From: Chloroflexota bacterium
GTDB taxonomy: Bacteria; Chloroflexota; UBA6077; JACCZL01
Length of the DNA stretch: 45,044 nt
Direction: 5' to 3'
Assembly: GCA_020850535.1 (NCBI GenBank)
Contig: JADZEM010000006.1
Span: 1-45,044 of the forward strand
The notes under the pieces: model-generated
What the model was told of the DNA's origin: nothing
Database searches by the model: none
The model's input: only the letters and a program-made list of their open reading frames with translations
Made by a program: the position numbers and the translations under genes
Part shown: positions 1-45,044 of the stretch, piece by piece
Position numbering within the stretch: position 1 is the first letter of the stretch
Layout: each line of letters starts with the position of its first letter

Positions 1-130
1 CTCGCAAGCTCGCTCGTTCAGGATGACAGACGCTTTGCTGACCGCTGACGCAAACGTCGAGGGGCAGCAGATAGCGCGAACGTTGACGGTCAGCGGGTGA
101 GGTCCTTCGCTGCGCTCAGGATGACAATTG
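1..130. repeat. intergenic repeat remnant with stem-loop
   Basis: Non-coding leader before lipB. The 11-mer TCAGGATGACA occurs at 18-28 and 116-126, each preceded by a GCTCG/GCGC-rich stretch. Between them GCTGACCG (37-44) and CGGTCAGC (87-94) can pair. This looks like a decayed dispersed intergenic repeat. I see no gene in it. That it is a genome-wide family is inference. Confidence 0.35.
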
Positions 131-149
131 GAACTTGCATACTTTCCCC

Positions 150-212
150 ATGACCCATGACCCATGACCCATGACCCATGACCCATGACCCATGACCCAT
201 GACCCATGACCC
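150..212 (+). repeat. heptanucleotide tandem array (ATGACCC)x9
   Basis: Nine perfect copies of ATGACCC start at 150, 157, 164, 171, 178, 185, 192, 199 and 206. Because 7 is not a multiple of 3, the array offers an ATG in every frame. Each ATG except the last two meets TGA after five codons. The eighth copy (199) is the only ATG that opens the lipB frame, and the ninth (206) opens a different frame. The array therefore forms the translation start region of lipB. Confidence 0.9.
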
Positions 213-945
213 ACGCCCCCCCGTCTGGCTCCTGGACCTGGGCCGCGTCGAGTACGGCGCGGCCTATCAGCTGCAGCGGCGGCTGCTGGAGGAGCGTGAC
301 GCCGGCCGCGTGCCCGACCTGCTCCTGCTGGTCGAGCACCCGCCGGTCATCACGCTGGGCCGGCGCGGCAGCCGCGACGACATCCTCGTCGGCCGGGACG
401 CGCTCGACGCCGAGGGCATCGCCGTCCACGAGACCAATCGCGGGGGGCTGGTCACCTACCACGGGCCGGGGCAGATCGTCGGGTACCCTATCGGGAAACT
501 GCGGGAGTTGGCCGGCGACGCCCCGACCTACGTCTGGCGTCTCGAAGAGATGATCTCCCGTGCCCTGGCTGACTGGGGGATCGTGGCGCGCCGGGACGCT
601 GCCAATCGCGGCGTCTTTGCCGGCGAGGGCCTGCTCAGCGGCAAGATCGCCGCCATCGGCGTGGCCGTCAGCAAGAGCATCACCATGCACGGCTTTGCCC
701 TGAACGTCTCTCCGAACCTCGACCATTTCGGCCTGATCGACCCGTGCGGCATCGGCGACCTGGGCGTCACGTCGATGCAGCGCCTCCTCGGCAGCGCCCC
801 GCCTCTCGACGCCGTCCAGGTCAGCCTGGTGCGCCGCTTCGCCGAGGTCTTCGACCGCGCCGTGCAGCCTGCGCCAGAGGCACTCTGGAGCCTGATCAGC
901 CGTTGGGACATGCTCGAAACCATCGGCGCGGGAAAATCCGAGTAG
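199..945 (+). CDS. lipB: octanoyltransferase LipB
   Basis: Transfers the octanoyl group from acyl carrier protein to lipoyl domains of cytosolic 2-oxoacid dehydrogenases and the glycine cleavage H protein, the first step of lipoate synthesis. The 248 residues match the family length. RGGLVTYHGPGQ (81-92) is the family signature, Lys149 in SGKIAAIG is the expected catalytic lysine, and Cys183 in DPCG followed by TSM (191-193) is the acyl-carrying cysteine region. The ATG is the eighth unit of the ATGACCC array. The in-frame ATG at 178 hits a stop at 193, so 199 is the first usable start. No Shine-Dalgarno sequence is visible because the array occupies its place. No lipA neighbour is seen. Function is secure; the start is likely but odd. 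Confidence 0.93.
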   Translation: MTHDPRPPVWLLDLGRVEYGAAYQLQRRLLEERDAGRVPDLLLLVEHPPVITLGRRGSRDDILVGRDALDAEGIAVHETNRGGLVTYHGPGQIVGYPIGKLRELAGDAPTYVWRLEEMISRALADWGIVARRDAANRGVFAGEGLLSGKIAAIGVAVSKSITMHGFALNVSPNLDHFGLIDPCGIGDLGVTSMQRLLGSAPPLDAVQVSLVRRFAEVFDRAVQPAPEALWSLISRWDMLETIGAGKSE

Positions 946-946
946 A

Positions 947-978
947 TTGCTCCTGGTTTTCTGCGCCCCTGGTACAAT
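947..978 (+). promoter_or_regulatory. putative promoter of mrp (extended -10)
   Basis: TGG followed by TACAAT (970-978) forms an extended -10 box. TTGCTC at 947-952 is a -35-like hexamer with a long 20-bp spacer. It lies just after lipB and about 120 bp before mrp, so mrp probably has its own transcript. Confidence 0.5.
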
Positions 979-1097
979 ACCGGAGGCGCAGGCTCTCACC
1001 GCCGCGCCGACATTTCCCTTCAGGCTATCCCGTGCTGCTCTGTGCACGTCCCACACGTGCTGCCCACGAGCCGCACGCTCTAGAGGAGAGACTGTTC

Positions 1098-2201
1098 ATG
1101 GCGACGGACCCCCGCCGAGAAGAGGTGTTGCGCGCCCTGCGCACCGTTCAAGACCCGGATCTCCACCGCGATCTCGTCTCGCTGGGCATGATCCAGGATC
1201 TGAAGATCGAGGGTGACCGCGTCAGCTTTGCTATCGTCCTGACCACGCCAGCCTGCCCCGTCCGCGACACCTTGAAGGAGCAGAGCGAGCAGGCCGTCCG
1301 TGCGATCCCCTGGGTTGGCGGCGTCAGCGTGGCGATGGACGCCTCGACGCGGACCGGGCGCGGCATGGGCAACGAGCAGTTGATCCCGAACGTCAAGAAT
1401 GTCATCGCCGTCGCGAGTGGCAAGGGCGGCGTCGGGAAGTCGACCACCAGCGTGAACGTGGCGCTGGCCCTGGCCGACACCGGCGCGAAGGTCGGCCTGC
1501 TGGACGGCGACATCTACGGCCCGAACATCCCGCTGATGATGGGCCTGAAGGAGAAGCCGCAGCTCCAGAGTGAGGGCGGCAAGATCATCCCCTGCCGCAG
1601 CTACGGCATCCGCCTGATGTCCATCGGGTTCTTCTTGAACGAGGACAAGCCCGTCATCTGGCGCGGGCCGATGGTGCACGGCGCGATCCAGCAGTTCCTG
1701 CGCGATGTGGACTGGGGCGACCTGGACTACCTCGTCATCGACCTGCCGCCCGGCACCGGCGACGCGCCGCTCAGCCTCTCGCAGTTGATCCCGCTGTCCG
1801 GCGCGGTCATCGTCACGACGCCACAGGATGTGGCGTTGCAGGACGTGTCCAAGGGCATGGCGATGTTCCGCCAGCTTGAGGTGCCGCTGCTGGGCGTCGT
1901 CGAGAACATGAGCTACTTCATCTGCCCGGGCTGCAACGAGCGCCACGACATCTTCGGCGAGGGCGGCGGTACGAAGATCGCCAACCAGTTCGGGGTGCCG
2001 TTTCTGGGCAAAGTGCCGCTGCAGCAGCGCGTCCGCGAGGGCGGCGACCAGGGTCGGCCCGTGGTGGTGACGCACCCGGACTCACCCGAAGCAGCCGCGT
2101 TCCGCGAGGTAGCTGGCGCAATCGCCCGACAGGTCAGTATCCTGGCAGTCGCAGGACAGGGCGCGTTCGTGCCGGCCCTGACTTTGACCTTGAAAAAGTA
2201 G
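1098..2201 (+). CDS. mrp: Mrp/ApbC-type iron-sulfur cluster carrier ATPase
   Basis: A 367-residue P-loop ATPase of the Mrp/NBP35 family that binds and delivers Fe-S clusters to apoproteins in the cytosol. Residues 1-90 form a MIP18/DUF59-type domain with the conserved PACP motif (51-54). The deviant Walker A GKGGVGKST is at 108-116, DGDIYGPNIP at 136-145, and the metal-binding CPGC at 276-279. The ATG at 1098 follows a GGAG ribosome site in 'gaggagagactgttc'. Open frame continues upstream, but family alignment starts here. A 58-residue membrane protein begins nine bases after the stop and is probably co-transcribed. LipB and Fe-S carriers both serve lipoate-dependent enzymes, but a functional link here is only suggested by adjacency. 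Confidence 0.93.
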   Translation: MATDPRREEVLRALRTVQDPDLHRDLVSLGMIQDLKIEGDRVSFAIVLTTPACPVRDTLKEQSEQAVRAIPWVGGVSVAMDASTRTGRGMGNEQLIPNVKNVIAVASGKGGVGKSTTSVNVALALADTGAKVGLLDGDIYGPNIPLMMGLKEKPQLQSEGGKIIPCRSYGIRLMSIGFFLNEDKPVIWRGPMVHGAIQQFLRDVDWGDLDYLVIDLPPGTGDAPLSLSQLIPLSGAVIVTTPQDVALQDVSKGMAMFRQLEVPLLGVVENMSYFICPGCNERHDIFGEGGGTKIANQFGVPFLGKVPLQQRVREGGDQGRPVVVTHPDSPEAAAFREVAGAIARQVSILAVAGQGAFVPALTLTLKK

Positions 2202-2210
2202 GAGGAGACT

Positions 2211-2387
2211 GTGTCAGAGGTCTCCGCAGCGCTGCTCGCGCTGGGGCAGCAGGTTCTTCAGCGGCAGGAGCCGGGGGAGCAGCCCGGGGTGTGCTTCGCA
2301 GCGATTCCGCTGATCATCCCGGCTGCCGTCATCGTCGCGTATCGAATCACGCGCGGCATGAAGCGGCTGGCCGCGCGATCGGCCTGA
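2211..2387 (+). CDS. small single-pass membrane protein (58 aa)
   Basis: GTG-started frame of 58 codons with a strong GGAGGA ribosome site (2201-2206) that overlaps the mrp stop codon, so translation is likely coupled to mrp. The N-terminal half is a hydrophilic, Gln/Glu-rich amphipathic segment. Residues 27-44 (GVCFAAIPLIIPAAVIVA) form one hydrophobic helix, followed by a basic tail containing RITRGMKRLAARSA. Topology is therefore probably N-out/C-in by the positive-inside rule. No family is recognised. An intrinsic terminator 40 bp downstream closes the unit. That it is a real gene rests on the ribosome site, codon composition and terminator placement. Confidence 0.6.
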   Translation: MSEVSAALLALGQQVLQRQEPGEQPGVCFAAIPLIIPAAVIVAYRITRGMKRLAARSA

Positions 2388-2426
2388 TCCGGCTGGCGGC
2401 GCCGTGCACCCAGAAGAGCGGCTCAC

Positions 2427-2462
2427 GCCCCCGGGCGCGCTTCGGCGCCCGGGGGCTGTTTG
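2427..2462 (+). terminator. intrinsic terminator after the mrp unit
   Basis: Perfect 12-bp stem GCCCCCGGGCGC (2427-2438) and GCGCCCGGGGGC (2445-2456), a 6-nt loop and a short T-rich tail TGTTTGTG. It separates the mrp unit from rnpB. Confidence 0.85.
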
Positions 2463-2467
2463 TGCCC

Positions 2468-2476
2468 TGGTATACT
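2468..2476 (+). promoter_or_regulatory. rnpB promoter (extended -10)
   Basis: TGG-TATACT is an extended -10 that ends six bases before the first base of the RNase P RNA P1 helix at 2482, placing the start point where expected. Confidence 0.7.
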
Positions 2477-2481
2477 CACCG

Positions 2482-2809
2482 GTGCGACGGAGGAAGGGCG
2501 GCCGCTTACCCTGTTTCGGCAGGGTGAGAGGAAAGTCCAGACAGCACAGAGCGAGGTGCCCGGCGTAAGCCGGGGTCGGGTAACCGATAGCTAGAGCCAC
2601 AGAGACCAATGCCCGCCCGAAGCGCCTCGGCGTGAACGGCGGGAGTGAAAAGGGTAATCCTCCCTGCTGCAACCTCAAGCACGGCCGTTGACGCTGCTCG
2701 CAGAGGCCGGGGTAGAGGGCACTCCGAGCGATCGGAGGCTCGGCGGGCGACCGCCGGGCAGATAGATGGTCGCCTGAAACAGAATCTGGCTTACTCTCCT
2801 CCGTCGCAC
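2482..2809 (+). ncRNA. rnpB: RNase P RNA, bacterial type A
   Basis: Catalytic RNA of RNase P, which trims the 5' leader of tRNA precursors. The 5' end GTGCGACGGAGGA (2482-2494) and 3' end TCCTCCGTCGCAC (2797-2809) are perfect complements forming P1. Conserved core elements are visible in order: GAGGAAAGTCC near 2528, ACAGA near 2599, AGATAGATGGTCGCC near 2760, and ACAGAATCTGGCTTAC (2780-2794) at the 3' side. The 328-nt length is normal. Open reading frames crossing the locus are not genes. Confidence 0.95.
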
Positions 2810-2884
2810 CCTTCGCCTGCCAGACCGTCCGCGCCGACGCTCCATCGACCGCGCCCGGCGGTCGTTTCGTCGAGGCGGATCGCG

Positions 2885-2890
2885 TATCAT
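2885..2890 (+). promoter_or_regulatory. -10 box of a leaderless transcript
   Basis: TATCAT is followed by CCGCCC and then GTG at 2897, so transcription would begin at or next to the start codon. No Shine-Dalgarno sequence is present. Confidence 0.5.
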
Positions 2891-2896
2891 CCGCCC

Positions 2897-4216
2897 GTGT
2901 CTCGGTACCTCTGGCGTCTGATCGCCGTCTCACTCGCGCTGGCCGTCGTGCTCGGGGCTGCACCGGCCACCCAGGCCCAGCCATCCGCTCCGCGCTACGG
3001 CACGCCCCGCGCCGACGGCGACTACGAGATCCCGAACGGCTGGTTCTACACCCAGGCCGCGCCCGGCCAGCACGGCAACGGCTACCGCGTCGCCAACGAG
3101 GCCGGCATCCCGTTCTGGGACGCCTTCCAGGCCCAGGGCGGCGTCGAAAAGCTGGGCTATCCGCTGACCCGCCGCTTCACCTGGAACGGCACGGTCGTTC
3201 AAGCGTTCCAGAACGGCGCGCTGCGGTGGCTTCCTACCGAGAGCCGCGCCGAGCTTCGCCCGCTGCGGGATATCGGCGATCCGCCGGCTGATGCGAAGCG
3301 CGCCGAGCTGCCCCTGGCGTTCGGGGGCGAGGCCCAGCGCAAGCCCTGGTCCGGCTGGTGGTGGCCCGCCAACGACGTGGTCGGTGGGCCGCGCCTGTTC
3401 GACCTCGACGGCCCGCTCGCTCGCTACGACCGGTATGTAGAGTCACTGGGCAAGCCTGACCCTGAGACGGTCGCGTGGGAGCGCGCCGAGATCCGCTTCT
3501 CCGGGCTGGCCTGGGCCGGCCACTGCAACGGGTGGGCCGCGGCGGCGCTGCTCGAACCGGAGCCCAGCCGCGAGCGGACAGTCAACGGCATGACCTTCAG
3601 CGTGGCCGACCAGAAGGGACTGCTCACCTCCTACCATTTCGCAGACGCGGCCGCCTGGGCGGTCGGCAGCGAACAGGTCGATGTCGGTCCGGCCGACTTT
3701 CACAGAGCGGTCACGGCGTGGATCGGCGGCGAGCGCAAGGGCGCGGTCTTCACCTACCGCCCGGTCGGCGAGGAGATCTGGAGCTACCCGGCCTATAAGT
3801 TCGAGACCGAGATCGGCCCAGATCCCCAGGAGGCGAACCTCTGGCGAGTCAGGACGACGGTCTGGCTGGTCGACAACAACGTGCCAGCCGGCTTTGTCGG
3901 GAGCAGCCCCTGGCCAGCCGCCGCCGGCAAGGTGCTGGAGTACACGCTGACCGGGCCCGATCCGCACCGTCCGACCGGCGGCGCGTGGAGCCCGCGCACC
4001 GACGGTCGTTTTGCGCGACCGTTCATGGTCTGGTACCCCGACCCGGGCAGCCGCAACCTCGGTCGGCAGCTCGCCAGCCCGAACCTCGACTACGGGCTGA
4101 TTCGCCAGATCACGCGTGGGCCAGCCCCGAAGCCCCTGTTCGATCCGCGACCTCGCCTCGACGGCGGATCGCTGGCGCCGCCGGAGGTCGTCCCGCCTGG
4201 CCGCTTTGGGAGGTAG
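2897..4216 (+). CDS. secreted protein with cysteine-peptidase/transglutaminase-like core
   Basis: A 439-residue exported protein. Residues 1-27 are a signal peptide (basic start, LIAVSLALAVVLG core, cut near ATQAQ). Residues 47-112 carry the WFYTQ...GIPFWDAFQAQGGV.KLGYPLTRRF pattern seen in secreted Chloroflexota proteins. The second half contains WAGHCNGWAAAALLEPEP (207-224; Cys210) and FSVADQKGLLTSY (234-246). This resembles the bacterial transglutaminase-elicitor/papain-like fold; His269 in DFHRAV is a candidate partner, which is inference. The GTG was chosen because it precisely precedes the signal peptide; frame upstream runs through rnpB and cannot be coding. It may cleave or crosslink wall or extracellular proteins, but this is unproven. 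Confidence 0.65.
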   Translation: MSRYLWRLIAVSLALAVVLGAAPATQAQPSAPRYGTPRADGDYEIPNGWFYTQAAPGQHGNGYRVANEAGIPFWDAFQAQGGVEKLGYPLTRRFTWNGTVVQAFQNGALRWLPTESRAELRPLRDIGDPPADAKRAELPLAFGGEAQRKPWSGWWWPANDVVGGPRLFDLDGPLARYDRYVESLGKPDPETVAWERAEIRFSGLAWAGHCNGWAAAALLEPEPSRERTVNGMTFSVADQKGLLTSYHFADAAAWAVGSEQVDVGPADFHRAVTAWIGGERKGAVFTYRPVGEEIWSYPAYKFETEIGPDPQEANLWRVRTTVWLVDNNVPAGFVGSSPWPAAAGKVLEYTLTGPDPHRPTGGAWSPRTDGRFARPFMVWYPDPGSRNLGRQLASPNLDYGLIRQITRGPAPKPLFDPRPRLDGGSLAPPEVVPPGRFGR

Positions 4217-4222
4217 GCAGCC

Positions 4223-4729
4223 ATGTCCCAGGATCGCGCTGGCATCGTCGTTCGTGCGGCCACGGCCGCCGACGAGGCGTCGGTCGTTGACGGCATCAAC
4301 GCGCTCCTCGCGGAGCTTGGGGGTCGCACACTCGACGCCGCCAGCGCCGGCGCAGCGTTTCGGGCACTCCTTGACAGGCCGGCAACCGGCTGGGTGCTCG
4401 TCGCCTGCCCGGCCGTCCCGAGCCGGTCGTCCGAGGTCGTCGGCCTTCTGACCGTGTCGGTCCAGCACGCGATCAGAACGCGCGGACCGTACGCACTGAT
4501 CCAGGAGTTGTGGGTGTCGGAAGGCGGGCGCGGCCTGGGCGTCGGACGGGCGCTCTTCGAGGCATGCGTTCAGCAGTGCGCTGAGCAAGACATCTCGGTC
4601 GTCGAGGTCGGCTTGCCGAGCGAGCGCTTCCCTGAGTTCGCGTCAACGCAGGCGTACTACCGGGCGCGTGGATTCGTCGACACCGGACCACGTATGCGGT
4701 GGACGGCCCCGAAGCTGGCCGGCTCGTAG
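4223..4729 (+). CDS. GNAT family N-acetyltransferase
   Basis: A 168-residue single-domain GNAT protein that would move an acetyl group from acetyl-CoA to an amine on an unknown substrate. Motif A with the pyrophosphate-binding loop is RGLGVGRALF (about residues 99-108), preceded by the beta-4 strand IQELWVSE. The C-terminal AYYRARGF motif is typical of strand beta-6/7. A GGGAGG ribosome site sits within the end of the upstream gene and the spacing to that gene is six bases, so the two are probably co-transcribed. It ends tail to tail with the DUF92 gene about 20 bp away. Confidence 0.8.
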   Translation: MSQDRAGIVVRAATAADEASVVDGINALLAELGGRTLDAASAGAAFRALLDRPATGWVLVACPAVPSRSSEVVGLLTVSVQHAIRTRGPYALIQELWVSEGGRGLGVGRALFEACVQQCAEQDISVVEVGLPSERFPEFASTQAYYRARGFVDTGPRMRWTAPKLAGS

Positions 4730-4749
4730 GCAGCGCGCCCGATGCGCCA

Positions 4750-5529
4750 CTACGGGTCGCGGATCAGCGACGCGCCGGCCAGCGCCCCGACGCCCGTCGC
4801 GATCACGTTCACGACGTCGTTGGTGATCCAGGGCACGCCGCGCACGAGCAGTCTTTGCACTCCGCAGTGCGCGCCCCCGGCCTCTGAAGGATCGCCGCAG
4901 ACCACGCAGACGTAGCTCGCCTGCACCGTGTCGCCGGCCAGCGAATCCGCCAGCGACCCCGCCAGGCCCGCCACAATGGCCGCGACCACAGTTCCCCAGC
5001 GTCGCCGTGAGGCCAGTGCCCAGACGCCGCCGATCAGCGCCGCGCCGACCCCGGCCGCGGCCCACCCGAGCGGCGTGACCCCGCCCGACACACCCGGCCG
5101 GACCGGATCGCCGGTCAGAATGGAGCGCGGTGGCGACGGCGAGCGCACGCCGATCTCGCTGGCCCAGGTGTCGGCGGCGGCAGCGGCCAGCGCGCCGAGC
5201 GCCATACTCCGCCCGGACGGGCAGCCCGCCGCCGACAGCGCCACGCCAAGCGCTGCGAAGCCGCCGTTGGCGAACACCTGCACGGCGTCACGCTGGTGGC
5301 CCCTGGCCGCGACCAGCTCGCCGGCCACGGCCTTGCGGCGGGAGAGTGCGCTCCCTGAGACGAAAAAGGCGATCAGGCCCAGGCTGGCCGGCCAGCCGCC
5401 AAACCCGAACGTCGACGCCCCGACACCCGTAGCCGCGATGGCCCCATCGAGGGTCAGGGCTCGGCGCTGCCACCCCAGACCGGCCACGAGCGCGCCCAGC
5501 CCGAGCGACACCGCCACCCGCCGGGGCAT
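4750..5529 (-). CDS. DUF92/VTE6-like integral membrane protein
   Basis: A 259-residue membrane protein with at least six hydrophobic segments. Family signatures are RDAVQVFANGG (about residue 80), ADTWASEIG (about 120), LTGDPVRPGVSGGVTPLG and DSLAGDTVQA, ending with the WITNDVVN motif. The plant member VTE6 phosphorylates phytyl phosphate, so an isoprenoid phosphate kinase role is possible but untested here. A C-x2-C and a later Cys (YVCVVCGD...GGAHCG) could bind metal. It is the last gene of a three-gene minus-strand unit and starts five bases after the DUF402 gene, so translation is probably coupled. Confidence 0.8.
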   Translation of the reverse strand: MPRRVAVSLGLGALVAGLGWQRRALTLDGAIAATGVGASTFGFGGWPASLGLIAFFVSGSALSRRKAVAGELVAARGHQRDAVQVFANGGFAALGVALSAAGCPSGRSMALGALAAAAADTWASEIGVRSPSPPRSILTGDPVRPGVSGGVTPLGWAAAGVGAALIGGVWALASRRRWGTVVAAIVAGLAGSLADSLAGDTVQASYVCVVCGDPSEAGGAHCGVQRLLVRGVPWITNDVVNVIATGVGALAGASLIRDP

Positions 5530-5534
5530 GCGTT

Positions 5535-6089
5535 TCAGCCGCCCGTCGGGCCGGGCGGTGGCAGTGGACCGACGAACGCCCTGCTGGGCAGCGTCCCCGC
5601 CTCGGCCCGCTCGATCAGCTCCGTCATCGCGCTGCGAGCCGCCAACGTGTCAGCCGCGCTGTACTGGCTCGCCGCCAGCTCGGTGAACTCGTCCTCGTCC
5701 AGTACGAGATACCGGTGGTCCGGCCAGACCCAGAGATCGAGCGCGAGATCCACGAAGGTCAGCTCGGTGCCATCGACCTTCGCCGGGGCCGTGATGTTGC
5801 AGTACCAGCCCTTCAGGTCGCCGGCCGCCGAGTACACCTGGAACACGTTGTACCAGCGGTCGAAGTAGTACCACTCGTAGAAGACGTCGCCCTTCTCGAA
5901 GCGGACGTACCCCAGATCCCGCCCGTCCCGCTCGAAGACCGCCGTGAAGAACAACTGCTCGTCGTCGCGGTGGATCTCCCGGCCGATCCAGCGGTAGCTC
6001 CTCGTGCCGTCGTAGAACAGCTTCTGAATGACGAGCGGCTTTGCGTGAGGGGCGTCGTCGGCCGGAATGTGTGCGCCGCTGGTGGTCAT
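5535..6089 (-). CDS. DUF402 domain protein (FomD-like phosphohydrolase family)
   Basis: A 184-residue cytosolic protein. The DUF402 core is visible as FYEWYYFDRWYNVFQVY (about 81-97), LKGWYCNIT, FVDLALDLWVWPD and VLDEDEF; the conserved Tyr, Lys and acidic residues match the metal-binding active site of the family. Characterised members hydrolyse nucleoside diphosphates or nucleotide-linked phosphonates; the substrate here is unknown. The ATG overlaps the larB stop by four bases (ATGA), so it is translationally coupled to larB. A proline/glycine-rich tail (GPLPPPGPTGG) ends the protein. Confidence 0.8.
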   Translation of the reverse strand: MTTSGAHIPADDAPHAKPLVIQKLFYDGTRSYRWIGREIHRDDEQLFFTAVFERDGRDLGYVRFEKGDVFYEWYYFDRWYNVFQVYSAAGDLKGWYCNITAPAKVDGTELTFVDLALDLWVWPDHRYLVLDEDEFTELAASQYSAADTLAARSAMTELIERAEAGTLPSRAFVGPLPPPGPTGG

Positions 6090-6871
6090 GCCTTCGCCTC
6101 AGATGTGCTGGTCGTGTATGAGCGGGCGGCGGCCACCCGATTCGCGATCATCGCGGCGCTGGCTCCGGCGCCCACCCCGTTCCCGATGTTGACGACGGTC
6201 AGGCCCGGCGCGCAGGTCTGGAGCATCGTCATCAGCGCCGCCACGCCCTCGCCGCCGAGGCCGTAGCCGACGGGCGTCGGCAGACCGATGACCGGCACAT
6301 CCACCAGCCCAGACACCACCGAGGGCAACGCGCCGTCCATGCCGGCCGCCACGATGATGACGTCCGCGCCAAGCTCTCGCAGCTCGCGGAGCGGCCCGGC
6401 CAACCGGTGGATGCCGGCCACGCCCACGTCGTAGTAGGCGCGGACGGTGCAGCCCATCTCGGCGGCCACCACCTCGGCCTCTTCGGCGTAGGAGATATCG
6501 GAGGTGCCGGCCGTCAGCACGCCGACGATCCCGCCCGGTCGCGGTGGCTGGAAGGTCGGGCGCTTGAGGATCACGATGCCGGAGCGCCCGCGCACCACGA
6601 TCTGGCAGTCGGCGTGCTGCTCGCGCAACTGGTCGACGAGCGCCTCCGGCGTGCGGCTGAGGATCGCCCGGCCGCGCGCGTCCAGGAAGACCTGCACGGC
6701 GGCCAGCGTGTCCTCTGGCCGCTTGCGGTCGGCCAGGATCACCTCGGGCACGCCCTTGCGATGCTCGCGGCCGGTGTCGGCACGCACGGTGTCGTCGCCG
6801 GGGCGCGATCCGCCCGTGGTGATGTCGAGACCCTGCCAGCCGTGCAGCAGTCGGTCGAGGCCGTCACTCAT
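6086..6871 (-). CDS. larB: LarB, nickel-pincer cofactor synthesis carboxylase
   Basis: A 261-residue protein related to the AIR carboxylase PurE. LarB carboxylates and hydrolyses nicotinic acid adenine dinucleotide to pyridinium-3,5-biscarboxylic acid mononucleotide, the first step toward the nickel-pincer cofactor of lactate racemase and related enzymes. The catalytic half is recognisable from GIVGVLTAGTSDISYAEEA through VVAAGMDGALPSVVSGLVDVPVIGLPTPVGYG. No larC or larE lies nearby. The start MSDGLDRLL was chosen because a TATAAT box on this strand ends seven bases upstream, implying a leaderless mRNA; an upstream in-frame start would precede the promoter. Confidence 0.9.
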   Translation of the reverse strand: MSDGLDRLLHGWQGLDITTGGSRPGDDTVRADTGREHRKGVPEVILADRKRPEDTLAAVQVFLDARGRAILSRTPEALVDQLREQHADCQIVVRGRSGIVILKRPTFQPPRPGGIVGVLTAGTSDISYAEEAEVVAAEMGCTVRAYYDVGVAGIHRLAGPLRELRELGADVIIVAAGMDGALPSVVSGLVDVPVIGLPTPVGYGLGGEGVAALMTMLQTCAPGLTVVNIGNGVGAGASAAMIANRVAAARSYTTSTSEAKA

Positions 6872-6878
6872 ACCGGGG

Positions 6879-6884
6879 ATTATA
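6879..6884 (-). promoter_or_regulatory. -10 box of the leaderless larB transcript
   Basis: The minus strand reads TATAAT, then seven bases (CCCCGGT), then the larB ATG. No ribosome site intervenes. Confidence 0.6.
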
Positions 6885-6985
6885 GAGGCGGCCATGGCGC
6901 CAGATCCGACCATCCCGTAGCGACGAGCCGTGCCGTCGATGTATCTTTGTCAGCAGCCGGCAGAACGGACCTCGTTCCGGGGGTC

Positions 6986-6994
6986 TGCTACACT
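6986..6994 (+). promoter_or_regulatory. extended -10 promoter of the aminotransferase gene
   Basis: TGC-TACACT 40 bp before the ATG at 7034. The leader carries a GGAG ribosome site near 7022. Confidence 0.5.
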
Positions 6995-7033
6995 TGCCGA
7001 CAGATCGCCCCATGTCAGCATGGAGATGCGCCG

Positions 7034-8398
7034 ATGGTCTTCAGCCCGATTCCCACGTCCGAGCTGATCCAGCAGGATCGCGAGCATCTGATCCACCCGC
7101 TCTACCATCCAGACGAGCACGAGTCGCCCATCATCTTTGCCCAGGGCAAGGGCGCGATCCTCACAGACGTTGAGGGCCACGAGTACATCGACGGCCTCTC
7201 CTGTCTCTGGAACGTCGCCGTTGGGCACGGACGCACCGAGCTGGCCGAGGCCGGCGGGCAGCAGCTTCAGACCCTCGCCTACGCCAGCAACTACACAGGC
7301 TTCTCGAACATCCCGGCCATTCAGCTCGCCAGTGAGCTGATGAAGGTGGTCTACCCGAATCTGCGGGCCGTCTACTTCACAAGCGGCGGCGCGGAGTCGA
7401 ACGACTCGGCCTTTAAGACGGTCCGTTTCTACTGGAAGGCGAAGGGCAAGACCGACAAGACCAAGATCATCTCGCGCCAGTGGGGCTACCACGGCGTGAC
7501 CATCGGCGCGATGAGCGCGACGGGCATCCCGTCGTACCACAAGAACTTCGGTCCGATGGTGCCCGGCCACATCCACATCCCGGCCCCGTACTACTACCGC
7601 GCCGACACCACGGCGAACTGGGAGGAGTACGGCGTCGAGGCCGCGAACGAGCTTGAGAAGGCGATCCTGGCCGAGGGTCCGGATACCGTCGCGGCGTTCA
7701 TCGCCGAGCCGGTCCAGGGCGCTGGCGGCGTGATCCCACCCCCGCCGACCTACTTCCCGCGCATCCGCGAGATCTGCGACAAGTACGACGTGCTCTTCAT
7801 CGCGGACGAGGTCATCACGGGTTTCGGGCGCACCGGCAAGTGGTTCGCGCTGGAGCACTGGGGCGTTCAGCCCGATATCCTGAGCTTCGCCAAGGCGATC
7901 ACCAGCGGCTACCTGCCGCTCGGCGGCATCGTCCTGTCGGAGAAGATCCACCAGACGATCTTGGACGTCCCGGCTACCGAGAAGTGGATGCACGCGTACA
8001 CCTACTCCGGGCACCCGACCTGCTGTGCGGTCGGGCTGGCGAACCTCCGCATCATGGTGGAGGAGAAGCTGCCGGAGCGGGCGGCGGTCCTGGGCGAGCG
8101 GCTGCTCGAAGGCTTCAAGCAGTACACCGACCACCCGGCTGTCGGCGATGTGCGGGGCCTTGGTCTGATGGCAGCCATCGAGCTGGTGTCCGACAAGAAG
8201 ACCAAGGCGGCCTTCCCGGCCTCGGCGAAGGTCGCGGACCGGCTGGCGCAGGAGTTCCGGGCGCGCGGACTTTACACCCGTGCGCGCGGCGAGGTCATCA
8301 TGATGGCGCCGCCGCTGATGATCCCTGAGGAGACGCTGGACAAGGCCGTCAAGATCATCGGCGACTCCATCGACGCGGTCTACCGGGCCGTCAAGTAG
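7034..8398 (+). CDS. class III PLP-dependent aminotransferase
   Basis: A 454-residue fold-type I enzyme of the omega-aminotransferase group, which includes beta-alanine/taurine/putrescine-pyruvate transaminases. It would move an omega or primary amine to pyruvate or an oxoacid. FTSGGAESND (115-124) binds the PLP phosphate, Asp258 in ADEVITGFGRTG contacts the pyridine nitrogen, and Lys287 in SFAKAITSGYLPLGG forms the Schiff base. Length is normal and all key residues are present. The ATG at 7034 follows GGAG by eight bases; the frame upstream is antisense to larB. Substrate cannot be told from sequence. It is followed 10 bases later by the folD-like gene, so the two are probably in one operon. 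Confidence 0.9.
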   Translation: MVFSPIPTSELIQQDREHLIHPLYHPDEHESPIIFAQGKGAILTDVEGHEYIDGLSCLWNVAVGHGRTELAEAGGQQLQTLAYASNYTGFSNIPAIQLASELMKVVYPNLRAVYFTSGGAESNDSAFKTVRFYWKAKGKTDKTKIISRQWGYHGVTIGAMSATGIPSYHKNFGPMVPGHIHIPAPYYYRADTTANWEEYGVEAANELEKAILAEGPDTVAAFIAEPVQGAGGVIPPPPTYFPRIREICDKYDVLFIADEVITGFGRTGKWFALEHWGVQPDILSFAKAITSGYLPLGGIVLSEKIHQTILDVPATEKWMHAYTYSGHPTCCAVGLANLRIMVEEKLPERAAVLGERLLEGFKQYTDHPAVGDVRGLGLMAAIELVSDKKTKAAFPASAKVADRLAQEFRARGLYTRARGEVIMMAPPLMIPEETLDKAVKIIGDSIDAVYRAVK

Positions 8399-8408
8399 GA
8401 GCCGTCCA

Positions 8409-9260
8409 CTGACCGCCACACTCTTGCAGGGACGTCCGGTCGCGGATGCGATCTGGGCCGACGTCGAGCGCCGAGCCGCCGTCCTTCGGGATGGCGGCTC
8501 GCCTGCGCTGACGCTGGCGATCGTCGAGGCGGCCGACGATCCCGCTTCGGCGGCCTACCTGCGGCAGATTCAGCGGCTGTTCGAGCGGCACGGCCTCCTG
8601 ACCGCCCGCCACAAGCCGGCCGAGCCGACGCAGACGGCCCTCAACAGCCTGCTCGAACGGCTGTCCGGCGACGCCGCCGTGCACGGCATCCTGTTGACCC
8701 AGCCGCTGCCGGCAGGCCTCAACCTGGAGGCAGCGCTGCGCCATCTCTCACCTGAGAAGGATGTCGAGGGCGTTCACCCCTGGAACGCCGGCTCGCTGGC
8801 CCAGGGTCGTCCGAAGCTGGTCCCCAGCACGCCCCTGGCCGGCATGGAGATCCTCGCGGCGAACGGCGTCGAGCTACGCGGGAAGCATGCCGTCGTCGTC
8901 GGTCGCAGCCCGATCGTCGGTCGGCCGCTGATTCAGCTCCTGCTGCTGGCCGACGCCACCGTCACGATCTGCCACACCCGGACCGTCGATCTGCCGAGCG
9001 TCACCCGTCAGGCCGATGTGCTGCTGCTGGCGGCCGGCCGCGCCGACCTGATCGACGGCACGATGGTCCGGCCGGGGGCGGTAGTCGTGGACTTCGGCAT
9101 CAACGTCCTGGGCGATAAGCTCGTCGGCGACGCGGCCTTTGACAGCGTGTGCGACGTGGCTGGCAGCATCACGCCGGTGCCCGGCGGCGTCGGACCGGTC
9201 ACCAACGCGGTGCTGGCCCGCAACCTGGTGCAACTCGCGGAGCTGGCCGCCGGCGGCTGA
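8409..9260 (+). CDS. folD: FolD homologue (methylene-THF dehydrogenase/cyclohydrolase family) with altered active site
   Basis: A 283-residue FolD-family protein; the family interconverts methylene-, methenyl- and 10-formyl-tetrahydrofolate. The Rossmann half is intact: VVVGRSPIVGRPL (162-174), ICHTRT (187-192), SITPVPGGVGPVT (253-265). The folate half departs from the family. In the S-x-x-Y-x3-K motif the lysine needed for cyclohydrolase is Ile54 (SAAYLRQI); the Gln of QLPLP is Thr97 (LTQPLP); KDVDG is KDVEG (Glu120). The dehydrogenase may survive but cyclohydrolase is doubtful. Start: AGGAG at 8397-8401 is seven bases before a CTG at 8409 whose reading LTATLLQGRPVA matches FolD N-termini. 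A TTG at 8424 is the alternative. Confidence 0.82.
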   Translation: MTATLLQGRPVADAIWADVERRAAVLRDGGSPALTLAIVEAADDPASAAYLRQIQRLFERHGLLTARHKPAEPTQTALNSLLERLSGDAAVHGILLTQPLPAGLNLEAALRHLSPEKDVEGVHPWNAGSLAQGRPKLVPSTPLAGMEILAANGVELRGKHAVVVGRSPIVGRPLIQLLLLADATVTICHTRTVDLPSVTRQADVLLLAAGRADLIDGTMVRPGAVVVDFGINVLGDKLVGDAAFDSVCDVAGSITPVPGGVGPVTNAVLARNLVQLAELAAGG

Positions 9261-9327
9261 ACCGATGGGCAGCCCCGGGTCGGGCCGTCTCCAGCGCAGA
9301 ATTGATGCGCGGTCGCTGCTCGCGACG

Positions 9328-9333
9328 TACCAT
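9328..9333 (+). promoter_or_regulatory. possible -10 box before the M28 peptidase gene
   Basis: TACCAT with TTGATG at 9302-9307 upstream (20-bp spacer), and an AGGAGG ribosome site just downstream at about 9341. Weak match. Confidence 0.3.
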
Positions 9334-9358
9334 TGCGAGCAGGAGGCACCCAGGCGCC

Positions 9359-10681
9359 ATGCATCGGTTGACCGCGCTTTCGCTCGCCGCGTTGACGGCC
9401 TTGACCCTCGCCTATGGCACGGTCACAGCAGCACCTGCCGCCCCGATCACGACCGATTTGGCGCGGGCTGCTGTCGCCGGCCTTGCCGCCGAGGCGTCGG
9501 CGGCCCAGGCTGACGCCTTCGAGGTTCGCGCCGAGAACACGCCGACCTTCAGCGGCGTGGCCGCCAACCAGCACGTCCAGGCGCTGGCTGTCACCATCGG
9601 CAGCCGGCCGGCCGGCGCGGCCGTGCAGGATCAGACCCATCAGTACCTGTTGAGTCAGCTCCAGGCGATGGGCTACCAGGCGGAGCTGCAGAGCTTCCCG
9701 ATCACCGCGTACCAGGATCGCGGATCGCGGCTGGCGGTCTCCGCGACCGGCACGTCGGTGGACGTGAACACGATCCAGTACTCGATTGGCGGCGACGTGC
9801 AGGGCGTGCTGGTCGAGGCCGGGCTTGGCCGTCCCGAGGAGATGGAAGCGGCCGGGGTGGCCGGCCGGATCGTCCTGGTCAACCGGGGCGACATTCGCTT
9901 CGTGGACAAGGTGAACGCAGCCACGGCAGCCGGCGCCCTGGGCGTCGTCATCGCCAACAACCAGCCGGGCAACTTCAACGGCAGCCTGATCGGCACGTCC
10001 ACGATCCCGGCTGTCAGCGTCTCGCAGGCGGACGGCGAGACGTTGCGGCAAGTGGCACAGGCGGGCGGCTCGGTGCAGATCACGGTGGACGCATCGGTCG
10101 CCCAGACGACCGGCGCGAACGTCGTAGCGACGCGCCCGGGCGGACCGCGGACCCTGGTGGTCGGCGCACACATCGACTCGGTGTCGGCCGGCCCGGGTGC
10201 GAACGACAACGGCTCGGGGACGGCCGTCATGCTGGAGCTTGCCCGCGTGATGGCGTCCCGCCCGACGCCATTCACGCTCAAGTTCGTCGGCTTCGACGCC
10301 GAGGAGATCGGGCTTGTTGGCAGCAACTACTACGTGTCGCAACTGTCCGAGGCCGAGCGACGCAGCGTCGTCGGCATGATCAACCTGGACATGGTCGGCG
10401 TGGGCACAGAGAGCCGTGTCGGCGGGTCAGACGGCATGGTTCGCCTCGCGCGCGCAGCCGCGACGGCGGTCGGCCTGCCGGTGGGCGAGATGGGCGAGGC
10501 CGGCGCCAGCGATCACGCCTCGTTCATCCGGGCCGGCATGCCGGCCCTCTTTATCTACCGCTCGAACGACCCAAACTACCACTCTCCGAACGACCGTGCT
10601 GAGTACATCGATCCGGCCAACCTCCAGATCGCCGGCCAGCTTGCGCTGGACGTGATCTCGGCGCTGGAACGCGGTGAGTAG
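9359..10681 (+). CDS. secreted M28 family zinc aminopeptidase with PA domain
   Basis: A 440-residue exported peptidase removing N-terminal amino acids from peptides outside the cell. Residues 1-25 are a signal peptide. A protease-associated domain spans about 135-240. The peptidase domain carries the full co-catalytic zinc set: His271 (GAHIDS), bridging Asp283 (GANDNGSG), general base Glu315 with Glu316 (DAEEIG), Asp344 (NLDMVG) and His408 (YHSPND). The ATG at 9359 was chosen because it immediately precedes the signal peptide. AGGAGG lies about 12 bases upstream. An acylphosphatase gene follows within seven bases, so this may be the first gene of a four-gene run ending at 12852. Confidence 0.92.
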   Translation: MHRLTALSLAALTALTLAYGTVTAAPAAPITTDLARAAVAGLAAEASAAQADAFEVRAENTPTFSGVAANQHVQALAVTIGSRPAGAAVQDQTHQYLLSQLQAMGYQAELQSFPITAYQDRGSRLAVSATGTSVDVNTIQYSIGGDVQGVLVEAGLGRPEEMEAAGVAGRIVLVNRGDIRFVDKVNAATAAGALGVVIANNQPGNFNGSLIGTSTIPAVSVSQADGETLRQVAQAGGSVQITVDASVAQTTGANVVATRPGGPRTLVVGAHIDSVSAGPGANDNGSGTAVMLELARVMASRPTPFTLKFVGFDAEEIGLVGSNYYVSQLSEAERRSVVGMINLDMVGVGTESRVGGSDGMVRLARAAATAVGLPVGEMGEAGASDHASFIRAGMPALFIYRSNDPNYHSPNDRAEYIDPANLQIAGQLALDVISALERGE

Positions 10682-10687
10682 CGGCCG

Positions 10688-11041
10688 GTGACCGCGGGCC
10701 CGGCCGGCTCCGGCGGCCCTCACAGCCCCGGCCGGCTCGACGTGTGGGGACAATCTCGGGTGCATGTCTGGGTCAGCGGTCGGGTCCAGGGCGTCGGGTT
10801 CCGCTTCGCGACGGTCGAGACGGCCCAACTGCTCGGGCTCGGCGGGTGGGTTCGCAACCTGGGGGACGGACGGGTGGAAGCCGTCTTTGAGGGTCCGGCC
10901 GCCGTCGTGGCGAAGGCCGTCGCGTGGTGCCATCGCGGACCTGCCGGCTCGTGGGTCTCCGATATCGAAACCCGTCCCGAGCAGCCCATCGGCGAGTCGA
11001 GCTTCCGCACCCGCCCGACTGACTACGCCGGGGAGGGATGA
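10688..11041 (+). CDS. acyP: acylphosphatase
   Basis: Hydrolyses acyl phosphates such as acetyl or carbamoyl phosphate. The signature VSGRVQGVGFR holds the phosphate-binding loop and catalytic Arg, and GWVRNLGDGRVEAVFEG supplies the catalytic Asn. The domain needs about 90 residues; as given, the protein has 117, with a Gly/Pro-rich N-terminal extension. A shorter start at the GTG beginning VHVWVSG (about 10760) is possible. The stop overlaps the next gene's ATG by four bases (ATGA), so the two are co-translated. Confidence 0.88.
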   Translation: MTAGPAGSGGPHSPGRLDVWGQSRVHVWVSGRVQGVGFRFATVETAQLLGLGGWVRNLGDGRVEAVFEGPAAVVAKAVAWCHRGPAGSWVSDIETRPEQPIGESSFRTRPTDYAGEG

Positions 11042-11841
11042 TGCGCGCGAAGCCGGCCGCCCTGCTGCCCGGCGCGGAAGCGTTCGAGTTCCCTGGCCAC
11101 AGCGACCTGGGGGTCGTCCTGATTCACGGCTTCACGGGTGCGCCGGCCGAGATGCGGCCGGTTGGCGAGTACCTCGCGCAGCACGGGGTTGCGTCGGTCG
11201 GCGTGCGCTTGCGGGGCCACGGCACGCACCCGAACGATATGCTCGGGTGCTCCTACGGGGACTGGGTGGCGGACGTCGAAGCGGTGGTGGACGATCTGCT
11301 GACTCGCTGCGAACGGGTTGTGCTGGTCGGCCTCTCGATGGGGGGCACGCTGGCATTGAACGTGGCGGCGCGCCACGCCGATGATCCGAGGATCGCAGGG
11401 GTCGTCCCGATCTGTGCGCCACTCGTCCTGGATGACTGGCGGCTGGGGCTTGTCAAGTACGTCGCGCGCGTCGTGCGCTGGCAGGGTTGGGGACTGCCCG
11501 ACATCAAGGACCGAGCCGGCTGGGATCGCCACGTCGGGTATCGGCGCTTTCGGCTCACGGCGCTCGCGGAGCTGATCGCGCTGATGCGTGAGACGCGCGC
11601 CCTGCTGTCAGGCGTCCGGCAACCGCTCCTGGTGCTCCAGGCGACCGACGACCACGTCGTTCCGCCACGCAACGCCCAGTTGATTCACGACGGCGTGAGC
11701 AGCGCGGATCGGGGCGTGATGTTGCTGGACAATTGCTATCATGTGGTGACGGTCGATCACGCCGCCGATCGAGTCAGCGCGGCGACACTCCAGTTTGTGG
11801 AGCGTCTCGCCGGCCGTCCGGCCCCGCTGCCGAGCGTGTGA
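11038..11841 (+). CDS. alpha/beta hydrolase, Est30-type carboxylesterase
   Basis: A 267-residue serine hydrolase likely cleaving short-chain carboxyl esters or monoacylglycerols in the cytosol. The oxyanion-hole motif is HGFTGAP (30-36). The nucleophile elbow GLSMGG places Ser100. The acid is Asp204 or Asp205 (TDDHVVPP), and the base is His235 (NCYHVVTVD). That spacing and the CYHVVTVD ending match the Geobacillus Est30 family. GGGGAGGG just before the start is a strong ribosome site inside the acylphosphatase gene. Second gene of an overlapping pair. Confidence 0.87.
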   Translation: MMRAKPAALLPGAEAFEFPGHSDLGVVLIHGFTGAPAEMRPVGEYLAQHGVASVGVRLRGHGTHPNDMLGCSYGDWVADVEAVVDDLLTRCERVVLVGLSMGGTLALNVAARHADDPRIAGVVPICAPLVLDDWRLGLVKYVARVVRWQGWGLPDIKDRAGWDRHVGYRRFRLTALAELIALMRETRALLSGVRQPLLVLQATDDHVVPPRNAQLIHDGVSSADRGVMLLDNCYHVVTVDHAADRVSAATLQFVERLAGRPAPLPSV

Positions 11842-11844
11842 CCG

Positions 11845-12852
11845 ATGTGGCCGTTGCCATCTGCCGATTCTCTGACTCCGACGGTGTCCATGTTCGCCCT
11901 TGAGAACCCGCTTACCGTACGACGCATGGTCACGGCCGGCGCCACGATTCTCGGCCTTGCCGGGCTGCTCGCCGCCCTTGGCGAATACGGCCACCGCCAG
12001 ATCACGCGCTCGCACCGCACCGACTTTCGCGATGACCCCGGCCGCTGGGGCCTGAACGACGCGCAAGAGATCGACCTGACGACCCGCGACGGCGTGCGGC
12101 TGCACAGCTGGGTGTTCCGCTCGCCGGAGTCAGTCGGGTCGGTCATCGTGCTGCACGGCCACGGCGGGAACAAGCACACGGTCCTGCCGCTGGCGCGCAT
12201 GCTCTACCCACGGTACAACGTGCTACTGCTCGACCATCGCGGCCACGGCGACAGCGACGGTCTCCGCACCACTATCGGCTACGAGGAGCGGCTCGACGTG
12301 CATGCCGCCGTCGAGTATCTGCTGGAACAGGGGCTGGGGCCGGTCGGCATCTACGGCATGTCGATGGGCGGCGCGACGGCGATCCTGGCCGCCGCCGAGG
12401 ATCGGCGCATCTCCGCGGTGGTCGCAGACAGCCCGTATGCCCGGCTGCGCTGGGCGGTTGGGCAGGTGGCCCGACTGCGCGGGTACCCGGGCTTCATCGC
12501 GCCCGGCATCGCCTGGATCGGCTGCTTCGCGACGGCGTTCCACCTGCGGAACAGCATGGCCTCGTTTGACCCCGTCGAGGTGGTGGATCAGATCGCGCCA
12601 CGTCCACTGCTGCTGATGCACGGCACAGACGACGAGATCATCCCCGTTGTCAGCGCCCGCATCCTGTATGAGAAGGCTGGCGCGCCGAAGGAGCTGTGGC
12701 TCCAGGACGGACTCAAGCACTGTCGCGCGCTCGACGAGTGCTTCGACGAGTTCAGCCGTCGGGTCGTCGCGTTCTACGACCGCTGGCTGGCAGCGCCAGA
12801 GCACGGCGCGCCGCCCGCTCGGCCGGCCGGCGCCGCGACCAGCTCAGGCTAG
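11845..12852 (+). CDS. membrane-anchored alpha/beta hydrolase
   Basis: A 335-residue hydrolase of the YqkD/BEM46-like group. Residues about 28-46 (VTAGATILGLAGLLAALG) form one membrane anchor; the catalytic domain is probably outside or at the membrane face. HGHGGNK (104-110) is the oxyanion region, GMSMGG gives Ser173, TDDEIIP gives Asp262/263, and GLKHC gives His292. It starts four bases after the previous gene. A second start at 11890 (MFALENP) is equally plausible. Its stop codon shares the palindrome CTAG with the stop of the opposite-strand gene, so the two genes overlap tail to tail. Substrate unknown. Confidence 0.82.
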   Translation: MWPLPSADSLTPTVSMFALENPLTVRRMVTAGATILGLAGLLAALGEYGHRQITRSHRTDFRDDPGRWGLNDAQEIDLTTRDGVRLHSWVFRSPESVGSVIVLHGHGGNKHTVLPLARMLYPRYNVLLLDHRGHGDSDGLRTTIGYEERLDVHAAVEYLLEQGLGPVGIYGMSMGGATAILAAAEDRRISAVVADSPYARLRWAVGQVARLRGYPGFIAPGIAWIGCFATAFHLRNSMASFDPVEVVDQIAPRPLLLMHGTDDEIIPVVSARILYEKAGAPKELWLQDGLKHCRALDECFDEFSRRVVAFYDRWLAAPEHGAPPARPAGAATSSG

Positions 12853-13331
12853 CGCGCCGCGGACCGCGCCGAGCGGGCGATCATGGTGTCGGCCAGCCAG
12901 CCGCCTGCAAACCCGCCGATCAGGTGGATCAGGTCGCCGAGGATCAGGCCGCCCATGTCCATCGGACCAAGCACCTGGTGGCCGTACTTCGTGGCGAGGT
13001 CGATCTCGGCGTACGCCTTGATCGACGCCCCGACGACGATGAAGATCACCGCCATCGCGATGCCCTGGACCGCGCCCATCCGGCCAGCAATCCGCCCTGC
13101 CACGAACGCCCCGATGAACATCGCGATGAACATCAGCGCGGCCCGCGCTCCGAGGTTCGTCTCCAGCGTCTCGGCGGTCACCGCGCCGAGGATCCAGGCC
13201 AGCGCCACCGTCACCACCGTGCCGACCAGCACCCCGCGCCACGAGATGACGCTGACGAGGCTGCTGTTCTCCTCCTCGGGCGAAGCGTCGATCTGCCGCT
13301 CTGGAGCGACCGGCGGAATAGTCTGTGACAT
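12849..13331 (-). CDS. four-helix integral membrane protein, unknown function
   Basis: A 160-residue protein with a polar N-terminus (1-30) and four hydrophobic helices: about 33-52 (VLVGTVVTVALAWILGAVTA), 63-84 with the AGRIAGRMG glycine motif, 87-105, and 125-148 (GGLILGDLIHLIGGFAGGWLA). Small-residue-rich helices and the repeated GxxxG pattern resemble TIGR04086/YrzE-type small membrane proteins, but assignment is tentative. GGAG lies about ten bases before the ATG. The gene stands alone on this strand, convergent with the hydrolase and divergent from etfB. Confidence 0.72.
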   Translation of the reverse strand: MSQTIPPVAPERQIDASPEEENSSLVSVISWRGVLVGTVVTVALAWILGAVTAETLETNLGARAALMFIAMFIGAFVAGRIAGRMGAVQGIAMAVIFIVVGASIKAYAEIDLATKYGHQVLGPMDMGGLILGDLIHLIGGFAGGWLADTMIARSARSAAR

Positions 13332-13440
13332 GGAGTCTCCGTAAGGTCAGACTGCTGTCAGATCGTACCATGCGGCCCGTGCCGACTGGCGCGACGGTCC
13401 TGGCCCGGACAGCGTCGTTCGAGGCGGCGGATCGTGCCCA

Positions 13441-13449
13441 TGCTATCAT
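13441..13449 (+). promoter_or_regulatory. extended -10 promoter of the etf operon
   Basis: TGC-TATCAT in the 245-bp divergent region, giving an untranslated leader of about 120 nt before etfB. No other element is recognised in this gap. Confidence 0.55.
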
Positions 13450-13576
13450 CCAACCAGATAGCGCGCGCCTGATACGTACCACGCGCAGTCCGCCGCGACG
13501 ATCCTCGGCAGACGTCAGGACGCAGGCGCGTCCCCTCCCTTCGCCCCAAGCCCCGCTATGTCGTCGGAGCAACTGG

Positions 13577-14365
13577 ATGAAGATTGTCGTCACGGTCAAG
13601 CAGGTTCCCGACCCGGACATCCCACCTACGCACTTCAAAGTCGATGAGGCTGCGCGCACGGTCGTGCCGCCGTCAGGGGTCGCGCCCGTCATGAACGGCT
13701 ACGATGGGAACGCGCTCGAAGCCGGCCTGCGGCTCAAGGAAAAGTACGGCGGCACCGTCACGGTCGTCACCATCGGTGCATCTGAGGCCCGCGACACGCT
13801 CAAGCGCGCGATTGCGATGGGCGCTGACGGGGCAGTCCACGTCAACGATCCGCAGCTTGCGAGCGCCGACAGCTCGACCATCGTTGCCACCCTGGCCGCT
13901 GCCATCAAGAAGATCGGCGAGTTCGACCTGATCCTCGCCGGCCGCCAGGCGAGCGACACCGACGCCGGCCAGGTGCCGCTCGGCGTCGCGGAGCTGCTCG
14001 GGCTGCCGTCCGTCGCACCGGTCATCGCCATCGAGCAGGCCGGCGCCGGCCTGAAGGTGAACCGGCTGGGCGACGACGGCTACGAGGTCGTCGAGGTCGG
14101 GTTGCCGGCCCTGCTGGCCGTCTCCAGCGAGATCGGCGAGCCGCGCTACCCGCCGTTGCGCGGGATCATGGCGGCCGGCCGCGCCAAGATCCCGGAGTGG
14201 ACGGCGGCGGACCTCGGCATCGATCCCGCGGCCACGAAGCGGTCGACGCTCCGGCGGCTCTACGTCGAGCAGCGCGAGGCGCGGGTCGAGCTGATCGAGG
14301 CCGACACGCCCGAAGAGGCCGGCGTCCAGCTTGCCAATCGCCTGCGCGACGCGAAACTGATCTAG
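13577..14365 (+). CDS. etfB: electron transfer flavoprotein beta subunit
   Basis: A 262-residue ETF beta subunit that, with EtfA, carries electrons from acyl-CoA and related dehydrogenases to the quinone pool. MKIVVTVKQVPDPD at the start, NGYDGNALEAGLRLKE, the AMP-binding-type GRQASDTDAGQVP (about 126-138) and the GLPALLAVSSEIGEPRYP loop are family hallmarks. The usual AMP/structural motifs are intact. GGAG lies nine bases upstream of the ATG. etfA follows after 44 bp with its own GGAG site. Confidence 0.95.
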   Translation: MKIVVTVKQVPDPDIPPTHFKVDEAARTVVPPSGVAPVMNGYDGNALEAGLRLKEKYGGTVTVVTIGASEARDTLKRAIAMGADGAVHVNDPQLASADSSTIVATLAAAIKKIGEFDLILAGRQASDTDAGQVPLGVAELLGLPSVAPVIAIEQAGAGLKVNRLGDDGYEVVEVGLPALLAVSSEIGEPRYPPLRGIMAAGRAKIPEWTAADLGIDPAATKRSTLRRLYVEQREARVELIEADTPEEAGVQLANRLRDAKLI

Positions 14366-14409
14366 CCGCCCGACGCCTCACGGCGCTCGCAACTCCTGGA
14401 GGAGAGCAG

Positions 14410-15396
14410 ATGTCTGAGAAGGGCGGCGTCCTGATCGTCGCCGAAACAGCCGAGGGCGGCCTCGCGCCGATCTCTGCCGAGCTGCTGGCGGCAGCGCAGC
14501 AACTCGCAGGGAGCCTCGGCGTCTCGACCACCGCCCTGCTGGTCGGCAGCGGCCTGGGTGCCGCCGCCGATGAGCTTGCCGCACTCGGTCCGGGCAGCGT
14601 CCTGGTGGCCGACGACGACCGGCTGGCTGATCTGCAGCCGGATGTCGTCGTCTCGACGCTCGCGGCGGCCGTCGCGGCCTGCGAGCCGAAGGTCGTGCTG
14701 TTTGGCCACACCAGCGCGTTCCGCGAGAGCGCCGTGCGCCTCGCGTACCGTCTGGGCGCGGCGATCACGACCGACGCGACCGCCGTCCGGGTGGAAGACG
14801 GCACTGTCGTCCTGACGAAGCCGGTCTACGGCGGGGCTGCCATCGCAGAGTACGCCAGCGACGGCCCGCTGACCATCGCCACCGTCCGGCCGCGCGTCTA
14901 CGAAGCCGTCACCGGCGGCGGCAGCGAGGCCGCCATCGAAGCCTTGACCCTGCCCGCCGACCTCGCCTCGCGGACGCGGGTGCTGGAGAACGTCCGCGAG
15001 GCCGCGTCGAGCGGTCCGCGCCTGAAGGATGCGAAGATCGTCGTGTCGGGTGGGCGTGGTGTGGGCGGCCCGGAGAACTGGCCGTCCGTCGAGGAGGCGG
15101 CAGCCGCGCTCGGGGCGGCCGTGGGCGCGACCCGCGCCGTCACGGATGCCGGCTGGGTGCCGCCGACCCATCAGGTCGGCCTGACCGGCACGACGATCTC
15201 GCCAGATCTGTACGTGACCGTGGCCATCTCGGGAGCCGTCCAGCACATCGCAGGCTGCTCCGGCTCGCGCAACATCGTGGCGATCAACAAGGATCCGGAC
15301 GCCAACATCTTCCGCCACGCCCGCTTTGGCGTGGTCGGTGACTATGCGAAGGTGCTGCCGGCCTTCACGCGCCGAGTGAAGGAGCTGCGGGGTTAG
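14410..15396 (+). CDS. etfA: electron transfer flavoprotein alpha subunit
   Basis: A 328-residue ETF alpha subunit; its C-terminal half holds the catalytic FAD. The FAD-binding region runs from [13 protein letters not shown] (about 213-225) through [20 protein letters not shown] to [25 protein letters not shown]. The usual QVGQTGK motif reads QVGLTGT here. That is a change at the residues that tune FAD, though the fold looks intact. The ATG at 14410 follows GGAGGAGAGCAG. A small lipoprotein gene starts four bases after the stop, so it is in the same transcript. Confidence 0.95.
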
Positions 15397-15400
15397 GCGC

Positions 15401-15748
15401 ATGCCTGGAACGACGCGGCGGGGAGGGTTGCTCTCCCGCCGCGGGGCGTGCGCTCGCCTGGTTGCCCTCAGCTGGACGCTGGCGGCCTGCCGACAGGACA
15501 CCCGACCGGCACAGCTTCGGGGACTGGTGGTGGACGTTCGCATCGCGACGTTCACCCAGATCCAGGGGTTCTCGCTGCGAACGGATGATGGCTCGGTCTA
15601 CGAGCTGATCGTCGAGGGCGACGTCGGGATCTCGCCCGGCCATCTCCGCGAGCACATGCTCCTGGGCGAGCCGGTCATCGTGACAGTGCGCTACGCCGAC
15701 GATCTTCAGATCGCCACTCGCGTGGACGACGCCGAGGCCGCGCCATAG
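15401..15748 (+). CDS. small lipoprotein of unknown function
   Basis: A 115-residue protein whose N-terminus has basic residues, a hydrophobic stretch and the lipobox LAAC (Cys30), so it should be lipid-anchored outside the membrane. After that, the 85-residue beta-rich domain (GLVVDVRIATFTQIQGFSLRT..., then HLREHMLLGEPVIVTVRY) looks like a small OB or beta-barrel fold; related sequences are known in this bacterial group only as hypothetical proteins. It begins four bases after etfA, suggesting co-expression, but no functional link to electron transfer is shown. Confidence 0.7.
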   Translation: MPGTTRRGGLLSRRGACARLVALSWTLAACRQDTRPAQLRGLVVDVRIATFTQIQGFSLRTDDGSVYELIVEGDVGISPGHLREHMLLGEPVIVTVRYADDLQIATRVDDAEAAP

Positions 15749-15787
15749 TACTCCACCGCGCAGAAGGCGGCGTCGTACCCATCATCC

Positions 15788-15867
15788 CGAGCGGAGCGAG
15801 CGTGCGAGCGCAGTCCAGGGATCTTCCCCTGGACACCCCTGCGAGGAAGATCCCTCCGCTCCGCTCG
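15788..15867. repeat. intergenic nested-hairpin repeat (REP-like)
   Basis: Outer arms CGAGCGGAGCGAG (15788-15800) and CTCCGCTCCGCTCG (15854-15867), inner arms GGGATCTTCC (15818-15827) and GGAAGATCCC (15845-15854), and a core CCAGG...CCTGG pair. It occupies the 211-bp gap between two convergent genes and could stop transcription from both sides. No coding sequence is visible. Confidence 0.6.
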
Positions 15868-15959
15868 TTCCTCGTGTAGCTTGCCCTGAGCTTGCCGAAT
15901 GGGGTCGGGCTGACACACCCCTCACATCCAGCATGGCAACGTACGAGCCTCCCAGCGTC

Positions 15960-16847
15960 CTATACGAGCTGGGAGATGGCCGCGTCGATCTCTTCGACCG
16001 TCGCGATGCCGTCGAACCGCTCCACCACAATGCCGTTGCGGTCCACGAAGAACATCCACGGCTCGCTGGGCAGCCTCCACTCGGTGACGGCGTCGGCCAG
16101 CACCTGGTTGCGCGGATCCTTGAAGATCTCGACGTGGACGAACGCCGCCCGATCCTGGTGACGCGGTCGGGCCTGCAGGAGCACGTTCAACTGTGGCGCA
16201 CAGGTGGCGCTGGTGCAATACCCAGGCGTCGCGAACAGGATCACGGTCGGCTTGCCGGCCGCCAGCACCTGATCCAGACTTGTTGTGTGCAGCTCGCAGG
16301 GCGGCGCGGCGCTGCAGAGATCGGCCGGGTCTTTCACGTCGGCCGGGGTCAGCGTCCTGGACCGGATCGCCGGGCTGCCAATCGTCGGCGCGCTGCCCGT
16401 CGCCTTGACCTCGAAGCCGGAGCGGATGACCCGCCGCTGGCCCTCGCGCTCCACCGTCGCCTCGATGCCCCAGCGTCCCGGCGCATCGAACTCGACCGGG
16501 GCCGTGTAGATGCCTTTGGCCTGCTGCTCGACCCAGCGAAACGTCGCCGGAGCCTCGGCGCGCTTGGTGCCCTCCGTGCCGTTCAGTTGATAGAAGCCGA
16601 GCGACACCTGGGCGTTGACGATCGGCTTGTTGCCCTCGTCGATGATCCCGATGGCGAATCGGTTGCGCCCGACCACCAGCTCAGAGGTCGCCATCACGAT
16701 GGTCGGACCGGCCGGCTTCGGTTTGGCGGCGGCCGTCGGCGGGGCCGGCGGTGGCGCGGCGCAGGCTGTCAGCGCCAGGCCGGCCGCTGCGAGCGGCACG
16801 CATTGCAGGAGGCGTCGGCGCGAGATCGCACGGTGATGTGTGCTCAT
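15960..16847 (-). CDS. thioredoxin-fold lipoprotein with CX4C motif
   Basis: A 295-residue exported protein. SRRRLLQ (10-16) is a twin-arginine-like motif, and LALTAC places the lipidated Cys at 29, followed by an Ala/Pro-rich tether. Residues 47-150 form an Ig/beta-sandwich-like domain (FAIGIIDEGNKPIVNAQVSLGFY). Residues 185-295 are thioredoxin-like: TVILFATPGYCTSATCAP carries Cys211 and Cys216 in a CX4C rather than CXXC arrangement, and LPSEPWMFFVD gives the cis-Pro (263). CX4C is unusual for a reductase; a metallochaperone or SCO-like role is possible. Monocistronic on the minus strand. Confidence 0.75.
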   Translation of the reverse strand: MSTHHRAISRRRLLQCVPLAAAGLALTACAAPPPAPPTAAAKPKPAGPTIVMATSELVVGRNRFAIGIIDEGNKPIVNAQVSLGFYQLNGTEGTKRAEAPATFRWVEQQAKGIYTAPVEFDAPGRWGIEATVEREGQRRVIRSGFEVKATGSAPTIGSPAIRSRTLTPADVKDPADLCSAAPPCELHTTSLDQVLAAGKPTVILFATPGYCTSATCAPQLNVLLQARPRHQDRAAFVHVEIFKDPRNQVLADAVTEWRLPSEPWMFFVDRNGIVVERFDGIATVEEIDAAISQLV

Positions 16848-16931
16848 GGTTCACCCGAGAGTACGCGCAGCGCCCTGCGGACGGATGTCCTACGCTGCTG
16901 AAGATAGCCGCCGACACGGCTCGCGCGACAC

Positions 16932-16937
16932 TACCAT
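16932..16937 (+). promoter_or_regulatory. -10 box of a leaderless transcript
   Basis: TACCAT, then six bases (ACACCC), then the ATG at 16944. No ribosome site is visible. Confidence 0.4.
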
Positions 16938-16943
16938 ACACCC

Positions 16944-17291
16944 ATGTCCTCAGAGCAGTTCGCAGAGCAGGTGTACGCCCTGGTGCGTCTGGTGCCGCCC
17001 GGACGGGTCACCACCTACGGGACCATCGGGCAGGTACTCGGGCGATTCCGGAGCGCACGGCTGGTCGGCTGGGCCATGCGCCACTGTCCGGACGATGTGC
17101 CAGCCCATCGCGTGGTCAACGCCCAGGGCGTGCTCAGCGGCGGCTGGGCGTTCGGGCACCCGAGCGTGCAGCGGGCGCTGCTCGAAGACGAGGGCGTGCG
17201 TTTCACGGGGCCAGTGCAGTGCGAGCTGGCGAGACACCGCTGGCCCACCGACGACGAGGCCGCGCAGCTCGACCGGCCGGCCGATCCGTGA
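16944..17291 (+). CDS. alkyltransferase-like protein (ATL), MGMT DNA-binding homologue
   Basis: A 115-residue protein equal to the DNA-binding domain of O6-alkylguanine-DNA alkyltransferase. The usual PCHRV active site reads PAHRV (53-57), so Ala54 replaces the alkyl-accepting Cys. PGRVTTYGTIGQVLG (19-33) holds the nucleotide-flipping Tyr25, and RSARLVGWAMR (37-47) is the recognition helix with the Arg finger. ATL proteins bind O6-alkylguanine and hand the lesion to nucleotide excision repair. This is a natural family, not a broken gene. The C-terminal 15 residues are acidic and divergent. Leaderless start as noted for its promoter. Confidence 0.88.
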   Translation: MSSEQFAEQVYALVRLVPPGRVTTYGTIGQVLGRFRSARLVGWAMRHCPDDVPAHRVVNAQGVLSGGWAFGHPSVQRALLEDEGVRFTGPVQCELARHRWPTDDEAAQLDRPADP

Positions 17292-17369
17292 TGCGCTCGT
17301 GGCGACGACATCGGAGCGGGCTAGCTGTTGGCTGCGTAACATAAGCGACACCGCACTGTCGCGAGATCG

Positions 17370-17391
17370 TTCTGGAAACACGTTCCCAGAA
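17370..17391. promoter_or_regulatory. 22-bp imperfect palindrome, possible operator
   Basis: TTCTGGAAAC-AC-GTTCCCAGAA has 10-bp arms with 9 matches. It lies about 60 bp upstream of the glycosidase -10 box. A regulator site is inference; no regulator gene is adjacent. Confidence 0.4.
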
Positions 17392-17428
17392 TCGGCCCGA
17401 CCAGCGTTTTCTGACGAGTCGACGTGCG

Positions 17429-17434
17429 TATCAT
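17429..17434 (+). promoter_or_regulatory. -10 box of the glycosidase gene
   Basis: TATCAT 15 bases before the GTG start at 17450, with a GGAGG ribosome site at about 17441. Confidence 0.5.
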
Positions 17435-17449
17435 CCTCTCGGAGGCCCT

Positions 17450-18661
17450 GTGAAGAACGTTGCGCCTGCACTCGCCGCCTTGCTGGCCGGAGCCGCGCTG
17501 TTCGCGGCGCCGATCAGCCAGGCCGCCCCGCCGCCGGCGAGCGAATCGGTCCAGCAAGTGCAGCCGGTAGCATCGCCGGCCCCCGCCCGGCCGGCCGCGT
17601 CGATCACCTCGCCGTTCCGCGCGAAAAGCCCGGAATACGGGATGAACATCTTCGTGTGGGGCAACCCGACGACGACGGATCGTGACCTCAGTCGCGTCCG
17701 CGACGCCGGATTCACCTGGCAGAAGACGTTGTTCAAGTGGCGCGACATCGAGCCGGTGCGCGGCCAGTACGACTGGGGCGAGGCCGACCGCGTCGTGCGG
17801 GCGTCGAAGGCCGCCGGGGTGAAGATCATCGCCCGGCTGGACTTCCAGCCCGACTGGGCGCGGGCCGACCGCGCGCACAATGGCCCGCCCGACAACTACG
17901 ACGATTTCCGACGCTTCGTCGGCGAGCTGGCGAGCCGGTACAGCGCGAACTCCGAGATCGGGCCGCTCCAGGCGATCGAGGTCTGGAACGAGCCGAACCT
18001 CGCGCGCGAGTGGGGCAACCAGCCGCTCACGCAGGCCTCGGCCGGCGAGTACGTGCAGTTGCTCAAGGCCGCCTATGAGGCCACCAAGGCCGTCGATCCG
18101 AGTATCGCCATCGTGACGGCGGGCCTCTCCCCGACGGGCTGGAACGACGAGACGGCCCGTCCGGACGACATCTACCTCCAGTGGATGTACGACGCCGGCG
18201 CAAAGGCGTACTTCGACGTGCTCGGCGCGCATGGCCCGGGCTTCAAGGCCCCACCGAACATCAGCCCAGACGAGGCCGCCACCAGCCCGCTCTGGGGCGG
18301 ACACCGCTCGTTCACCTTCCGGCGGGTCGAGGATCTCCGCCAGATCATGGTGGACAATGGCGACGCCAACAAGCAGATCTGGCTGCTGGAGTTCGGCTGG
18401 ACGACTGACGAGGTCAACCCGGCCTACGCCTGGCACCGCGTCACCCCCGACCAGCACGCCGAATACCTGGTGGCGGCCTACAAGTGGGCGCATCAGAACT
18501 GGTCGCCGTGGATCGGCGTGATGACGCTCTGGACGCTGCCTGACCCGCAGTGGGGACCGGAGCGCGAGGAGCTGTGGTGGGCCGTTGGCAACTCGGACGG
18601 CAGCGACCGGCCGGCGCTGACCCGCCTGCGCGCAGCCCGGCAGTCCGGCGAGCTTCCGTAG
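17450..18661 (+). CDS. secreted clan GH-A glycoside hydrolase-like protein
   Basis: A 403-residue exported protein. Residues 1-26 are a signal peptide (ALLAGAALFAAPISQA) followed by a Pro/Ala-rich linker to about 55. The rest is a TIM barrel: KWRDIEPVRGQYDW (96-109) is typical of GH39/GH5-like barrels, EVWNEPN gives the acid/base Glu181 after strand 4, and WLLEFGW gives the nucleophile Glu314 after strand 7. Both catalytic carboxylates are present, so it is probably active on a beta-linked glycan; substrate unknown. The GTG follows GGAGG by four bases. It is monocistronic, followed by a hairpin terminator. Confidence 0.82.
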   Translation: MKNVAPALAALLAGAALFAAPISQAAPPPASESVQQVQPVASPAPARPAASITSPFRAKSPEYGMNIFVWGNPTTTDRDLSRVRDAGFTWQKTLFKWRDIEPVRGQYDWGEADRVVRASKAAGVKIIARLDFQPDWARADRAHNGPPDNYDDFRRFVGELASRYSANSEIGPLQAIEVWNEPNLAREWGNQPLTQASAGEYVQLLKAAYEATKAVDPSIAIVTAGLSPTGWNDETARPDDIYLQWMYDAGAKAYFDVLGAHGPGFKAPPNISPDEAATSPLWGGHRSFTFRRVEDLRQIMVDNGDANKQIWLLEFGWTTDEVNPAYAWHRVTPDQHAEYLVAAYKWAHQNWSPWIGVMTLWTLPDPQWGPEREELWWAVGNSDGSDRPALTRLRAARQSGELP

Positions 18662-18698
18662 CGCAGCACCGTTCGACGTAGTCGGGCATCGACAACCC

Positions 18699-18734
18699 AA
18701 CGGCCCCGTTTCGTGCAGGCGAGCCGGGGCCGTT
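18699..18734 (+). terminator. hairpin terminator after the glycosidase gene
   Basis: AACGGCCCCG (18699-18708) pairs with CGGGGCCGTT (18725-18734) across a 16-nt loop. There is no long T tract, so efficiency is uncertain. Confidence 0.55.
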
Positions 18735-18795
18735 CTGCACCCTGACCACGTTGGCAGCATGCCCTCCGGAAGCCCGAGGCGGGCGGGGCATCACA

Positions 18796-19012
18796 CAGGG
18801 CGATTGCACGTTGAGCAGGTTGCGCAGCGCCGTCGGGGCTTGAAAGCCCCGCCTACCATCCTGCAGTCGCTTCGCGACGCTCCGGTCTCACCTGTTGCCG
18901 CTGCTCCCGGCGTCCGTCGCGCAGCGACGGAGTGAGTGTAGGCGGGGGTTTCAACCCCCGACGGCGCGTTGCATGGCGTTGCGGGAACATCAACGAACGT
19001 GCAATCGCCCTG
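18796..19012 (+). mobile_element. 217-bp MITE copy 1, with 10-bp target duplications
   Basis: Ends are CAGGGCGATTGCACGTT (18796-18812) and its exact inverse (18996-19012). The element is flanked by the perfect direct repeat GGGCATCACA at 18786-18795 and 19013-19022. Inside lie four hairpins: GGGGCTTGAAAGCCCC near 18836, GTCGC-TTC-GCGAC near 18866, CCGTCGC-GCA-GCGACGG near 18914, and GGGGGTTTCAACCCCC near 18944. There is no coding capacity. Copy 2, inverted, is at 24135-24351 with about a dozen mismatches and no length change. It ends 33 bp before the -10 box of the LysM gene. Confidence 0.92.
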
Positions 19013-19041
19013 GGGCATCACACCCGCCGGTATCACGAAGG

Positions 19042-19050
19042 TGCTACAAT
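19042..19050 (+). promoter_or_regulatory. extended -10 promoter of the LysM gene
   Basis: TGC-TACAAT, 33 bp beyond the MITE. A -35 element would lie in the short stretch between MITE and -10, so insertion may have set or altered the upstream promoter context. Confidence 0.5.
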
Positions 19051-19085
19051 CGGCCGGCGATCACCTTCCCCCGAGGCAGATCCTG

Positions 19086-19682
19086 GTGCGTTCCTACAGG
19101 CTGGCGGACGAGACGCTGGACGACGACGAGGATGGCTACCCGCGCGTGGTGTCGATCACGCCGGGGTCGCGATCCCGAGGGGGCGCAGGCCGCCGCGAGC
19201 CGTGGACACCCGGAGGCGCCGTGACGCCAGACTCGCCGCCGCGCGCCGCTGCGCCGCAAGCGCCACCCCTCCAGACGGGCCTGACCCGCGCTCACCGGTT
19301 GATGCTGCTCGGGTTCGGGGTGGTCTGCGCCGGCATGGTGCTCGGGATGGTGCTGGTGCGGATCTGGGACGACGCGAGCCGGGCCGTGGCAGCCCTTCCG
19401 CCGGAGGGCACGGCTGCACCAGCCCGCCCGGTGGCCACGGCGCCGGCGCCGCCTCCGGCAGAATCCGCACCGCCCCAGGCCGATCCCGCGGCCGGGCAGC
19501 CACAGCAGGGCGCGGTCACCACCGAGATCCGCGTGATTCAGCCGAACTACACGGTCGTGCCCGGCGACACGCTGAACAGCATCGCCCGGCGGCACGGCTC
19601 GTCGCTCGACGCGCTGGCGTCGATCAACAACCTGGAGAATCGCAACTCGCTGTCGGTCGGTCAGCGGCTGATCGTCCCGTAG
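19086..19682 (+). CDS. membrane-anchored LysM domain protein
   Basis: A 198-residue protein. Residues 1-72 are polar, acidic and then Pro/Ala-rich and presumably cytosolic; about 74-95 (LMLLGFGVVCAGMVLGMVLV) is one membrane helix; a Pro/Ala linker follows; the last 45 residues (YTVVPGDTLNSIARRHGSSLDALASINNL...LSVGQRLIVP) are a complete LysM motif that binds peptidoglycan or related glycans. The GTG at 19086 was chosen because GAGG lies about ten bases upstream and the TACAAT promoter lies just ahead. A longer reading would begin inside the MITE and precede the promoter. It sits before the beta-lactamase-fold gene, suggesting wall-related context. Confidence 0.8.
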   Translation: MRSYRLADETLDDDEDGYPRVVSITPGSRSRGGAGRREPWTPGGAVTPDSPPRAAAPQAPPLQTGLTRAHRLMLLGFGVVCAGMVLGMVLVRIWDDASRAVAALPPEGTAAPARPVATAPAPPPAESAPPQADPAAGQPQQGAVTTEIRVIQPNYTVVPGDTLNSIARRHGSSLDALASINNLENRNSLSVGQRLIVP

Positions 19683-19780
19683 GCGCAGGCGGCGGCGTCG
19701 TTCGCGTTGGGATGAATGTGCAATCCCAGGTTCTCACATTTGTGCGTCCTTCGTGACGTGACGAAACACCAGCCGCCGGC

Positions 19781-19786
19781 TATACT
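19781..19786 (+). promoter_or_regulatory. -10 box of the beta-lactamase-fold gene
   Basis: TATACT about 65 bp before the GTG at 19850; GTGACG (19754-19759 or 19758-19763) is a weak -35 candidate. Confidence 0.4.
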
Positions 19787-19849
19787 CGCTGTGCCTGCTG
19801 CAGCGTTCGCGCTGCCCGAGCCATGCTCGACAGCCCGGCCGGAGGTTCC

Positions 19850-21013
19850 GTGTCCCAATCGATAGCTCGCCGACGCGCGACCCGTGCGCGTCCGTCGGCC
19901 GACCGGGGCCCGGCAGCCGTGCCACGCGGCGCTGTCCCGAAGTCGTCATTCCGTCCAGGAAGCCGCCCGCCGCGCCACGGCCCGTTTTTCGGGTTGCGTG
20001 GCCGCTCCATCGCCGCCGCCCTGGCTGCGTACGTGCTGGTCGGCGCATTCATCGGCCTGGCCGGCTGGAAGCTCACCGAGACGGCCGTCGAGACGATGCA
20101 GTCGTCCGAGGTGGCCGCGGTGATGGCTCAGCCTGAGGTGGCTGCTGTCGCTGCGCCGCCGCCCGCTCCACGCGGGCCACACCTGGACGTCGCGCTGCTC
20201 AACCTGCTGGAGCGGCAGGCGCCGGCCAATGGGTTCGTGGGCCTCTACGTGCGGAATCTGACGACGGGCGCAGAGGCCAGCATCAATCCGAATCGGGTCT
20301 TCCCGGCGGCAAGCTTGTACAAGGTGCCGATCATGGTCGAGGCGATTCGACAGATCCGGCTGGGGCGGATCTCGGCGGATCAGACCTTTGTCGTGCAGAA
20401 GGCGCACTGGGTCGGCGGTTCGGGCGTGCTGCAGAGCCGCGTTGGGGACGCCATCGAGGTGCGCGAGCTGCTGCGCCTGCTGATCGCCGAAAGCGACAAC
20501 ATCGCGGCCATGATGTTGATCGACATTACGGGCCTGAACAACGTCAACCAGACCATGCGCGGCCTGGGCCTCAACGCCACCTCGCTGGCCGATTTCCGGG
20601 CGCAGAACGCCAACAACGGCCTCGGACCGTATGTCAGCAGCCCGCAGGACATGGCGATGCTGCTCGACACCATCGCGACCGGGCGGCTGGTCGATCAGCA
20701 GACGTCGGACGAAGCGCTGAAGCTGCTGTCGCTCAAGCAGGCCAGCGACCTGCTCGGCGAGGCGTTGCCCTGGGACGTCAAGGTGGCCCACAAGTGGGGC
20801 GAGATCCCCGGCGCGCGCCACGAGGCCGGGATCATTCTGACGCCGAAGTACAAGTACGTCATCGTGGTGATGACGGAGAGCGTCGATCCGCGCGGCTCAC
20901 CCAGCTACATCCGCGACCTGTCGAAGTCGGTCTACGACTTCTTCGAGCAGCAGACGATGGCGACTGCCGCCGCGCCCGCGCCTGCCTCCGGCGAAACGAC
21001 GGCCGGCCAGTAA
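19850..21013 (+). CDS. membrane-anchored serine beta-lactamase-fold protein (class A-like)
   Basis: A 387-residue protein with a basic cytosolic N-terminus (1-51), one membrane helix (52-72) and an outside catalytic domain. ASLYK gives Ser155 and Lys158 of the SxxK motif; AESDN gives Ser215-Asp216-Asn217; HKWG (314-317) takes the place of KTG. The ExxLN omega-loop glutamate needed for class A deacylation is not seen in the expected region (LADFRAQNANNGLGP). It may therefore be a wall peptidase or penicillin-binding relative rather than an efficient lactamase. The start GTG has GGAGG four bases upstream; an ATG at 19823 lacks a ribosome site. The protein ends in an Ala/Pro tail. Confidence 0.78.
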   Translation: MSQSIARRRATRARPSADRGPAAVPRGAVPKSSFRPGSRPPRHGPFFGLRGRSIAAALAAYVLVGAFIGLAGWKLTETAVETMQSSEVAAVMAQPEVAAVAAPPPAPRGPHLDVALLNLLERQAPANGFVGLYVRNLTTGAEASINPNRVFPAASLYKVPIMVEAIRQIRLGRISADQTFVVQKAHWVGGSGVLQSRVGDAIEVRELLRLLIAESDNIAAMMLIDITGLNNVNQTMRGLGLNATSLADFRAQNANNGLGPYVSSPQDMAMLLDTIATGRLVDQQTSDEALKLLSLKQASDLLGEALPWDVKVAHKWGEIPGARHEAGIILTPKYKYVIVVMTESVDPRGSPSYIRDLSKSVYDFFEQQTMATAAAPAPASGETTAGQ

Positions 21014-21085
21014 GTCTCGCGCGGCACACGGCACCGTGCGCGTGACGGTCGGCGGGCCAGACGTCGGGCGTCAACCCGATGCCGG

Positions 21086-21571
21086 CTACACGTACGGGTT
21101 GCCGACCGTCGCCTGCACGATTTCCAGCACTTCTGTCACGTCGAACGGCTTGCCCAGCAGGTAGGCCAGTTTCTTCCGCTCGCCGGCCGGCAGAATCTGC
21201 GTAAACGCCGAGATCACGACGATCGGGATGTCGCGGGTGCGCGGGTCCGCCTTGAGGCTTGCCAGCACCTCGTGACCGTCGCTCCCTGGCAGCGCGAGAT
21301 CGAGCGTGATCAGGTCTGGCTGATGCTCCCGGGCCAGCGCGACGGCCGTCTGCCCATCCAGCGCCGGGATGGCGCGGTAGCCGCGATCTTCGAGCAGATC
21401 GACCAGCAGACTGCTGACCGATTCGTCGTCCTCGACGACCAGCACACGCTTCGCGGAACGGGTTGTCCGCCGGGAGCGGCCGGCGACCGTGGATGAATCG
21501 CTCGTGTGCGCGTCCCGCGAGTCAGCGCTCTGGCTGTCCGCCTGCCCGGTGCGCCGCTGGTCGTGCTCCAC
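21086..21571 (-). CDS. single-domain response regulator receiver protein
   Basis: A CheY-like receiver of about 120 residues behind a polar, Ser/Thr/Arg-rich N-terminal tail of about 40. RVLVVEDDE holds the acidic metal-binding pair; LITLDLALPG carries the phosphoacceptor Asp (residue 91 from this start); VVISAF supplies the Ser switch; LLGKPFD has the conserved Lys (141). No output domain is present, so it acts by protein contact or as a phosphate relay. No histidine kinase is nearby. The start is uncertain: this GTG has GAGG eight bases upstream, while longer readings begin at 21595 (GTG) or 21667, nine bases from the tRNA-Leu gene. Confidence 0.85.
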   Translation of the reverse strand: MEHDQRRTGQADSQSADSRDAHTSDSSTVAGRSRRTTRSAKRVLVVEDDESVSSLLVDLLEDRGYRAIPALDGQTAVALAREHQPDLITLDLALPGSDGHEVLASLKADPRTRDIPIVVISAFTQILPAGERKKLAYLLGKPFDVTEVLEIVQATVGNPYV

Positions 21572-21675
21572 GCTTCCTGCCTCGCCGAGATTCACCGATC
21601 CGCCGCCCGCCAGCCAGGTGGCTGCCTGACGAGCGGCCCGGTCGCGCGTGATCCCGCACGGGAGCACTCCGGTAC

Positions 21676-21761
21676 TGGTGCCGAAGGGGGGACTCGAACC
21701 CCCATGAGTGTTACCTCAACGGTGTTTGAGACCGTCGCGTCTGCCATTCCGCCACTTCGGC
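21676..21761 (-). tRNA. tRNA-Leu (anticodon CAA)
   Basis: Minus-strand cloverleaf of 86 nt with encoded CCA. The acceptor stem is GCCGAAG/CTTCGGC; the D arm starts TGGCGGAATGGCAGACGC; the anticodon stem ACGGT/ACCGT encloses loop CTCAAAC, giving CAA; a long variable arm (TTGAGGTAACACTCA) marks a class II tRNA; the T arm is GGGGGTTCGAGTCCCCC. It reads UUG codons. Confidence 0.96.
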
Positions 21762-21770
21762 CTGAGGTCT

Positions 21771-21776
21771 ATTGTA
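21771..21776 (-). promoter_or_regulatory. -10 box of tRNA-Leu
   Basis: The minus strand reads TACAAT nine bases ahead of the first tRNA base. Confidence 0.5.
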
Positions 21777-21818
21777 CTGGAGCGGCCGCCTCCGTGCGCG
21801 ATACTCCATCGGCCGTTC

Positions 21819-22004
21819 TCAGGACACCCCGTCAGCTTCGTCCGTACTGTCGTCGTCATCTTCATCGTCGTCGTGGCGGCTCCTTCGGCCGGTCCACATG
21901 ATGACGAGGTAGGCCAGCCCGAGACCCACGGCTACCATCAGGACTTCATCCCAGCCGCCTTCATGGAGCAGCAAGAGCAGCGGCGTGGGCACGCTATCGA
22001 GCAT
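21819..22004 (-). CDS. small membrane protein with acidic tail (61 aa)
   Basis: A 61-residue frame with one strong hydrophobic helix (about 18-37, WDEVLMVAVGLGLAYLVIMW), a short basic stop-transfer segment TGRRSRH, and an extremely acidic tail HDDDEDDDDSTDEADGVS. It overlaps the end of the metallo-hydrolase gene by 11 bases, which supports translational coupling and argues that it is real. No family is recognised. The acidic tail could bind cations or basic proteins; this is speculation. Confidence 0.6.
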   Translation of the reverse strand: MLDSVPTPLLLLLHEGGWDEVLMVAVGLGLAYLVIMWTGRRSRHDDDEDDDDSTDEADGVS

Positions 22005-22815
22005 GGTGGGCGGCCAGGTCCGTCAGGCTCCAGCGCTCGTCGTCAACCCGAGCGCGGCCCTCGTCCTCCAGCTTGAACAGGTGGGCCTGCAGGTTCCGGC
22101 CGGCGTGGCCGTGGAGCGCGGGCGCAAGGCCAGGATAGATCCGTTCCACCATAGCTGGGATGAGCGCAACGCCGTGCGCGAGGGCGTCCAGTACCTGCCG
22201 CTCGCGCTCGGCTCGATGCTCGATGTACTCGGCCAGCTTGCCGGGGCCGTCTGCGACGACCGGTCCGTGCCCTGGATAGAGCACCATCGGCGTCAGATCG
22301 GCCAGCAGTTGGAGCGAGGTGAGCGAGGCCGCCAGCTCGCCCTGTCCCGGCCCGACCACCAGGCTCCCTGTCCCGGCGACGAGGTCGCCCGTGAACACGC
22401 AGCGCTCCGGTTCGAGCAGGAAACAGACGTGATCCCAGGTGTGCCCGGGTGTGTGGAGCGCCGTCAGCGAGGCATCCGCGAACTCCATCCGCGTGCCGTG
22501 CCCGAGCGGATGATCGACGCCCGGCAGGTCCGGGTGGCCGGCAATCGGCATCCCGAGCCGCTCGCGGAGGCGGCGAGCGGCCGGCAGATGATCGTCGTGA
22601 TGGTGGGTGACCAGCGCGATGGCCGGCTTGCCCAGGCGTCGGAGGTTCTCGACAATCGCTTCGACGTGCTCGGGGAGGTCCGGACCGGGATCGATCACCG
22701 CCACCTCGGCCCGACCGACCAGGTAGGTGTTGGTGCCGGTCAGCGTCATGGGCGACGGATTGGGGGCCAGCACGCGCGCCACCAGCGGCGACAACTGCTC
22801 GGCGTCACCGGCCAT
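21994..22815 (-). CDS. metallo-beta-lactamase superfamily hydrolase (LACTB2-like)
   Basis: A 273-residue soluble hydrolase. THHHDDH (about 70-76) is the zinc-binding HxHxDH motif; ALHTPGHTWDHVCFLL gives the next His; FTGDLVAGTGS gives the bridging Asp; VLYPGHGPVV gives the last His. A C-terminal winged-helix-like segment (REGION after ERERQVLDAL, with GRNLQAHLFKLEDEGR) is typical of the LACTB2/hydroxyacyl-hydrolase subgroup; LACTB2 itself is a ribonuclease. The ATG at 22815 has GGAGGA nine bases upstream; a TTG two codons earlier is too close to that site. It lies 60 bp after the Nudix gene in a minus-strand cluster. Confidence 0.87.
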   Translation of the reverse strand: MAGDAEQLSPLVARVLAPNPSPMTLTGTNTYLVGRAEVAVIDPGPDLPEHVEAIVENLRRLGKPAIALVTHHHDDHLPAARRLRERLGMPIAGHPDLPGVDHPLGHGTRMEFADASLTALHTPGHTWDHVCFLLEPERCVFTGDLVAGTGSLVVGPGQGELAASLTSLQLLADLTPMVLYPGHGPVVADGPGKLAEYIEHRAERERQVLDALAHGVALIPAMVERIYPGLAPALHGHAGRNLQAHLFKLEDEGRARVDDERWSLTDLAAHHAR

Positions 22816-22875
22816 CGTCAACAGTCCTCCAGGTCTGACGGCGTCCGACAGGGCGATGCGCCGCCACGATTCGGC

Positions 22876-23724
22876 CTACCATGGCAGATCCGCCCCGCCG
22901 ATGTCCCAGCCGCCATGGTCGCGGATCGGCACCACCGTACGGATGGCTTTGGATCGGGCGAACTGCAACAGCGCCCCGGCCGTCTGGCAGCGTGAGATCA
23001 CCCGAAGATGCTCGGCGGTCACCGAGACCAGCGTGGCCGTGCGGGCGTCGGCACGCGCCAGCATGTCGGCGGGAGCGAACCAGCCACCCTCGACCGTCTC
23101 GACGCCGCAATGCGACGCGGTCTGTTCGGCCCGATCCTCGGCCACGAAGAAGCGTGTGTCGTAGCGGCGCGGCGAGACGGCGGGCGTGATCCAGTGCGAG
23201 AAGTAGATGAGGTGCTCGGGGGTCAGGGCCAGCCGCCGTTCCCGCGCGATCTGGATCAGGCTGCTGCCGGCCTGCACCCGCGGTCGCAGCGCCGCCAGCG
23301 CCGTGCACGATTCGGCATCGAGCGGCGCATCCGGCCGTTCGCCAGCGTACGCCAGCAGGACGCCGGCCTCCTCGAACAGCTCCCGCAGGGCCGCCACGTG
23401 CAGCGCGAGACTGTCGCCGGGAGTGTCTGGCTGTGCGCCGCCCCGCGCTCCCAGGCGTGCGTGGGCGGCCTCAGCCGTCAGGCCCGTCAGCGGCGGTTCG
23501 CCGCCAGGGGCGCGGTCGTCGGCTCGAACCGTCCCGCCGGGAAAGACGTAGGCATCCGGGGCGAAGCGGGCCGACTGACCGCGCCTGACCATGAACAGTT
23601 CCAGGCGACCGTCCGCGCCATCACGGGCCAGGATCACGGTCGCAGCCAGCCGTGGCGTCACCGGCACGTCGGTGTCCGGGCCGTGTAGCCGATCGTCAGC
23701 CCAGGTCGACGAGGATCTGTCCAT
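22876..23724 (-). CDS. Nudix hydrolase (NUDT19-like)
   Basis: A 282-residue Nudix protein that would cleave a nucleoside diphosphate derivative, with CoA or acyl-CoA as likely substrates by homology to NUDT7/19. The Nudix box is split: FPGGTVRADD (61-70) is followed about 45 residues later by RELFEEAG (114-121), the insertion typical of this subgroup. Glu118 and Glu119 bind the metal. The ATG overlaps the Rieske gene by 29 bases; AAGG is seven bases upstream. A shorter start at about 23667 is possible. The downstream metallo-hydrolase may be co-transcribed. Confidence 0.85.
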   Translation of the reverse strand: MDRSSSTWADDRLHGPDTDVPVTPRLAATVILARDGADGRLELFMVRRGQSARFAPDAYVFPGGTVRADDRAPGGEPPLTGLTAEAAHARLGARGGAQPDTPGDSLALHVAALRELFEEAGVLLAYAGERPDAPLDAESCTALAALRPRVQAGSSLIQIARERRLALTPEHLIYFSHWITPAVSPRRYDTRFFVAEDRAEQTASHCGVETVEGGWFAPADMLARADARTATLVSVTAEHLRVISRCQTAGALLQFARSKAIRTVVPIRDHGGWDIGGADLPW

Positions 23725-24016
23725 CTTCGACCTTCACGGCGTACTGGGCGACACGGGTGTACCCTTCGGGCCAGCAGGAGCGGCCCGTGCGCGGGTCGAA
23801 CCGCCACTGATGCCACGGGCAGACCAGTTGTCCCTGCTCCAGCCGCCCCCGCCCGAGTGGGCCGCCCTGATGCGGGCAGCGGTTCGTCAGGGCGAACCAC
23901 GCGCCGTCCAGCCGTACGACCACCAGCTCGCGGCCTTCGACCACGTACTCACGGCGCTGGCCATCTGCGAGGGCATCGGCTGGCCCGACCGGCACATAGC
24001 GCGGCGCCCGGCTCAC
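23696..24016 (-). CDS. Rieske [2Fe-2S] ferredoxin
   Basis: A 106-residue soluble Rieske protein of the NirD/biphenyl-dioxygenase ferredoxin type. CPH (Cys47, His49) and CPWH (Cys66, His69) ligate the cluster: two Cys, two His. The rest, GRELVVVRLDGAWFALTNR and the ending YAVKVEDGQILVDLG, fits the family exactly. No oxygenase or reductase partner is in the window. The start is a GTG with GGAAGG seven bases upstream, and a TATACT promoter lies about 45 bp ahead. First gene of the Rieske-Nudix-metallohydrolase-small membrane protein run. Confidence 0.9.
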   Translation of the reverse strand: MSRAPRYVPVGPADALADGQRREYVVEGRELVVVRLDGAWFALTNRCPHQGGPLGRGRLEQGQLVCPWHQWRFDPRTGRSCWPEGYTRVAQYAVKVEDGQILVDLG

Positions 24017-24058
24017 GATCCGACCTTCCCGGCATGGCGACGACTGCTCACGTCCTGA

Positions 24059-24064
24059 GTATAC
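24059..24064 (-). promoter_or_regulatory. -10 box of the Rieske gene cluster
   Basis: The minus strand reads TATACT, giving a leader of about 35 nt before the GTG at 24016. Confidence 0.55.
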
Positions 24065-24134
24065 GAGCGGCGACGTCGGGGGGTGAGGGGCTATTGCCGC
24101 AACTCCTCGTCAAACACGATCAAGTCCCGACGCG

Positions 24135-24351
24135 CAGGGCGATTGCATGTTCGTTGACGTTCCCGCAACGCCATGCAACGCGCAGGCGGGGGTCGAAACC
24201 CCCGCCTACACTCGCTCCGTCGCTGCGCGACGGACGCCGGGAGCAGCGGCAACAGGTGAGACCGGAGCGTCGCGAAGCGACTGCAGGATGGTAGGCGGGG
24301 CTTTCAAGCCCCGACGGCGCTGCACGGCAAGCCCAACGTGCAATCGCCCTG
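24135..24351 (-). mobile_element. 217-bp MITE copy 2, with 10-bp target duplications
   Basis: Inverted relative to copy 1. Ends CAGGGCGATTGCATGTT (24135-24151) and AACGTGCAATCGCCCTG (24335-24351) differ by one base. The flanking direct repeat is TCCCGACGCG at 24125-24134 and 24352-24361, perfect and unrelated to that of copy 1. Internal hairpins are the same as in copy 1, with a cluster of changes next to one terminal repeat. It sits between divergent promoters, 40 bp before the NIPSNAP -10 box and 70 bp behind the Rieske -10 box. No coding capacity. Confidence 0.92.
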
Positions 24352-24387
24352 TCCCGACGCGGCTGCCGGATGGCGAGCAGGGGCCGC

Positions 24388-24396
24388 CTGCTATCA
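24388..24396 (+). promoter_or_regulatory. extended -10 promoter of the NIPSNAP gene
   Basis: TGC-TATCAT 34 bp before the ATG at 24431; GGAGG lies in the leader. Confidence 0.55.
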
Positions 24397-24430
24397 TCGG
24401 ATGTCCATGATGCACTGATGGAGGACGTCG

Positions 24431-24754
24431 ATGATCTACGAGCTCCGCATCTACGAGGTGGTTCCAGGCCGACTGCCGGACCTCAATCGTCGTTTTGAGA
24501 CGATCACCACCAAGATCTGGGACCGCCTGGGCATCAAGCAGGCCGGCTTCTGGACCGCCGATGTCGGCACCAGCAACGAACTGATCTACCTGCTGGCCTG
24601 GGAGAGCCTGGCCGAGCGCGAGCAGAAGTGGGGCAAGTTCCAGGCCGATCCTGAGTGGAACGAGAAGCGCGCCAAGACCGAGGAGAACGGTCCCATCGTG
24701 GCGCGCGTCAGGAACAGCTTCCTGCGTCCGACCTCGTACTCGTCGGTCCAGTAG
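24431..24754 (+). CDS. NIPSNAP family protein
   Basis: A 107-residue single-domain ferredoxin-like alpha+beta protein. MIYELRIYEVVPGRL at the start, HLWGD-like core AGFWTADVGTSNELIYLLAWESLAERE and the trailing FLRPTSYS are characteristic of the NIPSNAP family. Related dimeric alpha-beta barrel proteins bind small molecules or act as minor enzymes; the bacterial function is unknown. The ATG has GGAGG eight bases upstream. Monocistronic, closed by a hairpin shared with the convergent AAA gene. Confidence 0.88.
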   Translation: MIYELRIYEVVPGRLPDLNRRFETITTKIWDRLGIKQAGFWTADVGTSNELIYLLAWESLAEREQKWGKFQADPEWNEKRAKTEENGPIVARVRNSFLRPTSYSSVQ

Positions 24755-24759
24755 CCGGG

Positions 24760-24798
24760 AGGAGGGCGCTCGCCGGCTCGGCCGGTGGTCGCCCTCCT
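24760..24798. terminator. bidirectional hairpin between convergent genes
   Basis: AGGAGGGCG (24760-24768) pairs with CGCCCTCCT (24790-24798), with an inner GCCGGC/GCCGG pairing. It lies between the NIPSNAP and Ycf45-like stop codons, so it can serve both. Confidence 0.6.
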
Positions 24799-24803
24799 GG
24801 CAG

Positions 24804-26516
24804 CTACGGGAAGTCGCGTGGGAAGAGCTGTACCCGCCGATACGGCTCCCGCCCCAGGCTCCGCGACCCGAGGTTGTACCGCTCAGCCAGTTGATGCTGA
24901 AGCCGCCGCACGTACGCGCTCTGCGGAGACAGCTCGATTGGCCGCGTCTCCTCAAGCACCTGTGCGATGGCGTCTTCGGTCTCCTGCAGCGCTGATGTGG
25001 TGGCTGAGGTCGTGGATCGATCCATCTGGGCGATCCGCGACAGGCCCTCCTCGATCTGGCCGCCGCTGTTGCCGCGCAAGACGTGGATCGGCGTGCCGTT
25101 CGCCTCGGCGTCCCGAAGCGGCTGCGGCTTGCGCCGATAGTAGTTCTTGAGCGTCATGACCACGTCGGCGTCGTTGGGATCGTCGGTCAGCACGACCGGC
25201 AGATGCATCGCGCGGATCATCTGCTCCGTGCGGGAGCGATTGACGCCGTAGGCGAACAGCGCCAGCGTCTTCCCGTTGCCAGCGGTTGTCCCCGGCTCCG
25301 GGTCTCGGCTGAGGCGCGGCGCACGCTCGCCATCGGTCCGCTCGCGCGGCCGGTCCGGCGCACGGTCTCGGTCCCGGTCCCGCTCGCCGATGTCACGCAC
25401 CCGGCCCCGCCCGAACGGGGTCGGCGCGGGCGCCTCGCCATCCGAGGTCGGCAGGAGCTGTGGCGGGCCGGCCCGCCGTGGTGGCGGCTTCTCGATCTGG
25501 ACCTCGCCCCGGTCGTCGCGGTACCGGATGGCGGCCGGCCGCGCGTGCCCGCGCAGCAGGGCGTCGATCACATCGGCCACGTTCTCGTGGACGGCGACGC
25601 GGTTCCAGTTCTGGATCTCCACCACCACGTCGAACGTGGGCGGCGCTTTCCGCTCCAGCACGGACTTCTGCGTCCCGCGTCGGCGCGCCTCCTCGTCGCC
25701 GAGCGTGACGGTCTGAATCCCGCCGATCAGATCGGCGAGCGTCGGGTTGAGCATCAGATTCTCGAGCGTGTTGCCGTGAGCCGTCGCGATGAGCTGCACG
25801 CCGCGCTCGGCGATGGTGCGCGCCGCCTGGGCCTCCAGCTCGGTCCCGATCTCGTCGATGACGATGACTTCGGGCATGTGATTCTCGACGGCCTCGATCA
25901 TCACGCCGTGCTGAGCGGTGGGCGTGGGCACCTGCATCCGCCGCGACCGTCCGATGGCGGGGTGCGGGATGTCGCCGTCGCCGCCGATCTCATTCGAGGT
26001 GTCCACGATGATGGTGCGCTTGCGAAGGTCGTCCGCCAGCACACGCGCCGCCTCACGCAGCATCGTGGTCTTGCCGACACCTGGACGGCCCATCATCAGC
26101 ACGCTGCTGCCAGACTCCACCAGATCGCGAATGATCGAGATGGTGCCGTAGACAGCCCGACCGACCCGGCAGGTCAGCCCGATGACCCGACGGTCGCGGC
26201 TTCTGATCGCCGAGATGCGGTGCAGCGTGCGCTCGATGCCGGCGCGGTTGTCGTCTCCGAACTGGCCGATGCGGCCGATGACGTGGTCGATGTCGTCGAC
26301 CGTCACCGGCTCTTCGGCGAGCATGACCTCCCGACCTGGCAGGCGCGCTTCGGGAAGTCGGCCGAGATCCATCACCACTTCGAGCAGATCGGTCTGATCG
26401 GGCAGTGCCTCGAGTGGGAGACGGATACGCGGCGGCAGCACGTCCAGCAGCAGTCCGAGATCGTCTGTGACCTGCAACTGGGGCTGCGAAATGGGTTGTC
26501 CGAGTCTGTCGGCCAT
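24804..26516 (-). CDS. Ycf45/SpoIIIAA-like AAA ATPase with R3H domain
   Basis: A 570-residue ATPase of the Ycf45 family. Residues about 110-300 form the ATPase core: GRPGVGKTT (143-151) is Walker A, VIVIDEIGTELEAQAARTIAERGVQLIATAHG (217-248) contains Walker B and the sensor, similar to SpoIIIAA and secretion ATPases. Residues about 370-400 are a charged, disordered linker rich in Arg/Asp (RDIGERDRDRDR). About 415-500 is an extra alpha/beta domain. The C-terminus (QHQLAERYNLGSRSLGREPYRRVQLFP) is R3H-like, a single-stranded nucleic acid binder. Function in bacteria is undefined. The ATG overlaps the preceding GNAT stop by one base (TAATG), with GGAGG in front, so the pair is coupled. Confidence 0.87.
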   Translation of the reverse strand: MADRLGQPISQPQLQVTDDLGLLLDVLPPRIRLPLEALPDQTDLLEVVMDLGRLPEARLPGREVMLAEEPVTVDDIDHVIGRIGQFGDDNRAGIERTLHRISAIRSRDRRVIGLTCRVGRAVYGTISIIRDLVESGSSVLMMGRPGVGKTTMLREAARVLADDLRKRTIIVDTSNEIGGDGDIPHPAIGRSRRMQVPTPTAQHGVMIEAVENHMPEVIVIDEIGTELEAQAARTIAERGVQLIATAHGNTLENLMLNPTLADLIGGIQTVTLGDEEARRRGTQKSVLERKAPPTFDVVVEIQNWNRVAVHENVADVIDALLRGHARPAAIRYRDDRGEVQIEKPPPRRAGPPQLLPTSDGEAPAPTPFGRGRVRDIGERDRDRDRAPDRPRERTDGERAPRLSRDPEPGTTAGNGKTLALFAYGVNRSRTEQMIRAMHLPVVLTDDPNDADVVMTLKNYYRRKPQPLRDAEANGTPIHVLRGNSGGQIEEGLSRIAQMDRSTTSATTSALQETEDAIAQVLEETRPIELSPQSAYVRRLQHQLAERYNLGSRSLGREPYRRVQLFPRDFP

Positions 26517-27466
26517 TAGCCTCCGACGATGTTCGCAGGAACGAGCGTGGTCTCAGGGACTCGCACGCTCAACTGACGGACGTAGATATCGTAGCGGGCG
26601 CCCACCACGAACCCACGCCGCTCCAGAGCCGCACCAAGCACCGACTGGTACGGCCGTACCGAGACGTACACCGCTGCCTTTTCGCTGAGCTGCTTCATCG
26701 CGAACGCGACCATCCGGTCGATCATCGTTTCGTACTTGGGGTCAATCATGAACTCAAGGTACTGGCTCTTCTGCCCGTAGTTGACCTCAAGCCAGCCCGC
26801 AAGCGATGCGCCAATCTCCCAGACATACTGGTGCCGGTCTCCGAGCAGCGCCGGCGACCACCGCTTGCGCCCTCGGTGGAGCGCCGACCACTCGTCGTAG
26901 GTCAACGCCTCGGCGGCCCGCACCAGCTGGGGCACCGCCGCGCCATACAGGTTGAACAGGGGCTGCTCGTCTGCCCGCAGCCGGGGCCGCCCGTCGAGTG
27001 TTTCCAGGGTCGGGATCTTGAACGGGGCCGGCAGTTTATAGAGCGTCGTCGTGGTGTACTGCTCGTAGCCGGACCGCTTCGCCAGCTCGGCGCTTGCCAT
27101 GCCGGCCGGGGCTTCGAAAAATACCCGGCGCGCCCCGTGTGTCACCGCGTACTGCCCCACCGCTTCGAGCAGCCGTTCGGCCACGCCGTCCTTGCCACCG
27201 CTGACCAGCATGTGCTCGGCGTCCCAGACCAGCCCGTCGGCGCGGGGACGGGCCACCGCCAGCCCATCGACTCCCGATTCGCCCGACGCGACCCAGACCC
27301 GCTCCCAGGACATCCCCAACGTCTGCCAGATCGCGGCGCCGGTTGGCAGATGCCCGGTCTCCGGCTGCACCCGGGGCCAGGTGTGCGAGGTCAACTCCGT
27401 GGTATCAGGGCGGCGAAGAAACATGCCGACGCCGACCAGATCAGGTAGGCGCAGCACACGAATCAT
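26516..27466 (-). CDS. GNAT-fold protein of unknown function
   Basis: A 316-residue protein that looks like two diverged GNAT-like halves. The first half has DAEHMLVSGGKDGVAERLLEAVGQYAVTHGARRVFFEAP and AKRSGYEQYTTTTLYKLP; the second has YLEFMIDPKYETMIDRMVAFAMKQLSEKAAVYVSVRPYQSVLGAALERRGF. No clear canonical acetyl-CoA loop is seen, so acetyltransferase activity is uncertain. The start MIRVLRLPDLV is chosen because the minus-strand TACAAT promoter lies about 36 bp upstream; longer readings would precede it. Directly coupled to the Ycf45-like gene. Confidence 0.7.
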   Translation of the reverse strand: MIRVLRLPDLVGVGMFLRRPDTTELTSHTWPRVQPETGHLPTGAAIWQTLGMSWERVWVASGESGVDGLAVARPRADGLVWDAEHMLVSGGKDGVAERLLEAVGQYAVTHGARRVFFEAPAGMASAELAKRSGYEQYTTTTLYKLPAPFKIPTLETLDGRPRLRADEQPLFNLYGAAVPQLVRAAEALTYDEWSALHRGRKRWSPALLGDRHQYVWEIGASLAGWLEVNYGQKSQYLEFMIDPKYETMIDRMVAFAMKQLSEKAAVYVSVRPYQSVLGAALERRGFVVGARYDIYVRQLSVRVPETTLVPANIVGG

Positions 27467-27501
27467 GATGGAGCCGTCCCGATGCACATGCTTGCCGGTT
27501 G

Positions 27502-27507
27502 ATTGTA
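27502..27507 (-). promoter_or_regulatory. -10 box of the GNAT/Ycf45-like operon
   Basis: The minus strand reads TACAAT in the 137-bp divergent region; the cobS promoter faces the other way at 27591. Confidence 0.5.
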
Positions 27508-27590
27508 CAGGACGGTGCGCCATCTTGGATGGGTTCGCTCCGAGACGCCGCAGCGCCGGTGCGCGACTCTGGCAGCCCAATGGGGGCTTC

Positions 27591-27596
27591 TATAAT
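27591..27596 (+). promoter_or_regulatory. -10 box of the leaderless cobS transcript
   Basis: TATAAT, seven bases (GCTCGCC), then GTG at 27604. No ribosome site. No cobalamin riboswitch can fit between this promoter and the gene. Confidence 0.6.
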
Positions 27597-27603
27597 GCTC
27601 GCC

Positions 27604-28515
27604 GTGAACGAGACTGACGCTGCCACGGGCCAGCGGCCAACGGAGACGGACGCTCCCGCGACCGGGGCAAGCCCAGCGGTGGCCGGCGAAGCCGCCGCCC
27701 CGAAGCTCCCGCCCACGATCCCCGCGAGCCAGCCGCCCCCCCGCGAGGTTGGACCGGTGGAGTCGTGGCTCTATGCGCCCTTCCTGGCGCTCCAGTTCCT
27801 GACGATCCTCCCGCCCGTCGTCCGACGCTTCCCGCGTCCGCGCGATCTGGGCCGCAGCGAGGCGTTCTTCCCGTTCATCGGGCTGCTGCTCGGAGCGGTC
27901 CTCGCCATCGCGGATCGCATCCTGGAGCCGTACGTTCCCCTGTGGGTCCGCGGCACCCTGCTGGTGATCCTGCTGGCCGCCCTGACGGGAGCGCTGCACC
28001 TTGACGGCGTCATCGACACGTTCGACGGCCTCTTCGCCTCGGGCAACCGCGACCGTCGCCTCGCCATCATGCGCGATCCACGGGCCGGCGCGTACGGGGT
28101 CGTCGCCATCGTGCTGCTGCTGGGCCTGAAGGTCAGCGCTCTGGCGAGCCTGCCGCCCCACCTGCGTTTCGGGGCGCTGCTGGTGGCCCCGTGCCTCGGA
28201 CGGTGGAGTATCGTCCTGGTGACCAGCCAGTTCCCATACGCCCGCAGCGAGGGGATGGGCCAGGCGTTCAAGCAGTCGCTGCGCTGGCCGCACGTGGTGG
28301 TGGCCGGGGCCATCGCGGCCGAGGTCGCGGTCCTGGTGCTGGGCGTGGCCGGCATCGTGATCTGGTTCGCCGCCAGCACGCTGGCGTTGCTCGTGGCACA
28401 CTACACGTCGGCGCGGCTCGGCGGGCTGACGGGCGATACGTACGGCGCCCTGTGCGAGCTGACGGAGACCGGCGTACTGGTCGCTCTCGGCCTAAACCTT
28501 CGGGGACTCGGATGA
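27604..28515 (+). CDS. cobS: adenosylcobinamide-GDP ribazoletransferase CobS
   Basis: A 303-residue integral membrane enzyme that joins adenosylcobinamide-GDP with alpha-ribazole to finish cobalamin. The first 50 residues are a Pro/Ala-rich extension not typical of the family. LHLDGVIDTFDGL (131-143) and MRDPRAGAYG (156-165) form the Mg-binding active site, and GGLTGDTYGALCELTE lies near the end; five or six membrane helices surround them. The GTG follows TATAAT by seven bases and is preferred over an ATG inside the -10 box (27595). Its stop overlaps the cobT start (ATGA). Confidence 0.93.
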   Translation: MNETDAATGQRPTETDAPATGASPAVAGEAAAPKLPPTIPASQPPPREVGPVESWLYAPFLALQFLTILPPVVRRFPRPRDLGRSEAFFPFIGLLLGAVLAIADRILEPYVPLWVRGTLLVILLAALTGALHLDGVIDTFDGLFASGNRDRRLAIMRDPRAGAYGVVAIVLLLGLKVSALASLPPHLRFGALLVAPCLGRWSIVLVTSQFPYARSEGMGQAFKQSLRWPHVVVAGAIAAEVAVLVLGVAGIVIWFAASTLALLVAHYTSARLGGLTGDTYGALCELTETGVLVALGLNLRGLG

Positions 28516-29651
28516 ACCTCCTGACTTCGACCATCGCGCGGATCGGCCAGCCAGACGCGGAGGCTGCCGCTGCCGCGCGCCGCCGGCAGGCGTTGCTGAC
28601 CAAGCCAGCCGGCAGCCTGGGTACGCTGGAGCGGCTGCACGTCACCCTGGCGGCGATCCAGGGCTGCGCGCTCCCGGCAGTCGAGCAGCCCGCGGTACTC
28701 GTCGTCGCAGCCGATCACGGCGTGGCCACCGCCGGCGTCTCGGCTTACCCCAGGCAGGTAACGGCTGAGATGGTCCGCAACTTCGCGCGGGGCGGGGCGG
28801 CCATCAACGTGCTGGCGCAGGACGCCCGCGCGCGGCTGGTCGTGGCCGATCTCGGCATCGACTGGCAGGGCGCGGAGCCGCCGGCAGGCATCCTGCGCCG
28901 ACCGATCGCGCCAGGAACCGCCAACCTTGCGGAGCGGCCGGCGATGTCCCGCGCCGAGGCCGTGCGCGCCGTCGAGGTCGGCATCACCCTGGCACAGGAG
29001 CTGATCGCCGATGGCGCGGACCTGATCGCGCTCGGGGAGATGGGCATCGCGAACACAACGGCGAGCGCGGCCTTGATCGCCGCGTTGGCCGGGCGTCCGC
29101 CTCGTGACGTGACCGGCCTGGGGACCGGGGTGGATCACCCGGGCTGGCAGCGGAAGGTGGCCGTCATTGAACGGGCGCTGGCGCGCGCCCAGGTCGATGC
29201 ATCCGACCCGCTCGGCGCGCTGGCCGAGTTGGGAGGCTTCGAGATCGGGGCGCTGGCCGGCGCGATGCTCGGCGCGGCCGCGGCGAAGGCACCGGTGCTG
29301 CTGGATGGCCTGATCGTCGGGGCGGCGGCCCTGCTGGCGGTGACGCTGGTCCCGAGCGTCCAGCCGTACCTGATCGCCTCGCACCGGTCGGTGGAGCCAG
29401 GGCACCGGGTGGTGCTCGAACTGCTGGAGCTTGAGCCGCTGATGGATCTCGGGCTGCGTCTGGGCGAGGGGAGCGGCGCGGCTGTCGCCCTGCACCTGAT
29501 CCGGGCGGCCTGCGCGCTGCCACGGCAGATGGCGACCTTCGCCGAGGCGGGCGTCTCGACCCAGTCGGAGGCGGGCGTCTCGACCCAATCCGAGGCGGTT
29601 GTCGGCGACGCCCCGCGGATGAGCAACGCGCAGCAGCGCACCGGCGGCTGA
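28512..29651 (+). CDS. cobT: nicotinate-nucleotide-dimethylbenzimidazole phosphoribosyltransferase CobT
   Basis: A 379-residue cytosolic enzyme that makes alpha-ribazole phosphate from nicotinate mononucleotide and a lower-ligand base, feeding CobS. KPAGSLGTLE (31-40), AADHGV (66-71), GEMGIANTTASAAL (175-188), TGLGTGVDHPG (201-211) and the catalytic Glu319 in LGEGSGA are present. The C-terminal 40 residues are an unrelated tail containing two copies of EAGVSTQS, encoded by a 24-bp DNA repeat. The ATG overlaps the cobS stop. Ten bases separate it from cobQ. Confidence 0.95.
   Translation: MNLLTSTIARIGQPDAEAAAAARRRQALLTKPAGSLGTLERLHVTLAAIQGCALPAVEQPAVLVVAADHGVATAGVSAYPRQVTAEMVRNFARGGAAINVLAQDARARLVVADLGIDWQGAEPPAGILRRPIAPGTANLAERPAMSRAEAVRAVEVGITLAQELIADGADLIALGEMGIANTTASAALIAALAGRPPRDVTGLGTGVDHPGWQRKVAVIERALARAQVDASDPLGALAELGGFEIGALAGAMLGAAAAKAPVLLDGLIVGAAALLAVTLVPSVQPYLIASHRSVEPGHRVVLELLELEPLMDLGLRLGEGSGAAVALHLIRAACALPRQMATFAEAGVSTQSEAGVSTQSEAVVGDAPRMSNAQQRTGG
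29544..29591 (+). repeat. 24-bp tandem repeat in the cobT 3' end
   Basis: Two units (29544-29567, 29568-29591), near identical, with a third partial GAGGCGG; they encode EAGVSTQS twice. Since 24 is a multiple of three, copy changes keep the frame. Confidence 0.85.
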
Positions 29652-29661
29652 CGCTGCTCCG

Positions 29662-31212
29662 ATGACCGAACGGCTCGCCCCCGTCCTGATGGTGCAGGGC
29701 ACCGCGTCGCACGCCGGCAAGAGCACGCTGGTGACGGCGCTCTGCCGAATCCTCAAGCAGGACGGCTATCGGGTCGCGCCGTTCAAGGCCCAGAACATGG
29801 CCTTGAACTCGTTTGTGGCGGCCGAGGGCGGCGAGATCGGCCGCTCGCAGGCGCTCCAGGCCGAAGCGTGCGGCCTCGATCCGAGCATCGACATGAACCC
29901 GATCCTCCTGAAGCCCGAGGCCGACGCGCACTCGCAGGTGATCGTCAACGGGCAGTCCATCGGCTCGATGCCGGCCGCCGTCTATCAGCGCCGCAAGCTG
30001 GAGCTGTGGCCGCACGTCACCGCGGCGCTCGACCGGCTGCGCGCCCGCTACGACGTGGTTGTGGCGGAGGGGGCCGGCTCGCCCGCCGAGATCAACCTGA
30101 AGGCGACGGACCTCGCCAACATGCGGGTGGCCCGGTACGCGCGGGCGCCGGTGCTGCTGGTGGGCGACATCGACCGGGGCGGCGTCTTCGCCTCGCTGCT
30201 CGGGACGCTCGAGCTGCTCGACCCCGACGAGCGGGCGCTGGTGGCCGGCTTCGCGATCAACAAGTTCCGTGGCGACCCCGCCATCCTGGCGCCGGGTCTG
30301 GACTTCCTGACGCAGCGAACCGGCGTGCCGGTCCTGGGCGTCGTGCCCCATCTCCCGCGGCTCGATCTGCCGGAGGAAGACTCGCTGGGGCTGGACGACG
30401 CCGCCTCGACGGCCGATCCGAGTGGCCGGATCGACATCGCCGTGATCCGGCTGCCGCACATCGCCAACTTCGACGAGTTCGCGCCGCTCGCCGGCGAGCC
30501 ACTCGTGCGCCTGCGTTATGTCGAACAACTCGCGGACCTGGGGCAGCCGAACCTCGTGATCCTGCCCGGCACCAAGACGACGGTCGCGGACCTCGACTGG
30601 CTCAGGCGGACCGGTCTGGCCGACGGCGTCCTGGGGCTGGCGCAGCGAAGGACGCCAATCCTCGGGATCTGTGGCGGCTACCAGATGCTCGGATCAGCCA
30701 TCCACGACCCCGACCATGCCGAGTCGGGCATGGACAGCGTGCCCGGCCTGGGGCTGCTGCCCGTCGAGACGACCTTTGCCACCACCAAGCGCACGGTGCG
30801 CGTCCACGGGCGGTTGCTGGGATCGGTGGGGCCGTTCGGCGAGGCCGCGGGCGCTGACGTGGTCGCCTACGAGATCCACATGGGGCGCAGCGTGGCTGGA
30901 GCGGCCTTGCAGCCGCTGGTGCGGATCGACACCCGCTCGGGCGAGTCGGTCAGGGAGCTGGACGGGCTGGTCTCGGGGGACGGTCTCATTGCCGGCACCT
31001 ACCTGCACGGCCTCTTCGAGAACGACGCCCTCCGCCACGGCATCGTCGACGGATTGGCCGCGCAGGCTCCGGCCCGACAGTCCGGCCGGGCCGAGGACCG
31101 ACCTCGCCGCAATCTCGCCGCCGAGCGGGGCCGCGAGCTGGACCGTCTTGCCGACGCCGTGCGCGCCTCGCTCGACCTCCGACCGCTGCTCGCAGCCAGC
31201 GGATTGGGCTGA
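29662..31212 (+). CDS. cobQ: cobyric acid synthase CobQ/CbiP
   Basis: A 516-residue enzyme that uses glutamine and ATP to amidate the b, d, e and g side chains of adenosylcobyrinic a,c-diamide. The N-terminal dethiobiotin-synthetase-like ATPase has GTASHAGKST (13-22), FKAQNMALNS, EGAGSPAEINL (136-146) and DIDRGGVFAS (169-178). The C-terminal amidotransferase has the nucleophile Cys337 in GICGGYQMLG and His449 in TYLHGLFEN. Both halves are intact. The start lies ten bases after cobT. A new promoter for ruvCAB appears about 40 bp past its stop. Confidence 0.96.
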   Translation: MTERLAPVLMVQGTASHAGKSTLVTALCRILKQDGYRVAPFKAQNMALNSFVAAEGGEIGRSQALQAEACGLDPSIDMNPILLKPEADAHSQVIVNGQSIGSMPAAVYQRRKLELWPHVTAALDRLRARYDVVVAEGAGSPAEINLKATDLANMRVARYARAPVLLVGDIDRGGVFASLLGTLELLDPDERALVAGFAINKFRGDPAILAPGLDFLTQRTGVPVLGVVPHLPRLDLPEEDSLGLDDAASTADPSGRIDIAVIRLPHIANFDEFAPLAGEPLVRLRYVEQLADLGQPNLVILPGTKTTVADLDWLRRTGLADGVLGLAQRRTPILGICGGYQMLGSAIHDPDHAESGMDSVPGLGLLPVETTFATTKRTVRVHGRLLGSVGPFGEAAGADVVAYEIHMGRSVAGAALQPLVRIDTRSGESVRELDGLVSGDGLIAGTYLHGLFENDALRHGIVDGLAAQAPARQSGRAEDRPRRNLAAERGRELDRLADAVRASLDLRPLLAASGLG

Positions 31213-31250
31213 CGAGCGCCGGACCGCCCCGCGGCCTCGGCAACAACCCG

Positions 31251-31256
31251 TACAAT
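31251..31256 (+). promoter_or_regulatory. putative -10 box of the ruvCAB operon
   Basis: TACAAT 78 bp before the ruvC GTG. The -35 region is not convincing. Confidence 0.4.
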
Positions 31257-31333
31257 TGTTCTGGTCAGGCTCACCGGCCCGACCTTGCGCCACGCTCGGC
31301 GTCGCCAAACCCCGTCTGAGGCTCCATGCTGTC

Positions 31334-31903
31334 GTGACCTTCTCGCCGCCCCGTCAACGCCGCGAGCGCTCTGATGCGCCGCGCCCTCAGGTCCGTGCGC
31401 TCGGCATCGACCCCGGCCTGACGCGCACCGGCTGGGCGCTCGTGGCGCAGGACGGACCGCGCTACCGTCTGCTCGACTCGGGCGTGATCGCGCCGCGCTC
31501 CGACGCCGGCGCGGACGACCTGCCCGGGCGGCTTGCAGACGGCTACCTGCGGATGGTCGGCGTGCTGGAGTTGGCCCATCCGACGGTCGTGGCCGTGGAG
31601 GATCTCTTCACCACGCCAAAGTTTCCAAAGTCGGCACTGAAGATGGCTCACCTGCGCGGCGTCTACTGTCTCGCGGTGGCGCAGGCAGGCGTACCGCTGC
31701 TGGCGCTCACGGCAACCACGGTCAAGCAGCGGCTGACCGGCAACGGGCATGCCTCCAAGGAGCAGGTGCAGCGGATGGTGTTCGAGCTGTGCGCCGTGGA
31801 TGGCGCAGGCATCCCGAACGACCTCAGCGACGCCATCGGGCTGGCCATCGCCGGCCTCCACCAGATGAGCTACAACGCGCTGACCGGGCGCGGCCTCCGA
31901 TGA
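31334..31903 (+). CDS. ruvC: Holliday junction resolvase RuvC
   Basis: A 189-residue endonuclease that cuts Holliday junctions in recombination repair. LGIDPGLTRTGWAL gives Asp26, VAVEDLF gives Glu89, and NDLSDAIGLAIA gives Asp163 and Asp166, so the four catalytic carboxylates are complete. About 20 basic residues precede the usual start. The GTG at 31334 is the best start, and TGAGG lies upstream. It overlaps ruvA by four bases (ATGA). Confidence 0.94.
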   Translation: MTFSPPRQRRERSDAPRPQVRALGIDPGLTRTGWALVAQDGPRYRLLDSGVIAPRSDAGADDLPGRLADGYLRMVGVLELAHPTVVAVEDLFTTPKFPKSALKMAHLRGVYCLAVAQAGVPLLALTATTVKQRLTGNGHASKEQVQRMVFELCAVDGAGIPNDLSDAIGLAIAGLHQMSYNALTGRGLR

Positions 31904-32505
31904 TCGCGGCGCTCAAAGGGACGTTCAGGGGCCGCACCGACGACGGCATCATCGTGGATGTCGGCGGGGTCGGCTACGAGGTGGTGCTGCCGCCCATCGT
32001 CGAGCAGTCGTTCGGCGAGCTGACCGACGGCCGGCCGCTGGATCTGCGGATCGCCTACATCGCCAGCCGCGACAACCCGGCCCCGGTGCTCTACGGCTTC
32101 GCCCGCGACGAGGAGCGGCGATTCTGGGACTTGCTGCGGTCGGTCTCGCGGGTCGGACCGAAGAGCGCGGCCCGGGCGATGGTTCTCCCGATCAACCGGA
32201 TGGCCGAAGCGATCCGCGACCAGAACACCCATCTGGTAGACAGCCTGCCTGGCATCAGCGCCGCCAGCGCCGAGAAGATCGTGGCCTCGCTGCGCCGCAA
32301 GATGGAAACGTTCGTGCTGCTGGCCGAGCCGCCCGCGCCCGATCAGCCGCCCTCGGACGACGAGCTCAAGCGGCTGGCCGTGGCCCTGCTCGTCGAGATG
32401 GGCATCAAGCGGCCAGACGCCAACCGTGCCGTCACGAAGCTGCTCGAAGCCAACGCTGAGCTGCGCTCGGTTGAGGACATCGTCATGGAATACTTCAGGC
32501 AGTAA
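31900..32505 (+). CDS. ruvA: Holliday junction branch migration protein RuvA
   Basis: A 201-residue DNA-binding subunit that holds the four-way junction and recruits Ruv[29 protein letters not shown] is the N-terminal OB fold; helix-hairpin-helix motifs are at [14 protein letters not shown] and [20 protein letters not shown]; the C-terminal RuvB-binding domain ([25 protein letters not shown]) follows a Pro-rich flexible linker. The start overlaps ruvC. ruvB begins 80 bp later. Confidence 0.95.
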
Positions 32506-32585
32506 GCGGGCGCAGCGCGGGGGCCTGTCCGCCGCCCGCGTCGAAGTCTCACGGGCACGATGGTGATGGGGAAGGAGGCGGAAGC

Positions 32586-33623
32586 ATGACGACAGGGAAC
32601 CGGCTCTTGTCCCCGTTCGCCGATTCGGGCGACGACGGCGGTGACGGCGGCTCGCTGCGTCCCCCGACACTGCCGGACTTCGTCGGGCAGGGCCGGCTGA
32701 AGGAGCGGCTCGCCATCGCCATCGGCGCGGCCCAGGAGCGCGACGAGCCGCTGGAGCACATCCTCTTCCACGGGCCGCCCGGCCTGGGCAAGACCACCCT
32801 CGCCCACATCATCGCCGAGGAGATGGGCGGCAAGCTGACGATCACCTCCGGCCCGGCCCTTGAGAACACGGCTCAGCTCATGGGCATTCTGAGCAAGCTG
32901 GAGCCGGGCGACGTCCTGTTCGTCGATGAGATCCACCGGACGCCTCGCACCATCGAGGAGTACCTGTACCCCGCGATGGAAGATTTCGCGGTGGATTTCG
33001 TGCTGGACAAGGGGCCGTTCGCCAAGGCGATTCGGCTGCCGCTCAAGCGCTTCACGCTGGTCGGCGCGACGACCCGCGCTGGCCTGCTGGCCTCGCCGCT
33101 GCGCGACCGCTTCGGCCTCCTCTTCCACCTCGACTTCTACACGCCGGAAGAGCTTGAGTCGATCGTCCGCCGCTCGGCCAGCCTGCTCGGCGTCGAGTTG
33201 CAGGCAGAGGCCGCGATGGAGGTGGCGCGGCGCTCGCGCGGGACGCCCCGCATCGCCAATCGGCTGCTGCGGCGGGTTCGTGACTACGCGACCGTCAAGG
33301 GCAGCGGCGACGTCACCCTGGAGGTGACCCAGGCGTCGCTGCATCTCGAAGGCGTCGACGACGAGGGCCTGGACGAGCTGGACCGTAAGGTCTTGTCCGC
33401 GATCATCTCGCGGTACGGCGGCGGGCCGGTCGGCATCGAGGCGCTGGCAGCCACGATTCAGGAGGAGACCGACACGCTGACTGACGTGGTCGAGCCGTAC
33501 CTCCTGCAGCAGGGCTTCGTGATCCGGACCTCGGCGGGCCGCCGCGCAACGGGCCGGGCCTACGAGCATCTTGGCCTGAAGCGGCCACGCTCCGCGCCGG
33601 CCGACCAGCCGCCACTGCTCTGA
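32586..33623 (+). CDS. ruvB: Holliday junction branch migration helicase RuvB
   Basis: A 345-residue AAA+ motor that drives branch migration. GPPGLGKT (63-70) is Walker A, LFVDEIHR (111-118) Walker [10 protein letters not shown] sensor 1, the arginine finger is in SPLRDRFG, and sensor 2 is in [16 protein letters not shown]. The C-terminal winged helix ([33 protein letters not shown]) binds DNA. AAGGAGG lies seven bases upstream of the ATG. The ruvC-ruvA-ruvB order is standard. Confidence 0.96.
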
Positions 33624-33692
33624 GCCGGTCCAGACGGTGTTGAGTACTGCGGCGGCCCTGGCACGGTCCGAAGCTTGCACGGCAGGAGCCCG

Positions 33693-34256
33693 ATGACCGC
33701 TGATGTCTTCTCGGTGTTCCCGACGCTGACGACGCCGCGCCTGCTCCTCCGCGAGTTGGATCCGGCCGACGCCGCCGACGTCCTGGTCTTTCGCGGCGAT
33801 CCCGAGGTGCAGCGCTTCAACTCAGCGCCGATGACCGACATCAGGCAGGCGCTCGCACTGATCGACACCCTTCGCAAGTGGTATCTCGCGCAGAAGGCGA
33901 TCCACTGGGGCGTGACCCTGCGCGGCGAGAGCCGGGTGATCGGCCTGTACAGCCTACACGGGCTGGACCGGTACCACCGGCGGGGCGCGCTTGGCTACGA
34001 CCTGGCCCGTGAGTACTGGGGCCAGGGCATCGCCCAGGAGGCCGTCGGCGAGATCGTCCGGTTCGCGTTCGAGCAGTTGGAGCTGAACCGGCTTGAAGCG
34101 GTCACCATCGCGGACAACTACCGTTCGGTGAGCCTGCTGGAGCGGCTCGGCTTCACGCTCGAAGGCACCCGCCGCGAGCACTCCCTCGAGGACGACGGCC
34201 TGTTCCACAGCAGCGCCATCTACGGGCTGCTGCGCCGCGAGTACCTCGCCCGCTGA
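33693..34256 (+). CDS. RimJ/RimL-type GNAT acetyltransferase
   Basis: A 187-residue acetyltransferase. LTTPRLLLRELDPADAADVL at the start and RGALGYDLAREYWGQGIAQEAVGEIVRFAFEQLELNRLEAVTIADNYRSVSLLERLGF are the RimL/Acetyltransf_3 hallmarks, with the acetyl-CoA loop at YWGQGIAQEA. It would acetylate an N-terminal or small-molecule amine. AGGAG lies six bases before the ATG at 33693; an in-frame TTG at 33675 is less likely. It follows ruvB by 69 bp and converges on the dehydrogenase gene. Confidence 0.87.
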   Translation: MTADVFSVFPTLTTPRLLLRELDPADAADVLVFRGDPEVQRFNSAPMTDIRQALALIDTLRKWYLAQKAIHWGVTLRGESRVIGLYSLHGLDRYHRRGALGYDLAREYWGQGIAQEAVGEIVRFAFEQLELNRLEAVTIADNYRSVSLLERLGFTLEGTRREHSLEDDGLFHSSAIYGLLRREYLAR

Positions 34257-34289
34257 TGGCCAGCCACGGCGGCCGGTCGCCTGGCTCCC

Positions 34290-35357
34290 CTACGGCTGCA
34301 CCACCACCTTGACCGATCCGGACCCACGCTTGTCGTCGGCCGCCGCGAAGGCCGCGCCGATCTCCACCAGTGGGAAACGGTGCGTCACCAGCGGCTCGGC
34401 CTGGACCCGTCCGTCCGCCACCATGTGGAGCGCGATCTGGAACTCACGCTGGCCGTGCCAGGTCGAGTAGCTGTTGCACCACAGCACGTCCAGCTCCTTA
34501 CGGTTGCCGGCCCGGTACGGCACAGCGACATCCCGCCAGAACGCGCCGATCACCCCGATCCGCCCGCCGAACGCCGCGGCCTCGACGGCCTGGAGCATGG
34601 TGTCGGTCTCGCCGCCGACCGTCTCGAAGACGGCATCGCACAGGTCGCCGTCGGTCAGGTCGGCGACGGCCTCGGCGATAGTGCCAACGGCTGCGTTGTT
34701 GACGACCGCATCGGCTGCCCCCACGTTCAGCGCGAACTGCAGCGGCTCGTCGCGCCGCCCGATCATGATGACCTTTCGCGCGCCGGCCGCCCGCGCCACC
34801 TGCCCCATCGTCAGGCCAATCGGCCCCGTTCCGACGACGCACACGTACTCCATGGCGTGCAGCGGCACCCGGTTGATCGCGTGGACGCCACAGCCGTAGA
34901 CGTCCAGCAGCGACGCCGCGTCCAGCGAGACGTGGTCTGGCAGCGGGTAGACGTTCGCCTCCAACACCAGATCCAGCTCGGAGAAGCCGGCGCTGCCGTG
35001 GCGCTGACCATCCCGCATGCCACGCCGCGGACAGATGTGGTAGTCGCCGCGTCGGCACTGGCGGCACCGGCCACACCCGACCAGGTGCATCGGCTCCACC
35101 CCGACCCGCTGCCCCACGGCGACACGGGTCACGCCCGAGCCGAGCGCCGCCACCGTGCCGGCAAGCTCGTGGCCGGCCCGGCGGGGGCCAGCCAGGGGTG
35201 CTGCGCCCCACGGATCTCCCCCACGGTAGCCGTGCAGGTCGGAGCCGCAGACGCCGGCCGCGCCGATCTTCACCAGCACTTCGCCGGGGCCGGGCGTCGG
35301 GTCCGGAAGCTCCTCCACCCGAATGTCGCGCCCACCGTAGAACAGCGCCGCCTTCAT
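34290..35357 (-). CDS. zinc-dependent medium-chain alcohol/polyol dehydrogenase
   Basis: A 355-residue MDR dehydrogenase likely oxidising a polyol, threonine-like or sugar alcohol with NAD(P). Catalytic zinc ligands are Cys37 (VCGSDLHG), His63-Glu64 (AGHELAG), with the fourth ligand downstream. The structural zinc set is Cys95, 98, 101 and 109 (GCGRCRQCRRGDYHIC). The Rossmann loop is VVGTGPIGLTMGQ (about 175-187). Both zinc sites are complete. It lies about 57 bp downstream of the SGNH gene on the same strand. Substrate unknown. Confidence 0.88.
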   Translation of the reverse strand: MKAALFYGGRDIRVEELPDPTPGPGEVLVKIGAAGVCGSDLHGYRGGDPWGAAPLAGPRRAGHELAGTVAALGSGVTRVAVGQRVGVEPMHLVGCGRCRQCRRGDYHICPRRGMRDGQRHGSAGFSELDLVLEANVYPLPDHVSLDAASLLDVYGCGVHAINRVPLHAMEYVCVVGTGPIGLTMGQVARAAGARKVIMIGRRDEPLQFALNVGAADAVVNNAAVGTIAEAVADLTDGDLCDAVFETVGGETDTMLQAVEAAAFGGRIGVIGAFWRDVAVPYRAGNRKELDVLWCNSYSTWHGQREFQIALHMVADGRVQAEPLVTHRFPLVEIGAAFAAADDKRGSGSVKVVVQP

Positions 35358-35414
35358 CAGATCGTCCCCTCTCGCCGCAGTCGCCGGTACGATTCGACGC
35401 GGCGTCTCCTGCCG

Positions 35415-36635
35415 TCAGCGCGGCAGCAGGCCTTTCTCTGCCAGGTACGCGGCCACGGCGTCGGCCGCGACGACGTGCCCGTCAGCCGTCCAATGGTAGT
35501 CGCCCTCGATGTAGTAGCGGAACAGGCCGCCTGCATCGACCTGCCTCTGGAACGGCGGCAGCAGGTCAAGGTGTCCGATACCGAGGCGGTCCGTCACGGC
35601 GGTCATCGTTCTGACGGGGGCGTCAGGCCCACCGCGACCGTTTTCGATGAGGCGCTTGTTGGAGTCACGCTGCCAGTAGGCCTGTTCGAGCATCCGCCAC
35701 TCGGGGATGCCTGCCACCAGCAACGGTGCCCCCAGGCTGTCTGCGCGAGCTTTCACAATCGCGAGGACACGCTCGGTGATGCGCCACGAGCGCTCCCATT
35801 CGCCGCTCGGTCTGGCGTCGTACTTGCCGCGTGTCGGCTCGACCAGCCCGTCAATCGCGTTGAACGCCTCACGTGGGTTCTGCAATTCGAGCTTGTAAAC
35901 AACACCGGTCTCTATCACGTTGTAGAGGAGCGACGAGTCCCGCACTCGGTAGCGCAACGTCGTCCGCGCATCGGGCGGGGGCGGGGGTATCAGCACGAGA
36001 TCGCTGTCGTCGTCGGACAGGTCGTAGTACGGTTTCAGAGCACGACTCAGCTGGCCGTCGATCAGCTCCAGGCGATAGTTGTTGTTCGCCAGGTCGTTGC
36101 AGTGGCAGAAGAACAGCACGATCAGGTCGGGCTTGAGCTTCGCTCCCTCTTGATCGAGCAGCAGCGACTCCTGCGCGGTGCCGTAGCCGAGCACGCCGCC
36201 GTTGATCACCTCGATGGGGCGTCCCAGGCTTGCTGTGAGTTTCCGCTCAAGCACCTGCGCGATCCCCTGCTCCACGGGCACCTGAGCCGCCTCGACATAC
36301 GAATCGCCCAGCAGCAGGATCCGAAACGCGCCGGGCGGCTTCTCATACGATTGCCGTGGGTCACGGAACCCCATCGGGTTGGTGTCGATACGGACCGTGA
36401 ACCGCGGCGTCTTCACCCAGCTCGTGTGACTCGGGATGTGGAAATGCCCGAGCACCGGGTGGCGGCGGACGAACGGCCCGGTGTCGTAGTTGCCGGGCAA
36501 GAACGGTCCGAACATCCGCAGCGCGATCTCCAGCGCGACGAGCGGGATGGCAAGGCTGACCAGCACCACGATGAGGCGCGCTGCGATCATCCCCCCACGA
36601 TGCGGCGCCTGGCGTGTCTTGGCAACGTCGGACAT
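35415..36635 (-). CDS. membrane-anchored SGNH/GDSL hydrolase-like protein
   Basis: A 406-residue protein with one N-terminal membrane helix (about 17-40, IAARLIVVLVSLAIPLVALEIALR) and an outside catalytic domain. LLLGDSYVEA gives the nucleophile Ser112 (block I), INGGVLGYGTAQE gives the oxyanion Gly (block II), FFCHCNDLANNN gives Asn180 (block III), and EGDYHWTADGHVVAA near the C-terminus gives the Asp-x2-His pair. It is probably an esterase or O-acyltransferase acting on wall or exported polysaccharide, similar to AlgX/DHHW proteins; substrate unknown. A GTG four codons upstream (36647) is an alternative start. Confidence 0.8.
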   Translation of the reverse strand: MSDVAKTRQAPHRGGMIAARLIVVLVSLAIPLVALEIALRMFGPFLPGNYDTGPFVRRHPVLGHFHIPSHTSWVKTPRFTVRIDTNPMGFRDPRQSYEKPPGAFRILLLGDSYVEAAQVPVEQGIAQVLERKLTASLGRPIEVINGGVLGYGTAQESLLLDQEGAKLKPDLIVLFFCHCNDLANNNYRLELIDGQLSRALKPYYDLSDDDSDLVLIPPPPPDARTTLRYRVRDSSLLYNVIETGVVYKLELQNPREAFNAIDGLVEPTRGKYDARPSGEWERSWRITERVLAIVKARADSLGAPLLVAGIPEWRMLEQAYWQRDSNKRLIENGRGGPDAPVRTMTAVTDRLGIGHLDLLPPFQRQVDAGGLFRYYIEGDYHWTADGHVVAADAVAAYLAEKGLLPR

Positions 36636-36736
36636 GGTGCTTTGCACGCTCCGGACCCCGAGGCTGGGCAGTCTCGGGGGCGGAGTCTACCAGGAAATCG
36701 TCAGGCGCGACCCAGGGCGTAGATACCGGCCGGGAG

Positions 36737-36766
36737 TTGGTCGGACGCCAGCGTACCGAGTATCCT
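36737..36766 (+). promoter_or_regulatory. promoter of the riboswitch-led cobalamin operon
   Basis: TTGGTC (36737-36742), an 18-bp spacer, and TATCCT (36761-36766), about 30 bp before the riboswitch. Confidence 0.5.
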
Positions 36767-36801
36767 TCGACCCACGCTCCTTCACAAACTGAGAGTCGCT
36801 G

Positions 36802-36981
36802 CTCGGGTGGCCCTTCAGCGTCGGACGCCGGCGCTGTGGGCAGAATAGGGAAGACGGTGAGAATCCGTCGCGGTCGCGCCACTGTGAGCGGGGAGTCGGC
36901 AGCACGTTGCCACTGCGTCCACCGGGTGGATGTGGGAAGGCGCTGACGACGTCGATCCGCCAGCCAGGAGACCTGCCCGAG
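36802..36981 (+). promoter_or_regulatory. cobalamin riboswitch
   Basis: Adenosylcobalamin-sensing leader RNA. CTCGGG (36802-36807) pairs with CCCGAG (36976-36981) as P1. Inside are the conserved GGGAAGACGGTGAGAATCCG core, GCGGTCGCGCCACTGTGAG, a second GCCACTG, GGGAAGGCG and the B12-box end CAGCCAGGAGACCTGCC. The following 150-nt leader has hairpins, including CCGCA/TGCGG (37098-37116) abutting the GGGGAAAGGG ribosome site of cobO, so control of translation is likely. Bound cobalamin should switch off cobO-cobN-chlID-cobB. Confidence 0.95.
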
Positions 36982-37133
36982 TATGCCGGGACGCCGTTCT
37001 CCGCGTCAGAGAGCCGCCCGACACGTCAGCTCCAGGTCCGACACGGACCGCGCGGGCGACAGTGCCGGCTCGGACCTGCGCTCCGGCTCCCGTTGAACCG
37101 CATCGCGATTGTGCGGGGAAAGGGTAGAGACTG

Positions 37134-37688
37134 ATGGCGCAGGAACGAAAAGAGCCGCGTGGGCTGGTGGTCGTCAACACGGGCGATGGCAAGGGCAAGA
37201 CGACGGCAGCGCTCGGACTGGCGGTACGCGCGGCCGGCAACGGTTTGCGCGTCTTGATCATCCAGTTCATCAAGGGCCGTTGGAAGACCGGCGAAACGAA
37301 GTCGCTGGAAGCGCTCGCCCCCAACATCCAGCTCGTCAGGATGGGCATGGGGTTCACGATCGATCGGCTGCGTGACGCCCGTGTCCCGATGGAGGAGCAC
37401 GAAGAGGCCGCCGCGAAGGCGTTCGAGCGCGCCCGCGAGGTGGTGCTGGCCGACGAGTACGACATGATCGTGCTCGACGAGCTGCTGGGCTCGATCAAGG
37501 CCGGGCTGGTCTCGCTGGACGACGTGCTGGAGCTGATCTGCCAGAAGCCGGCGCGCCTGCACCTCGTGATGACGGGGCGGGGCGCGCCGCCCGAGCTGAT
37601 CGACGCCGCCGACCTCGTCACCGAGATGACGATGATCAAACACCCCCTGCAGCAGGGCATCAAGGCGCAGCGGGGGATCGAGTTTTGA
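37134..37688 (+). CDS. cobO: corrinoid adenosyltransferase CobO/BtuR
   Basis: A 184-residue CobA-type ATP:corrinoid adenosyltransferase that forms the Co-C bond of the coenzyme. GDGKGKTTAALGLAVRAAG (17-35) is the family P-loop; IIQFIKGRWKTGE (about 42-54), YDMIVLDELLGSIKAGLV and LVMTGRGAPPELIDAADLVTEM are the remaining signatures. Normal length. It is the first gene after the riboswitch, with an AAAGGG ribosome site nine bases before the ATG. Its stop shares one base with the cobN start (TGATG). Confidence 0.96.
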   Translation: MAQERKEPRGLVVVNTGDGKGKTTAALGLAVRAAGNGLRVLIIQFIKGRWKTGETKSLEALAPNIQLVRMGMGFTIDRLRDARVPMEEHEEAAAKAFERAREVVLADEYDMIVLDELLGSIKAGLVSLDDVLELICQKPARLHLVMTGRGAPPELIDAADLVTEMTMIKHPLQQGIKAQRGIEF

Positions 37689-40600
37689 TGGCCGACCGCT
37701 CCATCCTGGTGCTCAGCACCGCCGACACCGACCTGTTGACACTCAGCCACGCCGTCGAGCGTCTTCCCGAGGGCTTCCCGGCCGTCCGGGCCGTCAACCC
37801 CGCGACGCTGACCGACGTCGACGCGGCCCACGCGTTCCTCGCCGCCGAGCTGCCACGCACCGGCGTCGTCGTGATGCGGCTGCTGGGCGGCAAAAGGGCC
37901 TTCGAACACGGCTGGGACCGGCTGACCCGCGACTGCGCTGAGCGCAATGTGCCGGTCGTCGCGATCCCCGGCGACCAGGCGGCCGACCTGGACCTGCAGG
38001 CCGCCTGCACCGCGCCGGTACCAGTCGTGGCGGCCGTCGCCGAGTATCTCGCGCACGGCGGCATCGAGAACCTGGCGGCGATGCTGGCCCTGCTCGCCAA
38101 TCACGCGCTCGGAACCAGCCATCCGACTGTGCCACCGCGCGCCGTCGCCTGGGAGGGCGTCTACCACCCCGACGAGCCGGACGAGGTCGGCCTCGACGAC
38201 TACCTGGCGCGCCGCAACGTCGCCGGCCAGCCGGTCGTGGCGATCCTCTTCTACCGTGCCCACTGGATGAGCCGGAACCTCGGCTTCGTGGATGCGCTGG
38301 TGCGCGCCCTCGAAGCCGAGGGTTGCACGTCGCTGCCGATCTTCTGCCAGAGTCTCAAGGGTGGGCCGAACGGCGTCCCGGCCGTCTTCGCGGATTTCCT
38401 GCTCGACGTCGACGGGTCGGCCCGCATCGACACGGTCCTGAACACCCTGAGCTTCGCGATGAGTCAGCTTGAGGTCAAAGGCGTGACGGTGGCCAGCGGC
38501 TGGTCGGTGGCCGGCCTGGATCAACTCGACGTGCCGGTGATCCAGGCCATCGTCTCCACCAGCACCGCCGATCAGTGGGCCGAGAGCGACTCTGGCCTCA
38601 GCCCCATCGACACCGCGATGAACGTCGCCATGCCCGAGTTCGACGGCCGGATCATCGGCGTGCCGATCTCCTTCAAGCAGGAGGCCGTCGAGGACGAGCG
38701 GCTGGGCGCACGGTTGATGCGCTACGAGCCGATGCCTGACCGGATCGCCTTCACGGCGAAGCTGGCGGTGGCCTGGGCACGGCTCCGGCGCATCCCGCCA
38801 GCCGAGCGAAGAGTCGCGCTGGTGCTCAGCAACTACCCGACCAAGAACGCGCGGATCGGCAACGCCGTCGGGCTGGACACCCCGGCCTCGGTCTGGCACA
38901 TCCTGCACGCGCTGCGGGAGGCCGGCTACACGGTCGAGGATATCCCAGAGAGCGGCGACGCCCTGATCCACCAGTTGATCGATCACTGCTCCTACGATCA
39001 GGAGTTCCTGACCGAGAGTCAGATGGCGGGGGCCGGCCGCCTGACCGCCCCTGGTTACCGGCGCGCCTTCGACGGCTACGCGCCGAGCGTCCAGCAGGAG
39101 TTGCGCGACGCCTGGGGCGACCCGCCGGGCGAGGTCTACCGTGACGGCGACGCGCTGGTGATGCCCGGCCTGGAATTCGGCAACGTCTTCGTCGGGATCC
39201 AGCCGCCGCGCGGCTTTGGCGAGAACCCCATCGCCATCTACCACAGTCCCGACCTGACCCCGACGCACCACTATCTCGCCTACTACGCCTATCTGCGCGA
39301 TGTGTTCGGGGCGCATGCGGTCGTCCACATCGGCAAGCACGGCACGCTCGAATGGCTGCCGGGCAAGAGCCTCGGCCTGTCCGCCGCCTGCTATCCCGAG
39401 GTGGCGCTCGGCCCGATGCCGCACTTCTACCCGTTCATCGTCAACAACCCCGGCGAGGGCGCGCAGGCGAAGCGGCGGGCGCACGCCTGCATCGTCGATC
39501 ACCTGATCCCCGCGATGCAGACGGCGGACTCGTACAACGAGATCGTCAAGCTCGAACAACTGATGGACGAGTACTACCAGGTGCAGACGCTCGATCCGAA
39601 GAAGGCCCCGGTCGTGCGAGAGCAGATCTGGGCCGTCATCCAGGAGGCGAAGCTCGACCGCGATCTTCACCAGGACGAGCGGCCCGGCGACGACATCTTC
39701 GACAACTTCCTGCTGCACGTCGACGGCTACCTCTGCGAGCTGAAGGACGCCCAGATCCGCGACGGTCTGCACACGCTGGGGCAGGCGCCGGCCGGCGAGG
39801 AGCAGATCGGCCTGTTGCTGGCGCTGACCCGCCTCGACAACGCCGACGCGCCGAGCCTGCGCCGTTCTCTGGCGGACGCCCTCGGTCTGCCGTACCAGCA
39901 GCTGCTGGCCGACCGGGGCCAGCCGTACACCGGGCCGATCCCGCTGGCACTGTCTCGACTGAGCAACACCCCGATCCGCGGCAACGGCGACCTGATCGAG
40001 GGGTTGGAGGCGCTCGGACATGCGCTCCTCAGCCAGTTGCAGGTCGCCGACTTTCAGCCGTCCACGGTCGGGCCGCTGGTCGAGCGGACGTTCCCGGGCG
40101 ACGGCGTCGCGGTCCGCGAGGCGCTCGACTACCTGACCACGACGCTCGTCCCCAACCTGGACCGCACCACCGACGAGATCGGGAACCTGCTGCGGGGCCT
40201 GGACGGCCGGTACGTGCCGGCCGGTCCGAGCGGCGCACCGACGCGTGGGCAGGCGAACGCGCTGCCGACCGGCCGCAACTTCTACTCGGTCGATCCGAAC
40301 ACCATCCCCTCGCCCAACGCCTGGGCCACGGGCGTCGCGCTCGGGGACGCCCTGCTGGCGAAGTACCTCGACGAAGAGGGGCGGTATCCGGAGTCAGTCG
40401 GCATCGTCGTCTGGGGCACCTCGGCCATGCGGACGCACGGCGACGACGTGGCCGAGATCTTCCACCTGCTCGGCGTGCGGCCGGTCTGGCAGCGTGAGAA
40501 CCGTCGCGTGCGGGGCCTGGAGATCGTCCCGCTGGCCGAGCTTGGCCGGCCACGCATCGACGTGACGGCTCGCATCAGCGGCTTCTTCCGCGACGCCTTC

Positions 40601-41515
40601 CCGAACCTGATCCACCTGATGGACGATGCCGTCAAGATGGTGGCCGAGCTGGACGAGCCGTCCGACCAGAACTTCGTGGCGGCGCGGGTGCGGGCCGACG
40701 CCCTCCGCAAGGAAGCGGCCGGGATGTCGCGCGAGGCGGCCTGGAGAACCTCGACCTACCGCATCTTCGGGAGCAAGCCGGGCACCTACGGGGCCGGCAT
40801 CCTGCCGCTGCTGGACGAGCGCAACTGGCAGACCGACCATGACCTCGCCGCCGTCTATCAGGCCTGGGGCGCGTTCGCCTACGGGCGGGGCACGTTCGGC
40901 GCGCAAGCTCCGGACGAGTTCAAGGAGCGATTTGCCGGCATCGTGGTGGCGGCCAAGAACCAGGACAACCGCGAGCACGACATCTTCGACAGCGACGACT
41001 ACCTCCAGTATCACGGCGGGATGATCGCAACGGTCCGCGCGCTGTCGGGGCAGGATCCGAAGCAGTACTTCGGAGACTCCTCGAACCCGCTGGAGCCGAA
41101 GCAGCGCGACCTCGGAGACGAGGCTCGGCGGGTCTTCCGCACCAGGGTGGTCAACCCGAAGTGGATCGCCAGCATCAAGCGGCACGGCTACAAGGGCGCG
41201 TTCGAGATGGCGGCGACCGTTGACTACCTGTACGGCTACGACGCCACCGCCCACGTGGTGGATGACTGGATGTACGAGCGCGTCACCGACGCCTACGTCT
41301 TCGACGAAGACACCCGGCGATTCTTCGAGGAGAAGAACCCCTGGGCGCTGCGGGGGATCGCCGAGCGGCTGACCGAGGCGATGGATCGCGGGCTGTGGCA
41401 GAACCCGGACCCGGAGGTCCGCAAACGGCTCGAACAGGTCTACCTCGACATCGAGAATCAACTGGAGCTTCGCGGCGAAGCGGCCCAGGACGGCGACCAG
41501 GAGGCCGGCCGATGA
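37688..41515 (+). CDS. cobN: cobaltochelatase large subunit CobN
   Basis: A 1275-residue BchH/CobN-type subunit that binds the corrin ring and inserts cobalt with ATP from its AAA partner. The hallmark AVVHIGKHGTLEWLPGKSLGLS is at about 543-564; IHLMDDAVKMVAELDEPSDQNFV and IFGSKPGTYGAGILPLLDERNW are other conserved blocks near 975 and 1030, and the ending contains KRHGYKGAFEMAATVDYLYGYDAT. Full length and uninterrupted. GGGGG ahead of the ATG serves as ribosome site. The stop overlaps the next gene by four bases, fitting a fixed subunit ratio. Confidence 0.96.
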   Translation: MADRSILVLSTADTDLLTLSHAVERLPEGFPAVRAVNPATLTDVDAAHAFLAAELPRTGVVVMRLLGGKRAFEHGWDRLTRDCAERNVPVVAIPGDQAADLDLQAACTAPVPVVAAVAEYLAHGGIENLAAMLALLANHALGTSHPTVPPRAVAWEGVYHPDEPDEVGLDDYLARRNVAGQPVVAILFYRAHWMSRNLGFVDALVRALEAEGCTSLPIFCQSLKGGPNGVPAVFADFLLDVDGSARIDTVLNTLSFAMSQLEVKGVTVASGWSVAGLDQLDVPVIQAIVSTSTADQWAESDSGLSPIDTAMNVAMPEFDGRIIGVPISFKQEAVEDERLGARLMRYEPMPDRIAFTAKLAVAWARLRRIPPAERRVALVLSNYPTKNARIGNAVGLDTPASVWHILHALREAGYTVEDIPESGDALIHQLIDHCSYDQEFLTESQMAGAGRLTAPGYRRAFDGYAPSVQQELRDAWGDPPGEVYRDGDALVMPGLEFGNVFVGIQPPRGFGENPIAIYHSPDLTPTHHYLAYYAYLRDVFGAHAVVHIGKHGTLEWLPGKSLGLSAACYPEVALGPMPHFYPFIVNNPGEGAQAKRRAHACIVDHLIPAMQTADSYNEIVKLEQLMDEYYQVQTLDPKKAPVVREQIWAVIQEAKLDRDLHQDERPGDDIFDNFLLHVDGYLCELKDAQIRDGLHTLGQAPAGEEQIGLLLALTRLDNADAPSLRRSLADALGLPYQQLLADRGQPYTGPIPLALSRLSNTPIRGNGDLIEGLEALGHALLSQLQVADFQPSTVGPLVERTFPGDGVAVREALDYLTTTLVPNLDRTTDEIGNLLRGLDGRYVPAGPSGAPTRGQANALPTGRNFYSVDPNTIPSPNAWATGVALGDALLAKYLDEEGRYPESVGIVVWGTSAMRTHGDDVAEIFHLLGVRPVWQRENRRVRGLEIVPLAELGRPRIDVTARISGFFRDAFPNLIHLMDDAVKMVAELDEPSDQNFVAARVRADALRKEAAGMSREAAWRTSTYRIFGSKPGTYGAGILPLLDERNWQTDHDLAAVYQAWGAFAYGRGTFGAQAPDEFKERFAGIVVAAKNQDNREHDIFDSDDYLQYHGGMIATVRALSGQDPKQYFGDSSNPLEPKQRDLGDEARRVFRTRVVNPKWIASIKRHGYKGAFEMAATVDYLYGYDATAHVVDDWMYERVTDAYVFDEDTRRFFEEKNPWALRGIAERLTEAMDRGLWQNPDPEVRKRLEQVYLDIENQLELRGEAAQDGDQEAGR

Positions 41516-43563
41516 GCCAGACCACTCCCCAGGCCGCACCCGCCCCGGCCCGTCGCACTGGTCGTCCGGTGTTCCCGTTCACGGCGCTGATCGGCCAGGA
41601 ACGGATGAAGAAGGCGCTCGTTCTCAACGCCGTCAATCCCCGCCTGGGCGGCGTCTTGATCCGGGGTGAGAAGGGGACCGCCAAGTCGACGGCTGTCCGC
41701 GCCCTGGCTGGCCTGCTCCCCGAGATCCAGGTCGTCGTCGGTTGCCACTACGGCTGCGACCCGGCCGCCCCGGACGACTGGTGCGCCGACTGCCAGGAGA
41801 GACACGGGGGCCACCCGACCGCCGGCCGGCGCGTCCCCATCGTGAACCTGCCGGTCGGCGCGACCGAGGACCGGCTGACCGGCACCATCGATATCGAAGC
41901 GGCCATCAGCGAGGGCCGGCGGCGCTTCGAGCCGGGCCTGCTGGCCGCCGCCCATCGCGGCATCCTCTACGTGGACGAGGTCAACCTGCTCAACGATCAC
42001 CTTGTGGACGTGCTGCTGGACGTGGCAGCGATGGGCACGAACTATGTCGAGCGCGAGGGCATCTCGCTCTCGCACCCGGCCCAGCTGATCCTGGTCGGCA
42101 CGATGAATCCTGAGGAGGGCGACCTTCGCCCCCAGCTGCTGGACCGTTTTGCGCTGGCGGTCGAAGTGCAGGGCCTGGACAACCGCGCCGAGCGGGCCGA
42201 GGTCGTGCGGCGGCGTATCGCGTTCGAGCAGGACCCGGTCGGGTTCGTGACCCGCTGGCAGGCCGAGGAGCAGGCCGAGCAGCACCGCGTCCTGGCCGCC
42301 CGCGACCGTCTCTCGTCGGTGATCCTCGACGACCGTATGCTGGACCTGATCACCCATCTCTGCACCGATTTTGGTGTGGATGGTCTCCGGGCTGACATCG
42401 TCATGTACAAGACGGCCGTCACGCTGGCGGCCTACGCCGGACGGGGCCGCGTGGTCGAAGAGGACGTGCGTGACGCCGCCGAGCTGGCGCTGCTGCACCG
42501 CCGTCGCCGTCAGCCGTTCGAGCAGCCGCGCATGGACCCCGGCGACCTCGACCGCTCGATTGAGGAGCACCGCCAGCAGAACCCGCCGGATCTCTCGCCC
42601 GAAACGCCGCCTGAGACGACCAAAGCTTCAGCGCCGGAGCCACCCGAAACGGAGCCGCCGGCCACGCCGCCGAATCCCGACCAGCAGCCGTCCCCGCCCG
42701 ACGAGCATGTTGTCGCGGCCGGCGATCCGTACGCCGTACGGGCCATCGCCCCGCCCGCCACCCTCCGCGAAGAGCGACCGAAGCGCGCCGGCCGCCGCAG
42801 CCGCGTCCGCACGCGTGACGGCCAGGGCGCTTACGTCCGCGCCGAACCATCCGGCCCGGCCACGACCGACCTGGCGCTGGATGCCACCGTCCGCGCCGCC
42901 GCCCCGATGCAGCGCGCTCGACGCCAGCGGCAACCAGACGGCCCGGCCCTGCTGGTCAAGGCGTCCGATCTCCATGGCAAGGTCCGCGAGACGAAGGCCG
43001 GCAACATCATCCTCTTCGCCGTCGACGCCAGCGGCTCGATGGCCGCGCGCAAGCGGATGTCGGCCGCCAAGCAAGCCGTGCTGTCGCTGCTGCTCGACGC
43101 GTACCAGAAACGGGACCGGGTCGGGCTGATCTCGTTCAGGGGCGAGCGAGCCGACCTCCTGCTGCCGCCGACGACCTCGGTCGATCTGGCGGAGCGTCGG
43201 CTCCAGTCGTTGCCGACGGGCGGACGCACGCCGCTCAGTCATGCGCTACAGGTCGGCCTGCTCGCCTTCGAGAAGCACCGGCTGAACCACCCGGAGGACG
43301 TCCCCCTGCTGCTGATCGTCTCAGATGGTCGCGCCAACGTGGCGCTCGGCGGCGGCGACCCGACCGCCGAGATCCTGGCCCTGGCCGGCGAGATCCGGAC
43401 GCGCGGCATCCAGTCTGTCGTGGTGGATACCGAGAGCGGCCGCATGCGGGTCGGCGTCTGCCGGCCGCTCAGCGACGCCCTCGGCGCGACCTACCTCCCC
43501 ATCGAGCAGTTGCGAGCCGGTGGGCTGGTAGCGGCGGCCAATCTCGGTCTCGGCCGGGCCTGA
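41512..43563 (+). CDS. fused ChlI/ChlD-type AAA-VWA chelatase subunit
   Basis: A 683-residue fusion of the ATPase (BchI/ChlI-like) and adaptor (BchD/ChlD-like) subunits of a magnesium/cobalt chelatase. Residues 20-340 are AAA+: RGEKGTAKST (51-60) Walker A, ILYVDEVNLL (151-160) Walker B, VGTMNPEEG sensor region. A Cys cluster lies at 78, 82, 91 and 94 (GCHYGCD...WCADC) and could bind metal. Residues 343-450 are a Pro/Glu linker. The VWA domain has MIDAS DASGSM (505-510), the TP of GGRTPLSHAL and the DGRANV loop. Sitting between cobN and cobB, it most likely powers cobalt insertion in place of CobS/CobT-type chelatase subunits. ATGA overlap with cobN. Confidence 0.93.
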   Translation: MSQTTPQAAPAPARRTGRPVFPFTALIGQERMKKALVLNAVNPRLGGVLIRGEKGTAKSTAVRALAGLLPEIQVVVGCHYGCDPAAPDDWCADCQERHGGHPTAGRRVPIVNLPVGATEDRLTGTIDIEAAISEGRRRFEPGLLAAAHRGILYVDEVNLLNDHLVDVLLDVAAMGTNYVEREGISLSHPAQLILVGTMNPEEGDLRPQLLDRFALAVEVQGLDNRAERAEVVRRRIAFEQDPVGFVTRWQAEEQAEQHRVLAARDRLSSVILDDRMLDLITHLCTDFGVDGLRADIVMYKTAVTLAAYAGRGRVVEEDVRDAAELALLHRRRRQPFEQPRMDPGDLDRSIEEHRQQNPPDLSPETPPETTKASAPEPPETEPPATPPNPDQQPSPPDEHVVAAGDPYAVRAIAPPATLREERPKRAGRRSRVRTRDGQGAYVRAEPSGPATTDLALDATVRAAAPMQRARRQRQPDGPALLVKASDLHGKVRETKAGNIILFAVDASGSMAARKRMSAAKQAVLSLLLDAYQKRDRVGLISFRGERADLLLPPTTSVDLAERRLQSLPTGGRTPLSHALQVGLLAFEKHRLNHPEDVPLLLIVSDGRANVALGGGDPTAEILALAGEIRTRGIQSVVVDTESGRMRVGVCRPLSDALGATYLPIEQLRAGGLVAAANLGLGRA

Positions 43564-43575
43564 GGCAGCGACCCG

Positions 43576-45044
43576 GTGCTGGGACTGGTCATCGGAGGGG
43601 TTGCCAGCGGCGTCGGCAAGACGACGCTGACGCTGGGGCTGATCGGGGCGCTGCGGCAGCGCGGCCTCTCGGTCTCCCCGTTCAAGGTCGGGCCGGACTA
43701 CATCGACCCGAGCCACCATGCCCAGGCCGCCGGCCGCCCGTCGCGCAACCTCGACTCGTGGATGGTCCCCGAGGCCGCCCTGCGCGAGCTGTTCGGGCGG
43801 GCCAGCGCCCTCACCGCCGCCTCGGTGGTCGAGGGCGTCATGGGGCTGTTCGACGGGCAGACCGGCGGCGGCGAGGTGGGCAGCACGGCCCACGTGGCGA
43901 AGCTGCTCGGTCTGCCGGTCCTGCTGGTGGTGGACTCGGCGAAGGCTGCCCGCAGCGTGGCTGCGACCGTCCTCGGCTGCCGGGCGCTCGACCCGGATCT
44001 GGACATCGTCGGGGTCGTGCTGAACAACGTCGCCAGCGAGCGGCACGCGCAGATCGGTCGCGAGGCTATCGAGAGCCTGACCGACGTGCCCGTGCTGGGC
44101 TGGCTCCTGAAGGACACGATCCTGCATCAGGACGAGCGCTACCTCGGCCTCGTGCCGGCCGCCGAGCGCCGCCTGCCCGACGAGCTACTGGCCCGTGCGA
44201 CGGCCCAGGTGGCCGAGCACGTCGATCTGCCGCGACTTCTCCGGCTGATGGAACGGGCGCCCATCGCGCCCGAACCGACCGGCCTGTTTCCATCGTCGCC
44301 GGTGGCGCGGCGGGCGCGCATTGCCGTGGCGATGGACGCCGCCTTCAACTTCTACTATCAGGACAGCCTCGACCTGCTCGAAGCGTGGGGTGCGGAGCTG
44401 ACGCCGTTCAGCCCGCTCGCGGACAACCGCCTGCCCGATGACGTTGGCGCGGTCTACCTGGGCGGTGGGTTCCCGGAGCTGTTCGTCTCTGAGCTTGCAG
44501 CGAACCTGCCGATGCTCGACGCCATCCGCGAGGCCGCACGCACCGGTCTGCCGATCTACGGCGAGTGCGGCGGCCTGATGTACCTGCAGGAACGGCTGAT
44601 CGACGCCGGCGAGCGGGAACACCGCATGGCCGGCGTTTTGCCGGGCAGCAGCACGCTGGTCGGGCGACGGCTGAGCCTGGGCTACCGCGAAGCACGGGTG
44701 CGCCGGTCGTCGCCTCTCGCCGATGCCGGGCGGGTGATCCGGGCACACGAGTTCCACTGGTCGCTGTCCGACGCACCAGCCGCCGAGCAGGCTGCCTACG
44801 ACGTGCTCGGCACCGGGGGCGCAGACCGGCCTGAGGGGTTCGTCGTCGGGAAGGTGCTCGGGTCGTACCTGCACGTGCATCTTGCCACCGATCCAATGCT
44901 CGCACCGCGCTTCGTGGCGGCTGCGGCTGCCGGGGCGGCTCTCACTCCCGGGAAGGCCCTCACCCCCCGACCCCCTCTCCCTGTGCGCGGGAGAGGGGGA
45001 GACACACGAGACAGTGATTTCTCCCCCTCTCCCGCGCACAGGGA
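43576..45044 (+). CDS. cobB: cobyrinic acid a,c-diamide synthase CobB/CbiA (3' end beyond the window)
   Basis: Glutamine-dependent amidase for the a and c carboxylates of the corrin ring. The frame opens at a GTG 12 bases after the previous stop and stays open to the window edge. GGVASGVGKTTLT (7-19) is the P-loop; FKVGPDYIDPSHH (36-48), NLDSWM (58-63) and EGVMGLFDG (86-94) follow; the amidotransferase has Cys331 in YGECGGLMYL and the His of SYLHVHLATDP at about 433-443, which is where the family normally ends. The next 50 codons, from ALTPGKALTPRPP onward, are translated from an intergenic-type inverted repeat, so the tail is atypical and no stop is visible. Confidence 0.92.
   Translation, partial: MLGLVIGGVASGVGKTTLTLGLIGALRQRGLSVSPFKVGPDYIDPSHHAQAAGRPSRNLDSWMVPEAALRELFGRASALTAASVVEGVMGLFDGQTGGGEVGSTAHVAKLLGLPVLLVVDSAKAARSVAATVLGCRALDPDLDIVGVVLNNVASERHAQIGREAIESLTDVPVLGWLLKDTILHQDERYLGLVPAAERRLPDELLARATAQVAEHVDLPRLLRLMERAPIAPEPTGLFPSSPVARRARIAVAMDAAFNFYYQDSLDLLEAWGAELTPFSPLADNRLPDDVGAVYLGGGFPELFVSELAANLPMLDAIREAARTGLPIYGECGGLMYLQERLIDAGEREHRMAGVLPGSSTLVGRRLSLGYREARVRRSSPLADAGRVIRAHEFHWSLSDAPAAEQAAYDVLGTGGADRPEGFVVGKVLGSYLHVHLATDPMLAPRFVAAAAAGAALTPGKALTPRPPLPVRGRGGDTRDSDFSPSPAHR
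44978..45044. repeat. 25-bp perfect inverted repeat at the cobB 3' end
   Basis: 44978-45002 and 45020-45044 are exact reverse complements around a 17-nt loop. The arms contain CCCTGTGCGCGGGAGAG. A shorter alternative hairpin, CCCCCTCTCCC with GGGAGAGGGGG, lies within the left arm region. It may be a dispersed REP element or a terminator. The right arm ends at the last base of the window, so the repeat could extend further. Confidence 0.85.

Follow-up and report, generated by a model that had tools for sequence, protein, structure and literature searches.

The window analyzed here, a stretch of 45,044 nucleotides from a Chloroflexota genome, carries two copies of a 217-bp element that is, on the evidence of its sequence, highly likely to be an ISAs1-family MITE, a non-autonomous miniature served by a transposase acting in trans. 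By the count of its ends, about 300 such elements are present in the host genome, and together they make up ~1% of its 7.65 Mb. The element represents a real, apparently undescribed ISAs1-type MITE family of a kind that is itself known.

Copy 1 was read directly from the sequence as GGGCATCACA / CAGGGCGATTGCACGTT ... AACGTGCAATCGCCCTG / GGGCATCACA, and the interval 18786-19022 comprises the element together with both copies of its target duplication (Table 1). Its terminal inverted repeats (TIRs) are 17 bp long and 100% complementary, and its duplicates agree at 10/10 positions, the chance of which is ~4e-6 at this G+C content. With three or fewer mismatches, the 17-mer end occurs four times in the window, at both ends of the two copies, against an expected 0.09. 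Copy 2 lies in the opposite orientation between perfect duplicates of TCCCGACGCG. Folded as single-stranded DNA, copy 1 with its duplicates reaches -86.8 kcal/mol (z = -9.7 relative to shuffled sequences). No family covering copy 1 was found in an Rfam search of the window, and a mechanically listed ORF that starts within it (18932-19756) matched no NCBIfam family. At 217 bp, with 17-bp TIRs and no coding match, the element has the features by which a MITE is recognized, namely a size below 500 bp, TIRs and the lack of a transposase gene. The preliminary description of a multi-hairpin MITE with no coding capacity and a perfect 10-bp duplication on both sides is therefore upheld.

Table 1. Features of the two MITE copies in the window
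Feature	Position	Strand	Basis
Left 10-bp target duplication GGGCATCACA, copy 1	18786..18795	.	sequence reading; 10/10
ISAs1-type MITE (highly likely), 217 bp, copy 1	18796..19012	+	TIR and copy comparison
Left terminal inverted repeat CAGGGCGATTGCACGTT, copy 1	18796..18812	+	complementarity
Hairpin 1, GGGGCT-TGAA-AGCCCC	18835..18850	+	99.0% of cells paired; two pairs with double changes (three copies each)
Hairpin 2, GTCGC-TTC-GCGAC	18866..18878	+	99.3% paired
Hairpin 3, CCGTCGC-GCA-GCGACGG	18914..18930	+	94.4% paired
Hairpin 4, GGGGGT-TTCA-ACCCCC	18944..18959	+	99.6% paired; GGGGAC-TTCA-GTCCCC in about half of copies
Right terminal inverted repeat, copy 1	18996..19012	-	complementarity
Right 10-bp target duplication GGGCATCACA, copy 1	19013..19022	.	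sequence reading
Left target duplication TCCCGACGCG, copy 2	24125..24134	.	sequence reading
MITE copy 2, 217 bp, 94% identity to copy 1	24135..24351	-	end pattern and comparison
Right target duplication TCCCGACGCG, copy 2	24352..24361	.	sequence reading

Several other features were noted in the window. Close to the element, an ORF at 19823-21013 (+) matches class A beta-lactamase models, the best at 100 bits and below the 200-bit cut-off, and a 570-aa ORF at 24804-26516 (-) has a stage III sporulation AA-like match of 69 bits, also below the cut-off. A Cobalamin riboswitch (36788-36994, +) and a bacterial RNase P RNA (2486-2809, +) were found as well.

The preliminary description had proposed a search for further copies, and these are abundant. 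With up to one mismatch, the 17-bp end gave 570 matches in the host assembly (G000, 7.65 Mb in 227 contigs) and none for the reversed control. Ends were then paired in a sample of ~1.95 Mb of this genome, consisting of stretches partly picked for holding copies; it contains 86 monomers within 214-220 bp, and 65 of these measure exactly 217 bp. Long contigs totalling 1.46 Mb hold 42 monomers of this size range. Across all size classes of the 1.95-Mb sample, 46 elements are flanked by perfect 10-bp duplications and a further 15 by duplications matching at 9/10 positions, while an 11-bp duplication was seen at none of these 61 elements. All 61 duplications differ in sequence, which indicates dispersed transposition rather than segmental duplication; the many dispersed copies with target duplications are likewise those of a MITE. 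Elements with other inner sequences and sizes (86, 108, 217, 234 and 293-319 bp) have the same ends and 9-10/10 duplications. Since many contigs stop within a copy or a dimer of the element (for instance, at C118:1-147, C123:11-190, C15:1-100, C19:1-162 and C60:1-164), the true copy number is probably higher than counted, and the element helps to account for the fragmentation of the assembly. A recent insertion of copy 1, which had been suggested from its intact duplication, receives weak support: perfect 10-bp duplications are still found around copies with only ~84-86% identity to copy 1, and an insertion cannot be dated by the intactness of its duplication alone.

Elements of the ISAs1 family are reported to have TIRs of 14-22 bp starting with CAGGG and a 10-bp target duplication (PMC11946415); the range for the family is 8-10 bp. 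The MITE end, CAGGGCGATTGCA[C/T]GTT, is 17 bp long and of this CAGGG type, and the 10-bp duplication falls within the range of the family. The ISAs1 insertion sequences (ISs) that we measured, from Chloroflexota and other phyla, showed CAGGG-type ends and, in many cases, 8-10-bp duplications. Two remnants of an ISAs1 transposase were recognized in the host genome with the NF033564 profile, one on contig C136 and a truncated copy on C187; a search with this profile found no intact ISAs1 transposase in the assembly. In the C136 remnant (C136:21107-27873, within locus L079 starting at C136:15000) the gene has a frame change and is interrupted by 5.5 kb of inserted DNA, in which Rfam places a group II intron (L079:6344-6443, minus strand). 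The ends of this remnant, CAGGGGGATTGCAT and CAGGGCGATTGCAT, have ~13 bp in common with the MITE end.

The closest relative of the host ISAs1 transposase, at 78% identity, is encoded on a contig (L121) of the Chloroflexi MAG MGR_bin229; in contig number and coordinates L121 agrees with G001, a genome that shares its GTDB family with the host. Against NF033564 (positions 1-314) this transposase reaches 397 bits; close to the C-terminus there is a shift in its reading frame. The L121 IS is 1256 bp long (1658-2913), with ends CAGGGCGATTGCATGTT and CAGGGCGATTGCATGAT. The first of these equals the MITE end, in its commoner form, at 17/17 positions, and the other is identical over its first 15 bases; the window copy departs from this form by C for T at base 14. 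An IS with the ends of the MITE, for which the preliminary description had advised looking, is thus present as a full-length ISAs1 element in a close genome, without a matching target duplication at its flanks. The sequence common to the MITE and the IS is confined to 13-17 bp at the ends, and an origin of the MITE by internal deletion of the IS is accordingly unsupported.

Because the ends, the duplication length and the end of the L121 IS agree, mobilisation in trans by an ISAs1 transposase is the best reading of these sequences, and the earlier suggestion of an undescribed family mobilised in trans is very probably correct. The parent had previously been left unassigned, with the IS4 group mentioned among possible sources. 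The IS4 group makes duplications of about 10 bp, and the duplications of the MITE are compatible with such a parent. However, a relative has an IS of the ISAs1 family that carries the commoner end in full, and the ISAs1 remnants of the host itself carry part of the same end. On the strength of these common ends an IS4-group transposase was set aside as very improbable, and the ISAs1 family is put forward as the very probable parent in its place. The ISAs1 transposase is a DDE-type enzyme. In the proposed mechanism, this enzyme would come from a full-length IS acting in trans, of which the assembly now contains a broken version or none at all. It would bind the 17-bp ends, move the 217-bp DNA and insert it at a target cut with a 10-bp stagger, and repair of the cuts would duplicate the target. 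Apart from the ends, the element has no sequence in common with the IS, and its inside may then act as a spacer of near-constant length with four small hairpins.

Insertion sites were classified with a simple GC-frame gene caller. By this measure, 50 of 57 insertion points are intergenic, compared with 103 of 400 random positions (Fisher P ~1e-19). Of the seven remaining sites, six lie so near the start (first 13%) or the stop (last 2%) of a called ORF that the call itself may be at fault; among these six is the window copy, directly upstream of a gene for a LysM-like protein (LysM recognized by eye). At the seventh site (C65:17108-17325), a copy splits a phosphonoacetate hydrolase gene. When the flanks of this copy are joined with one duplicate removed, a 387-aa ORF results that matches PDB 3szy at E 2e-88, gap-free across the junction. 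This is the empty site, lacking the element and one duplicate, that had been sought for a MITE, in a single case reconstructed from the copy's own flanks. Given this site and the hundreds of further copies, neither of the two outcomes that the preliminary description had named as refuting it was observed. Target preference is weak and symmetrical: A is found nine bases outside the duplication, on both sides, at 39% versus 15.5% (P ~2e-10).

In an alignment of 80 copies, 97.9% of the cells in the four local hairpins are paired. Hairpin 4 occurs about equally often as GGGGGT..ACCCCC and GGGGAC..GTCCCC, so that two pairs have both sides changed in 39 of the 80 copies, and double changes are also seen in hairpin 1. 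If the two G-rich palindromes are instead paired with each other over the long range, only 80% of cells pair, in contrast to 99% for the local hairpins; it is therefore the local hairpins that are kept. The pairing is no proof of selection, since the cells count sequences rather than events. As to size variants, the 108-bp forms resemble the 217-bp form minus the 109-bp stretch that spans hairpins 1-4, and in elements of 293-319 bp the hairpin contains an insert with inverted repeats of a different kind. At C123:34368-34661, C60:29087-29379, C143:84791-85109 and C19:7741-7975, the G-rich hairpin was seen to enclose foreign inverted repeats whose ends resemble TGATGAAGATT / GACGAAAT; another element may use this hairpin as its target.

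The intergenic bias and the well-paired stems with their double changes would also fit copies kept for host use as intergenic RNA or DNA structures, such as a terminator, an mRNA stabiliser or a nucleoid site, a role compatible with a MITE origin. We regard such a role as unlikely. Selection against gene disruption predicts the same intergenic bias, and the double changes may reflect a few events that were widely inherited or template-switch repair of palindromes. Moreover, a DNA search of 60 relatives returned nothing beyond one 27-bp match, which argues against an old conserved function. Among 400 genomes of the phylum, the end pattern gave a single match in each of three others, one of these being the ISAs1 IS itself.

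The G-rich hairpins are flanked by CGTC and CTAC/GTAG, and tags of the GTAG and CGTC type have been described for REPs (PMC3733652). Palindromic repeats of the REP/BIME type, with a RAYT tyrosine transposase as their mover, would be free-standing, whereas GTAGGCGGGG, counted on either strand in 1.46 Mb, occurs 75 times in complete elements and 24 times outside them. Most of the outside matches belong to copies of the element that are truncated, degenerate or at a contig end; the others stand alone and lack a hairpin. REPs are not known to carry 17-bp TIRs with 10-bp duplications. As no free-standing GTAG/CGTC-tagged palindromes were found in the 1.46 Mb, the RAYT reading was dropped as exceedingly improbable.

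The dimers are the unusual part of the MITE family. Tandem copies are separated by a recurring 10-bp spacer, either ATGCTGCTAC (62 places, with up to one mismatch) or AGTCACGAAC (18 places, with up to two mismatches), in the layout 217 bp, spacer, 217 bp, which gives a unit of 443-446 bp. Among complete readable arrays, five of ten in the ATGCTGCTAC lineage and five of eight in the AGTCACGAAC lineage have a 9-10/10 duplication of their own, and all of these differ. The second copy has a mutated inner end, with a mean of 3.8 and 2.4 of 13 bases changed in the two lineages, respectively, while the outer ends show mean mismatches of only 0.5 and 1.1 of 17. The separate duplications, the mutated inner end and the preserved outer ends together imply that the dimer transposes as one unit, using its outer ends, and the spacer, exactly as long as the target duplication, is probably a fossil of one. 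A second copy would have landed in a duplicate flanking the first, leaving the 10-bp spacer; the pair would then have moved through its outer ends, as a unit of ~444 bp, while one inner end decayed. With the fossil-duplication spacer, the loss of the inner end, two lineages at ~62 and 18 places and the trimers, we consider it likely that the MITE formed these composite dimers itself. Trimers were noted as pairs of 10-bp spacers ~228 bp apart at C112:46588-46832, C218:27799-28043 and C202:12-257. The dimers offer a testable case of composite units arising from single miniature elements in bacteria.

A literature search covering few subscription papers found neither an ISAs1-type MITE nor a dimer unit of a bacterial MITE; so far as this search shows, an ISAs1-type MITE family at ~300 copies is unreported. 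Among known systems, the ISAs1-family ISs recognized by NF033564 are closest, with CAGGG ends, 14-22-bp TIRs and 8-10-bp duplications in common with the MITE and the end of the L121 IS identical to it. In contrast to these ISs, the MITE is 217 bp long and has no transposase gene, and only the ends are common. In Geobacter uraniireducens, the Chunjie MITE measures 178-235 bp, has conserved TIRs and direct repeats and occurs in tens of copies, mostly intergenic; it thus resembles the element in size and location, but has another host and fewer copies, and the review mentions no tandem units (PMC10969869). MITEPye1, an IS1182-type MITE of Paracoccus yeei with long stem-loops, is likewise non-autonomous and shares its TIRs with a full IS family, but differs in its IS1182 parent and in its 1-3 copies per chromosome (PMC11578231). 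Correia, ERIC (up to 711 copies; PMC10969869) and other high-copy bacterial MITEs resemble the element in their tens to hundreds of short intergenic copies, a likeness of description, whereas they belong to other hosts and families.
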